Shown: positions 1 to 64,000 of the stretch, piece after piece | Position numbering within the stretch: position 1 is the stretch's first letter | Layout of the letters: every line of letters starts with the position of its first letter | NCBI RefSeq assembly: GCF_002847505.1 | Contig: NZ_MXAV01000004.1 | Span: 62,001 to 126,000, forward strand | Length of the DNA stretch: 64,000 bases | DNA from: Acidithiobacillus marinus | GTDB lineage: Bacteria > Pseudomonadota > Gammaproteobacteria > Acidithiobacillales > Acidithiobacillaceae | Reading direction: 5' to 3' | Notes under the pieces: model-generated | What the model saw: the letters and a program-made list of their open reading frames with translations, nothing else | What the model was told of the DNA's origin: nothing | The model's database searches: none | Position numbers and translations under genes: made by a program

Positions 1-2
1 TT

Positions 3-860
3 GTCGATGATGGCAGCCGCGATGGTAGCGCTGCGGCCCTGGACCGGGAGGCCGAAGCGCGGGGCGATCACTTCAAGATGATTCATCTGCAAAGAAATTT
101 CGGGCAGACTGCCGCCATGCAGGCGGGCATTGATGCGGCTCAGGGCGAAGTCATTGTGACCCTGGATGCGGATTTGCAAAATGATCCCTTGGATATTCTG
201 CCCCTGGCTGAACGGCTGCTGGCAGAAAATCTGGATGTGGTGGCGGGCTGGCGTAAAAATCGCCAGGATGGGCTGCTACTGCGCAAGATTCCCTCGCGTA
301 TAGCCAACCGCCTGATTCGCCGCCTGACCGGGGTATTTTTGCATGATTATGGTTGTACGCTCAAAGCCTATCGGTCCTCGGTACTCAAGGGGGTACGTCT
401 GTATGGTGAGATGCATCGTTTCATCCCGGCCTGGCTTTCGACCCTGACATATACGGATCGTATCGTCGAGGTGCCGGTGCGCCATCATCCGCGCCGGGCG
501 GGTAAGAGTAAGTACGGCATCTCTCGGACTTTCCGGGTGTTGGTGGACCTGCTTTTCGTCAAATTTTTTCTGGGCTATAGCCAGCGGCCCATGCACTTTT
601 TCGGGGTGATCGGCCTTTTTTCTCTGTTTATCGGCTCCGGGATGCTGATTTATCTGTTTATCGATAAATTTGCCGAGGGCGCAGCCATTTCTGGTCGCCC
701 CATGCTGATTGCCGGAGTGCTCTTTTTTCTGGCGGGTCTGCAGTTTCTGAATACCGGGATTGTCGGCGAGATGCTGTCGCGGATTTATTTTGAAGGGCAG
801 GGCAAGACGACCTATGTGGTGCGCCGTGCGGTGCATCTGGATGTGCCACCGGAACCGTAA
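3..860 (+). CDS. Family 2 glycosyltransferase, polyprenyl-phosphate sugar type (5' partial)
   Basis: The reading frame is already open at the window edge, so the true start lies upstream. The first visible residues, VDDGSRDGS, are the nucleotide-binding motif of GT2 enzymes. LDADLQND follows as the DXD-type metal site. Two hydrophobic segments near the C-terminus (about 573-660 and 700-760) match the membrane-anchored ArnC/GtrB/dolichol-phosphate-mannose-synthase-like group, which loads a sugar onto a lipid phosphate at the inner membrane. The stop overlaps the start of the deacetylase by one base (TAATG). The neighbouring deacetylase fits an ArnC/ArnD-like or polysaccharide-modifying pair, but the sugar cannot be read from sequence. 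Confidence 0.85.
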   Translation, partial: VDDGSRDGSAAALDREAEARGDHFKMIHLQRNFGQTAAMQAGIDAAQGEVIVTLDADLQNDPLDILPLAERLLAENLDVVAGWRKNRQDGLLLRKIPSRIANRLIRRLTGVFLHDYGCTLKAYRSSVLKGVRLYGEMHRFIPAWLSTLTYTDRIVEVPVRHHPRRAGKSKYGISRTFRVLVDLLFVKFFLGYSQRPMHFFGVIGLFSLFIGSGMLIYLFIDKFAEGAAISGRPMLIAGVLFFLAGLQFLNTGIVGEMLSRIYFEGQGKTTYVVRRAVHLDVPPEP

Positions 861-1576
861 TGCCGATTCCTATTCTGATGTATCACAATATTGCCAAAGC
901 CCCTAAGGGAGTGAAGTTGCGGGGCTTGTATGTTTCTTCCCAACGCTTCCGGCGCCAGATGGGCTTATTGCGGCGCTTCGGCTATCAAGGCCTGTCCATG
1001 ACCGCCGCATTGCCATACTTACGCGGAGAAGCCCAAGGGAAAGTGGTAGCGATCACCTTTGATGATGGCTACCGAGATAATCTGGAAAACGCCTTGCCTA
1101 TTTTGCAGGATGTCGGCTTTACGGCGACCTGTTACATGGTCAGTGCGGCGATTGGTGGCGATAACCACTGGGATGCGGAACAATTGGGGGTACATAAACC
1201 CCTGATGTCTGTGGCAGAGCTGCGGCAATGGCAGGAAGCCGGTATGGAAGTCGGAGCCCATAGTCGTCATCACCCCCGCCTGCCAGAACTGCTGGAATCT
1301 GCACTGCGGGACGAAATAGGAGGCTCCCGAGAAGATCTGGAGTCGCTGCTGGGCGCCCCAGTTACACAGTTTTGTTACCCATACGGAGCCGCAGGACAGC
1401 GCGAGCAGGAAGCCGCAAAGCAGGCGGGTTTTCTTGCGGCGGTCTCCGTGCGCCGGGCGCGCGCATCACCCGGGAAAGAAAACCTTTATGATCTTCCCCG
1501 GGTGATGGTGGGAGGGCATCATGGTCCTCATGTGTTTCCCCTGCAAATCTGGACGCAGCACGAGGATCGTCATTGA
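860..1576 (+). CDS. Polysaccharide deacetylase family protein (NodB domain)
   Basis: The protein has 238 residues. The NodB signature is visible: ITFDDGYRDN with the catalytic and metal Asp pair, GAHSRHHPRL as the H-X3-H metal site, and CYPYGA near the C-terminal third. This fold removes N- or O-acyl groups from sugars in a metal-dependent reaction. No signal peptide is evident, so cytoplasmic action on a lipid-linked sugar is possible, as in ArnD. It sits between two glycosyltransferases with one-base and four-base overlaps, so it is probably part of the same glycan pathway. The exact substrate is unknown. Confidence 0.85.
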   Translation: MPIPILMYHNIAKAPKGVKLRGLYVSSQRFRRQMGLLRRFGYQGLSMTAALPYLRGEAQGKVVAITFDDGYRDNLENALPILQDVGFTATCYMVSAAIGGDNHWDAEQLGVHKPLMSVAELRQWQEAGMEVGAHSRHHPRLPELLESALRDEIGGSREDLESLLGAPVTQFCYPYGAAGQREQEAAKQAGFLAAVSVRRARASPGKENLYDLPRVMVGGHHGPHVFPLQIWTQHEDRH

Positions 1577-2649
1577 AAAATGAGCCGTGCATCCTTTGGG
1601 TGGGTACCAACCCGGGTGGCGGTGGCACGGAAACCCACATGATCACCCTGTGCTCCGCTTTGGCGGAAGCCGGCGCAGAAGTACACGCTTTTGTGCATCC
1701 CCAAGGGAAAATTGCCGAGTCTCTCGCGACCAGTCAGGTCGTTCTGCATTACGGGAAATTCCGCAATAGTGCGGATGTGCGCGGGATATTCGCCCTTGGA
1801 CGGCTGATCCAAAAAATACGTCCAGACTGGATGGTGGGCAGCTTTAGTAAGGAATACTGGCCGCTGGCTCTGCTCAGTCGCTTGCATGGCTGTCCACTGG
1901 TGTTGTTCAGGCATATGGATTTACGCCTCAGGCCCAGTACGCGCTGGCTGCTCTCCCGCTGGCCATTGCGTCTTTTCGCCATTTCCGAATATTTACGTGG
2001 CCGCTTGATTGATCAGGGTATTCCTCCGGTGCGGGTGGAAGTGCTCATGAACCCCATTCATTTGGAGGATTTCTATCGCGATGCGCAGGCACGGCAGCAC
2101 TTTCGTCAGGGACTCGGCGTCAATGATGCAGATTTTCTGGTGGGCTTTGTGGGTGCCTGGCATCGCGGCAAGGGGGTTTTCCTGCTGGCCGATGCCATTG
2201 ATGCCGCCCATGCGCAAAATCCCCATGTTCACGGTCTGTGGATTGGTGGCGGAGCTCATGAAGATGAACTGCGCACAAGGCTCGCCAATAAACCCTGGCA
2301 CCATCTGCTGGGTTGGAAAAATCCGGTCATGCCCTGGTATAGTGTCATGGATGTTCTGGCCCTTCCGTCCATTGAGCCGGATACTTTTGGTCGGGTTTGC
2401 CTGGAAGCCCAGGCTTGCGGTACGCCGGTAATGGGCGCGGATATGGGTGGGATTTCCGAGAGCTTTGCGGCGGAGCGAAGTGGTTTGCTGTTGCCGGCCA
2501 ATGACACCCAGGAATGGCGTGAAGCTATTTTGCGCTTGGCTGCAGACATTGCTTTGCGCCAGGATTTGGCAGCAGCCGGACCGGGTTATGCCCAGCGCTT
2601 TGCTGCGGATGTGATCGCCCGTAATTTTTTGGCTATCCTGCTGCGATGA
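1573..2649 (+). CDS. Glycosyltransferase family 4 (GT-B fold)
   Basis: The protein has 358 residues and starts with TTG at 1573, overlapping the deacetylase stop. The N-terminal glycine-rich loop (NPGGGGTETH) and the C-terminal block PSIEPDTFGRVCLEAQACGTPV contain the E-X7-E pattern and nucleotide-sugar pocket of GT4 retaining transferases (WaaG/PimB type). It is predicted to add a sugar to an LPS core or surface-glycan acceptor at the cytoplasmic face. It ends the first translationally coupled block of the cluster. A gap with a gene remnant follows before the next transferase. Confidence 0.85.
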   Translation: MKNEPCILWVGTNPGGGGTETHMITLCSALAEAGAEVHAFVHPQGKIAESLATSQVVLHYGKFRNSADVRGIFALGRLIQKIRPDWMVGSFSKEYWPLALLSRLHGCPLVLFRHMDLRLRPSTRWLLSRWPLRLFAISEYLRGRLIDQGIPPVRVEVLMNPIHLEDFYRDAQARQHFRQGLGVNDADFLVGFVGAWHRGKGVFLLADAIDAAHAQNPHVHGLWIGGGAHEDELRTRLANKPWHHLLGWKNPVMPWYSVMDVLALPSIEPDTFGRVCLEAQACGTPVMGADMGGISESFAAERSGLLLPANDTQEWREAILRLAADIALRQDLAAAGPGYAQRFAADVIARNFLAILLR

Positions 2650-2710
2650 CACAATGGTTCCCACGTCTTATGATAGAGCCTATTGACGCGTTGAGGCTGG
2701 GAGAAAGGTT

Positions 2711-2890
2711 ATGCAGGTAGCCATGTTGCAGCCTTTATCGGTGAAAAAACATCTGGAAGCTGAAGAGCAGGCCGATATGGGTCACGAGTACGTGGCCGGG
2801 CAGGTCCATGCCATGGCTGGAGCAAAACTGCGTCATAACCAGATTGCCGATAATGTGTGTGGGCTGCTCTGGCCAAAGATCCCTAGTTGA
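2711..2890 (+). pseudogene. Remnant of an Uma2-family (DUF820) PDDEXK nuclease-like gene
   Basis: A short frame of 59 codons runs from ATG at 2711 to TGA at 2888. It reads like the N-terminal third of Uma2/DUF820 proteins: QPLSVKKHLEAEE, then GHEYVAGQVHAMAGA and RHNQIADN. Family members are usually around 190 residues and carry their catalytic residues further on. Here the frame stops just after WPKIPS, so the core is missing. A good Shine-Dalgarno (GGGAGAAAGG) precedes it. It is probably a decayed gene left by a deletion between two glycosyltransferase genes. A functional short peptide is less likely. Confidence 0.65.
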
Positions 2891-2902
2891 GCGTGGTCCC
2901 TG

Positions 2903-4015
2903 ATGAGACGTCATTTACCCATAGAACCGCGTCGTATCGTCTTGATCAAGTCACACAGCGCGGGTATCGGCGATATTCTGCGGAGTTCTGCGGCCTGGGC
3001 GGTGCTGAAAAATCGTTGGCCGAAAGTGGAGTTGCATCTGGTGTTTTTGACTCGTTGGCCAGGGTATCCAAGTGAGGCGCTGATTCAGGAACATCATTTA
3101 TTATCCAGCGCACATTTTTTGCCCATGGAAGAGAGCCACTTTTGGAAAGCGCGGGGTGTTGGCCCCCAAACCTGGGGCCGTTTACTGCCCGCATTAAAGG
3201 AAATTGCGAAACAGATACAGCCAGATTTGATCATAGATCATGAGCCTTTTGGTTTGGAAACGAGTTTGTCGGCACTTTGGCTGCGGAGTCTCTCTAAGGC
3301 ACCCATAGTGGGTGTCAATCAAGTATTGGGGCGAGGTTTGTTGTATGATGTTGCAGGCCCGAGTTTGCGTAACTATGCAAAACAACAGGACCTATCATGG
3401 CCAATGGACTATACAGAAAGAGACTTTGCAGCGCTTGCCGCATTAGGGCTTTATCGAGAAGGGCAAAAGATAGTGCTTGCCGAGACAGAGTCTGGAAGAC
3501 TGTTTCGTAATGAATTAATAGAAAGATTGCCCCAAAAAAGGTCGCCAGTGATTGGATTAAATATAGGTTGCGGGACACTGGATGCTGAAAAAAAACGTCC
3601 CGATTTGAATGTGTTAGTCAGCGTATTTGGTAAGGTGCAGCAGTCAATCCCTCATACTCTATTGCTCACAGGTGCGCCTAATGAGCAAGAAATAAATCGC
3701 TCTTTTATCAAAAAATATCAAGAGCAATGGGGTGATGAGGAGCGCTTGATTGATCTTGCCGGATTTACATCACTTTCTAGTCTTACTGGGGTCATAAACC
3801 TTTGCGATGGTTTTATTTCCAGCGACTCTGGCCCTTATCATATGGCGGTTGCACAGGGGGTTCCTACCCTGGCGTTGTTCAATTTTGCTAGTCCAGAGCA
3901 TTATCATCATGAGGCTTCTATTGTGATGATGAACGATTTTGATCAATACTCCCTGGTTAGTTTTTTCGAAAACGTTAATAATCCTCTGTTGAGAGGAACA
4001 CCATGGAATGGTTGA
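2903..4015 (+). CDS. Glycosyltransferase family 9 (heptosyltransferase-like)
   Basis: The protein has 370 residues. The N-terminal part (IVLIKSHSAGIGDILRSSAAW) is the GT9 signature for enzymes that transfer heptose or related sugars to the LPS inner core. A later segment with SSDSGPYHMAVAQGVPTLALF matches the conserved D-S/T-G-P-H-A-like sugar-nucleotide site. It is more divergent than the WaaC protein at 5980-7041, so the acceptor or sugar may differ (heptose II, III or other). The second half is noticeably richer in A and T than the genes before it. It overlaps the next gene by 13 bases. Confidence 0.8.
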   Translation: MRRHLPIEPRRIVLIKSHSAGIGDILRSSAAWAVLKNRWPKVELHLVFLTRWPGYPSEALIQEHHLLSSAHFLPMEESHFWKARGVGPQTWGRLLPALKEIAKQIQPDLIIDHEPFGLETSLSALWLRSLSKAPIVGVNQVLGRGLLYDVAGPSLRNYAKQQDLSWPMDYTERDFAALAALGLYREGQKIVLAETESGRLFRNELIERLPQKRSPVIGLNIGCGTLDAEKKRPDLNVLVSVFGKVQQSIPHTLLLTGAPNEQEINRSFIKKYQEQWGDEERLIDLAGFTSLSSLTGVINLCDGFISSDSGPYHMAVAQGVPTLALFNFASPEHYHHEASIVMMNDFDQYSLVSFFENVNNPLLRGTPWNG

Positions 4016-5217
4016 AAGTTAAAGAAAAAGCATTATTTTATTCCTATATTCTTCCGCTTTTTTTCTTTCCTATAAGCACGGCGGGAGCTGGAATATCCTC
4101 TGGATTATTGATTTTGACATATGGAATTAGTGGATATTGGCGTAATTGGCGATCTGTTTTTAATAGACTCTGGGCAGTTCCACTATTATTGTTGATTGTC
4201 TGGACAGCTTTTGGGCTTTTTTGGACAACAAATTTTTTCTATGGTGCGAAAGTTATCGAAGCAGCTGGATACGGTTTTTTTGGACTTTTTGGTGCCACAA
4301 TGCCCTGGAAAGAAAAGTGGATAAAAACCTTGATTCGTTTTTTTATTTTGGGTTTACTAATTAATGCTATATTAGCTTTTTTGATGACTTGGCATGTGTT
4401 GCCGTGGCGTAATGTGAATAACTTGCCTTACACGGGATTTGGTGGACATATATATCTCTCTCTTGCCATTGTTCATGTCTTTTTGTGGATGGTCTGGGAT
4501 TTAAAGTTTCAATGGAACTTCAAGAGGTGGTTGAATATAGCTATTGCTATTATTCTGTTTGCCCAATTGGTGTTGGCGCAGGGTCGCTCGGGGCAATTGC
4601 TCTTCATTATTTTGCTGCCTGCTGCAATTTTGATGCTTTACAAAGGAAAGTGGCGGTATTGGCTTTCTTTGGTAATTTTGCTCTGTGTATCGGGAATGAT
4701 GTTTGTGCCCTCTGTTTATGGAATGTTTGCTCTTGGAGTTCATCAATTAATTCATTTTAATATTCATGCTACTGACATTAATTCTAGCTGGGGCCTGCGA
4801 ATTATTGCAATGATTGGAGGGGTCATGATGTTTTTATCCCATCCTTTGTTTGGCGTTGGTACAGGCAGTTTCTTATCAAGCATTACTGCTATTCAGGATG
4901 CCCACATGCTCCCAAAGACACCTTTGTTTATTATGAATACAGCAGCAAATAGCTTTATTAGTGAAGCTGCAGTTTTGGGTGTTCTTGGATTAGGGTTATT
5001 TATTTGGTTTTTGTGGGGAGTTTTGAAAGAGGCATGGAGTGATAGGATGATGCCTCAAAATTGGTTTGCGTTATCGTATATTTCTATTTTTATTGTTGGA
5101 GGGTTGTATAACAGCTTAAATTGGGGTTATGCGGATTCTATTACAATTGCATTAATGGCGGGGTTGCCTCTGAATCGTTTTTTTATTCCTGTTTGTGACG
5201 CTCGCAAGAATGTCTAA
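4003..5217 (+). CDS. O-antigen ligase / polymerase-like membrane protein (WaaL/Wzy family)
   Basis: The protein has 404 residues and about ten hydrophobic segments across its length. A long extracytoplasmic loop follows the segment with AQGRSG, where ligases carry a conserved Arg. GVGTGSF in the second half resembles the G-x-G-x-G/H-N patch of O-antigen ligase proteins. This family joins O-polysaccharide or another glycan to the lipid A-core at the periplasmic face. Base composition is strikingly AT-rich compared with waaA or the bio genes, which suggests acquisition from another genome. WaaL and Wzy are hard to tell apart by sequence. The position inside the core cluster favours ligase. Confidence 0.75.
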   Translation: MEWLKVKEKALFYSYILPLFFFPISTAGAGISSGLLILTYGISGYWRNWRSVFNRLWAVPLLLLIVWTAFGLFWTTNFFYGAKVIEAAGYGFFGLFGATMPWKEKWIKTLIRFFILGLLINAILAFLMTWHVLPWRNVNNLPYTGFGGHIYLSLAIVHVFLWMVWDLKFQWNFKRWLNIAIAIILFAQLVLAQGRSGQLLFIILLPAAILMLYKGKWRYWLSLVILLCVSGMMFVPSVYGMFALGVHQLIHFNIHATDINSSWGLRIIAMIGGVMMFLSHPLFGVGTGSFLSSITAIQDAHMLPKTPLFIMNTAANSFISEAAVLGVLGLGLFIWFLWGVLKEAWSDRMMPQNWFALSYISIFIVGGLYNSLNWGYADSITIALMAGLPLNRFFIPVCDARKNV

Positions 5218-5983
5218 ACAGCTTGTATCGGTGGTTTACATAACCTTGAATGCCGAAAAGTATTTAGAAAAATCTCTAGATAGCGTTAAAAGCATTGCTC
5301 AGGAAGTTTTGATTGTCGATTGTGGCTCTACTGATCAAACTTTATCTATTGCTCATAAATTTGAGGCTAAGGTTATCTACAGGGCTTGGGAGGGGTTTGC
5401 TGCACAAAGACAGTTTGCTGTGGATTCGGCTTGTTGCGATTGGGTGTTGATGCTGGATGCGGATGAAATTTTAACTGAACCAGGTGTGCAGATGATTGAT
5501 GAAGCTCTCTCCGATCCTGCTGATGTTGCGGCCTATTTTTTGCGTCGTCTTAGTGTTTTTCACGATAAAAAAATCCTTCATGGCGATTGGGGTCGTGATC
5601 GCGTTCTGCGCTTGTTTGATCGTCGTCAGGGGAAGTACACGGATAATTTGGTGCATGAAGCATGGGAAACCTGCGCTCCTATAAAAGCCTTACCCGGCAT
5701 TTCAATGTTACATTACTCATACAAAAACTACGCTGAGCTTCTGGATAAAATGCGGCGATATGCCATTCTCAACGCTCAACAGCTTCATCTGAAGGGTAGA
5801 ATTGTGCGCGCTCATATGCCAATGACCCATGCCATTGCAGCGCTTTTGCGTAGCTATTTTCTGCGGCTAGGAATGCTCGATGGTGTCGAAGGCGCAGCCA
5901 TTGCCTGGACCATCGCCCTGGGCGCTTTCATGAAGTACGCTATCGCCCTAGAAATGCAGGCGCAAGATAAGGATGCTTCATGA
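5210..5983 (+). CDS. Family 2 glycosyltransferase, LPS core type (WaaE/KdtX-like)
   Basis: I chose the ATG at 5210, giving 257 residues. An in-frame GTG at 5195 would add five residues. The start lies inside the ligase gene. GT2 features are clear: VVYITLNAEKYLEKSL, VDCGSTDQT and VLMLDADEIL (DXD). The block FDRRQGKYTDNLVHE and the C-terminal hydrophobic stretch are typical of WaaE/KdtX-type beta-glucosyltransferases acting on heptose I of the LPS core. It overlaps waaC by four bases (ATGA), so translation is coupled to the rest of the core operon. The sugar specificity is an inference. Confidence 0.8.
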   Translation: MSKQLVSVVYITLNAEKYLEKSLDSVKSIAQEVLIVDCGSTDQTLSIAHKFEAKVIYRAWEGFAAQRQFAVDSACCDWVLMLDADEILTEPGVQMIDEALSDPADVAAYFLRRLSVFHDKKILHGDWGRDRVLRLFDRRQGKYTDNLVHEAWETCAPIKALPGISMLHYSYKNYAELLDKMRRYAILNAQQLHLKGRIVRAHMPMTHAIAALLRSYFLRLGMLDGVEGAAIAWTIALGAFMKYAIALEMQAQDKDAS

Positions 5984-7041
5984 ATTTACTGTTACTGCGC
6001 CTCAGTTCTCTGGGGGATGTACTTCATACCTTGCCCGCCATTTCCGATCTCGCGATCCATCGTCCCGATCTGCAGGTAGACTGGCTGGTAGAATCTGCTT
6101 TTGCGCCCATTGTGGCTTGGCATCCTGCTGTGCATAAAGCTATTCCTTTTTCTCTGCGCGGCCTCAAAAAAAAACCGCTGGCTGCTCCGCATTCCCTCCA
6201 TCACTTGCGCAAGGAGCTACGGGCCAGCCGCTATGACATGGTTCTGGATGCCCAGGGATTGTATAAAAGTGCCCTATTGGCGCGTCTGGCGGGTGCGCCG
6301 GTCATGGGATTGGATACGCAAAGCGCTCGGGAGCCGGGGGCTTCGCGCTTGTATCAGCGGCAATTTTCAGTATCTTGGTCCAGCTCTGCTATTGCGCGCA
6401 ATCGTCAATTTTTTGCCCTGGCCCTGCAATATGCGCTGCCCAGTACATCTCCCGACTTTGCCTTGGCCTGTCGCCGCTCACAATGGCAGGAGCAAGCATT
6501 GGATGATGCATTACAGCCCTTTGTTTGCAAACCCTTTGTGATCGGTTTTCACGCGACCTCTGCTGCATGGAAAACCAAGGAATGGCCTGAGGCCCATTGG
6601 AAAGTCATCGCCTCCCGGTTGGCGGAGCAAGGCTGGAATCTGTTGTTGCCTGCTGCCGATGAAAGAGAACGCCAACGGGTGGGTCGTATTCAAAGCGGTG
6701 CCGATAATGTGCTGGCTCTGCCGCAGCTCAGTCTGGAATTTTTGGCTAAAGTGATGAGTCGGGCGCAGGCTTTTGTAGGGATGGATACTGGGCTTTCCTA
6801 TCTGGCGACTGCACTAGGGCTAAATGGGGTGACGCTTTATGGACCCACTTCCGCCGATCGATTTTTCATAAAAAGTTCTCAACAAATCAGTTTGCAAAGC
6901 CCGCAGTCCTGTGCGCCTTGCGGCAAAAGCCGTTGCCCGTTGCCCGAGGCGCAAAATGGTCGGATACTCTGCCAGGAGGCGCTGGAACCTGAGCGTGTCT
7001 GGCTTGCTTTATCTTCCTTACTGGAGTCATCTGCCGCATGA
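5980..7041 (+). CDS. waaC: Lipopolysaccharide heptosyltransferase I
   Basis: The protein has 353 residues. It begins LLLRLSSLGDVLHTLPAISDL, the WaaC N-terminus, and contains VLDAQGLYKSALLARLAGAP and the C-terminal FVGMDTGLSYLATALG with YGPTS, all hallmarks of heptosyltransferase I. It transfers L-glycero-D-manno-heptose from the ADP-sugar to Kdo2-lipid A on the cytoplasmic side of the inner membrane. A Cys-rich stretch (CAPCGKSRCPL) near the C-terminus is also usual in this family. It is coupled by ATGA overlaps to the GT2 gene before it and the phosphatase-like gene after it. Confidence 0.93.
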   Translation: MNLLLLRLSSLGDVLHTLPAISDLAIHRPDLQVDWLVESAFAPIVAWHPAVHKAIPFSLRGLKKKPLAAPHSLHHLRKELRASRYDMVLDAQGLYKSALLARLAGAPVMGLDTQSAREPGASRLYQRQFSVSWSSSAIARNRQFFALALQYALPSTSPDFALACRRSQWQEQALDDALQPFVCKPFVIGFHATSAAWKTKEWPEAHWKVIASRLAEQGWNLLLPAADERERQRVGRIQSGADNVLALPQLSLEFLAKVMSRAQAFVGMDTGLSYLATALGLNGVTLYGPTSADRFFIKSSQQISLQSPQSCAPCGKSRCPLPEAQNGRILCQEALEPERVWLALSSLLESSAA

Positions 7042-7718
7042 ATTCGCCTCTCAGACTCTTGCCGGAAGAACGACGCAGGTATCGGCGTCATCAGTTCTGG
7101 ACCGATCACGGCATTTTTCGCGAGTGCTTTTATGCCAATTTTCATGAAATGGTTCCAGGCGTATTTCGTTCCGCCCAGCCTTCACCCCGGCAGTTAAAGC
7201 GATGGCAACAACATCATGGTTTGAAAGCCGTGTTGAATTTGCGGGCACCTGCTCCCCATGAGCCCCATTATCGCCTGGAACAGGAAGTGTGTGACGCTAC
7301 GGGAATGCAGCATATTGTTCTGCACGGTTTTGGTTCCCGTGATCTGCCCGAAAAAGAACGTTTGTTGCAAGCTATGGAACTTTTGACCGAATTGCCGAGA
7401 CCTTTTTTGCTGCACTGCAAATCGGGGGCGGATCGCGCCGGTTTCATGAGTGTGCTGTATATGCATCTGGTCATGGAGCAGCCCATGGAGATCGCCCAGC
7501 GCCAGTTGCGACTCTGGCCTTTCGGCCACATTCGTCATGCCAATACCGGAATACTGGACTGGTTTTTCAGCAGTTATCGTCAAGCTCTGGGGAATGAACC
7601 GGATCTCACCCTGCGCCAGTGGATTGAGCGCGATTACGATCGCCTTGCGCTGCTGAAAAGTTTCCGTCCCTGGTATCGTCTGGATTGGCTGACTGATCGG
7701 CTGCTCCATCGCGAATGA
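7038..7718 (+). CDS. Dual-specificity / tyrosine phosphatase-like protein
   Basis: The protein has 226 residues. It contains the Cys phosphatase loop HCKSGADRAG (Cys127 and Arg133 by my count, the C-X5-R motif) and an upstream GVFRSAQP block typical of small bacterial DSP-like phosphatases. Asp102 in GSRDLPEKE could be the general acid. The C-terminal third is basic and rich in aromatic residues. No signal peptide or clear membrane span is seen. It overlaps waaC and waaA by four bases on each side, which suggests a role in LPS core assembly, for example dephosphorylating a glycolipid intermediate or controlling a tyrosine-phosphorylated transferase. The substrate is unknown. Confidence 0.8.
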   Translation: MNSPLRLLPEERRRYRRHQFWTDHGIFRECFYANFHEMVPGVFRSAQPSPRQLKRWQQHHGLKAVLNLRAPAPHEPHYRLEQEVCDATGMQHIVLHGFGSRDLPEKERLLQAMELLTELPRPFLLHCKSGADRAGFMSVLYMHLVMEQPMEIAQRQLRLWPFGHIRHANTGILDWFFSSYRQALGNEPDLTLRQWIERDYDRLALLKSFRPWYRLDWLTDRLLHRE

Positions 7719-8971
7719 TGACACGCCGGATGTATGCAGGAATCCTTTTCCTGTTGACGCCGCTGCTCTGGATTTTTACCCGGTGGCGGGGCTGGCGACG
7801 TCCTCCCTACCGGGATAGATGGTGGGAACGCTTCGGATGGGGCGACATCCACCATGACCGCCCTATCTGGATACACGCGGTCAGCGTAGGTGAAGCCATT
7901 GCCGCAGTCCCACTCGTTCATGCGCTGCAAAAACGCTACCCGAACATTCCGATTCTGGTGACCAGTACGACGCCTACGGGCGCAGAAATTGTCGCCCAGC
8001 GCCTCGGCACGAGCGTGCGCCGCCATTACCTTCCCTATGATACTTCTGCGGCGATGCGGCGTTTTTTGCAACGCCAGCAGCCGCGTGCCTGTCTCATCAT
8101 GGAAACGGAAATCTGGCCGAATTTATGCTACTGGGCTGCACGGTTTCAGTTGCCGGTATTGTTGATCAATGCCCGTTTATCCCCGCGCTCGCTGAAAGGA
8201 TATGGACGCTTTTCGCGGCTGTTCCGTCCCGCGCTTGCCAGCATGACCGCTGTGGCGGCTCAAAGCCCCGAAGATGCGGAGGCCTTTCGACAACTCGGAG
8301 CGGCAAAGGTGCTTGTCATCGAAAATATCAAATATGACCTTCCGGAACCGCTGGAAGCGCTGGAGAAGGGGCGCTTCTGGCGGCAGCATCTGGCCACCCG
8401 TCAGGTTTGGGTGTTTGCCTCCACCCACGCGGGTGAAGAAAAAATGGCGATAGATGTTTTCAAGCAGTTACAGATAGCTTGGCCTCACCTTTTGCTGGTG
8501 CTGATCCCCCGCCATCCCCATCGTCGGGATACTGTAGAAGTGGCGCTGCAAATGGCCGGGGTTTTTTATGCGCTACGTTCTCAAGAGATTGAAGTGGAGA
8601 GTAAAAACGTCTTGCTGGTAGACACCCTCGGAGAGGTGATGGATTTTTATGCAGCCGCTGATCTGGTGACGATAGGCGGCAGTTTTGTCCCTGTTGGCGG
8701 TCATAATCCTCTGGAGGCCGCCGTACTCTCCTGCCCCATTATTTTTGGTCCGTACATGGAAAATTTTCGGCGCATTGCCCGGGATATGCTGGACGGAAAT
8801 GCAGCCGTTCAGGTGGATGATGCCAACGCTTTGGCGCAACAGTTACAGCAGTGGTTGCAGCACCCGCAAAGCGCTCAGGAACAGGGAAACAGGGCGCTGG
8901 CCTTTGTCCAGCAGCAGCGTGGCTCCCTGGAAAAAATTATGCAGATTCTGGACGATCTGGATTTGTCCTAG
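7715..8971 (+). CDS. waaA: 3-deoxy-D-manno-octulosonic acid transferase (Kdo transferase)
   Basis: The protein has 418 residues, the normal WaaA length. An N-terminal membrane anchor (about residues 5-22) is followed by IWIHAVSVGEAIAA with the conserved catalytic Glu, VTSTTPTGAEI, METEIWPNL, and the C-terminal IGGSFVPVGGHNPLEAA with the CMP-Kdo pocket. It transfers one or two Kdo residues from CMP-Kdo to lipid IVA, the first core step, which precedes WaaC. The TAG stop at 8969 lies inside the left arm of the long palindrome at 8966-9164, so transcription probably ends there. Confidence 0.95.
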   Translation: MMTRRMYAGILFLLTPLLWIFTRWRGWRRPPYRDRWWERFGWGDIHHDRPIWIHAVSVGEAIAAVPLVHALQKRYPNIPILVTSTTPTGAEIVAQRLGTSVRRHYLPYDTSAAMRRFLQRQQPRACLIMETEIWPNLCYWAARFQLPVLLINARLSPRSLKGYGRFSRLFRPALASMTAVAAQSPEDAEAFRQLGAAKVLVIENIKYDLPEPLEALEKGRFWRQHLATRQVWVFASTHAGEEKMAIDVFKQLQIAWPHLLLVLIPRHPHRRDTVEVALQMAGVFYALRSQEIEVESKNVLLVDTLGEVMDFYAAADLVTIGGSFVPVGGHNPLEAAVLSCPIIFGPYMENFRRIARDMLDGNAAVQVDDANALAQQLQQWLQHPQSAQEQGNRALAFVQQQRGSLEKIMQILDDLDLS

Positions 8972-9164
8972 CTCGGGCACCAGTCCTGGCAGATTTTTGC
9001 TCCAACGTCCCTTGCCTGTTGTTCTAGAGCTCATCCTGCTGTCAGGAGAGAACTCGCCCTACGGGCTCAAACAGCTCTCCTGACGGGCGCTGGATTTCGC
9101 CAAGAACAACAACGGCGCGGGCCAAAGTCGCTGCAAATCTGCCAGGACTGGTGCCCGAGCTAGG
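8966..9164. repeat. ~200-base imperfect palindrome between waaA and ovoB, probable two-way terminator or mobile-element relic
   Basis: The outer arms, 8966-8996 and 9134-9164, are perfect 31-base reverse complements. Inside them, an inner pair, GTCAGGAGAG (9041-9050) and CTCTCCTGAC (9077-9086), is again complementary, and the sequence between shows scattered complementarity (TGTTGTTCT with AAGAACAACA). The stop codons of both convergent genes (8969-8971 and 9160-9162) lie within the outer arms. A transcript from either side could fold into a very long hairpin. The structure resembles a MITE-like or REP-pair element. No poly-T tail typical of a simple intrinsic terminator is seen. Confidence 0.85.
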
Positions 9165-10320
9165 ACAGCAAAGCCTTCCGCAGACGCGACAGACCTTCCT
9201 CCAGAGTGGCTCTGGGCGTGGCAAAATTCAGGCGTACAAATCCTTCGCCTCCGGGCCCGAAACTGGGGCCAAGATTGAGTCCGAGCCCAGCTTCAAGAAG
9301 ATTCTCCTGAATGGATGTGTCGTCGCCATAGCTGCTGACATCCAGCCAGGCCAGATAGCCGAACTCGGGAATGCGATAGCCTAGATCGGGTAATTCCTGA
9401 CGCAGAAATTCCTGCATGAACTGGGCATTGGTCAGTAGATACTGGCGCAGTGCCGTCTGCCATTCTGTCCCGTGTTGCCAGGCGCTGGTCATGGCTTTCA
9501 GAGCACAAGTGTTGGTCTGATGGATCTGGCTGCGATACAGCTCATCCCGAAACATCTGGCGCAGTTCCGGATCGGGAATGATGGCTATGCCCCCCCCAAT
9601 GCCCGCAATGTTGAAGCTTTTGCCAGCCGAGCTCAGCAGGACGGAGCGGGAAGAGAAAACCGGAAAGGGAATATGTTGGGCGTAACTGAGATCCGCATGA
9701 ATTTCATCGCTGACTACCACGCACCCGGCAGCGCTGCACATATCCGCCAAACGCTGCAATTCTTCAGTAGACCAGACCCGTCCTACGGGATTATGGGGCG
9801 AACACAGCAATAACAGTCGTGAATGCTTCAGCGCCTTTTCCAGTGCTGACCAATCTATGGAGTAACTATTATCTGCACCGCGCTGGAGTGGCGCGAGGCG
9901 CAGTTCCCGAGCATTTTTCTGCACGGCCGTCATGAACGGCGGATAAATAGGCGGCATGATGATGACGCTATCCCCTGGCTGGGTAAAAGCCCGGACTGCG
10001 GCAAACAAGGCGGGAACCACGCCGCTGATACTGCCGGTGGCACCAGGTACTGGACGCCAGTCGTGGCGGGCTTCCATCCAGTCTTCGGCGGCCCTTACCA
10101 TAAGCGGCCCATCGCTGGGATAGCCAAAAATCGGGTGTTCGAGTCGTTGCTGTAATGTCGAGAGGATACATTCCGGAATGGCAAAATCCATGTCGGCAAC
10201 CCACATGGGTAAGACTTCCCCGCCAAAGCGACGGGCGGCGTCATCCCATTTCAGGGAGCCAGTGCCCATGCGTTGAATGGGCGTGTCGAAGTCGAAAATA
10301 CTTTCTTCCGGATATTTCAT
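9160..10320 (-). CDS. ovoB: PLP-dependent sulfoxide lyase OvoB (MalY/PatB-type C-S lyase)
   Basis: The protein has 386 residues with the MalY/PatB fold. Visible features are PMWVADMDF near the N-terminus, SDEIHADL (Asp205 for the PLP ring) and SSAGKSFNIAG with the Schiff-base Lys234 by my count. On its own it would be called cystathionine beta-lyase. Its ATG overlaps the stop of ovoA by four bases, and OvoB enzymes, which cleave the histidyl-cysteine sulfoxide to 5-thiohistidine, belong to this PLP class. I therefore infer it is OvoB. The alternative is a generic beta-C-S lyase in methionine metabolism. The stop lies in the palindrome. Confidence 0.8.
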   Translation of the reverse strand: MKYPEESIFDFDTPIQRMGTGSLKWDDAARRFGGEVLPMWVADMDFAIPECILSTLQQRLEHPIFGYPSDGPLMVRAAEDWMEARHDWRPVPGATGSISGVVPALFAAVRAFTQPGDSVIIMPPIYPPFMTAVQKNARELRLAPLQRGADNSYSIDWSALEKALKHSRLLLLCSPHNPVGRVWSTEELQRLADMCSAAGCVVVSDEIHADLSYAQHIPFPVFSSRSVLLSSAGKSFNIAGIGGGIAIIPDPELRQMFRDELYRSQIHQTNTCALKAMTSAWQHGTEWQTALRQYLLTNAQFMQEFLRQELPDLGYRIPEFGYLAWLDVSSYGDDTSIQENLLEAGLGLNLGPSFGPGGEGFVRLNFATPRATLEEGLSRLRKALLS

Positions 10321-12425
10321 AAGCGTTCCCAGAGTGTCACCTGTGCCAAGCTGTGCTGATATTTACGGGCAGTCTCCCGTATCACAAAGGGTAAATCCAG
10401 CGGGCTTTCTTCGCGCAAGCGGAAATAAGGCAATAAAATCTCTTTGAGAGCATCCAATGTCGTGTGATTTTCGCCATCTTTTTTGAAGCCTCCCAGCCAC
10501 TCGCTGCGGGGCGTATATTCCTCCAGCCAGGTGTAGGGAGAGGTGATGACCAGCAGGCCACCAGGCAGGATACGCTCGCGAATATCATCCAGAAACTTGC
10601 GGGGATGATGCAGGCGATCAATCAGATTGGCGGCAATCACCAGATCATAATCCCGATACAAGGGTTTGAGATTGCAGGCATCGGCCTGGAAAAAATGCAC
10701 ATGGTCAGCCGTTTCCCGCAGTCCCAGCGCCGCCAGATCGATGGTCTGGTAGCTGTTAAGATCGCCTTCTTCCGCCAAGGTATAGGAAAAATGTCCTCTT
10801 TCCCGCAACTGTACCCCCACACTGATGAAGCGCGCCGAAAAATCGAGGCCGGTGACGTCCGGGCAGTGTCGTGCCAGCTCAAAGCTGCTGCGGCCTACTG
10901 CGCAGCCAATATCCAGGGCTTTGCGCAGAGGTTTTCCGGCCCTTGCTTGTAGCGCCAGTTCCGCTACTGCCAAGGCAAAATTGGGGACCCCATAATAGTT
11001 TCGGCCGTAATGAAATTCGGCATACTGAGACACCAGCGCATCGCTTTCATAAATAGGGACATCGGGCAGAGCATTGGCAGAGTCCACATAACGAAATCCC
11101 GCGTGCTGAAAGAAATGACGACGGAAGGCATAACGGGCTTCACGTTGCATTTCATTTCCGAGGCTGATGAAGGAGCCTCCCTTGAGTAGATTATGTTGCT
11201 GATCAAAGGTCGGGACGGTGAAATCATCGTAAACCGGATGGACTTCAAAGCCAGGGAAAGGATAAATCGGGGTACAGGTCCATTCCCAGACGTTGCCCAT
11301 CAAGTCATAGAAATCCCCCTGGGGAAACTGGTCCACTGGACAGGGTGAGCAACCGGCCATCAGGCCAATGTTGGCCGGAACATGGTCTTCCCAGCTATCA
11401 CTGTCATCCAATCCGCTGAGATCACGCAGATGGCGCCATTCTTCTTCACTGGGCAAGCGGAGTTCCGCACCGCTCCGGGCGGATTTCCAGCGACAAAAGG
11501 CGGCTGCTTCCAGGGCGTTGACTTCAACAGGCCAGTTCCAGGGCATGGGCCGCTCTTCAGCCAGCAATCGCAACTGCCAGCCTGTGGCGTGAGGTACCCA
11601 GAAGCTGGGATGTTCCGCCCGACTGAAGCGCCGCCAGGCATCGCCCTCCGCGCTCCACCAATCCGGATTCCGATAAGCACCGTCTTCTACAAAAGCGAGA
11701 TATTCTTCGTTACTTACCAGAAATTGACTGGCTTTGAACGGTTGCAGGGCGATTTCGTGGTTGCCATATTCGTTATCCCATCCATATTGGCGGTCATCCC
11801 GGGCCTTGCCGAGATGGACTTCCCCCCCCGCTACCGGCAAGAGCCGGTTAACCGGGGCCGTACCCGCCTGATTCCAGGGCGTGAAAGCGGCGACGGGAGC
11901 TACCTGTGACAAGGGCAATTGCCGTATCAGTACCGAACTGGTTTCCAGATGAATGTTTTCGTGTTCAATCCCCATGAGAATGACCCACCAGGGGGAGTCC
12001 CAGGTAATGGGGAGTGTCAGGGGTAATTCGGTAATCAACTGATCCACCATCTGCCGTACTCGGTGACGATACTGACGGACACTTTCTACCGTCGGCCAGT
12101 CATAATGCGTTTCGTCCAGATCGTCCCAGGACATTTCGTCCACGCCGACAGCAAAAACGGATTCCAGATGTGGATCGAGGCGGGCGCTGATCAGTCCGGC
12201 AAATTGCAGCTTGTTGACATAAAAAGTGGCCGTATGACCGAAGTAAAAAATCAGGGGATGGCGCAAAGGAATGGCTTTTTCCATCCAGGCCGCAGCGTCT
12301 TGCAGGTGCTCAAACAGGGATTCATACAGGGAGAAGGTTTCGTGGAACACCCTGCGAATTTCGTCCCGTTTTTGTTCAGCATTCTCACCATCCAGACGAA
12401 GTGGAGTAATGCGTGTACGCGCCAT
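10317..12425 (-). CDS. ovoA: 5-histidylcysteine sulfoxide synthase / 4-mercaptohistidine N1-methyltransferase
   Basis: The protein has 702 residues and three domains, as in known OvoA. An N-terminal DinB-like iron domain carries H-X3-H-X-E (HENIHLE, His155 and His159 by my count), with another His in YFGH (64) as likely third ligand. A central FGE-sulfatase-type domain includes LRLPSEEEWRHL and GNVWEWT. A C-terminal class I methyltransferase has KALDIGCAVGRSS as SAM loop. OvoA joins cysteine to histidine C5 with oxygen, then methylates the product to ovothiol A. A strong AAAAAGGGG ribosome site precedes the ATG. EgtB was considered but lacks the fused methyltransferase. Confidence 0.9.
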   Translation of the reverse strand: MARTRITPLRLDGENAEQKRDEIRRVFHETFSLYESLFEHLQDAAAWMEKAIPLRHPLIFYFGHTATFYVNKLQFAGLISARLDPHLESVFAVGVDEMSWDDLDETHYDWPTVESVRQYRHRVRQMVDQLITELPLTLPITWDSPWWVILMGIEHENIHLETSSVLIRQLPLSQVAPVAAFTPWNQAGTAPVNRLLPVAGGEVHLGKARDDRQYGWDNEYGNHEIALQPFKASQFLVSNEEYLAFVEDGAYRNPDWWSAEGDAWRRFSRAEHPSFWVPHATGWQLRLLAEERPMPWNWPVEVNALEAAAFCRWKSARSGAELRLPSEEEWRHLRDLSGLDDSDSWEDHVPANIGLMAGCSPCPVDQFPQGDFYDLMGNVWEWTCTPIYPFPGFEVHPVYDDFTVPTFDQQHNLLKGGSFISLGNEMQREARYAFRRHFFQHAGFRYVDSANALPDVPIYESDALVSQYAEFHYGRNYYGVPNFALAVAELALQARAGKPLRKALDIGCAVGRSSFELARHCPDVTGLDFSARFISVGVQLRERGHFSYTLAEEGDLNSYQTIDLAALGLRETADHVHFFQADACNLKPLYRDYDLVIAANLIDRLHHPRKFLDDIRERILPGGLLVITSPYTWLEEYTPRSEWLGGFKKDGENHTTLDALKEILLPYFRLREESPLDLPFVIRETARKYQHSLAQVTLWERL

Positions 12426-12506
12426 GTTTGCCCCTTTTTGCGATGACTGTTGAGGATATGTCCGACACCCACAAGATACCGTCCGGTCGGATGTTTGGGA
12501 AGAGGG

Positions 12507-13547
12507 TCAGGGTTTGCCAGTGGTTTTCAGCATCCTCTGCGCCAGAGGCGGCATGATCAACAACATCATCAGCAAACGTATGAGATGCACGCCCAGTACA
12601 AAAAGCACATTGCCATGGGCAGCCATACTGACGGCGACAGCGGCATAGAGCGCTCCGGGTGCCGTCGCCAGATATCCGTCCAGGTCACTGACGCCAACCA
12701 TGTGAGCCAGAAAAATCCCGAGCAGGGCACAAAGTAGGTTCAGACCGACAATGATCAGCAATGCCCGGGGAATCAGGCGGAAGTGTTGGCGAAGTCGATG
12801 TATGGACATTTGCAGCCCGGCCTGCCAGCCAATGAGCAGATAAGCACCCTCCAGAACCGGACCGGGAATGGCTTGGGTGGGGCTGATTTTCAGCAAGCTG
12901 AGTAGCAGCGTAACGAGCAAAGGGCCGAGTAAGTAGGGGGCGGTGATGTGGATTTTACGGGCCAGCCAGACGCCCATGGGTCCGCCCAACAGTATCAACA
13001 AGAGGCTGCCGCCCCAGGATACAGCTATGGATTTGCCTGACAGATCTGCTGGACTGCCGTGATGATCCTGAAAAAAAAACAGAACTACCAAAGGAAGACT
13101 GACCATGACCAGAATAACCCGCAGGTATTGCATGATGGCCACTAATCCCACGTCGGCGGCATATTCCTGGGCAATGGCCGTGATGCCCGCCGCTCCCCCG
13201 GCAGTCATGGAAAGCAGACCGGTACTGGCCTTGATCTGCGCCCAGCGGCTGAAAAGCACTCCCGAAATCAGGCTCAATATCAAGGTTGCGGCTGTGACCA
13301 GCAAGATGGGCAGCCAATGGCCGGAAATGGCGCTCAAGGCAGCGCTGGTAAACATCAGGCCAATAGCTATACCCAGGATGCTTTGTCCTGCCCGGGAAAA
13401 GTGACGGGGATAAGTCAATCCGCCCAGGCTATTGATGGCGATGGCTGTTATGACCCCGGCAAAAAGGGGTGCGGCGGGAATCTGTTCAAGCGTGAAGCTA
13501 TAGCTCAGCAGTAAGCTCCCCAGCACCAGCAGGATCCAACGTCCCAT
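12507..13547 (-). CDS. AbrB-family membrane protein (duplicated-domain putative transporter)
   Basis: An integral membrane protein of about 346 residues with roughly ten hydrophobic segments and two similar halves, as in the membrane AbrB/ammonia-monooxygenase-related family (not the AbrB transcription factor). Typical blocks are GGLTYPRHF, LLSMTAGGAAGITAIAQEY and GYLATAPGALYAAVAVS. I chose the ATG at 13547 because the first membrane segment starts there. A GTG at 13640 would add a 31-residue Arg-rich tail and overlap trmL by 34 bases. Substrate is unknown. It lies between trmL and ovoA on the same strand, so involvement with ovothiol is possible but unsupported. Confidence 0.75.
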   Translation of the reverse strand: MGRWILLVLGSLLLSYSFTLEQIPAAPLFAGVITAIAINSLGGLTYPRHFSRAGQSILGIAIGLMFTSAALSAISGHWLPILLVTAATLILSLISGVLFSRWAQIKASTGLLSMTAGGAAGITAIAQEYAADVGLVAIMQYLRVILVMVSLPLVVLFFFQDHHGSPADLSGKSIAVSWGGSLLLILLGGPMGVWLARKIHITAPYLLGPLLVTLLLSLLKISPTQAIPGPVLEGAYLLIGWQAGLQMSIHRLRQHFRLIPRALLIIVGLNLLCALLGIFLAHMVGVSDLDGYLATAPGALYAAVAVSMAAHGNVLFVLGVHLIRLLMMLLIMPPLAQRMLKTTGKP

Positions 13548-13606
13548 TGGACTGGCAGTGATCCCCAGAACATGCTGAATAAGTGGTCTGCGCCGGGGAT
13601 TCTGGT

Positions 13607-14083
13607 TCAAGTGCCGCCTTTGAACCCCAGCTGTCGCCACGCCTCAAAAACGCCCACCGCACAGGCGTTGGAAAGATTCAGGCTGCGTTGTCCCGGGCGC
13701 ATGGGTAAGCGTAATACCTGCCCGCCCGGCAGGCTATCCAGTATATGCGAAGGGAGCCCCCGCGTTTCCGGCCCAAAGAGCAAGGCATCGCCTTCCTGGA
13801 AAAGCGTCTGGTGATGCAGGTTTTTCCCCCTGGTGCTGAAGGCAAAAATCCTTGCTCCTGCCAGTGCATCACGACAATGTGCCCAGTCCGGATGGCGCAA
13901 GACCTCGGCAAATTCATGATAATCCAGCCCGGCGCGACGCAGGCGACGATCATCCCAGGCAAAGCCCAAGGGTTCGACCAGATGCAGCCGGGCGCCCGTG
14001 TTGGCACAGAGACGGATGACATTGCCCGTATTGGGCGGGATTTCCGGCTCAAAAAGAATGACATGCAAAAGGGTATCAGGCAT
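13607..14083 (-). CDS. trmL: tRNA (cytidine(34)-2'-O)-methyltransferase
   Basis: The protein has 158 residues, the full length of the minimal SPOUT enzyme TrmL (YibK). Characteristic stretches are ILFEPEIPPNTGNVIRLCANTG at the N-terminus, FGPETRGLP, and LRLPMRPGQRSLNLSNACAV at the C-terminal trefoil knot that binds SAM. It methylates the ribose of the wobble base in certain leucine tRNAs. It starts inside the comF gene (eight-base overlap), so comF and trmL are cotranscribed. Confidence 0.93.
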   Translation of the reverse strand: MPDTLLHVILFEPEIPPNTGNVIRLCANTGARLHLVEPLGFAWDDRRLRRAGLDYHEFAEVLRHPDWAHCRDALAGARIFAFSTRGKNLHHQTLFQEGDALLFGPETRGLPSHILDSLPGGQVLRLPMRPGQRSLNLSNACAVGVFEAWRQLGFKGGT

Positions 14084-14801
14084 GGGTCGGGACCATTTCT
14101 CGGAGGGCGCGTGCCAGCACCCAGATATCGATGCGCTGCACCCCGCCTTGGCGGAGCAATTCAGCGAGTTGCGCAGCCGTGGTTCCGGTGGTCATGACAT
14201 CATCGACGATGGCAACGTGGGCGGGCAGTTTGCCGCGCAGGTTAAAGGCAGCATCCAGGTTTTCCCGACGCGCAGCAGCACTCAAGCCCGTTTGGTGTCG
14301 GGTATTCCGACGGCGGCGCAGTACTGCGGGGCGGACTGGAATGTGCCAGCGCTTTCCCCAATAGCGGGCCAGAAGCAACGACTGGTTATAGCCGCGTTCG
14401 CGTAACCGGCGGGCGTGCAGGGGTACTGGTAATAAGCATTCCGGGCGGGAAGGAGCCTGATCTCCCCAGCTTTCCGCCCAGGTTTGTGCCAAGGCTCGGG
14501 TCCAGTCAAGGTGCTGATGGAATTTCCAGGTGAGAATGGCCGTACTCAGGGGCTCGGCATACACAAAATGGGTGTAGACATGATCATAGGGCGGTGCCTC
14601 AACAGAGCAGACTGAACAGTCGCCATTGGTCTGCAGAGGCAGAGCGCAGTAACTGCAAACCTCGTCCGGCAGGCGGGGCCAATCGCTGGCACAGGCGGAA
14701 CACAGGGCTGCGCCCACTACCCCGCAGCTGCGGCAATGCTCGGGAAACAGCCATTGACTGATGCGTTGGCTGTTTCTGTGGAGATGTTGCAAGACGGACA
14801 A
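14076..14801 (-). CDS. comF: ComF family phosphoribosyltransferase-like protein
   Basis: The protein has 241 residues. The N-terminus holds a zinc ribbon of paired Cys motifs (CRSCGVVGAALCSAC, then CSYCALPL and CSVC). The C-terminal half is a type I phosphoribosyltransferase fold with PRPP loop VAIVDDVMTTGTTAA. This matches ComF/GntX proteins, linked in several bacteria to DNA uptake and use of exogenous DNA, with no settled enzymatic reaction. It heads the minus-strand run comF-trmL-abrB-like-ovoA-ovoB and is divergent from bioF. The 99-base gap to bioF must hold its promoter. Confidence 0.88.
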   Translation of the reverse strand: MSVLQHLHRNSQRISQWLFPEHCRSCGVVGAALCSACASDWPRLPDEVCSYCALPLQTNGDCSVCSVEAPPYDHVYTHFVYAEPLSTAILTWKFHQHLDWTRALAQTWAESWGDQAPSRPECLLPVPLHARRLRERGYNQSLLLARYWGKRWHIPVRPAVLRRRRNTRHQTGLSAAARRENLDAAFNLRGKLPAHVAIVDDVMTTGTTAAQLAELLRQGGVQRIDIWVLARALREMVPTHA

Positions 14802-14866
14802 AGGGATGGTTGTACCTTTTGCAGGCTGGGAAATGACATTTGGGATTCTCTCCTTTCATGCTTGCA

Positions 14867-14895
14867 TTGACAAGGCAGAAACCCCTCCTTATAAG
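14867..14895 (+). promoter_or_regulatory. Probable sigma-70 promoter of the bioFHCD operon
   Basis: TTGACA at 14867-14872 and TATAAG at 14890-14895 are separated by exactly 17 bases, a near-consensus promoter. Transcription would be expected to begin around 14901-14903, which is at the bioF ATG itself (14901). The message would then be almost leaderless, although AGAGG (14894-14898) looks like a ribosome site. No clear BirA or BioR operator is visible. Confidence 0.65.
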
Positions 14896-14900
14896 AGGCT

Positions 14901-16070
14901 ATGCCTGATAGAGCAGAAAATGACTGGAGTACGCAGCTGGCGGATATCCGTCGCCAGGGGTTGTGGCGGGAATTGTTGCCCCTGCAACCCGATCCCGCTG
15001 CCGACCACCCCCAATTTATAGACGGCGATGGACGTGCATTAATCTCTTTTGCCAGTAATGACTATCTTGGTTTGAGCAGGCATCCTGCCTTACAGCGAGC
15101 GGCTATTGCTGAAATAGAAAGTAGTGGTCTGGGCGCGGGAGCAGCCCCGCTGCTGGGTGGCGAACGTCCGGTGCATCAGGCGCTGGCTGCAGATCTGGCC
15201 GACTGGCTGGGCGTGGAAGCAGTTCTGCTGTTTGGCAGTGGTTATCTGGCAAATCTGGGCATTATTTCAGCCCTGGTCGGCCGCCATGACCGGATTTATG
15301 CCGACCGCCTCAATCATGCTTCCCTAGTGGATGGTGCCCGTTTGTGCGGGGCGCGTCTGCAGCGCTACCGCCATGGAGATATGGCGCACTTGCAGCAGCT
15401 ATTGGCACGAGGTGGTTCAGGGCGGGCCTGGATCATCAGCGACGGAGTTTTCAGTATGGACGGTGACCTGGCGCCGCTGCCTGAGTTGGCGTCCCTTGCG
15501 CGCGAGTATCATGCCCGGATCATTCTGGATGAAGCCCATGCTTTGGGGGTACTCGGTGATCAGGGCAGAGGAACCCTCGCTCACTACCATCTGGGTAATG
15601 AAGACGTAGCGGTGATCATGGGCACCCTGAGCAAGGCTTTTGGAGTGTATGGCGCCTTTGTGGCGGGTAGTCAGGATCTGATTGATCTGCTGCGTAACCG
15701 GGCACGCAGTTTTATTTATCATACAGCCTTGCCGGCGGCCCTGGCGGCAACGGCACGGGTTTCCTTGCAGATGTTGCGAGCGGGCAAAGACCGCCGCGCC
15801 CGCTTGCATACCCATCGTCTTATGTTGCGCGCCGAGCTTCCTGATGCCCCCTGGCTTCCCAGTGAAACGCCCATTCAGGGGCTGGTTTTAGGCGATGCCA
15901 CAAGGGCTATGCAGGTGTCCGGGCAACTGCGTGAGGTTGGCCTATACTGCCCCGCTGTGCGCCCTCCGACGGTTCCCCAAGGCAGCGCCCGCTTGCGGAT
16001 TACCCTCAGTGCCGCGCATCGGCGCGATGATCTACAGGCCCTGGTGACGGCCCTCCGGGAGATATTATGA
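14901..16070 (+). CDS. bioF: 8-amino-7-oxononanoate synthase
   Basis: The protein has 389 residues. It is a PLP enzyme of the alpha-oxoamine synthase family, condensing pimeloyl-ACP with alanine. Clear motifs are SFASNDYLGLSRHP, GAGAAPLLGGERPVH, DEAHALGVLGDQGRG (Asp and His around PLP) and GTLSKAFGVYGAFV with the PLP Lys. It opens the bioF-bioH-bioC-bioD operon. The ATG at 14901 gives the usual N-terminus ending in GLWRELL. Other in-frame starts would remove conserved sequence. Confidence 0.95.
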   Translation: MPDRAENDWSTQLADIRRQGLWRELLPLQPDPAADHPQFIDGDGRALISFASNDYLGLSRHPALQRAAIAEIESSGLGAGAAPLLGGERPVHQALAADLADWLGVEAVLLFGSGYLANLGIISALVGRHDRIYADRLNHASLVDGARLCGARLQRYRHGDMAHLQQLLARGGSGRAWIISDGVFSMDGDLAPLPELASLAREYHARIILDEAHALGVLGDQGRGTLAHYHLGNEDVAVIMGTLSKAFGVYGAFVAGSQDLIDLLRNRARSFIYHTALPAALAATARVSLQMLRAGKDRRARLHTHRLMLRAELPDAPWLPSETPIQGLVLGDATRAMQVSGQLREVGLYCPAVRPPTVPQGSARLRITLSAAHRRDDLQALVTALREIL

Positions 16071-16083
16071 GTCTGGAGAAACC

Positions 16084-16857
16084 ATGAGTTGGTTTCGGGA
16101 GCAGACCGGGCAAGGACCCACTTTGTTGCTCTTGCATGGCTGGGGTATGGAGAGCCGGGTTTTTGCCGGCTGGCGTACTCTTTTGGAGCCTTATTTTACT
16201 TGCATCAGCTATGATTTGCCGGGCCATGGGCGCAGCCCCTGTACGGCCACTGGCATGCATTGGCCGGAGTTGCTGCAGCAGCTGCAGGACCTGCTCTCCC
16301 GGGAAGCGACTCCCCCCATTATATTGGGTTGGTCTTTGGGTGGTCTGCTGGCGCTGGGTTCAGCTCTGAGTCAGCCCCAGGGCCAGTCCGGGCTTTTGAA
16401 GGGATTGGTACTGATGGCCAGTTCGCCGAGTTTTCGCCAGCGCCCTGATTGGTTGGCGGGCATTCCTGCTTCGACCCTCGAAGAGTTCGGTCGGCGTCTG
16501 CAAACGGATCCCCAAGGTACCCGCAAACGCTTTCTGGCATTGCAGGTTTTGGGAGATCCACAAGGACGGCGGGCGCTCGACGGCATGGCCGCGTGGCCCA
16601 GCCCGGATACAGCCTGTCTGGCTGATGGATTGAAGCTACTCCAGGAGGTGGATTTGCGCGATGATATGGAGACTTTGACTTTGCCGACGCAGGTGATTCA
16701 CGGCGCCCAGGACCGTATTGTGCCTCCCGAGGCGGGGTTTTATTTGCACCAGCATATTGTCGGCAGTCAACTGACCATGCTTGAACATGCCGGGCACGCG
16801 CCTTTTTTATCCCGGCCAGAACAATGTCGGGATGCGCTTTTGGAGTGCTGGATATGA
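16084..16857 (+). CDS. bioH: Pimeloyl-[acyl-carrier protein] methyl ester esterase
   Basis: The protein has 257 residues with an alpha/beta-hydrolase fold. LLHGWGMESRVF gives the oxyanion region, LGWSLGGLLALG holds the nucleophile Ser, HGAQDRIVPP holds the acid Asp, and EHAGHAPFLS the His. BioH removes the methyl group from pimeloyl-ACP methyl ester, ending the BioC-started chain. It starts 14 bases after bioF, with GGAGA upstream, and overlaps bioC by ATGA. Confidence 0.93.
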   Translation: MSWFREQTGQGPTLLLLHGWGMESRVFAGWRTLLEPYFTCISYDLPGHGRSPCTATGMHWPELLQQLQDLLSREATPPIILGWSLGGLLALGSALSQPQGQSGLLKGLVLMASSPSFRQRPDWLAGIPASTLEEFGRRLQTDPQGTRKRFLALQVLGDPQGRRALDGMAAWPSPDTACLADGLKLLQEVDLRDDMETLTLPTQVIHGAQDRIVPPEAGFYLHQHIVGSQLTMLEHAGHAPFLSRPEQCRDALLECWI

Positions 16858-17735
16858 ACTCCTCTTCCACGACAGAAGATTTTCTGGAAAAGCGCGCCAT
16901 TCGCCGTGCCTTTGACAAGGCTGCAGGCAGCTATGAGGCCAGCGCGGTACTCCAGGATCAGGTCGGTCAGCAATTACTGGAACGTCTGGATCTGGTCAAG
17001 CTTGAACCCCAATGGATTCTGGATCTGGGCAGTGGCACCGGCCTGCAAAGCCGCCGACTTAATGCCCGATATCCTAAAGCGCGGATATTGGCCCTGGATC
17101 TGGCCGCCGGCATGCTCCGGGTGGCGCGCCAACGTAAAAGCTGGCGGCAGCGGCAGCATTACTGTCAGGGTGATGCGGAGCATTTGCCCCTGGCCACAGC
17201 GTCCATGGATTTGCTCTACGCCAATATGTCCATCCAGTGGTGTAATGATCTGGACCGGGTACTGCGTGAGTTTGCCCGGGTTTTGCGCCCTGGTGGACTG
17301 TTGATGTTCAGCACCCTGGGCCCGGACACGCTGACTGAACTGCGGCAATCCTTTGCCAGCCTCGATAGTCATCCTCACGTCAGCCAGTTCCTGGATATGC
17401 ACGATATTGGTGATGCGCTGGTGCGTCAGGGCTACGAAATGCCGGTAATGGATGTAGAGCATTACCAGCTGACCTATGCAAGCGTGGACGATCTTTGGCA
17501 GGATCTGCGCAAGGTGGGGGCTACTAATGCCAGAACAGAGCGATCTCGGGGTTTGTTGACCCCAGCGCGATTGCAAAAACTGCGAGATACCTATGAAACC
17601 TTCCGTAGTCAGGGAAGATTGCCGGCTACTTATGAAGTGGTTTACGGCCATGCCTGGAGTAGCGGGCCACGACAGCTATCCCGCGAAGATGGCGCAGTGG
17701 TCCTGCCCTTGACCCGCATCCCGAGACGCTCATGA
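16854..17735 (+). CDS. bioC: Malonyl-[acyl-carrier protein] O-methyltransferase
   Basis: I chose the ATG at 16854 (293 residues) because it overlaps the bioH stop as ATGA. The frame itself is open further upstream inside bioH. KRAIRRAFDKAAGSYEASAVLQ is the BioC N-terminus and WILDLGSGTGLQSR the SAM-binding motif. RVLREFARVLRPGG and FSTLGPDTLTELRQSF are also typical. BioC methylates malonyl-ACP so that fatty acid synthesis can build the pimeloyl chain. It sits between bioH and bioD with four-base overlaps on both sides. Confidence 0.95.
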   Translation: MNSSSTTEDFLEKRAIRRAFDKAAGSYEASAVLQDQVGQQLLERLDLVKLEPQWILDLGSGTGLQSRRLNARYPKARILALDLAAGMLRVARQRKSWRQRQHYCQGDAEHLPLATASMDLLYANMSIQWCNDLDRVLREFARVLRPGGLLMFSTLGPDTLTELRQSFASLDSHPHVSQFLDMHDIGDALVRQGYEMPVMDVEHYQLTYASVDDLWQDLRKVGATNARTERSRGLLTPARLQKLRDTYETFRSQGRLPATYEVVYGHAWSSGPRQLSREDGAVVLPLTRIPRRS

Positions 17736-18436
17736 ACACGTTGCCTCACCGCAAAAGTGCTTCTGGCCTGCGGCCACGCGGACTGTTCATTACTGGCACC
17801 GATACCGGCGTTGGTAAAACGGCCGTCACGGCCGCTCTGGCGCAACGCTGCCGGAAAGAAATGCCCCGAGTTGCGGCATTAAAGCCCATTGTTTCCGGTA
17901 TGGAAGCTTCCGGGCAGTGGACAGATGTGGAAATACTGCGCGCCGCCTCGACACCGCCCCGCTCTTTTGCGGAAACCTGTCTCTATGCCCTGGACCCGCC
18001 CATCGCTCCGCACTGGGCGGCGGCTCAAGCCGGACTGGTATTGAATCGCAGTCAGATTCATCAGTTTATCCAGTCGCAATCCGCCAGCATGGACGCCGTT
18101 CTGGTAGAAGGGGCCGGGGGCTTTCTTGTACCCCTGGGAGAGGACTGGGGGTTTGCCGATCTGGCCCGCGATCTGCAGTTTCCAGTACTGCTGGTGGTGG
18201 GTTTGCGACTAGGGGCCATCAATCATGCCCTGCTCAGCGTCGAGGCCATTATCGCCCGAGGTTTGCCCATGGCGGGTTGGGTGGCCAATCACCTCCAGAC
18301 TGATCTTGCCCCGGGGACGCTGGAAACATTGCAACGTCTCATGCCCATCCCCTGCCTTGGAGAAATCCCTTTTCAGGCAGCGGCATCCAGCGCCTGGAGA
18401 AGTCAGTTTTTGTCTCTTCCGACTGAATGGTATTGA
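17732..18436 (+). CDS. bioD: ATP-dependent dethiobiotin synthetase
   Basis: The protein has 234 residues. The P-loop GTDTGVGKTAVTAALAQ and the following ALKPIVSG with substrate Lys are diagnostic of BioD, which closes the ureido ring of dethiobiotin with CO2 and ATP. VEGAGGFLVPL is the second conserved block. It is the last gene of the bioFHCD unit. BioA is not in the window and BioB is encoded separately at 29604-30548. The 117 bases after it hold no obvious hairpin terminator. Confidence 0.95.
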   Translation: MNTLPHRKSASGLRPRGLFITGTDTGVGKTAVTAALAQRCRKEMPRVAALKPIVSGMEASGQWTDVEILRAASTPPRSFAETCLYALDPPIAPHWAAAQAGLVLNRSQIHQFIQSQSASMDAVLVEGAGGFLVPLGEDWGFADLARDLQFPVLLVVGLRLGAINHALLSVEAIIARGLPMAGWVANHLQTDLAPGTLETLQRLMPIPCLGEIPFQAAASSAWRSQFLSLPTEWY

Positions 18437-18553
18437 TGTTACGATTCAGGTATCTGCCATAAAAAAATCGAAGGCAGTATTGCACGGCGCGGCGAATGTG
18501 AACGAGAGTGCCGGGGCAGTGATCGGTCGATATTCTGATGGAGCGTGAATGTC

Positions 18554-19450
18554 ATGAAATCATTCAAGAGCATAGCCTTGTTGGTGCTTACCAATCTACT
18601 TATTTTTGTTGCCCTTTCCATTACTTTTACCCTCCTGGTCAATCTGGTTTTACCCGCTTTCGGCGTCGACCTGCGCGGCATGGTCGGTATGGCCGATTTG
18701 CTCTGGGCTCTGGTCATCGGCTTTGGTGGTGCCTTTGTTTCCTTGTTGCTGTCCAAGCATCTCGCCAGGGCCGGGATGCAGATGCAACGGATAGAGCAAC
18801 CCCAGTCCGCCAAGGAGCGCCTGGTATATGACACGGTGGCCCAACTCTCCACCCGTCTGGGTATTAAAATGCCGGAAGTCTGGGTGTACTGGAATGATGA
18901 TCCCAATGCCTTCGCCACCGGACCCGGACGTAACCATAGCATGGTGGCGGTGAGCAGCGGGCTCGTGAGTCTGCTGAATGATCAAGAGGTCCAGGCGGTA
19001 CTAGCCCATGAAATGGGTCATGTGTATAACGGTGACATGGTCAGCACGACCTTGCTCCAGGGATTGATGAATACCTTTGTATTCTGGTTATCGATGCTGG
19101 CGGCACGTCAGTTTGATGATCGTCCCATGATCGCCTTTGCGGTTTCCATGATCCTGCAGGTAGCCTTGTCTTTTTTGGCATTGATTCCCATCACCTGGTT
19201 TTCGCGGCGTCGGGAATTCGCTGCCGATCGTTTTGCGGCCGAACAAATCGGGGCAGCGGCGATGATTTCTGCCCTGCAAAAGTTGCATCAACGCGCCACA
19301 GCCTTGCATGTAGAACATGATGCTGTGCGCGATCCTATGGCCACTGCCTACATTTCCGGGAGTTGGCAGGGCCTTTTTGCCACCCATCCCAGTCTGGAAG
19401 CGCGGGTGGCGGCTTTGCAGGCGCTGCAAAAAGGGTATAGTTATTCCTAG
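18554..19450 (+). CDS. htpX: Membrane zinc metalloprotease HtpX
   Basis: The protein has 298 residues from the ATG at 18554. GGAG at 18540-18543 is ten bases upstream of this ATG and only one base from an alternative GTG at 18545, which decides the start. Two N-terminal membrane segments precede the M48 zinc site HEMGH (AVLAHEMGHVYNGD). A second hydrophobic pair follows, and RRREFAADRFAA supplies the downstream Glu ligand. HtpX degrades misfolded inner-membrane proteins and is often stress-induced. No heat-shock promoter is obvious. Confidence 0.93.
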   Translation: MKSFKSIALLVLTNLLIFVALSITFTLLVNLVLPAFGVDLRGMVGMADLLWALVIGFGGAFVSLLLSKHLARAGMQMQRIEQPQSAKERLVYDTVAQLSTRLGIKMPEVWVYWNDDPNAFATGPGRNHSMVAVSSGLVSLLNDQEVQAVLAHEMGHVYNGDMVSTTLLQGLMNTFVFWLSMLAARQFDDRPMIAFAVSMILQVALSFLALIPITWFSRRREFAADRFAAEQIGAAAMISALQKLHQRATALHVEHDAVRDPMATAYISGSWQGLFATHPSLEARVAALQALQKGYSYS

Positions 19451-19506
19451 TAGGGGTCTTGTTGAAGAGGGGTTGCGATTGAAGCGGCATTCAGGATTAC
19501 ATCCTA

Positions 19507-20226
19507 TTGCGTCCTGAGCAGGTGCGGCCCGTACTCCTCAGTAGTGCGGATCCCAACGACCCCTTTCCCGACCCGCTGAATGCTGAAAGCGCTTTGATCG
19601 CGGTGGGTGGGGACTTGTCGCCCGCCCGTATTCTCCAGGCTTATGCACAGGGTATTTTCCCCTGGTTCGGGGAAGAGGATCCTATCTTGTGGTGGTCTCC
19701 TGATCCGCGCGGTGTGTTGAAACCTGATGCTGTGCATGTCAGTCGTAGTTTGCGTAAACATGCGGGCGCTTCCGCCTGGCAGGTGCGTCTGGATGAAGAT
19801 TTTGCAGGCGTTCTTGATGACTGTGCGGCGCCGCGTGCCGGTCAGGGAGGAACCTGGATTACTGCGGGAATGCGGAGCGCCTACCTCGACTTGTTCGCTG
19901 CTGGTCATGGGCATTGTATTGAAGTGCTTCTGGATGGACAACGGGTAGGTGGATTATACGGTGTTGCCCAAGGCGCATTGTTTTTCGGAGAGTCTATGTT
20001 CAGCCGTGTCCCGGATGCCTCAAAAATCGCTCTGGTCTGGTTAGCGAGGCACCTCAGTCACTGGAATTTTGGGTTGATTGATACTCAGTTTTTGACGCCT
20101 CATTTGCAGAGCATGGGTGCAGAAGAAATAAGCCGCGATGCATTCTTGCAGCACCTGGTGTTGCTGAAAAATCAGCCAACACCCCTTGCCTGGCAAGCTT
20201 TTTTGCCTTGGGAAGATGTATTTTGA
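19507..20226 (+). CDS. aat: Leucyl/phenylalanyl-tRNA--protein transferase
   Basis: The protein has 239 residues. FPDPLNAESALIAVGGDLSPARILQAY, GIFPWFGEEDPILWWSPDPRGVL and GGLYGVAQGALFFGESMFS are the core motifs of the Aat family, which adds Leu or Phe from tRNA to proteins with N-terminal Lys or Arg and so marks them for ClpS/ClpAP. No ATG exists in frame between the upstream stop (19480) and the conserved region, so TTG at 19507 is the probable start. The ribosome site is weak. The bpt gene follows directly. Confidence 0.92.
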   Translation: MRPEQVRPVLLSSADPNDPFPDPLNAESALIAVGGDLSPARILQAYAQGIFPWFGEEDPILWWSPDPRGVLKPDAVHVSRSLRKHAGASAWQVRLDEDFAGVLDDCAAPRAGQGGTWITAGMRSAYLDLFAAGHGHCIEVLLDGQRVGGLYGVAQGALFFGESMFSRVPDASKIALVWLARHLSHWNFGLIDTQFLTPHLQSMGAEEISRDAFLQHLVLLKNQPTPLAWQAFLPWEDVF

Positions 20227-20228
20227 CC

Positions 20229-20924
20229 ATGAACTTTTTCATGTCGTCCCTGCAGCCTTGTCCCTATCTATCCGGCCAGGAAGAATTGCTGGTACTCAGT
20301 GATCCGCACGTTAAATTGGGTAAGCGTGCCTATGACCAGTTGCTTCAGAATGGATTTCGGCGTAACGGACCAGTAGCGTATCGTCCTATGTGCCCCCAAT
20401 GCGCTGCCTGCATTTCGGTGCGTATTCCGGTAGAGCGTTTTCAAGCGGACAGGGGGCAAAAACGGACCTGGGCGCGTAATCAGGACCTGCAACTGCGGGT
20501 GGCAAGACCTTATCGGGATGAGCAACATGCCCGGTTATTTGCCGACTACCAGCGGCAGCGACATCCCGATGGTGGCATGGATCTTGAGGCTGAACGATTA
20601 TACGCAGAAATGATGACGGAAACGGGAGACGTCGAGACACGTCTTTTGATTTTTGAAAAGGCGGGAGAAGCCCTGGCAGTAGCCGTGATTGATCAGGTAG
20701 ATAATGGACTGTCAGCTGTTTACACCTTTTTTCAGCCAGATTTATCCCGCCGTGGTCTTGGTATTTTTGCCATCATGAGCCAGATTGAATGGGCACGTCG
20801 CCAGGGACTTTCTTACCTCTATCTGGGTTATTGGGTCGCAGGCAGTCCCAAAATGGATTATAAAAGACGTTTTTCGCCTCTGGAGGGGTTCGTGGCCGGA
20901 CAATGGCGTCCTCTTGCCTGCTAA
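20229..20924 (+). CDS. bpt: Aspartate/glutamate leucyltransferase (arginyltransferase family)
   Basis: The protein has 231 residues from the ATG at 20229, two bases after the aat stop. PCPYLSGQEELLVL, YRPMCPQCAACISVRIPV with its Cys cluster, and LYLGYWVAGSPKMDYKRRFSPLEGF match Bpt/Ate1-type transferases. Bpt adds Leu to N-terminal Asp or Glu, the other entry into the bacterial N-degron pathway. The direct coupling of aat and bpt gives both classes of substrate tagging in one unit. Confidence 0.92.
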   Translation: MNFFMSSLQPCPYLSGQEELLVLSDPHVKLGKRAYDQLLQNGFRRNGPVAYRPMCPQCAACISVRIPVERFQADRGQKRTWARNQDLQLRVARPYRDEQHARLFADYQRQRHPDGGMDLEAERLYAEMMTETGDVETRLLIFEKAGEALAVAVIDQVDNGLSAVYTFFQPDLSRRGLGIFAIMSQIEWARRQGLSYLYLGYWVAGSPKMDYKRRFSPLEGFVAGQWRPLAC

Positions 20925-20945
20925 TCCATAAAGATAGACGCATTC

Positions 20946-21725
20946 ATGCACAATGCCGCACCGGATATATTCCGAACATTTTCGCCCTGGGCTTTGACCG
21001 GTGTTCTGGGACTGCTGGGCAGCGCCTGGGCGCTCTCGGCCTGGCAGAAGCTCGGGGTGAGCAAGGACCTGCTCTGGTCGGCCGTGCGTGCCACCGTGCA
21101 GCTGGGCATCATGGGCTTTGTGCTGGGCTGGCTTTTCCGCCAACATCAGCCACTCTTGCTCCTGGTTTTCCTGGTCCTGATGATCCTGATGGCCGGACGC
21201 TTCAATCGTAAGCGGGGCGCCGGTATTCCCCATGCCTATTGGATCGGGGTGATCAGCATCGGTGTTGCTGCCACCGTTACCTTGGCCTGGATGCTGTTGT
21301 CCGGTCTGGTATTCTGGCGCGGGGAATCCCTGGTGCCCATTGGCGGGATGATTATCGGTAATGCCATGAATGCTGTGTCTTTGGCCCTCAACCGCCTGCG
21401 CAGTGAAGTGGATCAACGTGAGGATATGCTACTGGCCATGCTGGCGCTGGGAGCGGGGCATCGTCAGGCTATGCGCAGTCTCTATGCGATTGTAGTACGC
21501 AGTTCGTTGATACCGACCATTGATAGCCTGAAGAGTGTGGGCATGATTCACATACCCGGGATTACGGCAGGCATGATTCTGGCCGGTATGGCCCCCCTTG
21601 CCGCGGTTTCCATGCAACTGGTGGTCATGCTGATGCTGACGGCTTCCGTCACCTTGAGTGTGTCATGCGCAGTTTTGTTGGCGGCACCTTATGCCCTGAC
21701 ATTTTCACAACGGATAGAGGGATAA
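20946..21725 (+). CDS. FetB/YbbM-like ABC transporter permease (UPF0014)
   Basis: The protein has 259 residues and about seven hydrophobic segments. SAVRATVQLGIMGFVLGW, IGGMIIGNAMNAVSLALNRL, ALGAGHRQAMRSL and IPGITAGMILAG are conserved in the FetB/YbbM family, linked to iron export and oxidative-stress resistance in enterobacteria. The usual partner ATPase (FetA/YbbL) is not adjacent, so it must be elsewhere or another ATPase is used. It starts 22 bases after bpt and ends six bases before rnt. Confidence 0.8.
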   Translation: MHNAAPDIFRTFSPWALTGVLGLLGSAWALSAWQKLGVSKDLLWSAVRATVQLGIMGFVLGWLFRQHQPLLLLVFLVLMILMAGRFNRKRGAGIPHAYWIGVISIGVAATVTLAWMLLSGLVFWRGESLVPIGGMIIGNAMNAVSLALNRLRSEVDQREDMLLAMLALGAGHRQAMRSLYAIVVRSSLIPTIDSLKSVGMIHIPGITAGMILAGMAPLAAVSMQLVVMLMLTASVTLSVSCAVLLAAPYALTFSQRIEG

Positions 21726-21730
21726 TACAC

Positions 21731-22336
21731 ATGGCCGCACTGGCGGGACGTTTTCGGGGGTTTTTGCCGGTGGTGGTCGATGTCGAAACGGCGGGCTTTG
21801 ATTCGGAACGCAATGCTTTACTGGAGGTGGCTGCGGTCATCATTGGCGGCGAGGTAGGGCAACTCAAACCGGTTGCCAGTCATCATTTTCACGTCATGCC
21901 CTTTACCGGCGCCGTGCTGGACCCTGCGGCCCTGGCTTTCACCGGAATCGATCCTTTTCAGCCGTTGCGGGGGGCGGTTTTAGAAGAAGATGCCCTGCGC
22001 GGCATTTTTCGTGCAGTGCGCACAGCGGTTAAGGCTGCACAATGCCGCCGGGCTATTCTAGTCGGCCACAATGCGGCTTTTGACCTGTCTTTTATCAAAG
22101 CGGCGGAAAAGCGTTCCGGTGTAAAAAACAATCCGTTTCATTTGTTCAGTACCTTTGACACGGTGAGTTTGGCCGGTCTCGCTTACGGGGAAACCGTCCT
22201 CGCCAAAGCCGCCTTGGCGGCCGGTTTGTCCTGGGATCATGCCCAGGCCCACTCCGCCTTATATGACGCGCAACAGACCGCCGAATTGTTTTGCAAAATA
22301 GTCAATAGTTTTGATCTTAATCGCATATATCCCTGA
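21731..22336 (+). CDS. rnt: Ribonuclease T (DEDDh 3'-5' exoribonuclease)
   Basis: The protein has 201 residues from the ATG at 21731. The DEDDh pattern is visible as VVVDVETAGFDSERNALLEVAAV (Asp, Glu), LVGHNAAFDLSF (Asp) and HSALYDAQQTAELF (His, Asp). RNase T trims tRNA and rRNA 3' ends. The family length is about 200-215. An upstream in-frame ATG inside the permease gene would add 22 residues unlike the family. Confidence 0.9.
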   Translation: MAALAGRFRGFLPVVVDVETAGFDSERNALLEVAAVIIGGEVGQLKPVASHHFHVMPFTGAVLDPAALAFTGIDPFQPLRGAVLEEDALRGIFRAVRTAVKAAQCRRAILVGHNAAFDLSFIKAAEKRSGVKNNPFHLFSTFDTVSLAGLAYGETVLAKAALAAGLSWDHAQAHSALYDAQQTAELFCKIVNSFDLNRIYP

Positions 22337-22412
22337 AACGGTTTGGCCAGCAGTCAACTTCATCGGCTTCTGTTAGAATATCCGCAACTACCTTACATAA
22401 GAGGGGCAAGCG

Positions 22413-23429
22413 ATGCCTTATCGTCTAACCATAGAACCCAGCGGTCACGAACTGGATTGTGACAGTGATGAAACCATTCTCGAAGCGGCATTGCGACATG
22501 GCTTCAATATTCCCTACAGTTGTCGCAACGGTACCTGTGCCACCTGTAAAGGACGTATTTTAAGTGGCACGGTAGATTATGGGGATGTTGAAGAAAAAGT
22601 GCTGAGTGATGCCGAAAAGGCAGAGGGGCTGGCGCTTTTTTGTCAGGCCATGCCTCTTTCCGATCTGAAAATTGAAGTGCGGGAGATCGGCGCCGCCAAA
22701 GATATTCAGATTAAAACGCTGCCCGCCCGGGTGGCAAAAATTGAAGATGTCGCTCCTGACGTTCGGGCGCTGTTTCTCAAAATACCCAGCACGGAACGCC
22801 TGCAGTTTCTGCCGGGGCAGTATATTGATATTCTTTTGAAGGACGGTAGCCGACGCGGGTTTTCACTGGCGAACACGCCTAATGACGATGCCTTACTGGA
22901 ATTACATATTAAAAAAGTAGTGGGTGGCGCATTTACCGGACATGTTTTTTCCGGCATGAAAGAAAAAGATATCCTGCGCTTTGAAGGGCCTTTGGGAACT
23001 TTCTTTATTCGTCAGGAATCCACCCGACCTTTGCTGATGGTGGCTACAGGAACCGGCTTTGCGCCCATCAAAGGGATGCTGGAATCCCTGTTTGCCCAGG
23101 GATCCATTCGTCCGATTCATTTTTATTGGGGAGTACGGCATGCCGAAGATTTCTATTATGAATCACTGCTACAGCAATGGCAGTCGCAATATAGTCATTT
23201 TAACCTGACAAAAATAGTCTCCCAGCCAGATAGTCAATGGTCTGGTCCTACTGGCTATGTCACGGAGCAGGTCATTAAGGATTTTCCAGATGCCAGTGCC
23301 TTTGATGCCTATATTTGTGGTCATCCGGATATGGTTTTTTCTATGTCTGCTGTCTTAGAGCAGGCCGGACTGAATTCGGAACATATATTCGCTGATGCAT
23401 TTGTATTTGCCAAAGCAAAAACAAGCTGA
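22413..23429 (+). CDS. Ferredoxin-domain NAD(P)H reductase (CDP-6-deoxyglucoseen reductase-like)
   Basis: The protein has 338 residues and three modules. A plant-type 2Fe-2S domain has Cys37, Cys42, Cys45 and Cys77 (CRNGTCATCKG). An FAD-binding barrel follows with RGFSLANTP, then an NAD(P)-binding domain beginning LLMVATGTGFAPIKG and ending with CGHPDMV. This architecture matches AscD/RfbI-like and oxygenase reductase components. No partner oxygenase or dideoxysugar gene is nearby, so the electron acceptor is unknown. AAGAGGGG at 22399-22406 is a good ribosome site. The long 5' spacing suggests its own promoter. Confidence 0.82.
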   Translation: MPYRLTIEPSGHELDCDSDETILEAALRHGFNIPYSCRNGTCATCKGRILSGTVDYGDVEEKVLSDAEKAEGLALFCQAMPLSDLKIEVREIGAAKDIQIKTLPARVAKIEDVAPDVRALFLKIPSTERLQFLPGQYIDILLKDGSRRGFSLANTPNDDALLELHIKKVVGGAFTGHVFSGMKEKDILRFEGPLGTFFIRQESTRPLLMVATGTGFAPIKGMLESLFAQGSIRPIHFYWGVRHAEDFYYESLLQQWQSQYSHFNLTKIVSQPDSQWSGPTGYVTEQVIKDFPDASAFDAYICGHPDMVFSMSAVLEQAGLNSEHIFADAFVFAKAKTS

Positions 23430-23492
23430 CATAATCTTTTTTATTGGCGTCTCAAGCCAAAATGTCAATTAATTTTTCAGGAGTGAGCGAGT

Positions 23493-23861
23493 ATGGAAGC
23501 CCAAACAAAAAAACGTCATCGTCGTAGTGCCGAAGAGCGCCTTGCCGATCTGGAAGAAAAGCAACGTCAAACGGAAATGCGCCTGCGGGAGCAGTTGGCG
23601 AAAATTGAGCAGCAGAAAAAATCATTGCAGGAAAACCCGCGCGCCAAACGTGAGCGAGAAGCACAGCGCCGTTCGCTGATGGACCGTATTTCTCGTCTGG
23701 TGCCTGATTGGGAACCGACCCAGATTCTGGCAGCTATTGCTGAAGTCCGGGACCGTGTAGGTGACAATCAGTCCGCCTTGCAGGAACTGGAATCTCACGG
23801 CAATGCATTAATGCAGGAATTGAAGCCACGTCGGGGACGTCGTCCGCGCACTGCCCTTTAA
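23493..23861 (+). CDS. Small charged coiled-coil protein of unknown function
   Basis: The protein has 122 residues and I do not recognise its family. The first 65 residues are almost entirely charged and helical with heptad-like spacing (RRSAEERLADLEEKQRQTE). A short globular part follows (LMDRISRLVPDWEPTQILAAIAEVRDRV), ending in a basic tail RRGRRPR that resembles an AT-hook. GGAGTGAGCGAG precedes the ATG. It is followed at once by a strong terminator, so it ends a transcript. A nucleic-acid-associated role is possible from the charge pattern only. Confidence 0.7.
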   Translation: MEAQTKKRHRRSAEERLADLEEKQRQTEMRLREQLAKIEQQKKSLQENPRAKREREAQRRSLMDRISRLVPDWEPTQILAAIAEVRDRVGDNQSALQELESHGNALMQELKPRRGRRPRTAL

Positions 23862-23879
23862 TCTGACGACTTATCCATT

Positions 23880-23914
23880 AAAAGCCCCCGGTTTCCAGGA
23901 AACGGGGGCTTTTT
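23880..23914 (+). terminator. Strong intrinsic terminator, probably bidirectional
   Basis: A long stem AAAAGCCCCCG...CGGGGGCTTTTT continues into GGTTTCC/GGAAAC with one bulged base, leaving a loop of one to three bases. A T-run lies downstream on the plus strand and the A-run gives a T-run on the minus strand. It sits between convergent genes ending at 23861 and 23929. Confidence 0.92.
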
Positions 23915-23928
23915 GTGATCTCTGGTTT

Positions 23929-24222
23929 TTAGCGTTTACAACTCCGCCAACGCTTTAATGTGGGGATCCGGTGCGCCATGTAGGCACGAATGTACCAGGG
24001 TGCATTGCGCTTGCGCATCAATTGCCTCACCCGCTGCTGCATGGTGTCGAGCGTTAATTCGGGATCTTTGAAAGCACCCTCAGCATAGCAGTAACTGCAG
24101 TAGATTGGACTGTGGCTGCCATCACTTTCGGTTCCACCCCCTTGCGGATCAAATTGTAAGGGCATACCGCAACTCTGGCAGCGATTTTTTTCAAGTTCCA
24201 GTTGTCGTAACCATTTTTTCAT
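23929..24222 (-). CDS. Putative zinc-ribbon protein
   Basis: The protein has 97 residues. CQSCGMPLQFD at the N-terminus and YCSYCYAEGAFKDPELTL form the paired Cys motifs of the Zn-ribbon-2 type domain, with GTESDGSHSPIY between them as usual. The C-terminal half is basic and helical. Proteins of this type have no settled function. It starts seven bases after the stop of the membrane-protein gene at 24230-25168 and is probably cotranscribed with it. Confidence 0.75.
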   Translation of the reverse strand: MKKWLRQLELEKNRCQSCGMPLQFDPQGGGTESDGSHSPIYCSYCYAEGAFKDPELTLDTMQQRVRQLMRKRNAPWYIRAYMAHRIPTLKRWRSCKR

Positions 24223-24229
24223 AAGCTAA

Positions 24230-25168
24230 TTAGACATCCTCAGGTGCGACCAGTTCAAGCGCTTCAATATAAATGTGCGCCATTCCCAGCAGGAAAACGA
24301 TATTTGGGATAATGAAAACCAGGGCGGTGGCGACGCCCATCCCCATACTCAGGCCCACATTATACAGAGCTATATTGCCTGTGGGCGCAATAGGAGCTGC
24401 ACTATGGGTGATCAAAGGATATCCCGAAAGGGCGTCCATCATCTGCCAGAACATGTCGGCGCTCCGACTCAGTTCGCTGGCCAGCGCCGGTGCGGCGGCG
24501 GACAAGGCCATACTGTATCCGGTATAGAGGATGATCGCGATGATAATAGCCAAGCCAGCGGACAGAGCGCCGAGTAATAACATCATCAGCAAAATGGAGC
24601 CGGGTTTGTTGCGAGCAATACTGAGGGTGTGGCGCAACGAGTTGCTCACCGATTCACCATGCCAGAGCGCGGGGCCGGACAAGTTGAAAACAATGATGGC
24701 CAGTACAAAAACCACGGCATTCATCAACATGGTCAGCGGGAACAGGGGGACAAACAGAATAGCTCCTATACCCGGTATTTTGCAGGCCAGAAAGCCCAAC
24801 AGTTCCACCACAAAAATACCCAAAAGCAGAAGACTCTCAATAACCAGCAGGCCAATCAGGCGGGGAAGTGTTTTCAAACCAAAGCGCAGGCTGTGCAAGA
24901 TACCGGGGAGGGCATCGCCCCGGGCTTCATGAAGTAATACACCACCCGCACCCAGATAGCCCACGCCAAAACTGATGAACAGGATGAGCAGGCCAATGCT
25001 GGCACCTATTATCCCTCCCGGCCACTGTATAAAAAATTCCAAGCCTGCCATGCCAATAAAAACGGCGAGAATATACACCAGAATCGGTTGCCAGAGAGTG
25101 ATGCCGCGTAAAGCGCGCAGCAATAGTGAAAATGACAGGTCCCCCTGGCTGGGGGAATGACTAAACAT
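24230..25168 (-). CDS. Integral membrane protein of unknown function
   Basis: The protein has 312 residues and about six hydrophobic segments, with short charged loops (LLHEARGDALPGI, LWHGESVSNSLRHTLSIARNKPGS). The SLR/TLSIARNKPGS block is like that seen in BPSS1780-type and other multispanning proteins with a repeated inside-loop motif. I cannot assign a function. It is divergent from the TetR gene at 25344, with 175 bases between, so the regulator might act on it as well. Confidence 0.7.
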   Translation of the reverse strand: MFSHSPSQGDLSFSLLLRALRGITLWQPILVYILAVFIGMAGLEFFIQWPGGIIGASIGLLILFISFGVGYLGAGGVLLHEARGDALPGILHSLRFGLKTLPRLIGLLVIESLLLLGIFVVELLGFLACKIPGIGAILFVPLFPLTMLMNAVVFVLAIIVFNLSGPALWHGESVSNSLRHTLSIARNKPGSILLMMLLLGALSAGLAIIIAIILYTGYSMALSAAAPALASELSRSADMFWQMMDALSGYPLITHSAAPIAPTGNIALYNVGLSMGMGVATALVFIIPNIVFLLGMAHIYIEALELVAPEDV

Positions 25169-25238
25169 GCAGATTTCCTTTTTCAGCGATCACAGGCCCG
25201 AACGATGACAAGAATAGCGGTTGGGATTTTACTGTAAA

Positions 25239-25291
25239 GCGACATTCACCTTCGGTGATGTTACACTGACCTGATATTGACCGATTGGTCA
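25239..25291 (+). promoter_or_regulatory. Possible promoter and TetR operator upstream of the regulator gene
   Basis: GCGACA (25239-25244) and TACACT (25262-25267) are 17 bases apart and could form a weak -35/-10 pair. Just after the expected start lies the perfect palindrome TGACC-GATT-GGTCA (25278-25291), typical of TetR/AcrR operators. Binding there would block the regulator's own transcription. A small hairpin (CACC-TTC-GGTG core) occupies 25242-25261. Confidence 0.5.
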
Positions 25292-25343
25292 GGTGCTTAT
25301 CAAGTAGCTGATAGTAGATGAAAAGGAATCGCTGAGGAATTTC

Positions 25344-27594
<2,251 letters not shown>

Positions 27595-27752
27595 GGGACA
27601 TTAGTTAAAACTTTCGCGTATGGTGCTTGTGCTCCCGCAGCAGCCGTACTGGAAGATTTTTGCCGCGGGCGGCTGATTGTGACTCTGGCTTAACCGCGTG
27701 AGCAGTACCGTTCGTCAAAAATAATTCCGGTCTGCCACGCCATTTGGGTTTT

Positions 27753-28766
27753 CTAAAGAATGGGTTTCAGCAATTTGACCCAGCCTGGAGCACCACCAGT
27801 ATTGATGGTCACCGAGGCGCTGGTACCAATCCGCAGGGGCAGCTTGGGATCAGGATCGGTGATCATCACCCGCACGGGGACGCGTTGGGTGACCTTTACC
27901 CAGTTACCTGTGGCATTTTCCGGGGGTAGCAGGGAGAAGGCATTTCCGGCACCACCACTCAAACTCACCACCCGGCCTTTGAAAGAGTGGTTGGGGTACA
28001 TGTCTACCTGAATGCTAGCCTTTTGCCCTGGATGCACCCGGTCCAGATCCGTTTCTTTATAGTTCGCTTCTACCCAGTACTCGGCGTTACCAATGAGCGG
28101 AAATAGATTTTGATTAACGTTTACTACATCACCCACATGAATTTTGTCGACCTTGCTGACTACCCCGGTGATGGGCGCATAGAGAGTCGTTTCCGAAAGG
28201 TACATTTTGGCAGTACCCAAGGTTGCCTTGGCAGCAGCAATCCGGGCGGCGTTGAGGCTTTGCTGAGCGCGGGTGGCAGACAGATTGGCTTTTTCGGCCT
28301 GTAATTGTGCCATGGCGCCTTTGGCTGCGGTCATCCGGTTATCCGCTTCCTGCGCGGACAAGTATTTTTGCGCCGCCAAGGCTGCCGCCCGCTGGGCGTT
28401 GCGCTGGGCGTTCTGATAGTTGATCTGGTCGGCACTGACCCGTGCTTCGGCAGCCGCAATGTTGGCCTGAATGGCGCTGGTCTGACGTTCAGCCTGGGCC
28501 AGTTCCGCTTTGGCTTTTTGCACGTCGTAACGGTAAGCCTCTGGATCAATTTTGACCAGGGGCTGACCGGCCTTGACTACTTGATTGTCTTTGACATAAA
28601 TATCGACAATATGCCCGGTTACCCGGGGGGCAATGTTGACCACATGAGCGTGAATATAAGCATCATCCGTACTGGGGTAATAGTCGGCAATCTGAAAATA
28701 GGCATAGGCACCGAAAGCGACAATAATGAGGATGATCAGGACTACAAAGCGTTTGAGCCAGCGCAT
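27753..28766 (-). CDS. EmrA/HlyD-type membrane fusion protein
   Basis: The protein has 337 residues from the ATG at 28766, where AAGGATAG supplies the ribosome site. One N-terminal anchor (FVVLIILIIVAFGAYAYF) is followed by the biotinyl-lipoyl halves (TDDAYIHAHVVNIAPRVTGHI and TLYAPITGVVSKVDKIHVGD), a long coiled coil rich in Ala and Gln, and a beta-barrel with ANYKETDLDRVHPGQ. Such proteins link an inner-membrane MFS or ABC pump to an outer-membrane channel. No pump gene is adjacent on either side, so it looks orphaned here. A TGACCGTTCGGTT site lies upstream. Confidence 0.85.
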   Translation of the reverse strand: MRWLKRFVVLIILIIVAFGAYAYFQIADYYPSTDDAYIHAHVVNIAPRVTGHIVDIYVKDNQVVKAGQPLVKIDPEAYRYDVQKAKAELAQAERQTSAIQANIAAAEARVSADQINYQNAQRNAQRAAALAAQKYLSAQEADNRMTAAKGAMAQLQAEKANLSATRAQQSLNAARIAAAKATLGTAKMYLSETTLYAPITGVVSKVDKIHVGDVVNVNQNLFPLIGNAEYWVEANYKETDLDRVHPGQKASIQVDMYPNHSFKGRVVSLSGGAGNAFSLLPPENATGNWVKVTQRVPVRVMITDPDPKLPLRIGTSASVTINTGGAPGWVKLLKPIL

Positions 28767-28926
28767 AACTATCCTTATGTTGCAATGACAGCAGCCGATT
28801 CCAGAACCGGGCCATAAAACAATCGAAAAATTCCGTATATACTCTGTTTCAGCGGTTTTCATCAGGGCGAATTGCCACACTCAGCCTGTTGTATATTTTT
28901 GACAGGACGAGCTGTAAATCGCATAC

Positions 28927-28941
28927 TGACCGTTCGGTTGA
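28927..28941. promoter_or_regulatory. Possible TetR-type operator between the fusion-protein and PagL-like genes
   Basis: TGACCGTTCGGTTGA shares TGACC and GGT with the perfect site at 25278-25291 (TGACC-GATT-GGTCA) and has the same four-base centre spacing. It lies about 160 bases upstream of the fusion-protein ATG and 64 bases upstream of the PagL-like ATG. One arm is imperfect, so this is tentative. Confidence 0.4.
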
Positions 28942-29004
28942 CACCTTAACCTAAACACTGGATGTCGGCAAGATGACGCAACAAATACATTCTAAGGAGT
29001 AATC

Positions 29005-29562
29005 ATGAAAAACAAGCAGTGGGTCTGGGCTTTCGGCGGTGCAGTTCTCGGACTGATGGTCTCGGCCCCGGCCATGGCGGATGGAGAAGGTCTGCATATT
29101 ATTCAAGGCGGGCCCTCGTATTTTAATATTGGTTTGGGGGCTTTCAATGCGGCGGGCGTGACCCCTGGCCCCGGCTATAGTAATGATACCTTGCCAATGA
29201 TTGACCTGGAGTATCAAACCGGAGCCAAGTTGTTCGGTATTGGCGCTGTCTATGGATTGATGGCGAACACCAATGGCGGTTTCATGGGCTATACCGGATT
29301 TTATACGGATGTGGCCTGGGATCACTGGGTACTGACCCCGGTACTCGCCATGGGCGGATATCATCAAGGTCGTGGCAAGTATCTGGATGGTACTTTCCAG
29401 TTTCGTCTGGAGCTGAGCCTGGATTATCAGTTTGCCAACCAATCCCGTTTTGGTCTGAAAATCGCGCATATTTCTAACGCCTACATCAAAGATAGCGATC
29501 CCGGCGAAGATGAAATCATGCTCAATTACTCCATGCCCCTGTCTTTCGGGGAGCATTCCTGA
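29005..29562 (+). CDS. PagL-like lipid A 3-O-deacylase (acyloxyacyl hydrolase family)
   Basis: The protein has 185 residues. A signal peptide ends at about AMA-DGE (residue 25). The rest alternates as beta strands of a small outer-membrane barrel. The C-terminal block RFGLKIAHISNAYIKDSDPGEDE matches the PagL catalytic His-Ser pair (H-x-S-N-A) followed by a P-G motif. PagL removes an acyl chain from position 3 of lipid A in the outer membrane. AAGGAG at 28994-28999 is an excellent ribosome site. The final strand is short but reaches an aromatic/hydrophobic end. Confidence 0.75.
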   Translation: MKNKQWVWAFGGAVLGLMVSAPAMADGEGLHIIQGGPSYFNIGLGAFNAAGVTPGPGYSNDTLPMIDLEYQTGAKLFGIGAVYGLMANTNGGFMGYTGFYTDVAWDHWVLTPVLAMGGYHQGRGKYLDGTFQFRLELSLDYQFANQSRFGLKIAHISNAYIKDSDPGEDEIMLNYSMPLSFGEHS

Positions 29563-29570
29563 CAGAACTA

Positions 29571-29610
29571 CGGATAATCCCCCTGCTGTTTAGGGAATTC
29601 GGATTATCCG
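29571..29610. repeat. Inverted repeat between the convergent PagL-like and bioB genes
   Basis: CGGATAATCC (29571-29580) and GGATTATCCG (29601-29610) are perfect complements, with CCCT/AGGG adding pairs inside. The right arm covers the bioB stop codon (29604-29606). It probably folds as a hairpin that ends both transcripts, although no long T-run follows. Confidence 0.7.
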
Positions 29611-30548
29611 GCGTGCAGTCCCAGTTTTTCAAAGAGCATCTGGTCATGACTGCTGCTGGCATTATCGGTTGTCAGCAAACGGTCTCCCAGAAAAATACTA
29701 TTGGCACCGGCCAGAAAAGCCAGAGCTTGCAACTCGTCACTCATGCTTTCCCGTCCTGCGGAGAGTCGCACATAGGCTTCGGGAAACATCACCCGGGCTA
29801 CCGCAATGGTGCGCACAAATTCCAACCCGTCGATAGGTGGGGCTGATTCCAGTGGAGTGCCGGGAATGGGGACCAGGGCATTGATAGGAATGCTTTCCGG
29901 AGCCTGGGGGAGTTGTGACAGCACTTGCAACATCCGCGCCCGGTCCCGGCGCGATTCACCCATGCCCAGAATCCCGCCGCTACAGATTTTGATGCCCGCA
30001 TCACGAACTGCTTCCAGGGTGTCCAGACGATCCTGAAAACTGCGAGTATGAATCACTTCGCCATAAAACTCCGGCGAGGTGTCCAGGTTGTGATTGTAAT
30101 AATCCAGCCCAGCCGCCTGCAGACGCTCGGCCTGACTGTTTTTTAGCATGCCCAGGGTGACACAGCTTTCCAGCCCGTATTCCTTGACGATCTGAATCAT
30201 GGCAGCGACTTTTTCGATATCCTTATCATGGGGAGCGCGCCAGGCCGCACCCATGCAAAGCCGTTGCGCACCATTGGCCTTGGCAGCCGCTGCAGCGCTC
30301 CGTACGGCTTCGAGATCCATCAAGGCCTCGGATTTCAGGTCGCTGGAATGATGCACACTTTGTGAGCAATAACCGCAGTCTTCCGGGCATCCTCCGGTTT
30401 TGATGGACAGCAAGGTGGAGCACTGAATGGTATTGGCATCAAAATGCTGACGATGCACTTGTTGTGCGGCAAAAATCAGATCGTTGAAAGGCCGGGCGTA
30501 GATTTCGAGAATATGGTCCAGGCTATACGCATGGGAAGCTGTCGTCAT
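29604..30548 (-). CDS. bioB: Biotin synthase (radical SAM)
   Basis: The protein has 314 residues. [11 protein letters not shown] is the radical-SAM C-X3-C-X2-C cluster motif. [25 protein letters not shown] and [12 protein letters not shown] are BioB-specific. The second 2Fe-2S cluster is the sulfur donor to dethiobiotin. It sits 37 bases downstream of yggT in a minus-strand run with yggS and proC, far from the bioFHCD operon, so the last step is controlled separately. Confidence 0.96.
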
Positions 30549-30585
30549 GGTGGATTCCGATTGGTTTTAAAAGGTGACGGGCGTA

Positions 30586-30867
30586 TTAAACGCCGCCCAG
30601 GTTGAGAATGGCATTGACCAGCAGACCTTTCAATAACTCAATGAGCAAGAGGGCTACCAGGGGACTGAGATCCATTCCGCCCAGGGGCGGAATAATGCGT
30701 TGCAGAGGATAAAGAATTGGCCCGGTCACCCGGTCGAGAAAATGCACAATCGGGTTGCGGGGATCGGGTTGTACCCAGGATAAGATGGCGCGAATGAGGA
30801 TAGCCCAGAACAGCAGGGTGAGGACCAGGTCGGTCAGCCGCGCCATTTCGATACTGATGCTATTCAT
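30586..30867 (-). CDS. YggT family membrane protein
   Basis: The protein has 93 residues with two hydrophobic regions. RAILSWVQPDPRNPIVHFLDRVTGPILYPLQRI is the conserved YggT core (positions about 25-57, quoted in part: LSWVQPDPRNP and VTGPILYPLQ). YggT proteins are linked to envelope stress, cell shape and ion homeostasis without a firm biochemical role. It overlaps proC by four bases, the very common yggS-proC-yggT arrangement. Confidence 0.88.
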   Translation of the reverse strand: MNSISIEMARLTDLVLTLLFWAILIRAILSWVQPDPRNPIVHFLDRVTGPILYPLQRIIPPLGGMDLSPLVALLLIELLKGLLVNAILNLGGV

Positions 30868-31691
30868 GCAGTTGTCTTCAGCAACTGACTCAATATGCGT
30901 CCACGTTCAGCAGCAGCTGCCAAGGCGCGCTGCGCGAGGGGACGCAACTGTTCTTCCCAGACGGCCAATCCCGCCGCCGTGGTTCCTCCCGGGCTGGTCA
31001 CTTGATGGCGCAGTTCACTGGGGCTGGCCGAATTGGCGGCAGCCATCTGGGCCGTTCCCAGAACGGTTTGTAACGCCAGTGCCCGGGCTGTGACCCGATC
31101 CAGACCCTGGAGTACGGCTGCGTCTTCCAGAGCTTCCAGAAACAATAGCACATAGGCCGGGCCGCTTCCGGCCAGTGCCGTGGCCGTATCCATCAAGGCT
31201 TCATCGTGGAGCCAGAAGACCTTGCCGACTCCGGCAAAAATTTGTTGCACCGTATCACACTGATTGGCGCTGACTGTTGCTGTGGCAAACAAAGAAGTGG
31301 CTCCTGCACCGATCTGCGCGGGTGTATTGGGCATGGCACGAACCACCGGCGTTTCTTCGCCCAACAATGTCGTGATTTGTGCACTGGAAATACCCGCCGC
31401 CACGGATACAAAAAGAGCCGACGCACTACGCAAGCTGTCTCGCCATTCCTTGAGGACAGCAGGCATTTGTTTGGGTTTGGCGGCGTAGATGACCACGCTA
31501 TTCTCCGGTAGCTTTTCCGCTTGAGCAGGACAACTGCGTACCCCGAATTCCTCTGCAAGTGCTCCCCGATGCAGATTACTGGGCGCGTGTACCTGTATGT
31601 TCGGGCCGGCAATACCCTGTTGACGCATTCCCGAAATAAGCGCGCGGGCCATATTGCCTGCGCCGATAAAAACAATTTGTGGTTCAGTCAT
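30864..31691 (-). CDS. proC: Pyrroline-5-carboxylate reductase
   Basis: The protein has 275 residues. The N-terminal Rossmann motif FIGAGNMARALISGM, the block VVRAMPNTPAQIGAGAT, and the C-terminal ALQTVLGTAQMAA / LRHQVTSPGGTTAAGL are diagnostic. It reduces pyrroline-5-carboxylate to proline. The synthesis gene proB lies at 43735-44856 and the catabolic putA at 62116, so both directions of proline metabolism are in the window. Confidence 0.95.
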   Translation of the reverse strand: MTEPQIVFIGAGNMARALISGMRQQGIAGPNIQVHAPSNLHRGALAEEFGVRSCPAQAEKLPENSVVIYAAKPKQMPAVLKEWRDSLRSASALFVSVAAGISSAQITTLLGEETPVVRAMPNTPAQIGAGATSLFATATVSANQCDTVQQIFAGVGKVFWLHDEALMDTATALAGSGPAYVLLFLEALEDAAVLQGLDRVTARALALQTVLGTAQMAAANSASPSELRHQVTSPGGTTAAGLAVWEEQLRPLAQRALAAAAERGRILSQLLKTTA

Positions 31692-32359
31692 GATCGCTCC
31701 TGGTGACGGCTGCCAAACAAAATGGTGCCCAGTCGGACTTCGGTGGCACCATGGGCCAAAGCCTGGATATAGTCCTCTGAGGTGCCCATGGACAAGGTGT
31801 CCAGATCGGGGTATTTACCAGTGTTCTGCAGCATATGAAATAATGATTGCATCTGGGCAAAGTTGCTTCGGGCCTGATGTTGATCAGGATGTACCAGCGC
31901 CATCAGTCCGCGCAAGCGCAGATGCTCCAGCGCCTGGATGTTGTCTGCCAGTTCTCCCAGTGCCTCCGGAGGACATCCGCCTTTGCTGTCTTCCGCGCTG
32001 ATGGCTACTTCAATCAACACGTTGAGTTTGGTGGTGGCGCCTTGCCGTGCCGCGTTCAGACGCTGGGCGATGAGCGTGCGGTCCACACTTTCTACCCAGT
32101 CAAATTGTCGCGCAATCTCGCCCGTTTTATTGCGCTGAATCTGGCCTATGAAATGCCAGCAAATAGACTCCAGGTCCTGCAGTGCTGCCTGTTTTTCCAG
32201 GGCTTCCTGCAAATAGTTTTCGCCGAAATGGCGCAGCCCCAGAGCATGGGCTTCCCGCAGCACACTGGCGGGAACCCGCTTGCTGACCGCCAAAAGTGTA
32301 ATTGCGGCCCTTGCAGGCATGGCGCGTTGCACCTGGGCTAAATTTTCAGCGAGTGACAT
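31688..32359 (-). CDS. YggS-type pyridoxal phosphate homeostasis protein
   Basis: The protein has 223 residues from the ATG at 32359, which has GGGAG just upstream. LLAVSKRVPASVLREAHALGLRHFGENYLQEA contains the PLP Lys (in AVSK) and the GENY motif. WHFIGQIQRNK and LSMGTSEDYIQALAHGATEVRLGTILFG complete the fold. It has no known catalytic activity and binds PLP. It is first in the yggS-proC-yggT-bioB run and divergent from pilT. Confidence 0.93.
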   Translation of the reverse strand: MSLAENLAQVQRAMPARAAITLLAVSKRVPASVLREAHALGLRHFGENYLQEALEKQAALQDLESICWHFIGQIQRNKTGEIARQFDWVESVDRTLIAQRLNAARQGATTKLNVLIEVAISAEDSKGGCPPEALGELADNIQALEHLRLRGLMALVHPDQHQARSNFAQMQSLFHMLQNTGKYPDLDTLSMGTSEDYIQALAHGATEVRLGTILFGSRHQERS

Positions 32360-32485
32360 GCAGCTCCCGAACGTGGGCGAAATGGCCAAGGTCGACTATA
32401 TTAACGCCCAAAGGACCTGATGCCCAAATAACGGCCAAATGATGGCCAGATGATGAGATCCCCGTACCCAGTGGAGAGTAGAACA

Positions 32486-33535
32486 ATGGATATCGCCGAA
32501 TTGCTCACCTTTGCCGTGAAAAACAACGCCTCGGATACACATATTTCAGCGGGGCTGGCCCCCATGCTGCGCATCAACGGCGACATGCGCCCCCTGAATG
32601 TGGAGGCGTTGGATAGCAAGGCCGTCCACGCGATGATCTATGACATCATGTCGGATTCCCAGCGTAAATGGTATGAAGAAAACCTCGAAATAGATTTTGC
32701 CTATGAACTACCGGGCATCGCCCGGTTTCGGGTCAATGCCTTTAATCAGGATCGGGGGCCAGCGGCGGCATTTCGGACCATTCCTGCCAAGGTGCTGAGT
32801 CTGGAAGAGTTGAACGCTCCTAAATCGTTCACTGAGATTATCAATATCCCCCGAGGGCTCGTGTTGGTGACGGGGCCGACCGGATCCGGAAAGTCCACGA
32901 CTCTGGCGGCCATGGTTGACCACATCAACGCCAATCGTCCGGATCACATCATTACTATCGAAGATCCCATCGAATTTATCCATACGGCTAAAAAGTCGCT
33001 GGTGAATCAGCGTGAGGTGGGGCCCAATACCCATTCCTTCGAAAACGCCCTGCGTTCGGCCTTGCGTGAAGATCCGGACATCATTCTGGTGGGTGAATTG
33101 CGGGACCTGGAAACCATGCGTCTGGCCTTGACTGCCGCCGAAACCGGACACATTGTATTTGCTACCCTGCACACCAGTTCTGCTCCAAAAACCATTGATC
33201 GTATTGTCGATTCCTTTCCGGGTGGGGAAAAAGACATGGTTCGCGCCATGCTCTCTGAGTCTTTGCGAGCGGTCATCTCCCAGACGCTGCTCAAGACCGC
33301 CGACGGTAAGGGTCGGGTACCGGCCCATGAAATCATGATCGCCACACCCGCCATTCGTAATCTGATTCGCGAAAACAAGGTGGCGCAGATGTATTCAGTG
33401 ATTCAGACCGGGCAAAATCAAGGGATGCAAACTCTGGATCAGTGTCTTGGAGATCTGGTGCGGGCGCACAAAATCACCCGCGAAGAAGCCATGCGTCGGG
33501 TGCAGAATAAAGATAGTTTCATGAACGTGGCCTGA
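32486..33535 (+). CDS. pilT: Type IV pilus retraction ATPase PilT
   Basis: The protein has 349 residues from the ATG at 32486 (GTGGAGAG upstream), the usual PilT length. Walker A is TGPTGSGKSTTLAAM. The Asp box (ITIEDPIEF), AIRNLIRENK and the His box (TGHIVFATLHTSSAPKTIDRIVDSFP) follow. It powers pilus retraction for twitching motility and DNA uptake. pilU follows ten bases later. Confidence 0.96.
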   Translation: MDIAELLTFAVKNNASDTHISAGLAPMLRINGDMRPLNVEALDSKAVHAMIYDIMSDSQRKWYEENLEIDFAYELPGIARFRVNAFNQDRGPAAAFRTIPAKVLSLEELNAPKSFTEIINIPRGLVLVTGPTGSGKSTTLAAMVDHINANRPDHIITIEDPIEFIHTAKKSLVNQREVGPNTHSFENALRSALREDPDIILVGELRDLETMRLALTAAETGHIVFATLHTSSAPKTIDRIVDSFPGGEKDMVRAMLSESLRAVISQTLLKTADGKGRVPAHEIMIATPAIRNLIRENKVAQMYSVIQTGQNQGMQTLDQCLGDLVRAHKITREEAMRRVQNKDSFMNVA

Positions 33536-33545
33536 GGACGATGGC

Positions 33546-34670
33546 ATGTCGGTACTGGATGATTTGTTGACGTTGATGGTCGAAAAAAATGGTTCGGATC
33601 TTTATCTGACGGTGGGTTCCCCGCCGGTCATGAAAATCGACGAACGCGCGGTGAGCCTGGGCACGGATACTTTAAAGCCCGGCCAGGTGCTGGGTCTGGC
33701 CAAGGAAATTCTGGGGATGGAACGTCTGCAAGAGTTTCAGCATGAAAAAGAAGTGAATATGGCGATTTCGGCCACAGGGATCGGCCGTTTTCGGGTCAAC
33801 GGTTTTTACCAGCGCGGGGAATTGAGTTTTGTTCTGCGCGCCATCAAAACCCAGATTCCGACATTGGAACAGCTCAAGTTACCGCCAATTCTCAAGGACC
33901 TCGCCATGACCTCCCGGGGCTTGGTCCTGTTTGTGGGGGCGACGGGTTCGGGCAAAAGTACCTCTCTAGCCTCCATGATTCAGTTTCGTAACCAGAATGC
34001 TGCCGGGCATATTCTCACGATTGAGGATCCTATTGAGTATATTCATAAAAACAGCAAATCCATCGTCAATCAGCGCGAGGTAGGGATTGATACGCTCACC
34101 TATGAAAGAGCGCTGGAAAATGCTCTGCGCGAAGCCCCCGATGTGATTCTGATCGGCGAAGTACGCAATCGGGATACCATGGATCATGCCATGGCCTATG
34201 CGGAAACCGGTCATTTGTGCATGTCTACCCTGCATGCCAATAACGCCAACCAGGCCATCGAGCGTATCATCAACTTTTTTCCTGAAGATCGTAAAAAACA
34301 ATTGTTGATGGATTTGTCACTGAACTTGAAGGCTGTCGTTTCTCAGCGCCTGCTGCCCATCAAGGGCCAGGCGGGACGTATTGCAGCGATGGAAGTGCTG
34401 ATCAATACGCCGGCGATTGCCGATCTGATTTATAAAGGGGAGGTGGGTTTGCTTAAAGAGGCGATGGGGCGAACCAATGATGTAGGGATGCAAACTTTCG
34501 ATCAAAGCCTGCTTACACTCTACGCCGATGGTCTGGTCGAATACGAAGACGCTCTTCGCGCGGCTGATTCCCAAAATGATCTGCGCTTGGCCATCAAACA
34601 GGATTGCCTGCGTCGGGGACTGGACGATCCAGGGGCAAACCGTTCTGCCGAAGCTAAGTGGCAGGTTTGA
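33546..34670 (+). CDS. pilU: PilT-dependent retraction ATPase PilU
   Basis: The protein has 374 residues. Walker A is GATGSGKSTSLASM and the Asp box is LTIEDPIEYIH. TGHLCMSTLHANNANQAIERIINFFPED and the RKKQLLMDLSLNLKAVVSQRL block distinguish PilU from PilT. It assists retraction under load. Its 3' end overlaps the next start by 13 bases. Confidence 0.94.
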   Translation: MSVLDDLLTLMVEKNGSDLYLTVGSPPVMKIDERAVSLGTDTLKPGQVLGLAKEILGMERLQEFQHEKEVNMAISATGIGRFRVNGFYQRGELSFVLRAIKTQIPTLEQLKLPPILKDLAMTSRGLVLFVGATGSGKSTSLASMIQFRNQNAAGHILTIEDPIEYIHKNSKSIVNQREVGIDTLTYERALENALREAPDVILIGEVRNRDTMDHAMAYAETGHLCMSTLHANNANQAIERIINFFPEDRKKQLLMDLSLNLKAVVSQRLLPIKGQAGRIAAMEVLINTPAIADLIYKGEVGLLKEAMGRTNDVGMQTFDQSLLTLYADGLVEYEDALRAADSQNDLRLAIKQDCLRRGLDDPGANRSAEAKWQV

Positions 34671-35875
34671 CGGTAGTTCCTTTGGAGTGGGTGTTGGATA
34701 CCCTGATGATTGGGGTTTTGCTCGCCTGGCTGGTCCTGTTTTTTGGCCGGGGTTATTTCTGGCGTGCTGATCAGCGCCTATCCGCTCTATCGGTAACAAG
34801 TCTCGAAAAAAAACAAGCTTCGGCGGAGTCCCTGCCTGCGGTCATCGCCATTGTTCCCGCACGCAATGAAGCCGAAGGGATTGGCCCCTGTGTCAGCGCC
34901 CTGCTCAGTCAGCATTATCCAGGTGCCTTGCGGGTGATGGTGGTAGACGATCAGAGCACCGACGGCACGGCAGATATTGCCAGGGCTGCGGCGGAAAGCA
35001 TCGGCGCCGCAGAGCGTCTGCAGATTCTTGCCGGCAAGGCCCTTCCCGAAGGGTGGGCCGGTAAGGTCTGGGCCATGCATCAGGGTGTTGCGGCAGCCGG
35101 GGATGCACCGCTCCTCTGGTTTACCGATGCGGATATCGTCCACGGCCCGGATGTCCTGCAGAGACTGGTACTTCATCAGCAGCAAGAGCATCGCGCCCTG
35201 GTGTCCTTGATGGTGATGTTGTCCTGCCGCAGTTTCTGGGAACGCTTGCTGATTCCTCCCTTTATTTTCTTTTTTCAGATGCTCTACCCCTTTCCCTGGG
35301 TCAATGACCTGCGCCGTAACCTGGCCGGGGCCGCAGGAGGTTGTATGTTGTTGCGGCGGGATGCGCTGCTGCAGGCTGGGGGTTTTGCCGCCATGCGGGG
35401 AGCGTTGATTGATGATTGCACCCTGGCGGCTTTATTGAAAAAACAAGGCCCCATTTGGCTGGGATTAGGGACCGAAAGCCATAGTTTGCGCGATTACCGC
35501 CATCTCGACGAAATCTGGCGGATGGTAACTCGTTCGGCTTATGTGCAGCTGCAGTTCAGTCCCTGGCGCCTGTTGGAAGCCACTTTCGGAATGCTCTTTC
35601 TTTATGCCGCTCCGGTCATCATGCTGGTTGTCGGATTATGCTTGCAGCAATGGCTCTGGACGACACTGTCAGGGCTCGCTCTGGGGCTGATGGCCTGGGC
35701 TTATGCTCCCAGTGTCAGGTTGTATGCTTTGAAAGGCCTCTGGGTATTGACTCTGCCCGTGGCCGCCATGTTCTATACCCTAATGACCCTGGATTCCGCC
35801 CGTCGTCACTATCTGGGTCGGGGTGGCGCTTGGAAAGGGCGCCACTACGATCAATCGGGAGAAAAACAGCCTTGA
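34658..35875 (+). CDS. hpnB: Hopanoid-associated glycosyltransferase HpnB
   Basis: The protein has 405 residues. It is a GT2 enzyme (VIAIVPARNEAEGI, VVDDQSTDGTADIA, WFTDADIVHGPD) with an N-terminal membrane helix and C-terminal membrane segments. LAGKALPEGWAGKVWAMHQG and the RRNLAGAAGGCMLLRR block match the HpnB group found beside hopanoid genes. The start is GTG at 34658 inside pilU. TTG at 34667 is possible. Other hopanoid genes are not in the window, so the role is from family only. Confidence 0.85.
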   Translation: MAGLTVVPLEWVLDTLMIGVLLAWLVLFFGRGYFWRADQRLSALSVTSLEKKQASAESLPAVIAIVPARNEAEGIGPCVSALLSQHYPGALRVMVVDDQSTDGTADIARAAAESIGAAERLQILAGKALPEGWAGKVWAMHQGVAAAGDAPLLWFTDADIVHGPDVLQRLVLHQQQEHRALVSLMVMLSCRSFWERLLIPPFIFFFQMLYPFPWVNDLRRNLAGAAGGCMLLRRDALLQAGGFAAMRGALIDDCTLAALLKKQGPIWLGLGTESHSLRDYRHLDEIWRMVTRSAYVQLQFSPWRLLEATFGMLFLYAAPVIMLVVGLCLQQWLWTTLSGLALGLMAWAYAPSVRLYALKGLWVLTLPVAAMFYTLMTLDSARRHYLGRGGAWKGRHYDQSGEKQP

Positions 35876-35892
35876 TCAGGCGGCTTATCTGC

Positions 35893-37020
35893 TTAGCGAT
35901 AATGGAGCAGATAACGCCATTCAAAAGCCATTTTGGCGGCGTGCCAGAGGGGGTTGGGCACAACGCTGGCGTGGTCCTTGTTGCGGAACACCATGATGCC
36001 ACTGTCGAGGGTGTCGACAATGCACACCAGTTCTGCCCGAAACGCTTTATCAGAAGGCCTGTTCTGGAGATGCAATAGGGCGTTGTGGACCGCCGCTTGC
36101 GCCTGCAGATCGGCGGTATGTCCTTGTTTAGGAAGCCAGTCGGGACTGTTCGCATAAGAGCCTGCATCTCCCACCACAAAAACCCCCGGGTGCTCAGAGA
36201 CCTGACAGTATTCATCCGCCTGAATAAAGCCGCCAGCAGATAGCGGCAGTCCCGATGCTGCTGCCCAATCGGGGCCGGTCATCCCGGGTATGAACAGAAT
36301 CAGATCTGCGGCAATATCGCCGCCTTCGGTCATGACTTTGTCCGCAGCAAATCCGCTGATTTTGTGGCCCAAGTGAGTCTGAATATGACGTTTCTCCATT
36401 TCATTCAGCAATCCCGCCACGGCTGTGGCACCAAGTCGATTCCCCGGCTCTTTCATGGGGTTGAAAAACACCAGTTGGATCTGTTCACGCTTGCCGATTT
36501 TGCGCAGATAGCTATCAATCCCAAAGAGCAGTTCAAAAACCGGGCCGCCGCGCACTGCTGTCGGTTCCTGGGGATTACCCGCAAAGCCAAAAGCAATGGT
36601 GCCTTTATCCAGAGCCGCCAGGCGATCACGAATTTGCTCCGCCACTGCAATGCCGTCACAAATGGCCAGACTGTGTTCGATGCCCGGCAATTTGCGCAGC
36701 CCCCGCCCACCACTGGCAATAATCAGCACATCGTTGTCGATTTCGCCCTGATCGGTGATGACAGTCCGGCCGGCATTACGCAGTCCGGTGACCCTTCCGG
36801 CATGAAACTGGACCTTTTTGCGCTGAAAAAAGCGCTCCAGGGGGATGCGCAGCTGCTCGCCCTGGCGCATTCCAGTAGGAATCCAGATCAGGCTGGGGTA
36901 ATAAATGAATTCTGCCCGGGGTGCGATGAGGGTGATTTCGGCATCCGGTAACTGCCGACGGATTTGCCGCACTGCCGTCAAACCCCCGAATCCTGCCCCG
37001 ATGATGCTGACTTTATGCAT
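35893..37020 (-). CDS. Sulfide:quinone oxidoreductase-like FAD protein
   Basis: The protein has 375 residues. The FAD dinucleotide motif SIIGAGFGGLTAVRQI is at the N-terminus. IIASGGRGLRKLPG and VFVVGDAGSYANS are further flavin contacts. The fold and C-terminus (AAKMAFEWRYLL) match SQR/FCSD proteins, which pass electrons from sulfide to quinone. The segment TAVRGGPVFELLF lines up with the usual CFGPAYEF region but lacks its redox Cys. A Cys remains in ELVCIVDTLDSG. It may therefore use another substrate or mechanism. It starts 31 bases after the trmB stop. Confidence 0.75.
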   Translation of the reverse strand: MHKVSIIGAGFGGLTAVRQIRRQLPDAEITLIAPRAEFIYYPSLIWIPTGMRQGEQLRIPLERFFQRKKVQFHAGRVTGLRNAGRTVITDQGEIDNDVLIIASGGRGLRKLPGIEHSLAICDGIAVAEQIRDRLAALDKGTIAFGFAGNPQEPTAVRGGPVFELLFGIDSYLRKIGKREQIQLVFFNPMKEPGNRLGATAVAGLLNEMEKRHIQTHLGHKISGFAADKVMTEGGDIAADLILFIPGMTGPDWAAASGLPLSAGGFIQADEYCQVSEHPGVFVVGDAGSYANSPDWLPKQGHTADLQAQAAVHNALLHLQNRPSDKAFRAELVCIVDTLDSGIMVFRNKDHASVVPNPLWHAAKMAFEWRYLLHYR

Positions 37021-37051
37021 GTTGCCTCCTCACTGATGGTTTTGTGTGAAA

Positions 37052-37747
37052 TTATCTATTCACGCGACAAAAGACCAGATCATAAACGCTGTGCCCGAGT
37101 TTTTCGCCGCGCCTTTCAAAGCGTGTCGGGATGCGGTTGACGGGGCGCCCGGCAAAACCTTTATCCGACTGCGTATTGTGCAGCCCCCGGGTCTGATTGA
37201 GGACGGTCAGCATTTGCTCGGCATAATCCGCCCAGTCAGTCGCCAGTTGTAATTCTCCTCCGGTCTTGAGGAGACGGCACAGCATATCCGCAAATTCCGG
37301 CTGAATCAGGCGGCGTTTCTGTTGCCGGGTTTTCGGCCAAGGGTCGGGAAACTGAATGATGATGCGCTGGAACAGGGCATCGGGCAGGGTTTTCATCCAC
37401 GTGACCACATCATCATGGACAATGCGGATATTGTCGATACCGGCATGATCTATCTGCAGCAACAAAGATCCGACCCCCGGGGTATGGACTTCAGCGCCAA
37501 TAAATCCCTGCTCAGGATGGGCGGCTGCCAAGGCGGCAAGATGTTCGCCGTTACCAAAGCCGATTTCCAGAGTGAGGGCACGTTGCCCGTTCCAGGGGTC
37601 CTGCCAGGGTTTTTCTGCCGGGATTTTCAGAGCCGGGAGCCGGTGATCGATAATGCGGCTTTGTGCCGCCGTAATTCTGCCCTGACGCAGCACAAAGCTG
37701 CGAATCGGGCGATGTCCGGTATTGAGCGCGTCTTCCATGACAGGCAT
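37052..37747 (-). CDS. trmB: tRNA (guanine(46)-N7)-methyltransferase
   Basis: The protein has 231 residues. LTLEIGFGNGEHLAALAAAHP is the SAM motif, FIGAEVHTPGVGSLL follows, and the catalytic block QRIIIQFPDPWPKTRQQKRRLI (PDPWPK) is diagnostic. It methylates G46 in the tRNA variable loop. ATG at 37747 gives the full length. An ATG three codons later is also possible. It is divergent from purE with about 40 bases between. Confidence 0.95.
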   Translation of the reverse strand: MPVMEDALNTGHRPIRSFVLRQGRITAAQSRIIDHRLPALKIPAEKPWQDPWNGQRALTLEIGFGNGEHLAALAAAHPEQGFIGAEVHTPGVGSLLLQIDHAGIDNIRIVHDDVVTWMKTLPDALFQRIIIQFPDPWPKTRQQKRRLIQPEFADMLCRLLKTGGELQLATDWADYAEQMLTVLNQTRGLHNTQSDKGFAGRPVNRIPTRFERRGEKLGHSVYDLVFCRVNR

Positions 37748-37788
37748 TATAACTCGTTTAATGTAAAGGCCCAGAGAGGAGAACAGGC

Positions 37789-38286
37789 ATGGAACAACCC
37801 CTGGTCGGGGTGGTAATGGGCAGCAACAGTGACTGGGAGGTCATGGCCGCTGCGACAGAACAGCTGCAGGCGCTGCATATTCCCCATGAAAAACGGATCG
37901 TGTCAGCACATCGCACCCCGGATCTGTTGTTTAAATACGCGGGCACGGCTGCCTCCCGGGGTTTGCGCTGCATTATCGCCGGAGCGGGTGGGGCGGCGCA
38001 TCTGCCCGGGATGCTGGCTGCTAAAACGATCCTTCCGGTGTTGGGCGTACCGGTTCCCTCCCGGCACCTCAATGGTATGGATTCTCTCCTGTCCATTGTG
38101 CAAATGCCCAAGGGTGTGCCGGTGGCGACTTTTGCCATAGGTACGGCGGGAGCCGCCAATGCCGGCCTTTTTGCGGCAGCCTTGCTGGCCGTTAATGACC
38201 CTGCCCTGGCCCAACGCTTGCAGCAATTCCGCCAGCGCCAGGAGGCTATGGTCCTGGATATGACCTTGTCGGAGTCGCCATCATGA
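37789..38286 (+). CDS. purE: N5-carboxyaminoimidazole ribonucleotide mutase
   Basis: The protein has 165 residues. [39 protein letters not shown] and [28 protein letters not shown] are the PurE class I motifs. It moves the carboxyl group on N5-CAIR to give CAIR in purine synthesis. GAGAGGAGAAC gives a strong ribosome site. It overlaps purK by four bases. Confidence 0.96.
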
Positions 38287-39416
38287 TTCTCCCCGGCGCC
38301 ACCCTCGGTATTCTGGGGGGAGGGCAACTGGGGCAGATGTTTGTATTAGCAGCCCGGCGCATGGGTTATCCGGTATGGGTCCTGGATCCCGACCCGGATT
38401 GTCCGGCGGCGGAGGTGGCGAACCAGCATCTTTGTGCGGCCTATGATGATATCAACGCCTTGCAGTCGCTGGCTGATCACTGCGCTGCAGTCACTGTAGA
38501 ATTTGAGAACATATCGGCAGCAGCCATGCACTATCTGGAAACACGCATCCCGGTACGTCCAGGTTCTGCGGCTTTGGCCATTGCCCAGGATCGGGCCCGG
38601 GAAAAAAGTTTTTTCCGGGATCTCGGTCTGGATACCGCTCCCTTTGTCTTGTTGCGACCCGGGGATGACCTGGAAGAGGCTGCTCAAGATCTGATTTTTC
38701 CAGCCATTATGAAAACCACCCGGTTTGGCTATGACGGCAAGGGCCAACAGCCTGTGCCCGCGATCAGTGAACTGGTCACCGTCTGGAATCGTCTTCACAC
38801 CCAGGAAGCGATTCTGGAGTCACGCATTCAACTTCTCCAGGAGTTTTCCATCATTCTGGCACGCTCGGTGGATGGGATGATGGTATTTTATCCGGCTGCT
38901 GAAAATATCCATCATCACGGCGTGCTGGATCTCAGCATTGTCCCGGCTCGGGTATCAGTGGTGCTCCAGACGCAGGCCCGGCACTATGCTGCACGCATTG
39001 CCGAAGCGCTGGAGTATGTGGGGGTGTTGGCCGTCGAATTTTTCGTGTCAGCGGAAGGGCGGTTGCTGGTGAATGAAATGGCCCCCCGTCCCCATAACAG
39101 CGGTCACTACAGTATTGATGCCTGCGTCGGCAGTCAGTTTGATCAGCAAGTGCGCGCCCTCTGCGGCTTACCACTGGCAGATACCCGCTTGATCAGTCCG
39201 GTGGTGATGATGAATCTGCTGGGGGATTTATGGGAAGCTGGAGAGCCGGACTGGCAGAAGCTGCTGCAGCATCCCCAGATCAAGCTGCATCTGTATGGTA
39301 AAAAAATGGCACGTCCTGGCCGCAAAATGGGTCACGTCAATGCCCTGAGTACTGAAGCGGAGCGGGCTTTGTCTGTCCTCGAAGCTCTGCGGCAGGACTG
39401 GCACTGGCCGCGTTGA
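38283..39416 (+). CDS. purK: 5-(carboxyamino)imidazole ribonucleotide synthase
   Basis: The protein has 377 residues with an ATP-grasp fold. [41 protein letters not shown] and [26 protein letters not shown] are typical of PurK. It carboxylates AIR with ATP and bicarbonate. Translation is coupled to purE by an ATGA overlap. The dsbB gene converges on it with only four bases between stops. Confidence 0.96.
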
Positions 39417-39420
39417 TAGC

Positions 39421-39954
39421 TCAGGATCGGGCGCGACCCAGCAAATGCTGGGCAATCAGTAAGATCACCGCACAGCCCAGAAAAAACGCGATACTCCAGT
39501 GGGTGACCGGCCATCCTAGCAGGGTTCGGGTTCCTGCCAACGCGCAGGAGCCATGTCCTGATAGGGTCGCCGCAAAAGCTTTGCCCCAGCCCCCCAGCGC
39601 CGGACTACCCTGAAATACCTGTACCGAAGCACAGGTATCTACCCGGGCCGTGGCCATTTGGGTCAAATGCCACTGCCAGCCGGCCAGTGCCGCACCGGCA
39701 AGCGCATAGAGGGCCGCCAGTATCCATAAGCCCCGACGTATGCCGCCTTGCCAGAAAAACCCCATCGTCACAATGACCATGACCGCAATGTCCGCGAGGC
39801 GCTGATATACGCACATACTGCAGGGTTGTTCAGAACGGGCGAATTGCAGCCAGAGCACCAGCGCAAAAGCCAGAATGCCAGCGAAAATAACCAGCCTCGC
39901 CAGCCAGGCAGCGCTGCTCGCGCCGGTTATTGAGCGTGAATGATTTCTGCCCAC
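39421..39954 (-). CDS. dsbB: Disulfide bond formation protein DsbB
   Basis: The protein has 177 residues and four hydrophobic segments. PCSMCVYQRLADIA holds the first redox Cys pair after the first membrane helix. A second periplasmic pair is CASVQ and GSCA about 40 residues apart. It reoxidises a DsbA-type protein and passes electrons to quinone. It starts 28 bases inside the thioredoxin-fold gene before it, so the two are cotranscribed and probably work together. Confidence 0.9.
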   Translation of the reverse strand: MGRNHSRSITGASSAAWLARLVIFAGILAFALVLWLQFARSEQPCSMCVYQRLADIAVMVIVTMGFFWQGGIRRGLWILAALYALAGAALAGWQWHLTQMATARVDTCASVQVFQGSPALGGWGKAFAATLSGHGSCALAGTRTLLGWPVTHWSIAFFLGCAVILLIAQHLLGRARS

Positions 39955-40544
39955 TGTTTGTGATCCGGAAGTCCGGCAACATAATGGGTTTTACCGCCTG
40001 TGCGAAACACCAGAAAAGGCACACTGGCTCCCTGAATGCCCAGCACTTCGGCCTCCTTGTTGATCAAGAGAGAGGCATTAAAATCCAATGCCGAACGCAT
40101 TTTATTCTGTACAGCGTCTGACGCAGGTGAGATGCCGCCGTTCGGACCATCCTCGGTGCCGAAATTGTTTTCATTGAGCTTCAAGGCCGCCAGTGGATCG
40201 CTTGCCGCCAGAATGGCAGCGGCCTTGCCGGGACTGCTGGGACTGAGAAAGCCCACCGTAATGAAACGTACCCGAATTTGCTGGCTGTCAATGGGGTTTT
40301 GCAGCCAGGTATAGATTTCATGACAATAGGGGCAATTAGGATCATAAAAGTCATAGACAATAGGCCCCTTGCTGCCCTCTTGGATGTAGCGGGTATGGGC
40401 TAGGGCTTGCCAGTAGTCGAGATCCTCATCGCTGGGCGCCGGGCTGGCCATGGCAACAGATACGGCGCTCTGCAAAAGCAGAATCCCAAGCAGGCTGACG
40501 ATAATCCGAACAGAATACCGCCACGCTTTCTCTTTGTAGAACAT
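39927..40544 (-). CDS. Periplasmic DsbG/DsbC-like thiol:disulfide protein
   Basis: The protein has 205 residues from the ATG at 40544. An upstream start would overlap smpB. A signal peptide (VRIIVSLLGILLLQSAVSVAMA) precedes the mature part. The active site is DPNCPYCHEIY, a CPYC thioredoxin-fold motif typical of DsbG. SVPFLVF contains the cis-Pro loop. The N-terminal dimerisation domain of DsbC/DsbG is very short or absent. The neighbouring dsbB suggests it may be its redox partner, perhaps in place of DsbA. This last is an inference. Confidence 0.82.
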   Translation of the reverse strand: MFYKEKAWRYSVRIIVSLLGILLLQSAVSVAMASPAPSDEDLDYWQALAHTRYIQEGSKGPIVYDFYDPNCPYCHEIYTWLQNPIDSQQIRVRFITVGFLSPSSPGKAAAILAASDPLAALKLNENNFGTEDGPNGGISPASDAVQNKMRSALDFNASLLINKEAEVLGIQGASVPFLVFRTGGKTHYVAGLPDHKQWAEIIHAQ

Positions 40545-40561
40545 TTCCCGTTTTCTCCGTA

Positions 40562-41023
40562 TCAATAGTTTCTGGAACCGCCCTTCATGATTCTTGCCTT
40601 GTCGCGTTGCCATTCCCGATCTTTGATCGTCGCGCGCTTGTCATGTTCCTGTTTGCCCTTCACCAAGGCAATTTCGGTTTTGGCACGACCCTGTTTCCAG
40701 TACATGGCCAGGGGGACGATGGTGAAGCCCTTGCGTTCGACACTGCCGATCATACGATTGATTTGTTCCCGGTGCATCAGCAGCTTGCGGGTCCGGGTAG
40801 GATCAGGATGAATGTGGGTACTGGCCGTCAGCAGCGGGCTGACATGGGCGCCCAGTAACCAGAGCTCACCTTCCTTCACAATGACATAACTATCCTTGAG
40901 GTTCAGACGCCCGGCACGCAGGGATTTGACCTCCCAGCCTTCAAGGACAATGCCGGCTTCAAAGCGCTCTTCAATGAAATAATCGTGTTTCGCCTCGCGA
41001 TTCAGGGCGATGGTGCTGCTCAT
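40562..41023 (-). CDS. smpB: SsrA-binding protein SmpB
   Basis: The protein has 153 residues. [32 protein letters not shown] (N-terminus, residues about 7-38, quoted by key pieces [10 protein letters not shown] and [10 protein letters not shown]), [20 protein letters not shown], and the basic C-terminal tail are diagnostic. It delivers tmRNA to stalled ribosomes. No ssrA gene is visible in the window. It is upstream of the Dsb pair on the minus strand. Confidence 0.96.
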
Positions 41024-41155
41024 TGCACAACTCCTGTGCCAGTTAGCCGCTTATTGTACGTGAAAGAAGGCCCTGACAGAAAGTGGCGCAGCAAGTGGCA
41101 TTGACTTTACCTGTCCTCCTGTGAAATTTTTGCCCGGGGATGAGGGAGGAAAACG

Positions 41156-42334
41156 GTGGAATCCAATTTGTTGACGGGGCACCTGCTGCACCGCCGTACC
41201 CGGCAACAGGAAGCGATTCCTGACTGGGTGCTGCTCAATGACATGCAGCCCATTGCCCACTGGCTGGAAGCGCGACTCAGTGCCGCCTCCCGGGAAATCC
41301 TGTTGGAAAATTATATATTTTCGGCGGGCATCTGGCCCGAACAGATGCTGCGCTTGCTCTGCGACAAGGCTCTCGCCGGGGTTGTCGTTTATGTGACTCT
41401 CGACGCTCTGGGCAGCAGAGGATTTCCCGAAAGTTGGGTCAACGCGCTCCAGGAAGCCGGAGCACATCTGCATTTCTATCACCGTCTGCAGTTGAAGGGT
41501 CTGGAAAAGCGTTTGCGCCGGACCCATCGACGCATTGTCGCTATAGACGGCCAATGGCTGGCGGTGGGCGGATTTGCTTTTGATGATGAGTGGCTGGAGG
41601 CCAAACCGGGCAATCCCGCTTATCGGGATCTGCTGTTTGCCTGTCAGGGGGCCTTAGTTGCCAGAGGGCGGGAAATATTTTTTCGTCATCGTCCTGAACA
41701 GCTGCCGCTCTTGCCCGCAGATCCTGATGCAGAGCCTATGTTACCGGCGCTTTCCTGGGGCGAAGGGCGCTTTCTGGAGGGCACCCCGCCCCATAGCTAT
41801 GCAGTGCGCAGACGCCTGCTGGCAGCCATTCGCGGGGCGCGGCACAGCATCTGGATAGCTACTCCCTATTTCAATCCGGACCCGATTGTGCTGCGCAGTA
41901 TTTACCGGGCGGTACAGCGAGGGGTGGACGTACGCCTGCTTCTCGCAGGGCGGATTACCGATCATCCACTTTTGCGATTCGGGATTCAGGCGTATTATCA
42001 AAAACTGATGCGTAGAGGTGTGCACATATATGAGTATCAGGATGCCTTCCTCCATGCCAAATATATGTTGGTGGACCGCAGTTGGGCAACTCTTGGTTCG
42101 GCCAACTTTGACTTTCTGAGTTTGTGGTTTAATCACGAACTGAATCTGGAACTGCGTTTGCCCCGGGTATCCCTGCTTTTGCAGGGACTGTTTATGCGGG
42201 AATTTGCCAGATCCCGAAAAATTGACCCGGAACCCTGGCAGCGTCGTCCTTACTGGCGACGCCTACCGGAGTGGTGTCTGGCCCAGCTGGATCGCTGGGT
42301 ACAGGCCCGCGCCCTGGGTCAACGCCGTTATTGA
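41156..42334 (+). CDS. Cardiolipin synthase / phospholipase D family protein (ClsB-like)
   Basis: The protein has 392 residues with two phospholipase-D half-sites. The first is H-x-R-x4-D (HRRIVAIDGQWLAVGGF), with Arg in place of the usual Lys. The second is the classical HAKYMLVDRSWATLGSANFD. No N-terminal membrane helices are present, so it is more like ClsB than ClsA. GAGGGAGGAAAA gives an excellent ribosome site for the GTG at 41156. It likely makes cardiolipin from phosphatidylglycerol. It is followed eight bases later by the RatA-like gene. Confidence 0.85.
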   Translation: MESNLLTGHLLHRRTRQQEAIPDWVLLNDMQPIAHWLEARLSAASREILLENYIFSAGIWPEQMLRLLCDKALAGVVVYVTLDALGSRGFPESWVNALQEAGAHLHFYHRLQLKGLEKRLRRTHRRIVAIDGQWLAVGGFAFDDEWLEAKPGNPAYRDLLFACQGALVARGREIFFRHRPEQLPLLPADPDAEPMLPALSWGEGRFLEGTPPHSYAVRRRLLAAIRGARHSIWIATPYFNPDPIVLRSIYRAVQRGVDVRLLLAGRITDHPLLRFGIQAYYQKLMRRGVHIYEYQDAFLHAKYMLVDRSWATLGSANFDFLSLWFNHELNLELRLPRVSLLLQGLFMREFARSRKIDPEPWQRRPYWRRLPEWCLAQLDRWVQARALGQRRY

Positions 42335-42342
42335 GAGGTTGC

Positions 42343-42819
42343 ATGCACCATATTTGTAAAACGGCTGTATTGCCTTATAGCGCAAGTCAGGTCATGGCCC
42401 TGATTGAGGACATCCGTTCTTATCCCCAGTTTCTGCCTTGGTGTGGCAGAACCCGGGTTATTCAGGACCGGGACGAAGAAGTGGTCGCTGAAATCACGAT
42501 TGCGCACGGCGCCTTCGGCAAGTCTTTCACCACCAAAAACCGCTATCAGCGTCCCAAGCTGGCCGAAGTGCGCCTGGTGAACGGTCCTTTTCGTTTTCTG
42601 GAAGGGTTGTGGCAACTGGAGCCGGATCCCAAAGGGACCAGGGTGACCCTGGACATGCGCTTTGAATTTGCTTCCCGATTGGTGGGGGCCTTTCTGGAGC
42701 CGATTTTCAAGCAGGCGGCGGAAACCATGGTCCAGCGCTTCGCGCAGCGGGCAAGAACCGTGTACGGTCCACCCGTTGCGCTCAAGCCATCTGCAGATGA
42801 TGAAACCTCTGCCGTTTAG
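42343..42819 (+). CDS. RatA/CoQ10-family START-domain protein
   Basis: The protein has 158 residues from the ATG at 42343 (GAGAGG upstream). AVLPYSASQVMALIEDIRSYPQFLPWCGRTRV and NRYQRPKLAEVRLVNGPFRFLEGLW are conserved in the RatA/PasT/Coq10 family. Some members are reported as ribosome-associated toxins, others as ubiquinone-binding proteins. The neighbours smpB, bamE and fur are the common neighbourhood in gammaproteobacteria. I therefore prefer the general family name. Confidence 0.9.
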   Translation: MHHICKTAVLPYSASQVMALIEDIRSYPQFLPWCGRTRVIQDRDEEVVAEITIAHGAFGKSFTTKNRYQRPKLAEVRLVNGPFRFLEGLWQLEPDPKGTRVTLDMRFEFASRLVGAFLEPIFKQAAETMVQRFAQRARTVYGPPVALKPSADDETSAV

Positions 42820-42832
42820 GCGGCTTTAGGAT

Positions 42833-43180
42833 TTAGTCGCTCTTTTTTTCAAGGCTTTTTGCGGTTGCTTTGACGTCCCCCTGCACGCCGATGAGATTGT
42901 CATCCTTGTCAAACAGGACCACTACTTTGCGTACTTCGGTACCGCTATAGGCCGGCTTGTAGCTGTAGGCATAAACCCACTGATGGGGGTACCAGGGGTC
43001 CTTGAGCAGGGGTGAACCCAGAATGGTGCGTACTTGCATCTCATCCATGCCCGGATGCAACTCTGCCAGTTGCTGGCTGGTGATAACGTTACCCTGCTGA
43101 ACGGCAACCCGATAAATACTACAGGCTCCGAGGGAGAGGGCACAAAAGGTAATCAGGGAAATCAGGCGGAGGCTTCTCAT
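42833..43180 (-). CDS. bamE: Outer membrane assembly lipoprotein BamE
   Basis: The protein has 115 residues from the ATG at 43180. The lipobox LSLGAC (Cys20) follows a short hydrophobic signal. GNVITSQQLAELHPGMDEMQVRTILGSPLL and HQWVYAYSY are typical of BamE/SmpA. It is part of the BAM complex that inserts outer-membrane beta barrels. It is divergent from fur with 66 bases between starts. Confidence 0.93.
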   Translation of the reverse strand: MRSLRLISLITFCALSLGACSIYRVAVQQGNVITSQQLAELHPGMDEMQVRTILGSPLLKDPWYPHQWVYAYSYKPAYSGTEVRKVVVLFDKDDNLIGVQGDVKATAKSLEKKSD

Positions 43181-43246
43181 AGTCCTTGTCTTCGGTGTCA
43201 GGTGCAACTATCCTAAACCAATACGCATGGGAATTGCTACGAGCAT

Positions 43247-43708
43247 ATGAACCACGAAAAACTGAACAGTGACGAACTGAAGCGGGCCGGCCTCAAAGCC
43301 ACCTTGCCCCGGTTGAAGATTCTCCGGATTTTTGAAGAGACAGATACCCGGCATTTAACGGCAGAAGAAGTGTATCGGCAGTTGCTGGATGCCGGTGAAG
43401 AGGTGGGCTTGGCCACGGTTTATCGGGTGCTGACCCAGTTTGAAATGGCCGGTCTGGTGCGCCGTCATCATTTTGAAGGTGACAAGGCCGTTTTTGAAAT
43501 GAACGAAACTGGCCACCATGATCATATGGTTTGCACCGCCTGCGGCAAGGTTCTCGAATTTTTTGATGAAGCCTTGGAAGCTCGGCAAAAGGAAATCGCC
43601 AGTGACCAGGGCTTTTTCATCAGTGACCACAGCTTATACTTATATGGTACCTGTATGGGGATGCAGGAGTCTGGGGTCTGCTCGCTGCAAGTGCCGACCG
43701 GCGACTAA
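43247..43708 (+). CDS. fur: Ferric uptake regulator Fur
   Basis: The protein has 153 residues. The N-terminal winged helix contains LKATLPRLKILRIFEE and the recognition region GLATVYRVLTQFEMAGLV. The metal-binding part has FEMNETGHHDHMVCTACGKVLEF and a second Cys pair GTCMGMQESGVCSL. It represses iron uptake genes when bound to Fe2+. No clear 19-base Fur box is visible in the short gap upstream. Confidence 0.96.
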   Translation: MNHEKLNSDELKRAGLKATLPRLKILRIFEETDTRHLTAEEVYRQLLDAGEEVGLATVYRVLTQFEMAGLVRRHHFEGDKAVFEMNETGHHDHMVCTACGKVLEFFDEALEARQKEIASDQGFFISDHSLYLYGTCMGMQESGVCSLQVPTGD

Positions 43709-43734
43709 CGGACCGTTCTGGTCGCGCCCGCTAT

Positions 43735-44856
43735 CTAGTTGCTCAGCACCAGATTATCCCGATGAATAATCTCCGCTTCATCGATATCGCCAAATAATTC
43801 CAGCAGGATTTTGCTGCTTTTGCCCATTCGCAGCAGTACCTCATTTTGGGAAAAGTTGACCAGACCGCGGGCCACTTCCCGACCTTCCAGATCCAGGCAG
43901 CGCAGTAAGTCGCCGCGCTGAAAGTCGCCCTCGACACCAGTAATGCCCACCGGCAGCAAGCTGCCGCCCTTTTCCCGCAGCACCTTGGCCGCTCCGGCAT
44001 CCAGATGCAAAACTCCGTTAGGCCGCAGCTGTCCGGCCAGCCAGCGCTTGCGCGCCGCCAGCTTGGCCACCGTGGGACGAAAGTAGGTGCCCAGGGCTTC
44101 CCCAGCCCAGATGCGCAACAGCACATCCTCCACCCCGCCGGGGGCGACAATGGTCGCAGCTCCCGACTGTGCCGCCCGGCTGGCCGCCCGCACCTTGGTG
44201 ATCATGCCGCCGCTGCCAATGGCCGTGCCGGTACCACCGGCCATGGTCAGCAGGGCGGGATCTCCGGCTTCCACTTCCGGCAGTAGGCGGGCATCGGGCA
44301 CCCGCCGGGGGTCCTGATCGTAAAGCCCGGCCTGATCGGTCAAAATCACCAGCAAGTCGGCTTCGAGCAGATTGGCGACCATGGCGGCCAGGGTGTCATT
44401 ATCGCCAAAACGGATTTCCGTACTGGCAATGGCGTCGTTTTCATTGATGATGGGAATGACCCCGAGTTCCAGAACCGTGCGCAGGGTCGCGCGGGCATTC
44501 AGGTAACGTTCACGTTCCTGGAGATCTTCGTGGGTGAGCAGAACCTGGCTGCCATGCACCCTGCCCCGGCGCAAAAAGTCATTGTAGACCTGAATCAGGG
44601 CGGCCTGTCCGACACTGGCTGCGGCCTGGAGTTGGTGCAGGGCAGTAGGGCGGGTCGACCAGCCCAGACGTTCCATGCCAGCGGCCACCGCGCCGGAGGA
44701 AACCAGCACAATTTCCAGGCCATGACGACGCAGCACCAGTAATTGTTTGACCCAGGCCTCAATGGCGGGAAGGTCCAGGCCCTGACCGTTGTTGGTCAGC
44801 AGGCTGCTACCGATTTTGACCACCCAGCGCTGGGCATTTTTGAGGTCACGACTCAT
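43735..44856 (-). CDS. proB: Glutamate 5-kinase
   Basis: The protein has 373 residues. [55 protein letters not shown] and [18 protein letters not shown] form the amino-acid-kinase domain. A C-terminal PUA domain (about residues 280-373) completes it. It is the first step of proline synthesis and usually feedback-inhibited by proline. It overlaps obgE by four bases as the last gene in rplU-rpmA-obgE-proB. Confidence 0.96.
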
Positions 44857-45968
44857 GCGTCGTCATCCCAGTCTGCATCGAGATCATCATCCTCCCACTC
44901 TTCGAGGTATTCTTCCTCTTCGTCGCCCCAGTCTTCAGACTGGACCGGGTCGGGGGCGGGGGGCAGATCGGGGAGGGCCTGCCAGATGGCGTGGGTGAGG
45001 GCATTGCAGCCTGCGCCGCTGGCCGCCGAAATCAAAAACGCCGGACCTGTCCAATTCAGGGCCGAACGAATGGCGGCAAAGCGCGCCTCGCCCTCTTCGG
45101 CGCTGAACAAATCGGCCTTGTTGACGACCAGCCAGCGCGGACGTTGGGCCAGAGCGGGGCTGTAAGCCAGCAGTTCTTCTTCCAGGGCGCGGATGTTTTC
45201 GGCAGGATCACTGTCATCCACTGGCGCCATATCGACCATGTGCAGGAGCAGGCGGGTGCGGCTGAGATGCTTGAGGAAGCGAGTCCCCAGACCGGCGCCT
45301 TCGGAGGCCCCGGGAATGAGTCCGGGAATGTCGGCCAGCACAAAAGATTCGTGGGTGGCTACCCGCACCACCCCCAGGTTGGGGTAAAGTGTCGTGAACG
45401 GATAATCCGCCACTTTCGGGCGGGCGGCGCTGACCGCGCGGATAAGAGTGCTTTTGCCGGCATTGGGCAAACCCAACAGGCCGACATCGGCCAGCACCCG
45501 CAGTTCCAGACGAAGGTTGCGCTCCTCGCCGGGAGTGCCTTTTTCGTATTGACGGGGCGCCCGGTTGACGCTGGACTTGAAATACAAATTGCCATGACCC
45601 CCGCGTCCGCCCTGGGCCACCAGCAGGCGTTCGCCGTCTTCGCGGAGATCGCCCAGCAGCTCGCGGGTATCGTCGTCAAAAACCAGGGTGCCTACCGGAA
45701 CATGGATTTCCTTGTCCAGACCGGCGCGGCCGGTCATTTGTCGCCCAGCTCCGCCATGTCCGGTTTCCGCCCGGTAGCGGCGCTGATAGCGGAAATCGAT
45801 CAGGGTGTTGAGACTGGCCTGGGCGACCAGATAAACGCTGCCGCCGCGTCCGCCGTCGCCGCCATCGGGACCGCCAAAGGGGATGAATTTTTCCCGCCGG
45901 AAACTCAGGGAACCATGACCGCCGGTTCCCGAAGCAACATGAATGCGTACTTCGTCAATAAACTTCAT
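44853..45968 (-). CDS. obgE: GTPase ObgE/CgtA
   Basis: The protein has 371 residues from the ATG at 45968. The glycine-rich Obg fold ([33 protein letters not shown]) leads into the G domain with [13 protein letters not shown] and [16 protein letters not shown], then NKADLF. The C-terminus is a very acidic tail ([19 protein letters not shown]). Obg acts in ribosome assembly and stress control. An intrinsic terminator lies immediately upstream and includes the ribosome site. Confidence 0.95.
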
Positions 45969-46002
45969 AAAAAAACCCCGCTCCCGCAAAAACGGGGCGG
46001 GG
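45969..46002 (-). terminator. Intrinsic terminator between rpmA and obgE, abutting the obgE start
   Basis: On the minus strand a GC stem (arms 46002-45993 and 45986-45976, with one bulge and a TTTTG loop) is followed by seven T residues, ending at the base before the obgE ATG (45968). The second arm, GGGAGCGGGG, is also the only plausible ribosome site for obgE, so termination and translation start may compete. Confidence 0.8.
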
Positions 46003-46023
46003 TCCCTCTACACAGAGGCCGGT

Positions 46024-46284
46024 TCAGGCCACGGCTACGACACTGACGGTACGGACCTGACGTGGTCCCTTGCGCTCGAATTTGACGACGCCTTCTGCAG
46101 TGGCAAAGAGGGTATGATCCTTGCCGATGCCGACGTTGCTGCCCGGATAAAACTGGGTGCCACGCTGACGAATGATGATGTTGCCGGGAATGACCACCTG
46201 TCCGGCGTAACGCTTCACGCCCAGGCGCTTGGATTCGGAGTCGCGTCCGTTGCGCGAAGAACCACCCGCTTTCTTATGTGCCAT
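46024..46284 (-). CDS. rpmA: 50S ribosomal protein L27
   Basis: The protein has 86 residues. [24 protein letters not shown] is the standard N-terminus (quoted here only as [15 protein letters not shown] and [10 protein letters not shown]). The N-terminal tail reaches the peptidyl transferase centre. It lies 11 bases downstream of rplU, the universal order. Confidence 0.98.
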
Positions 46285-46295
46285 GACTGTGCTCC

Positions 46296-46607
46296 TTAGG
46301 CTTCAATGCCGGTAATGCGGACTTCAGTAAAATACTGACGATGTCCCTGCTGTTTACGGTAATGCTTGCGCCGACGCATCTTGAAAATATGCACCTTGGC
46401 AGCGCGTCCCTGACTGAGCACGGTGGCCTTGACGGCGGCACCTGCTACCAGCGGTTGACCGACCACGACGTCACTGCCAACGCCGACCATGAGTACCCGG
46501 TCCAGCGCGAGTTCCGCACCCGGCTCTGCTTCCATCTTTTCGAGCCGGAGCTTGTCGCCCACTGCCACCCGATACTGCTTGCCACCATTTTCAATGACCG
46601 CGTACAT
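46296..46607 (-). CDS. rplU: 50S ribosomal protein L21
   Basis: The protein has 103 residues. [20 protein letters not shown] is the L21 N-terminus and [23 protein letters not shown] (key part [13 protein letters not shown]) the RNA-binding end. GGAGG lies just upstream of the ATG at 46607; two in-frame codons before it could also start. It heads the rplU-rpmA-obgE-proB run. A -10-like TAAAAT lies about 30 bases upstream. Confidence 0.97.
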
Positions 46608-46699
46608 CACCAACCTCCAGCAAGGATTTTACCCGGTACTGCCCGGAAAAGTTCGCAAGGATAGCGTTATCAGTCTATTAACGCAAGAGGATGAGGCGA

Positions 46700-47170
46700 T
46701 TATTTTCGGGGTGAGATCATTGGTCGCTCTGTGCGGGGCAATAAGCGGTCCAGAGCATTGGCAAAGGCCCGGCGGTCGGCTTGGTTCAGGGTGGCGGGAC
46801 CGCCGGTATGTGTGCCGGAATCCCGAAGCTGTTCCATCATGTCCCGTATTCGCAGGCGCTCGCGGATGGTTTCGGGAGAGTATCGCTCGCCGCGTGGGCT
46901 GAGCGCATGACCATTTTTCTCCAGCACGGCAGCGGCCAGAGGAATGTCAGCGGTGATGACCAGATCGCCTGCTTCAATTCTGCGCACAATTTCATCATCG
47001 GCCACATCAAAGCCGCCTGGCACCACTATATTGCGGATATGCGCCGACGGGGGCACGCGCAGAGGCTGATTGGCGACCAGGATCAAGGGCAGTTTCAGAC
47101 GTGTACTGGCGCGAAACAAAATTTCCTTGATGACATTGGGGCAGGCGTCGGCATCGACCCAGATCTGCAT
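46700..47170 (-). CDS. YaiI/YqxD family protein (UPF0178)
   Basis: The protein has 156 residues from the ATG at 47170. [54 protein letters not shown] (key parts [12 protein letters not shown]) and [19 protein letters not shown] match UPF0178, a PIN-like fold with acidic residues. Its activity is not established. It is the last gene before the restriction-modification region and on the opposite strand. Confidence 0.9.
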
Positions 47171-47337
47171 GGAGGCACTCGGATATTTTAGAGGCATGGA
47201 CCTTGGCATAGATGAAACTTCCTGGCAATGCCAATATCCCGGTTACGGGGTGACCAACAGCGCACCGGAATGGGTTGAAATTTTGTCCTTTAAACCCGGC
47301 AGCGTAGAATGCTCAAAAAAATGTCGCTGGAGAACGC

Positions 47338-50300
47338 ATGAAAACAGTAGGCCGCACGCGGAAACAAGTCAATGCCCAAAGCACCTACAGTCAGCCCGCT
47401 GCTCGTCCGCATTCTGCCGTGCGCGAGGATACTATCGAATACGGCTTCATCGGCGCGCTGCAAAACCTCAAGTACGACTTCCGCGACGACATCCGCGACC
47501 GTGCCGCGCTGGAGGCCAACTTCCGCGAGAAATTCGAGGCGCTCAACCGCGTGCGTCTCACCGACGCCGAATTTGCCCGCTTGCTCGATGAAATCATCAG
47601 CCCCGATGTGTTCACCGCCGCGCGCACCCTGCGCAGCATCAATGCCTTCACCCGCGAAGACGGCACGCCGCTGAACTACAGCCTGGTCAATCTCAAGGAC
47701 TGGTGCAAGAACACCTTCGAGGTCATCCACCAGTTGCGCATCAACACCGACTACAGCCATCACCGCTACGACGTGATTCTGCTGGTCAACGGCATCCCCT
47801 GCGTGCAGATCGAGCTGAAGACCCTGGGCGTGAATCCGCGCCGCGCGATGGAGCAGATCGTCGAATACAAGCACGACCCCGGCAACGGCTACACCAAAAC
47901 GCTGCTGTGCTTCATGCAGTTGTTCATCGTCAGCAACCGCGACCGCACCTATTACTTCGCCAACAACAACGCCCGTCACTTCGCCTTCAACGCCGACGAG
48001 CGCTTCCTGCCCATCTACGAGTTTGCCGACGAGGCCAACCGCAAGATCACCCGGCTCGACGCCTTTGCCGAAAAATTCCTCGCCAAATGCACCCTGGGCC
48101 AGACCCTCAGCCGCTACATGGTGCTGCTCGCCGGCGAGCAAAAGCTGATGATGATGCGGCCCTATCAGGTCTATGCTGTGCAGCACCTGGTCCAGTGCAT
48201 CGACGAGGACAACGGCAACGGCTACATCTGGCACACCACCGGCAGCGGCAAGACGCTCACCTCCTTCAAGGCCGCCACCCTGCTCAAGGAAAACCCGCAC
48301 ATTCACAAATGCGTGTTCGTGGTGGATCGCAAGGACCTCGACCGCCAGACCCGCGAGGAATTCAACAAATTTCAGGAAGGCTGCGTCGAAGAGAACACCC
48401 ATACCGGCGCCCTGGTGCGCCGCCTGCTCTCGGAGGACTACGCCGACAAGGTCATCGTCACCACCATCCAGAAGCTCGGCCTGGCGCTGGATGAAAGCAG
48501 TACGCGCAACAAGCTGCGCAGCAAAGCCGGGCAGGCCACCTACAAAGAGCAGCTCGAAGCCCTGCAAGACCAGCGCATCGTCTTCATCTTCGACGAATGC
48601 CACCGCTCGCAGTTTGGCGAGAACCACAAGGCCATCAAAGCCTTCTTTCCCCGCGCCCAGCTTTTCGGCTTCACCGGCACGCCCATTTTCGAAGCCAATG
48701 CCGCGCAGCAGAAAATCGAAGACAACACCGCGTCAATGCGCACCACGGCAGACCTGTTCCAGAAGCAGCTCCACGCCTACACCATCACCCACGCCATCGA
48801 AGACGGCAATGTGCTGCGCTTCCACGTCGATTACTTCAAGCCGGAAGGAAAGAACCCACCGAAGCCCGGCGAGCCCATCGCCAAGCGGGCCGTCATCGAG
48901 GCCATCCTCGCCAAGCACGACACCGCCACCAGCGGCCGCCGCTTCAACGCCCTGCTCGCCACCGCGTCCATCAATGACGCCATCGAATACCACGCGCTGT
49001 TCAAAACCGTGCAGGCCGAGAAACTGGCCGCCGACCCCGACTTCAAGCCGCTGAACATCGCCTGCGTGTTTTCGCCGCCCGCCGAGGGCGATGCCGATGT
49101 GAAGCAACTGCAGCAGGACCTGCCGCAAGAGCAAGCCGACAACCAGGAAGACCCCGAAGGCAAGAAAGCCGCGCTCAAAAGCATCCTCGCCGACTACAAC
49201 GCCCGCTACGGCAGCAATCACCGCATCGGCGAATTCGACCTCTACTACCAGGACGTGCAAAAGCGCATCAAGGACCAGCAGTGGCCCAATGCCGACCTGC
49301 CCCAGGCGCAGAAAATCGACATCACCATCGTCGTGGACATGCTGCTCACCGGCTTTGACTCCAAGTTTTTGAACACCCTCTACGTGGACAAGAACCTCAA
49401 GCACCACGGCCTGATTCAGGCCTTCTCGCGCACCAACCGCGTGCTCAACGCCAGCAAGCCCTACGGCAATATCCTCGACTTCCGCCAACAACAAGATGCC
49501 GTCGATGCCGCCATCGCCCTCTTCTCCGGTGAGCAAAGCGGCGAGCAGGCGCGCAAAATCTGGCTGGTGGACAAAGCCCCGGTGGTCATCGAAAAGCTGC
49601 AAACCGCTGTCAAAATGCTCGATGCCTTCATGACCTCGCAGGGGCTGGACTGCACCCCCTCCGCCGTGGCGAATCTCAAGGGCGACGCCGCCAAAACCGT
49701 ATTCATCGAGCGCTTCAAGGAAGTGCAGCGGCTCAAGACCCAGCTCGACCAATACACCGACCTCAGCGCCGAGAATCAGGCCGCCATCGAAGAGGTGCTG
49801 CCCGAAGAAAACCTGCGCGGCTTCAAGGGCCAATATCTCGAAACCGCCCGCCAACTGCGCGAGCCGCGCCAGCCCAACCCCAAAGCCGACGCCGAGAACC
49901 CCGCCGAGCAGCTCGACTTTGAGTTCGTGCTCTTCGCCTCCGCCGTCATCGACTACGACTACATCATGAAGCTGATGGCCAGCTTCTCCGCCAAGGAGCC
50001 CGGCAAGGCCAGGATGACCCGCGAGCAACTCATCGGCCTCATCAGCAGCGACGCCAAGTTCATGGACGAACGCGACGACATCGCCGAATACATCGGCACC
50101 CTCCAGGCCGGCGCCGGGCTTTCCGAGGCCGCCATCCGCGACGGCTACACCCGTTTCAAGGCCGAGAAAAACGCCCAGGAACTCGCCGCCATCGCCCAAA
50201 TACACGGCCTCAGCGCCACCGCCCTGCAAGCCTTCGTGGACGGCATTCTGGAGCGCATGATCTTCGACGGCGACCAGCTCAGCGACCTCTTCACCCCGCT

Positions 50301-50421
50301 GGAACTGGGCTGGAAAGCCCGCGCCCAGGCCGAACTCGCCCTGATGGCCGACCTGCACCCGCTGCTGCTCAAACGCGCCGGGGGGCGGGACATCTCGGGA
50401 CTGTCGGCCTATGAGCAGTAA
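47338..50421 (+). CDS. hsdR: Type I restriction endonuclease subunit R
   Basis: The protein has 1027 residues. An N-terminal PD-ExK nuclease is seen as YDVILLVNGIPCVQIELKT. The SF2 translocase follows with Walker A WHTTGSGKTLTSF, the DEAD-like FIFDECHRSQFG, GFTGTPIF, and helicase block VDMLLTGFDSKFLNTLY/IQAFSRTNR. It cleaves DNA lacking the host methylation after translocating. GGAGA precedes the ATG. Codon third positions are mostly C or G, unlike the genes before it. It begins a seven-gene coupled unit with hsdM last. Confidence 0.95.
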   Translation: MKTVGRTRKQVNAQSTYSQPAARPHSAVREDTIEYGFIGALQNLKYDFRDDIRDRAALEANFREKFEALNRVRLTDAEFARLLDEIISPDVFTAARTLRSINAFTREDGTPLNYSLVNLKDWCKNTFEVIHQLRINTDYSHHRYDVILLVNGIPCVQIELKTLGVNPRRAMEQIVEYKHDPGNGYTKTLLCFMQLFIVSNRDRTYYFANNNARHFAFNADERFLPIYEFADEANRKITRLDAFAEKFLAKCTLGQTLSRYMVLLAGEQKLMMMRPYQVYAVQHLVQCIDEDNGNGYIWHTTGSGKTLTSFKAATLLKENPHIHKCVFVVDRKDLDRQTREEFNKFQEGCVEENTHTGALVRRLLSEDYADKVIVTTIQKLGLALDESSTRNKLRSKAGQATYKEQLEALQDQRIVFIFDECHRSQFGENHKAIKAFFPRAQLFGFTGTPIFEANAAQQKIEDNTASMRTTADLFQKQLHAYTITHAIEDGNVLRFHVDYFKPEGKNPPKPGEPIAKRAVIEAILAKHDTATSGRRFNALLATASINDAIEYHALFKTVQAEKLAADPDFKPLNIACVFSPPAEGDADVKQLQQDLPQEQADNQEDPEGKKAALKSILADYNARYGSNHRIGEFDLYYQDVQKRIKDQQWPNADLPQAQKIDITIVVDMLLTGFDSKFLNTLYVDKNLKHHGLIQAFSRTNRVLNASKPYGNILDFRQQQDAVDAAIALFSGEQSGEQARKIWLVDKAPVVIEKLQTAVKMLDAFMTSQGLDCTPSAVANLKGDAAKTVFIERFKEVQRLKTQLDQYTDLSAENQAAIEEVLPEENLRGFKGQYLETARQLREPRQPNPKADAENPAEQLDFEFVLFASAVIDYDYIMKLMASFSAKEPGKARMTREQLIGLISSDAKFMDERDDIAEYIGTLQAGAGLSEAAIRDGYTRFKAEKNAQELAAIAQIHGLSATALQAFVDGILERMIFDGDQLSDLFTPLELGWKARAQAELALMADLHPLLLKRAGGRDISGLSAYEQ

Positions 50422-51595
50422 AAAAACACCCCTGCCAGCGAAGCAGAACCCCACACCGCCCGCCGCGTCTGGAGACTTTGACGCGCTGGTCTCTTCCATT
50501 ATCCACATTCATCAACAATCGCAAGCCTTCGCCACCAAGGCGGTCAACGCCAGCCTCACCGTGCGCAATTGGCTCATCGGCTATCGCATCGTGGAGTTTG
50601 AGCAGTCAGGAAAAAACCGGGCGACCTATGGAGAAAAACTGCTGCCCGAGTTAGCGAAACGCCTGTCCGCTGCCGGACTCAAGCGGGTGGACGCCCGCGA
50701 GTTGCGCCGCTTCAGGCGCCTCTATGGCGTTTATCCGCAGATTCGGGAGACAGTGACTCCCGAATTGCTCGCCGGTCTTGAAGCGGGCGCTTTGCAGCCG
50801 CTCCTTAACGCGCTGCCCCTGCTAAAACGGGAGACAGCGTCTCCCGAATCGCAAAGAGAGGAGGCAGTGTCCACAGCATTGACCCACCAGCTCTCCTTCT
50901 CGCACCTCGCCGAGTTGATAGAGCTTACTGACGACACCCAGCGCCGTTTTTACGAGATCGAGTGCATCCGTGGCAACTGGTCGGTGCGTGAGCTGCGCCG
51001 CCAGATTGCCAGCCTCTACTACCAGCGCAGCGGCCTCTCCAAAGACAAGGCCAAGCTCTCCGCCCTGACCCATACGGCGGCGGATACCCTCCAGCCCGCC
51101 CACATCATCCGCGATCCCTATGTCTTCGAGTTCCTCGGCCTGCGTTCACGGGATGTCATGGCGGAATCCGACCTGGAAGATGCCTTGCTGGACCGTCTTC
51201 AGGATTTCCTCCTTGAACTGGGGCACGGCTTCTGCTTCGAGGCCCGGCAAAAGCGCATTCTCATTGGCGACGAACATTTCTTCATCGACCTCGTCTTCTA
51301 CCACCGCACCCTCAAATGCCACATTCTGGTGGAGCTCAAGACCGATACTTTCCGCCACGAACACCTTGGCCAACTCAACACCTACGTCGCCTACTACAAA
51401 AAGCACCAGATGACCGAAGGCGACCAGCCGCCCATCGGCATCCTCCTCTGCACCGGCAAGAATGACGCCCTCGTCGAGTTCGCCCTCGGCGACTTGAGCA
51501 ACCAGATATTTGTCTCCCGCTATGCCGTCGAACTGCCCCGGAAAGAGGACATGGAACGCTTCATTACGCAACTTGGCAGGGAGGTGAAGGCATGA
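50411..51595 (+). CDS. DUF1016 / PDDEXK nuclease domain protein (YhcG-like)
   Basis: The protein has 394 residues. The N-terminal DUF1016 part has VRNWLIGYRIVEFEQSGKNRATYGEKLL and RELRRFRRLYGVYPQIRETV. The C-terminal nuclease fold contains FLGLRSRD, FFIDLVFYHRTLKCHILVELKTDTF (D and E-x-K) and GILLCTGK. Such proteins are often inside type I restriction loci but their role is unclear. Between the two parts, two 19-base palindromes are translated as RETVTPE and RETASPE. It overlaps hsdR by 11 bases and hsdS by four. Confidence 0.88.
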   Translation: MSSKKTPLPAKQNPTPPAASGDFDALVSSIIHIHQQSQAFATKAVNASLTVRNWLIGYRIVEFEQSGKNRATYGEKLLPELAKRLSAAGLKRVDARELRRFRRLYGVYPQIRETVTPELLAGLEAGALQPLLNALPLLKRETASPESQREEAVSTALTHQLSFSHLAELIELTDDTQRRFYEIECIRGNWSVRELRRQIASLYYQRSGLSKDKAKLSALTHTAADTLQPAHIIRDPYVFEFLGLRSRDVMAESDLEDALLDRLQDFLLELGHGFCFEARQKRILIGDEHFFIDLVFYHRTLKCHILVELKTDTFRHEHLGQLNTYVAYYKKHQMTEGDQPPIGILLCTGKNDALVEFALGDLSNQIFVSRYAVELPRKEDMERFITQLGREVKA

Positions 51596-52872
51596 GCGAT
51601 AAGACGAAAACCACCGCCACGAAAGAAGAGGCAACGCCCGCGCTGGTGCCGAAGCTGCGGTTTCCGGAGTTTCGGGGTGCGGAGGGGTGGAAAAGCAAGC
51701 AACTCGTCGCTGTTTGCTCAAAAATCACACAAGGAGGAACACCCGATACATCAAATCAAGAATACTGGGGCGGTACAATCAACTGGATGACTCCTGCTGA
51801 AATGGGAAAGGCCGACATCCCATTCATTGGTGAGACAAATCGAACAATAACTGAACTCGGCTTAAGTGATTGCGCCTCCGATCTTCTTCCAATTAACTCG
51901 GTCATTCTTTCCGTCCGCGCACCGATTGGTCACCTCGCTATCAACATGGCACCAATGGCCATCAACCAAGGTTGCAAGGGCCTGATCCCCGGAAAATCAC
52001 TCAATCATCACTTCCTTTATTCCTCATTGCTTTGGAGCAAATCGCGTTTAGTCGACTTGGGGGCCGGCAACACTTTCAAGGAACTTAGTAGCTCAGCTTT
52101 GAAGAGCTTCGAAATCCCGATTCCATCGCCCACCGAACAACAAAAAATTGCCGAGTGCCTGAGTTCGGCGGACGAGCTGATCGCCGCGCAAGCGCGGAAA
52201 GTGGACGCGCTCAAGACCCATAAAAAAGGGCTGATGCAGCAGCTTTTCCCCATTGAGGGCGAAACCCAACCCCGCCTCCGCTTCCCCGAATTCCAAAACG
52301 ATGGGGAGTGGGAGGTGAAAAGGCTTGATGAACTTTCACGCTACGAAAATGGGAAAGCGCATGAAAATGATATTTCTGAGAACGGACGATACATCGTTGT
52401 GAACTCAAAATTCATTTCAACCGAAGGAAAAGTCAGGAAATTTTCAAACGAAGGCTTTTGCGTTGCAGATGAAGGTGACGTCTTAATGGTTCTAAGTGAT
52501 GTGCCGAACGGAAGAGCTATCGCAAAATGCTATTTTGTAGAGTCGGATGACCTCTACACAGTAAATCAACGCATCTGCCGAATCCAACCGACCAAAGTTA
52601 ACGGGAGTTTCTTATTTTATGTCCTAGATAAGAACTCATACTTCTTGGGTTTCGACGACGGTGTTAAACAGACGAACCTTCGCAAAGAGGATGTTGTTGG
52701 TTTTCCTCTTTGTGCCCCGCGCGAATCCGCCGAACAGCACCGCATCGCCTCATGCCTGAGCAGCCTCGACACCCTCATCACCCTGGAAACCCAAAAACTC
52801 GAAGCCCTCAAGACCCACAAGAAAGGGCTGATGCAGCAGCTTTTCCCATCCCCGGCGGAGGTGGAGACATGA
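51592..52872 (+). CDS. hsdS: Type I restriction specificity subunit S
   Basis: The protein has 426 residues with two target-recognition domains (about 20-180 and 235-380) and two conserved helices (AECLSSADELIAAQARKVDALKTHKKGLMQQLFP and ASCLSSLDTLITLETQKLEALKTHKKGLMQQLFP, near-identical at the end). Each half is introduced by LRFPEF. It selects the DNA target for both methylation and cleavage. Base composition is AT-rich in the recognition domains and GC-rich in the helices, suggesting exchange of recognition modules. It overlaps the RhuM gene by ATGA. Confidence 0.94.
   Translation: MSDKTKTTATKEEATPALVPKLRFPEFRGAEGWKSKQLVAVCSKITQGGTPDTSNQEYWGGTINWMTPAEMGKADIPFIGETNRTITELGLSDCASDLLPINSVILSVRAPIGHLAINMAPMAINQGCKGLIPGKSLNHHFLYSSLLWSKSRLVDLGAGNTFKELSSSALKSFEIPIPSPTEQQKIAECLSSADELIAAQARKVDALKTHKKGLMQQLFPIEGETQPRLRFPEFQNDGEWEVKRLDELSRYENGKAHENDISENGRYIVVNSKFISTEGKVRKFSNEGFCVADEGDVLMVLSDVPNGRAIAKCYFVESDDLYTVNQRICRIQPTKVNGSFLFYVLDKNSYFLGFDDGVKQTNLRKEDVVGFPLCAPRESAEQHRIASCLSSLDTLITLETQKLEALKTHKKGLMQQLFPSPAEVET
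52207..52847 (+). repeat. 44-base direct repeat in hsdS (52207-52250 and 52804-52847)
   Basis: Both copies encode ALKTHKKGLMQQLFP at the end of the conserved helices. They differ at three of 44 positions. Homologous recombination between such copies could exchange or delete the second recognition domain. Confidence 0.9.
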
Positions 52873-53870
52873 GCGGCCTGATTCTCTACACCACCGAAGA
52901 CGGCCGCAGCCAGATCAAGCTGCGAACCGCAGAAGGCACGGTGTGGCTTTCCCAATTGGAGATGGCCGAGCTGTTCCAGACTTCCAAGCAGAATGTGGCC
53001 AAGCATCTGAAGGCTGTTTTTGCCGATCAGGAGTTGAACGAGGAAGCAGTTGTCAACCATTGGTTGACAACTGCCGCTGACGGCAAAAATTACCGGGTGG
53101 CGCATTACAACCTTGACGCCATTTTGGCCGTCGGCTACCGGGTGCGCTCGCCGCGCGGGGTGCAGTTCCGCCGCTGGGCTTCCACCATCCTGAAGGAGTA
53201 CCTGGCCAAGGGCTTCGTGATGGACGACGAGCGGCTGAAGAACCCGGATGGCCGCCCGGATTACTTCGACGAGATGCTGGCGCGCATCCGCGACATTCGC
53301 GCCTCCGAGAAGCGCTTCTATCAGAAGGTGCGCGACCTTTTTGCCCTCTCCAGCGACTACGACAAGACGGACCAGGCCACGCAGGTTTTCTTCGCCACCG
53401 TGCAGAACCTGCTGATCTTTGCGGTGACGCAAAAGACCGCCGCCGAACTCGTCACCGCGCGGGCGAATCCCGCCGACCCGCATTTCGGCCTGCTCGCCTG
53501 GAAGGGCGACAAGGTGCGCAAGGCGGACATCGTGGTGGCCAAGAACTACCTGAGCGAGGACGAGATCGATACCCTGAACCGGCTGGTGGTCATCTTCCTG
53601 GAAACCGCCGAACTGCGGGCCAAGAGCAAGCAGGAGACGCGCATGGCCTTCTGGAAGCAGAACGTGGATCAGATCATCACCTCCAACGGTTTCCCGCTGC
53701 TGACGCACGCCGGCGCCATCAGCCATGAGCAGATGGAAGCGCGCACGGGCGAGCTTTACCGCCAGTTCGACGCCGACCGCAAAAAACAGGAAGCCCTTCA
53801 AGCCGACCAGCAGGACGAGGCCGAGCTGAAAGCGCTGGAAATCAAGCTAAAACGACGCCCGAAGACATGA
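52869..53870 (+). CDS. RhuM family protein
   Basis: The protein has 333 residues from the ATG at 52869 (ATGA overlap with hsdS). IKLRTAEGTVWLSQLEMAELFQTSKQNVAKHL and RVAHYNLDAILAVGYRVRSPRGVQFRRWA are the RhuM N-terminal part, resembling Bro/KilA-like DNA-binding domains. SEDEIDTLNRLVVIFLETAELRA and a C-terminal coiled region follow. RhuM was named from a Salmonella pathogenicity-island gene, and family members often lie inside type I restriction loci. The function is not established. Confidence 0.88.
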   Translation: MSGLILYTTEDGRSQIKLRTAEGTVWLSQLEMAELFQTSKQNVAKHLKAVFADQELNEEAVVNHWLTTAADGKNYRVAHYNLDAILAVGYRVRSPRGVQFRRWASTILKEYLAKGFVMDDERLKNPDGRPDYFDEMLARIRDIRASEKRFYQKVRDLFALSSDYDKTDQATQVFFATVQNLLIFAVTQKTAAELVTARANPADPHFGLLAWKGDKVRKADIVVAKNYLSEDEIDTLNRLVVIFLETAELRAKSKQETRMAFWKQNVDQIITSNGFPLLTHAGAISHEQMEARTGELYRQFDADRKKQEALQADQQDEAELKALEIKLKRRPKT

Positions 53871-54385
53871 GCAAGAAAATCATCATCATCGCCGGGCCAA
53901 ACGGGGCAGGAAAAACGACTTTTGCCCGCTCGTTTCTGCCGCAGGAAGCGCAATGCCCGCGCTTCATCAACGCGGATTTGATTGCGGCAGGGCTCTCGCC
54001 CTTTGCACCGGAAGCGGCAGCCCTCAAAGCCGGTCGCCTGATGCTGGCAGAGATGAATGATTGCGTGCGCAAAGGTGAGAGCTTTGCATTTGAGACGACC
54101 TTGGCAGGGTTGACCTATGTGCGTCGTATTGATCAATGGCGAGCAATGGGTTATCACGTCAGTCTGTTTTTTCTGCGCCTGCCCAACGCCGAGACCGCCA
54201 TCGCGCGCGTAGCAGAGCGGGTGCGGCAGGGCGGGCATGATATTCCCGAGGCGGTTATTCGTCGTCGATTCGAGGCTGGCTTGCAAAATTTGGAGCAGCA
54301 TTACAAAGACGCAGTAGATGCTTGGGCTGTCTATGACAGCATCGGTGACATTCCACTACTTTTGGCATGGGGAGAAAATCAATGA
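53867..54385 (+). CDS. Zeta-toxin-like P-loop kinase
   Basis: The protein has 172 residues. Walker A is IAGPNGAGKTTFARSFLP. NADLIAAGLSPFAPE and FAFETTLAG are typical of the zeta/COG4185 kinase group, some of which phosphorylate UDP-N-acetylglucosamine and block wall synthesis. Residues RVRQGGHDIPEAVIRRRF form the lid. No epsilon-type antitoxin precedes it, but a 68-residue protein follows with an ATGA overlap. It is flanked by RhuM and hsdM, so it may be a guard toxin for the restriction system. This is an inference. Confidence 0.85.
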   Translation: MSKKIIIIAGPNGAGKTTFARSFLPQEAQCPRFINADLIAAGLSPFAPEAAALKAGRLMLAEMNDCVRKGESFAFETTLAGLTYVRRIDQWRAMGYHVSLFFLRLPNAETAIARVAERVRQGGHDIPEAVIRRRFEAGLQNLEQHYKDAVDAWAVYDSIGDIPLLLAWGENQ

Positions 54386-54588
54386 CCATGAAAAACATTG
54401 ACGAGGCCAAAGACCCTGATTTACGCGCATCTGTGGCCGCGATGCAGCGCGCCGCATTGATTGCCCGTCATACGGCCATTCAGACCAATACTGATCTTGT
54501 GATTATGAAAAACGGACAATTGCTGCGGATTTCCCCCGAGGAGCTCCGCCGACACATGCAAGAGGATAGTCCCCCACAAAATGACTGA
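54382..54588 (+). CDS. Small protein downstream of the zeta-like kinase, possible antitoxin
   Basis: The protein has 68 residues from the ATG at 54382 (GGGGAGA upstream, ATGA overlap). It is mostly helical and charged, with AAMQRAALIARHTAIQTNTDLVIMKNGQLLRISPEELRRHMQ spanning most of it (key parts AAMQRAALIARHTAIQ and IMKNGQLLRI). I do not recognise a named family. Its size, position and coupling to a zeta-like kinase suggest an antitoxin or regulator. It overlaps hsdM by eight bases. Confidence 0.75.
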   Translation: MTMKNIDEAKDPDLRASVAAMQRAALIARHTAIQTNTDLVIMKNGQLLRISPEELRRHMQEDSPPQND

Positions 54589-56194
54589 ACAAAACCAAAA
54601 ACAACTGGGCAACACCCTCTGGAGCATCGCCGACCAACTGCGCGGAGCGATGGATGCGGACGACTTCCGCGACTACATGCTGTCCTTCCTCTTTCTGCGC
54701 TACCTCTCCGACAACTACGAGACGGCCGCGAGGAAGGAGCTGGGGCGCGATTACCCGGCGACGGGCGGCGATGCCCGTGCCGTGCCGCTGGCGCGCTGGT
54801 ATGCCGACAACGCCGCCGATATTGCCGAGTTCGAGAAGCAGATGCGGCGCAAGGTGCATTACGTCATCGAGCCCCAGCACCTGTGGAACAGCATCGCCAA
54901 CCTAGCGCGCACCCAGAATGCGGAGCTGCTGAACACGCTACAGGCGGGCTTCAAATACATCGAGACGGAATCCTTCGAGAGCACCTTTCAGGGGCTGTTT
55001 TCGGAGATCGACCTGAGTTCGCCCAAGTTGGGCAAGACTTACAGCGACCGCAACGCCAAGCTCTGCACCATCATCCAGAAAATTGCCGAAGGGCTGGCGG
55101 AATTCTCCACCGACATCGACGCGCTGGGCGATGCCTATGAATACCTGATCGGCCAGTTTGCGGCGGGCAGCGGCAAGAAGGCGGGCGAGTTCTACACGCC
55201 CCAGCAGATTTCCGACATTCTTTCGGCCATCGTCACGCTGGACAGTCAGGAGCCGAAAACCGGCAGCAAAAAGCGGCTGGACAGCGTGCTGGATTTCGCC
55301 TGTGGCTCCGGCTCCCTGCTGCTCAATGTGCGCAAGCGCATGGTCAGGGCGGGTGGCAGCATTGGCAAGATTTACGGGCAGGAAAAGAACATCACCACCT
55401 ACAACCTGGCGCGCATGAACATGCTGCTGCACGGGGTGAAGGACACCGAGTTCGAGATTTACCACGGCGACACCCTGAGCAACGAGTGGGACCTGCTGCG
55501 CGAGCAGAACCCGGCCAGAAAGCCGAGCTTCGACGCCATCGTCGCCAATCCGCCCTTCAGTTATCGCTGGCAGCCCAGCGAGGCGCTGGCCGACGACGTG
55601 CGCTTCAAAAGCCACGGCCTCGCGCCCAAATCCGCCGCTGATTTCGCCTTTTTGCTGCACGGCTTTCACTTCCTGAAAGACGAAGGCGTGATGGCGATCA
55701 TCCTGCCCCACGGCGTGCTGTTCCGGGGCGGGGCGGAGGCGCGCATCCGTACCAAGCTTTTGCGCGACGGCCACATCGACACGGTGATCGGCCTGCCCGC
55801 CAACCTGTTTTATTCCACCGGCATCCCGGTGTGCGTGCTGGTGCTGAAGAAGTGCAAGAAACCCGACGACGTGCTGTTCATCAACGCGGCGGAGCATTTC
55901 GTGAAGGGCAAGCGGCAAAACCAGCTCGCGCCCGAGCACATCCAGAAAATCATCGACACCTATCAGCAGCGCACGGAAGAACCGCGCTATGCGCGCCGGG
56001 TGGAGATGGCGGAAATCGAGAAAAACGATTTCAACCTCAACATCTCGCGCTACATCAGCACGGCGGTGGCCGAAGAAGAGATCGATCTGGCGGCCACCCA
56101 TGCGAGCCTGGTGGACATCGAGCAGGCCATCCGGACGGCGACGGCAGAGCACAACGCCTTCCTCAAGGAACTCGGCTTGCCACTGTTGCCTTAA
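54581..56194 (+). CDS. hsdM: Type I restriction-modification methyltransferase subunit M
   Basis: The protein has 537 residues. An HsdM N-terminal helical part (WSIADQLRGAMDADDFRDYMLSFLFLRYL, key DFRDYMLSFLF) precedes the N6-adenine methyltransferase domain with GEFYTPQQIS, DFACGSGSLLLNV (SAM motif) and AIVANPPFSYRW (NPPF catalytic). It methylates the HsdS target. It is the last gene of the unit, unlike the usual M-S-R order. A short gap with no clear terminator follows before the VapBC pair. Confidence 0.95.
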   Translation: MTEQNQKQLGNTLWSIADQLRGAMDADDFRDYMLSFLFLRYLSDNYETAARKELGRDYPATGGDARAVPLARWYADNAADIAEFEKQMRRKVHYVIEPQHLWNSIANLARTQNAELLNTLQAGFKYIETESFESTFQGLFSEIDLSSPKLGKTYSDRNAKLCTIIQKIAEGLAEFSTDIDALGDAYEYLIGQFAAGSGKKAGEFYTPQQISDILSAIVTLDSQEPKTGSKKRLDSVLDFACGSGSLLLNVRKRMVRAGGSIGKIYGQEKNITTYNLARMNMLLHGVKDTEFEIYHGDTLSNEWDLLREQNPARKPSFDAIVANPPFSYRWQPSEALADDVRFKSHGLAPKSAADFAFLLHGFHFLKDEGVMAIILPHGVLFRGGAEARIRTKLLRDGHIDTVIGLPANLFYSTGIPVCVLVLKKCKKPDDVLFINAAEHFVKGKRQNQLAPEHIQKIIDTYQQRTEEPRYARRVEMAEIEKNDFNLNISRYISTAVAEEEIDLAATHASLVDIEQAIRTATAEHNAFLKELGLPLLP

Positions 56195-56288
56195 TGCGGG
56201 TAATCTGCGCCATAATGCGTGCCGGTACTTGGCTTTGAGGAGGGCGTAAAGTCTGTGGGAATCAGCGCTCTTTGGCTTGTGGGTGACA

Positions 56289-56648
56289 TCATGCGTAGGC
56301 GCAGCCGAGTTCGACGGCCAGAGTCATGAGGCGTTTGTCACGGGACCATAAATTTGCCTGCATGAGTACGGCAGAGGCCAGAATGCTCACGTCCACATAG
56401 CCGATGCCGCGTCCCATCAGACCATGGCGCTCAATGAAAAAGAGGGTTTCTTCCGGAGATGTGGACTTGCAGCGGGGCAGGCAGGAGAGCAGATATAAAG
56501 TCTGCTGGCGATTCTGGAGATGGCCACAGGCAATTTCGCCGATGATGAAATCGTGAGTGTGTACCCTGCCATGATCAAGCAGTGTAGCCAGTTGGGCATC
56601 TCCAGAACGGAAATAATCGATCCACACAGAGGTATCGACCAGAATCAA
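56289..56648 (-). CDS. vapC: PIN-domain toxin (VapC family)
   Basis: The protein has 119 residues. ILVDTSVWIDYFRSGD supplies the first PIN acidic residue. GEIACGH, GYVDVSILASAVLM and LWSRDKRLMTLA give the others. VapC proteins are RNases that cut tRNA or mRNA when freed from VapB. It overlaps the antitoxin by four bases, which is usual. It faces the restriction unit, 94 bases away. Confidence 0.88.
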   Translation of the reverse strand: MILVDTSVWIDYFRSGDAQLATLLDHGRVHTHDFIIGEIACGHLQNRQQTLYLLSCLPRCKSTSPEETLFFIERHGLMGRGIGYVDVSILASAVLMQANLWSRDKRLMTLAVELGCAYA

Positions 56649-56842
56649 GCAGTAGGCTCCCGCCTGCGGGAAATATTCTGCAATTGTGGTTCGGTGCCAC
56701 CCAGGCGCGCCAAGCGTCGAGCACTTTCCCGTTCAATCAAAGCCCGTAGGGCTTCTTTCAATAGAGCGCCCCGGTCTTCCACGCCACAGAGCGTTTTGGC
56801 CTGGGCCAGGAGTTCATCATCCAGGTTGAGGGTCGTTCGCAT
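56645..56842 (-). CDS. vapB: VapB-type antitoxin
   Basis: The protein has 65 residues. RTTLNLDDELLAQAKTLCGVEDRGALLKEALRAL (key RTTLNLDDELLAQAK) is a typical ribbon-helix-helix N-terminus for antitoxins paired with PIN toxins. The C-terminal part (RLGGTEPQLQNI) would wrap the toxin. A near-palindrome TGGCATCA-GG-TGATGTCA lies 18 bases upstream, consistent with autoregulation. Confidence 0.85.
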   Translation of the reverse strand: MRTTLNLDDELLAQAKTLCGVEDRGALLKEALRALIERESARRLARLGGTEPQLQNISRRREPTA

Positions 56843-56859
56843 TTAGTAAGGCCTTATCA

Positions 56860-56877
56860 TGGCATCAGGTGATGTCA
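56860..56877. promoter_or_regulatory. Probable VapB operator
   Basis: TGGCATCA-GG-TGATGTCA is an eight-base inverted repeat with one mismatch, immediately upstream of vapB. On the minus strand TAAAAT (56882-56877) overlaps its edge and could be the -10 element. Confidence 0.5.
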
Positions 56878-57038
56878 TTTTAGATGCTTGCTACAAGGTT
56901 GTCATGTCCGTCCGGGTATATGGTGATCTGGCGGCACGCAGATTAATTCCATCAATCGTCTTCGGGGTTTGCCCCGAGCTGCAGCCTCTGCTAGGCTCAA
57001 AACCAACGATTTGCGGGGTATCCAGCGGAGCCTGAGAC

Positions 57039-58856
57039 ATGCGTTTTCTCTTTTTGCCCTTTATTTGGTTGGGAAAGCTGTTGCACTGGATTCGCCTGGG
57101 CGTCCTCAATCTGCTGACTCTGCTGGTGCTGGCGGCGATCATCATCGGCCTGACCGGCTATTTCAGTAGTCAGAAAGCGATTTCCGTTCCTGATAAAGCA
57201 GTGCTCTGGCTGGAACCCCAGGGAAGCCTGGTTTATAGCCGCAGCAATTCCTGGGAAAACCATCTGCTGCAGAAAATTCATCCCCGCCAAAATACCATTC
57301 TGCTCCGTCATCTGGTCGAAAGCATCGACCATGCGGCCAAAGACCCACATATTCGCGTCCTCGCCCTGGATCTAAGCAAATTTAACGGCGGTAGCTTGAC
57401 GCAGTTGCTCAGCGTGGCTCAGGCCCTGCAGCATTTTCGGGCTCAGGGCAAACTCATCTACGCCTATGCGCCCGAGTATTCTAATGGCAACTATGTACTG
57501 GCGGCCCAGGCCAATGAGGTCTTTTTGCCACCTCTGGGCATGGCACTGGTCACGCCTTTCTCCGATCATCATTTGTATTTCAAGGGACTACTCGAAAAAA
57601 TCGGGGTGACGGTATCGGCGTTTCGCCAGGGCAAATACAAGTCTGCCGTCGAACCTCTGACGCGTACAGACATGTCGGTGGCGGCCCAGGAAGAAAACCG
57701 GGCCTGGCTGGCTACCTGGTGGCAGTCCTATGGGCAGGCCATCAGCAAGGGGCGTGGCATTTCGACCGCCGATTTGCAGATCTACGCCACGCAGTTGCCG
57801 CAACTGTTGCAGCAGTATCAGGGGAATGCCGGGCAATTGGCGGTCAGTCAGAAGTTGGTGACCCAACTGGGTGATGCCGAGGATTTTCGCAATGCCGTGG
57901 CCAAGGTCATGGGCGAAAAATCCAAAAAACTGCATACCATCAGTTATCGCCGCTATTACCAGAGTTTCGCCAAACATGAGCACGAACATGGGCCGGAAAT
58001 TGCGGTAGTCCCCATCGACGGCATGCTGGTCCCCGGCAACAACGAAGAGCAGGGCGTAGTAGCCTCGGGGCCCACCGTTCGCCAACTGGATCGCCTCCGC
58101 CATGAGGAGGACGTCAAGGCGGTCATCCTCCAGGTCAATAGTCCTGGCGGCGACGTCAATGCCGCCAATGCCATTCGCCGGGCCGTTGTTCGCCTGCGCG
58201 AGGCGGGCAAGCCGGTGGTGGTGAGTATGGGTACCCTGGGTGCTTCGGGCGCTTACTGGCTCTCCACCGGCGCAGACCGGATCTATGCCGAACCCACTAC
58301 CATCGCCGCCGACATCGGTGTTTTCGTGCTTTTCCCCGATTTCTCCGGCTTGCTGCAGAAACTGGGTATTGGCTATTCCGGTGTCAGCAGTGTACCCGAT
58401 GCACCATCCATCTCCCCCTATGCCCCGCTGAGCAAATCTGAGCAACAGGCTTTCCAGGCGGTGGTGAACCACATTTATGGGCATTTCGTGGATTTGGTAG
58501 CCAAAGCCCGGCACCTGCCCGTGGCCCAGGTGGAGAAAGACTCCCAGGGCCGCGCCTGGAGTGGCGTCGATGCGTATCACCTGGGTCTGGTGGATGGTCT
58601 GGGTGGCATGACTGAGGCGGAAAAAGCCGTGGTCCAGCTCGCCCATCTCAAAAATGGTCATTACCATCTGTATTACCTGCCTCGCCCCGAGGGAGAGTCG
58701 CCTTTTGCGCAACTCCATTCCTGGGCGCTGGCCAGCCTTGCCCCCTCTTTGCCTCAAGGGAGCGAAACCGCCCTCAGTCAGGCCCGGTTGCTGCTGAATT
58801 ACTCCCGCCCCTATGGCGTTTTTGCCTATCTGCCCATCGACCCCAAGCTATCCTGA
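57039..58856 (+). CDS. sppA: Signal peptide peptidase SppA (67-kDa type)
   Basis: The protein has 605 residues, the long duplicated form. One N-terminal membrane anchor is followed by two protease domains. The catalytic Lys is in FRQGKYKSAVEP (Lys201 by my count) and the Ser in MGTLGASGAYW (Ser403), the arrangement known from E. coli SppA. It degrades cleaved signal peptides in the membrane. GGAG precedes the ATG. The start is 196 bases from vapB on the other strand. Confidence 0.95.
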   Translation: MRFLFLPFIWLGKLLHWIRLGVLNLLTLLVLAAIIIGLTGYFSSQKAISVPDKAVLWLEPQGSLVYSRSNSWENHLLQKIHPRQNTILLRHLVESIDHAAKDPHIRVLALDLSKFNGGSLTQLLSVAQALQHFRAQGKLIYAYAPEYSNGNYVLAAQANEVFLPPLGMALVTPFSDHHLYFKGLLEKIGVTVSAFRQGKYKSAVEPLTRTDMSVAAQEENRAWLATWWQSYGQAISKGRGISTADLQIYATQLPQLLQQYQGNAGQLAVSQKLVTQLGDAEDFRNAVAKVMGEKSKKLHTISYRRYYQSFAKHEHEHGPEIAVVPIDGMLVPGNNEEQGVVASGPTVRQLDRLRHEEDVKAVILQVNSPGGDVNAANAIRRAVVRLREAGKPVVVSMGTLGASGAYWLSTGADRIYAEPTTIAADIGVFVLFPDFSGLLQKLGIGYSGVSSVPDAPSISPYAPLSKSEQQAFQAVVNHIYGHFVDLVAKARHLPVAQVEKDSQGRAWSGVDAYHLGLVDGLGGMTEAEKAVVQLAHLKNGHYHLYYLPRPEGESPFAQLHSWALASLAPSLPQGSETALSQARLLLNYSRPYGVFAYLPIDPKLS

Positions 58857-58986
58857 CCTGAATGAGCAAAACGGGTCCTTTAATTGGGCGGATCCGATCA
58901 GGTTTCATCAAACTGTAATATTCTTTTGATAAAATGCTCCGTAATAACGAATAAATATCTGGCCACATCTACCCCTGCGGAGCCAA

Positions 58987-61872
58987 ATGAACATGATTCT
59001 CAAATTTCAGCCCAAGCACCGAAGCAGCGTTTCATCCCTGATCAGTATCATTCTTGCCGGTTTGCCCCTGCTGGCCCATGCCGATACGGTCCGTTCCATC
59101 GACCACGCGGTGCAGGTCGATAACAACGATTATGTCCATGCGCTGCCCTCGGGGCGGAAGGTGGGACCAGTCGGCACTATCAATGACACCGCCAATTTCC
59201 CGACCATGATTGTGCCTTATTTCGGTGGCGTGGCTGTCCTCGCCAATGGAGCCAGTCCCTCCCAAAGTATTGAGCTCTTTGGTACGCAGCTGCAGCGGCA
59301 GGCTCTGCTGGCCATTTACCGGGATGGCACGCCCAAGAAGCCCGTGAGTATTCCCTTACCGAATGGTACTGGTATTGCTGAAGCGCCGAGTGCTCCCCTG
59401 GCTGGTGGTGTGGCCTATCGGACCAAGGCCCAGCCGCAGCAACTCGCGGCTGATGCTGCTGCCACCCTGCGTTCCGAGGCCAGTAAAAAAGCGCTGGACG
59501 CCACGGTAATTGGCCACGGCGATCTCTTTCAGGGATTGGCTAGTGGCCCGGACGGCACCCTCTATGCAACGGGTGGTGTTTCTGATCAGGTGCTGGCCAT
59601 GCGGATGGTGGATGGCAAGCTGCAGGTGACGCATCACTACAGTCTGCAATGGCAGAAATTTCCCAAGGATCAGTATCCCTATCAATATCAGGGAGATCAG
59701 GATAAGCCCTACCTCTTTTACCCGGATTCTGTAGCTGTTGGGCCAGCGGGGAAGCATCTTTATGTGACCGGTATGCTGTCCAATAGCCTCGCCCGGATCG
59801 ATATTGCCAGCGGAAAGACCGACTACGTCAATGCCGGAGCCTATCCCTTTGCGGTAACTCTGGCGGATGACGGCAAACGGTTGGTGGTCAGTGACTGGGG
59901 CGGCAATGGCGTGACGGTAATCGACCGCGCCACTTTTCAGACCCTCGGACAGGTCGCCACCGGCCCCGAAGAAACGGCCGCAAGCACGGGTGCCGGCGTT
60001 CATCCTACGGCTATGACGGCCATCCCGGGAAGCCCTGATGTGCTGGTGGCTGATGCCAACGCCGATCGGGTAGTGGAGGTGAATACCCAAACGCTGAAAA
60101 TGGTACGGGTACTGGATGACAGTCCTTACCCCGATGCCCTGCCCGGAAGCTATCCCGATGGCCTGGCGGTAGCTGACGGCAAGATTTTCGTCGCCAATGC
60201 CGGCAATGATGATGTTGCCGTTTTTGATCAGGCCAGCGGCAAGGCCCTGGGGCTGATTCCCACAGGCTGGTATCCGACCGCCCTGACCGTACATGACGGA
60301 AGTCTCTACGTTGTGGCGGGCAAGGGCCTGGGTAGTGGACCCAACATTCATTTTCAGTGGGTCGGTGACATGATGAATGGTCTGGTCCAGAAGATTTCGC
60401 TGTCAGAGTTGGACAGCAAGCTCCCGGAATGGACACAACAAGTGCTGGAAAATGATGGATTCAGCCCGGCTCAGCGCGCTGCCCGCCATGCGGCAGATGT
60501 CAAAACCACCGACTGGCTCCATCAGCATATTCACTATGTGGTTTTCATTCTGCGCGAAAATAAGACCTTTGATGAAGATCTGGGCAAATATCAGGCAGCA
60601 GGACACTGGGCGGATCCCAAACTTGATCTTTACGGTCCCCGCGAGTTGCCCAATCTCTATCATCTGGCTGCCCACAACACCCTTTTCGTCAACTTCATGG
60701 CCGACGGTGAAGTAACCGCCCAGGCCCATCAATGGACCACCGGTGCCTCTGACTCGGACTTCGTGCAGCGAACCTGGCCGGAGTACTACTCCCAGCGCGG
60801 GCTGGTAGGAAATCCCGGTTGGACCCAATCACTCCAGCCGGGTAAGCCCGGTGCCAACAATCCCTATGCTATTTATCAGGATCTTTCGGTACTGGGGCAC
60901 TGGTCCAATCCCTGGATCAGTTATCCGGGACGACTCTTCCTCTTCAATGATCTGTTGGAGCATCAGGTTTCTTTTGAGGATTTTGGTGAGTTTGTTTCCC
61001 GCTCCAAGGCCGGAGCCATCTCGAAAGCCATGCAAGCCCACTTGGCAACGAACTTCCCGGCCTGGGACCGGATGATTCTCGATACCGACCGGGCCAAGCT
61101 GGCCATTCACTGGCTCCAGCAGCATCCCGGGGCCCAGTTCCCGCACTTCATTTATATCTGGTTGCCCGATGACCACACGGCGGGTCGCAAGGCGTGTTAC
61201 TACTCGCCCGATTACTATGTGGCCAATAACGACCATGCCACGGCGCAATTCTTGCATTATCTTTCTACCACGCCGCAATGGAAACATATGGTGGTCTTCC
61301 TCAACGAGGACGATGCCCAGTCGGGTGCCGATCACATCAATGCCCACCGCACTTTTGCGCTGGCCATTGGGCCCTGGGTAAAACAGCACTATCTGGAAAC
61401 GACTCAGTATTCCCAGGTCAATATCGTCAAGACCATCGAAGCGATTTTGGGGCTCCCGCCCATGTCGCAGTGGGACAGTAACGCCGCTGTATTTTCGGGA
61501 ATCTGGACGGAACACCCCGATTTTGCCCCCATCCCGTTGCTGCCCATGCAGGTTCCTGTCCGTTTCAATCCGGGTACCTGCAGCAACCACGTGCTGTTAC
61601 GACGGGAAGCGGGAGCCACAGGCCATGCCCTGACGGCTCAGTGGCTGGAATCCCACACCAGCCCACATGGGGCTAAACAGCCTCTACCCGAGGCCAAGGC
61701 CAGTTATACGCCTACCAGCCTGCTCAAGGTTCCTGGCCCCGAGCAGATGCGTCAGGAATGGATTGGCAGCAAAGGCAAGCAGTCCTACGAGCAGGTCATG
61801 GCGTATCTGCATGATTATGCTGCCAAGCACCATGCTCCGGTTTCTTACTACGTCGCTAATGACGGGGATTAA
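58987..61872 (+). CDS. YncE-like beta-propeller fused to a phosphoesterase domain
   Basis: The protein has 961 residues. A signal peptide ends near LLAHA-DTV (about residue 33). Residues about 180-470 show repeated blades (GPAGKHLYVTGMLSNSLARIDIASG, YPDGLAVADGKIFVANAGNDDVAVFD). From about 520 a phosphoesterase/alkaline-phosphatase-like domain begins with VVFILRENKTFDEDLG and continues with LPDDHTAG and NEDDAQSGADHINAHR, which hold likely metal ligands. The substrate is unknown. Phosphonopyruvate-hydrolase-like or phospholipase-C-like activity is possible. GGAG precedes the ATG. Confidence 0.85.
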   Translation: MNMILKFQPKHRSSVSSLISIILAGLPLLAHADTVRSIDHAVQVDNNDYVHALPSGRKVGPVGTINDTANFPTMIVPYFGGVAVLANGASPSQSIELFGTQLQRQALLAIYRDGTPKKPVSIPLPNGTGIAEAPSAPLAGGVAYRTKAQPQQLAADAAATLRSEASKKALDATVIGHGDLFQGLASGPDGTLYATGGVSDQVLAMRMVDGKLQVTHHYSLQWQKFPKDQYPYQYQGDQDKPYLFYPDSVAVGPAGKHLYVTGMLSNSLARIDIASGKTDYVNAGAYPFAVTLADDGKRLVVSDWGGNGVTVIDRATFQTLGQVATGPEETAASTGAGVHPTAMTAIPGSPDVLVADANADRVVEVNTQTLKMVRVLDDSPYPDALPGSYPDGLAVADGKIFVANAGNDDVAVFDQASGKALGLIPTGWYPTALTVHDGSLYVVAGKGLGSGPNIHFQWVGDMMNGLVQKISLSELDSKLPEWTQQVLENDGFSPAQRAARHAADVKTTDWLHQHIHYVVFILRENKTFDEDLGKYQAAGHWADPKLDLYGPRELPNLYHLAAHNTLFVNFMADGEVTAQAHQWTTGASDSDFVQRTWPEYYSQRGLVGNPGWTQSLQPGKPGANNPYAIYQDLSVLGHWSNPWISYPGRLFLFNDLLEHQVSFEDFGEFVSRSKAGAISKAMQAHLATNFPAWDRMILDTDRAKLAIHWLQQHPGAQFPHFIYIWLPDDHTAGRKACYYSPDYYVANNDHATAQFLHYLSTTPQWKHMVVFLNEDDAQSGADHINAHRTFALAIGPWVKQHYLETTQYSQVNIVKTIEAILGLPPMSQWDSNAAVFSGIWTEHPDFAPIPLLPMQVPVRFNPGTCSNHVLLRREAGATGHALTAQWLESHTSPHGAKQPLPEAKASYTPTSLLKVPGPEQMRQEWIGSKGKQSYEQVMAYLHDYAAKHHAPVSYYVANDGD

Positions 61873-61892
61873 GCTCAGATCATAAGGAGAAA

Positions 61893-61925
61893 CACCTTCG
61901 ACCGAAAAGGTTCGGAGGTGCTTTT
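61893..61925 (+). terminator. Intrinsic terminator after the phosphoesterase gene
   Basis: CACCTTCGACC and GGTTCGGAGGTG form a stem with one wobble pair and one bulge around a GAAAA loop, followed by CTTTTCT. It lies 20 bases after the stop. Confidence 0.82.
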
Positions 61926-62115
61926 CTGCTGATGCACCCTGCTGCAAATACTATACTTGCATCCACTAGGCTAACTATGACACCCTTTATGGCTGGTTGT
62001 TCACAAGAGATTTTAGCGCTGAGAAAACACAGCCCATAAAATCCGTAGAAGTTAAAAGGAGGCAGGCACAGGCTGATCATAAACTCGATTACCTGCTGCA
62101 AGGAGCCTTATTGGA

Positions 62116-64000
62116 ATGTCTCAAACCCGTTTATATTCAAATTCAGCTTCACCTGATGAAGTTCATCAACCCCCAGAGTCATTGGACGCCGCAGGATTGT
62201 TGCCACCTCCCTATCGGGACGAGCAAGAGCAGGTCGATAGTCTTCTCTTAGCCCTGGGCGATAAGCTCAATTGGCTGGAAGTGATTGACCAGGCTCGCCC
62301 CTGGGTGGAAGCCGTGCGCAAGCAGCCAGCGCCGTTCTGGGCCCTGGAATCTCTGCTCAAAGAATACCCCATCACCAGTGCGGAGGGCTTGGCTTTGATG
62401 CGTCTTGCCGAGGCTTTGCTGCGCGTTCCGGATACCGGTACCGCAGCCCTGCTGGCTGCGGATCAATTGGGGCGGGCGCATTTTGCGGGAGAAGAAAAGC
62501 AGTCCTGGATTACCCAGATTTCGGGTCGGGTGCTGATATTGTCGCGTCGCCTGCTGGCCGAAAAGGAAACCCGCAATCTGGTGCAGCGCCTTGGGATGAA
62601 CACGGTGGTGACCGCTGCCGTGCGCGCCATTGCCCTGCTGGGACGGCAGTTTGTGCTGGGGCAGGATCTGGGCGAGGCGCGGCGTCGGGCCGGAGAGGCC
62701 AGAAAAAAGCAGCCTTTATTGTCCTATTCCTATGACATGCTGGGAGAAGGCGCCCGCAACAGTGCCGATGCCGCCCGTTATGCAGCTGCCTATGAATCTG
62801 CTTTGCGGGCTCTGGCGACACAACCCGGTAATGGTGGCCCCCGGGAGCGCGATGGTATTTCCATCAAACTCTCGGCGCTGCATCCGCGCTTCGAGGAAGC
62901 CCAGCGGGGTCGTTTATGGAAAGAGCTCTTTCCCAAGCTGCAGCAACTGGCGGAACTGGCGGCTCAGGGACGACTGAATCTGACCCTGGACGCGGAGGAA
63001 AGTGATCGTCTGGAACTCCAGCTCGATATGCTGGATGCCTTGCAACAGCATCTGGCCCGTCATGCGACTTGCGCCGGGTGGGAGGGGTTGGGTATTGCCG
63101 TGCAGGCCTATCAAAGCCGCGCCGATGCGGTCATTGAAGAAGTGTTGTCTCGCACCCGCCGTAATCAGAGCCACTTGATGCTGCGCCTGGTCAAAGGGGC
63201 TTACTGGGATATGGAAATCAAAAGAGCCCAGGAAATGGGTCTGGAGGGATATCCGGTTTTTACCCATAAGCATCATTCGGATATCAGCTATCTGGCCTGT
63301 GCGGCACGCCTGCTTGAAGCCGCCAATGGTCCCCGGGCCCTGGTTTATCCTCAGTTTGCCACCCATAATGCGGCGACCATTGCCGCCGTGCTGCGGTTGG
63401 CAGAGCAACAGCCCGACGCCCGCTTTGAAATGCAGCGCTTGCACGGCATGGGAGAAGGAATTTATCGCGAAGTATTGCGCCATGGTTCTATTCAGCGCCT
63501 GCGCATCTATGCACCCGTAGGCCGTCACCGAGATTTACTGGCCTATCTGGTACGGCGTCTGCTCGAAAATGGCGCCAACACTTCATTTATTCATCAGTTG
63601 GCCAATCAGCATGTGGCTGCTGAAGATCTCCTGGTGAGTCCTCTCTGGCGTGCTGAAGAAACAGCATTGCCCAGACCCGCAGAGATCTATGGTTACCTTC
63701 ACGGTGAATGCCGACTGAACAGCCAAGGAATGGATATGACTTATGACACTGAACGTAGTCCGGTACTGGCCGCCGCACGGGCGCTGCGCGTCCAGACGCC
63801 TGAAGAAATCACGGCAGAAAATGTCGACCCGCTGATGCATACCCTCCATGCCGGACAAGTCCGCTGGGATGCTCTGCCGGTGGAGCGACGCGCCGAAATT
63901 TTGACCCAGGCTGCTGATCTGTTGGAGTCCCGGCGCGAGCCCATGCTCGCCCTGGTGATGCGTGAGGCCCACAAAACCCTGGCAGATGCGGTTGCCGAAC
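62116..64000 (+). CDS. putA: Bifunctional proline dehydrogenase / P5C dehydrogenase PutA (3' partial)
   Basis: The frame opens at ATG 62116 (AAGGAGCC upstream) and is still open at the window end, 628 codons so far. The proline dehydrogenase barrel shows ISIKLSALHPRFEEAQ, LTLDAEESDRLELQLD, LRLVKGAYWDMEIKRAQ and EMQRLHGMGEG. The FAD contacts and ALVYPQFATHNAAT are present. The aldehyde dehydrogenase domain begins around residue 555 and is cut off. No N-terminal ribbon-helix-helix precedes the barrel, so it is a non-repressor PutA. It oxidises proline to glutamate. Confidence 0.93.
   Translation, partial: MSQTRLYSNSASPDEVHQPPESLDAAGLLPPPYRDEQEQVDSLLLALGDKLNWLEVIDQARPWVEAVRKQPAPFWALESLLKEYPITSAEGLALMRLAEALLRVPDTGTAALLAADQLGRAHFAGEEKQSWITQISGRVLILSRRLLAEKETRNLVQRLGMNTVVTAAVRAIALLGRQFVLGQDLGEARRRAGEARKKQPLLSYSYDMLGEGARNSADAARYAAAYESALRALATQPGNGGPRERDGISIKLSALHPRFEEAQRGRLWKELFPKLQQLAELAAQGRLNLTLDAEESDRLELQLDMLDALQQHLARHATCAGWEGLGIAVQAYQSRADAVIEEVLSRTRRNQSHLMLRLVKGAYWDMEIKRAQEMGLEGYPVFTHKHHSDISYLACAARLLEAANGPRALVYPQFATHNAATIAAVLRLAEQQPDARFEMQRLHGMGEGIYREVLRHGSIQRLRIYAPVGRHRDLLAYLVRRLLENGANTSFIHQLANQHVAAEDLLVSPLWRAEETALPRPAEIYGYLHGECRLNSQGMDMTYDTERSPVLAAARALRVQTPEEITAENVDPLMHTLHAGQVRWDALPVERRAEILTQAADLLESRREPMLALVMREAHKTLADAVAE

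Follow-up and report, generated by a model that had tools for sequence, protein, structure and literature searches.

The genes for OvoA and OvoB were found as an overlapping pair on the minus strand of the window, by which is meant the whole stretch of 64,000 nucleotides analysed from the 2.90-Mb genome of Acidithiobacillus marinus. The pair and its surroundings are laid out as follows.

7715 to 8971, plus strand: waaA (lipid IV(A) Kdo transferase), convergent with ovoB
8964 to 9167, no strand: palindromic repeat between the convergent waaA and ovoB, with perfect 33-nt arms at 8964-8996 and 9135-9167 and a core of about 144 nt
9160 to 10320, minus strand: ovoB, PatB-type PLP-dependent C-S beta-lyase, 386 aa, ATG start
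10317 to 10320, minus strand: four bases shared by the end of ovoA and the beginning of ovoB, ATGA (start ATG, stop TGA)
10317 to 12425, minus strand: ovoA, 5-histidylcysteine sulfoxide synthase (DinB_2 and FGE-sulfatase modules) fused to 5-thiohistidine N-methyltransferase, 702 aa, ATG start
12507 to 13640, minus strand: AbrB-duplication membrane protein, upstream neighbour of ovoA
13607 to 14083, minus strand: trmL-like tRNA methyltransferase, slightly below two trmL cut-offs

Both open reading frames of the ovoA-ovoB pair, which the initial annotation had placed at 9160-12425, lie at these positions and score above the curated cut-offs of their families. The four-base overlap that had been described for the lyase gene was borne out by the ATGA at 10317-10320, an arrangement common to the window's genome and six relatives (L018, L021-L025). 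In further genera as well, waaA adjoins ovoB or ovoA, and a trmL-like gene lies upstream of ovoA in several relatives. The AbrB-like gene is separated from ovoA by 81 nt; since a simple scan detected no sigma-70-like promoter in 12300-12700, it is possible that ovoA is co-transcribed with the upstream genes.

The assignment of OvoA to its family lies far above chance. Its N-terminal sulfoxide-synthase half passed the NCBIfam profile TIGR04344 (ovoA_Nterm) with 687 bits against a cut-off of 400, and the C-terminal methyltransferase half of the same protein, residues 459-701, reached 322.9 bits against a cut-off of 170 with TIGR04345 (ovoA_Cterm). Pfam places DinB_2 at residues 28-162, FGE-sulfatase at 195-447 and methyltransferase domains from about 495 onward, in agreement with the three domains initially annotated. 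The best match among solved structures was PDB 8khq, an OvoA (5-histidylcysteine sulfoxide synthase / 4-mercaptohistidine N1-methyltransferase), aligned over residues 6-702 with 902.7 bits. This is the identical two-enzyme fusion with the same aligned His and Tyr, but it comes from another source organism, whereas the OvoA of the window is an uncharacterised protein of an acidophile genus. An acidophilic host had indeed been expected before the genus was known to be Acidithiobacillus. The window's OvoA is 80.057% identical, and its lyase 64.966% identical, to the counterparts in A. ferrivorans DSM 22755 (contig JAAOMR010000060.1). Comparison with genome G009 revealed purifying selection on both ovoA (dN 0.026, dS 0.486) and ovoB (dN 0.054, dS 0.411), and comparison of the two genes with three further genomes gave dS of 1.2 to 2.2 and dN of 0.09 to 0.15. 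The OvoA frame is broken between its two halves in G026 and interrupted in G027, a 69%-complete assembly; these breaks, which complicate the reading of a generally conserved OvoA, may be assembly errors or genuine losses.

The active site of OvoA was compared in an alignment of the window's protein with the full-length OvoA of 98 loci, some of which represent one gene fetched twice. Residues 155-161 read HENIHLE, the H-X3-H-X-E motif, and a further histidine is found at H64; H64, H155, H159 and E161 are identical in all 99 aligned sequences, while Y399 is kept in 98, the remaining one having a gap. Because EgtB-type enzymes hold their iron through three histidines, E161 is probably not a ligand, and by analogy the iron of OvoA is most likely bound by H64, H155 and H159. 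Thus, of the H-X3-H-X-E iron site proposed in the initial annotation, the motif stood, with its glutamate probably outside the set of ligands. Y399 aligns with the Tyr at chain position 378 (own count) of EgtB 4x8b, which we take to be Tyr377 in EgtB numbering. PMC10903977 equates EgtB Tyr377 with Tyr417 of Erwinia OvoA and describes this Tyr as not strictly required for sulfoxide synthesis.

OvoB matched the NCBIfam profile TIGR04350 (C_S_lyase_PatB) with 473.4 bits against a cut-off of 340, and its best match among solved structures, full length with 302.7 bits, was PDB 6qp3 (cystathionine beta-lyase PatB); the PatB C-S lyases represented by these two entries are full-length relatives of OvoB. 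The match extends over positions 1-383 of the 384 in the profile, which rules out that the palindromic repeat cuts ovoB short. Judged from the aligned motif, K234 within SSAGKSFN is the candidate PLP lysine. From the linkage of its gene to ovoA, OvoB would be expected to cleave histidylcysteine sulfoxide.

Together, ovoA and ovoB are predicted, with a probability of about 0.86, to make ovothiol A, whereby characterised relatives are the source for the reaction steps, the attachment at C5 and the identity of the product. In the proposed pathway, the N-terminal iron module of OvoA would use O2 to form a bond between the cysteine sulfur and imidazole C5 of histidine, yielding 5-histidylcysteine sulfoxide, from which OvoB would release 5-thiohistidine, pyruvate and ammonia; SAM-dependent methylation of a ring nitrogen by the C-terminal module of OvoA would then produce ovothiol A, and the disulfide of ovothiol would be re-reduced by glutathione. 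PMC12631010 and PMC10903977 describe the same order of coupling of Cys and His to the sulfoxide by OvoA, elimination to 5-thiohistidine by OvoB and conversion to ovothiol A by the methyltransferase half, and that ovothiol is kept reduced by glutathione is stated in PMC8470380. Both gshA (655.9 bits) and gshB (397.7 bits) were found in the genome. The claim that the pair covers all known steps from cysteine and histidine to ovothiol A holds at the level of sequence. The ovothiol pathway is supported by the domain make-up, the active-site residues, the linkage, the conservation in the family and the purifying selection; counting against it, the sulfoxide-synthase half is also near EgtB-IV (325.6 bits to 8vig), and for this reason the assignment to C5 is drawn from the family score together with the fusion to a methyltransferase.

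This nearness to the EgtB-IV sulfoxide synthases, whose solved chains 8vig and 8vih are homologous to the N-terminal half (325.6 and 299.7 bits), is what could favor an ergothioneine-type C2 product instead of ovothiol. Those chains, however, are without the fused methyltransferase half, which in the window's protein is of OvoA type and above cut-off, and the window's OvoA reaches only 178.4 of the 360 bits demanded for EgtB against 687 of 400 for the OvoA N-terminus. Moreover, the genome yielded a single FGE-sulfatase match, OvoA itself. The family scores thus make a C2 product unlikely, to a degree that leaves it hardly credible. EgtD was not detected in the genome at E 0.001, a result of unproven sensitivity as 14 control genomes likewise gave none above cut-off. 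OvoA also falls below the SenA cut-off (173.9 of 420 bits). An alternative of another kind is that OvoA mainly oxidizes thiols in the cell, converting cysteine to cysteine sulfinate and making little ovothiol. The precedent is the OvoA of Methyloversatilis thermotolerans, said to have been described by Cheng et al. in 2022 as bifunctional, acting both as thiol oxygenase and as sulfoxide synthase. Three retained features argue against such a role: the Tyr, the methyltransferase half and a linked lyase, the last of which most family genomes possess. A methyltransferase half and a lyase would be superfluous for an oxygenase alone; the argument from the Tyr is softened by its reported dispensability for sulfoxide synthesis (PMC10903977). 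Thiol oxidation as the main activity is accordingly regarded as very improbable.

More weight falls on the question of whether the adjacent lyase is dedicated to ovothiol at all, since OvoA would still make the sulfoxide if its PatB neighbour were a general cysteine-conjugate or cystathionine beta-lyase and any lyase of the PatB type could serve. The closest solved relative of OvoB, PatB 6qp3, is a cystathionine beta-lyase, and OvoB is termed a broad-specificity beta-lyase in PMC12631010. Linkage argues in the other direction, as 23 of the 27 OvoA-bearing genomes of the family have ovoB next to ovoA, the translational overlap is found in seven genomes, and no other PatB above cut-off was detected in the window's own genome, where the next best match reached 143 of 340 bits. 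A linked ovoB is missing in the other four family genomes (G022, G025, G026, G028), each of which has a remote PatB above cut-off, and both linked and remote lyase kinds are carried by G021 and G023. At one locus, L066, ovoA abuts waaA; ovoB is missing there, and trmL and waaA are retained. In the lyase tree (66 sequences, midpoint-rooted, with five family loci excluded as duplicates and shortened copies also excluded), 26 Acidithiobacillaceae copies form one clade with support of 1.0, and six remote copies form a separate clade with support of 0.996. The Acidithiobacillaceae lyases thereby differ from other PatB lyases in grouping separately from those encoded next to other OvoA genes. Apparently, to judge from these genomes, a remote paralogue can replace the linked lyase step. 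Of 80 OvoA loci (the best 80 of 575), 48 have an adjacent ovoB, 26 have none and six could not be judged. Since the lyase is missing in 4/27 family genomes and 26/74 judgeable loci, linkage of ovoA and ovoB is not obligatory. A lyase of general function beside ovoA is considered unlikely, and the four genomes that have naturally lost the linked lyase would allow a test of which lyase the ovothiol pathway requires.

OvoA was found above cut-off in 27 of the 29 genomes of Acidithiobacillaceae, the two without it being 85% and 61% complete, and in all 23 family genomes with completeness of at least 90% and contamination of at most 5%. The ovothiol pathway thus seems to be retained by nearly all Acidithiobacillaceae. 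Among 370 sampled genomes of the class, OvoA exceeded the cut-off in 22, three of them from Acidithiobacillaceae, which leaves 19/367 elsewhere. In the sister family of the same order it was above cut-off in neither of two genomes, which gave sub-threshold matches of 117 and 94 bits; these genomes are presumably Thermithiobacillaceae, a neutrophilic family. NCBI taxonomy names no family in the order besides Acidithiobacillaceae and Thermithiobacillaceae. A tie between OvoA and acid life is only suggestive, because it comes from one phylogenetic contrast with two sister genomes. OvoA as an acidophile-only gene was ruled out: among the best 80 of 575 matches, many owners are not known as acidophiles, and the relatives include Nitrosomonas, Marinobacter, Methylophaga and Halomonas. 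No report of ovothiol or OvoA in Acidithiobacillus was found in a literature search thin on subscription papers. The pathway is a known one, here in a genus for which no report was found; the genes have probably already been named by automatic annotation, and first discovery is not claimed.

The pKa of the ovothiol SH is given as 1.0-1.4, and that of glutathione as 8.7, in PMC8470380. Ovothiol is perhaps kept in an acidophile because it would be mostly thiolate well below neutral pH. It is proposed, tentatively and with considerable doubt, that Acidithiobacillaceae have ovothiol as a core thiol, acquired or retained along with life in acid. It would remain a reactive thiolate on acidification of the cell interior or the periplasm, where glutathione is almost fully protonated, and would form a couple with glutathione in which it is the acid-proof partner during iron and peroxide stress. 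Ovothiol may have an antioxidant role and, as envisaged in the initial annotation, may protect against metals or peroxide. If the proposal is true, bioleaching bacteria have a second low-molecular-weight thiol that is chemically active at acid pH, the approach to their redox and metal tolerance would change, and a bacterial system would be at hand for probing by gene removal what ovothiol is used for, a matter of which little is known according to PMC12631010.

The palindromic repeat between ovoB and waaA, whose arms contain the stop codons of both genes, merits separate attention as a flipping element beside ovoB. Elements of both sorts, invertible DNA and small palindromic mobile repeats, are already known. 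Eight long copies of the core occur in the window's genome, and the core was matched in seven of 17 genus genomes and in none of the other ten at E 0.001; five genus genomes each hold at least 38-43 matches when short ones are counted in. In 93 fetched copies, where the same site in different genomes was counted separately, the longest exact inverted repeat at the core edges measured 8-36 nt and was at least 13 nt in 84, a length reached at none of 1,860 control places. A 222-nt strand of the repeat folds with -129.4 kcal/mol (z -11.4). Within one copy, the arms pair at 89.4% of 27 positions (78 copies, being the 84 of 93 with full core and enough flank minus six with repeated outer flank), against 55.0% when right arms were shuffled among copies (sd 1.2; highest of 500, 58.5%) and 23-38% when they were slid. 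Between copies, identity averages 54% for the arms and 94.5% for cores of equal length. A search of 8800-9400 with Rfam gave nothing above the gathering score, the best match being Archaea_SRP with 24.3 of 96.5 bits. Among the matches listed in the literature on invertible DNA and palindromic repeats, none concerned Acidithiobacillus thiooxidans, and Acidithiobacillus had a single mention, in work on Klebsiella fimbriae.

At 11 of 22 orthologous sites, defined by flanks of at least 100 nt matched on both sides between genomes, the core was found in both orientations. The ovoB-waaA site is one at which the core is inverted between the window's genome and G009; 4/27 arm positions differ there, two of the four having changed alike in both arms. 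Among 57 looser orthologous pairs, 29 have the same orientation and 28 are inverted, and 144 of 533 changed arm positions are alike in both arms while 389 are not, a count made rough by register shifts. If replication switched template between the two arms, the loop would be flipped and one arm copied onto the other, which could explain core flipping and arm copying together. The core might instead be flipped by an invertase, or the arms might be maintained by selection for a bidirectional terminator hairpin, though hairpin selection by itself would leave the core unflipped. Two sites in G015 (L234 and L235) are without arms as well as without core, so that at these sites the arms are part of the inserted unit, and a core jumping into ready-made hairpins is weakened as an explanation. 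At three further sites, L230-L232, no more than 20-28 nt of the core are left, which suggests remnants of a deletion.

The palindromic repeat between waaA and the lyase gene ovoB is a dispersed element, with copies at the following positions:

Window 8964-9167: palindromic repeat, dispersed
L002-L009, L141-L205 and L207-L226 (loci fetched from genomes): further copies of the repeat

Each copy is built from a core of about 144 nt between two arms, at most 36 nt long, that pair perfectly or almost so, and a search with the core found the repeat in 7 of the 17 genomes of the genus. The arm sequences differ from copy to copy while complementarity is kept inside each copy, and the core was found in both orientations at half of the orthologous sites compared between genomes (11 of 22). 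Template switching between the repeat arms would fit as a candidate mechanism for the palindromic repeat. In the window, the arms contain the stop codons of waaA and ovoB (8964-8971 and 9160-9167). The repeat is absent from this junction in genome G016 (locus L040), in which the two genes meet at a 14-nt palindrome, with penultimate codon changes relative to the other genomes mirrored in ovoB and waaA.

The lyase gene itself can be missing from the locus. Four genomes (G022, G025, G026 and G028) retain ovoA and carry a remote PatB paralogue but no adjacent ovoB, and at one fetched locus waaA directly abuts the end of ovoA:

L066, 6001-8127: ovoA
L066, 8139: waaA

The OvoA reading frame of G026 is broken near position 2973 of L029, between the sulfoxide-synthase and methyltransferase halves, which may be a real split or an assembly error. 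OvoA from two metagenome-assembled genomes labelled Bacillota (L069 and L070) falls within the Acidithiobacillaceae clade of the tree (support 1.0 and 0.994), and either gene transfer or a mislabelled bin could account for this placement. The L069 contig bearing OvoA has a G+C content of 69%, and ovoB was not found next to ovoA there.

Elsewhere in the window, a consecutive gene row looks like a biotin synthesis operon:

Window 14901-18436 (+): BioF, alpha/beta hydrolase, methyltransferase and AAA_26 protein

The latter three presumably fill the BioH, BioC and BioD roles.
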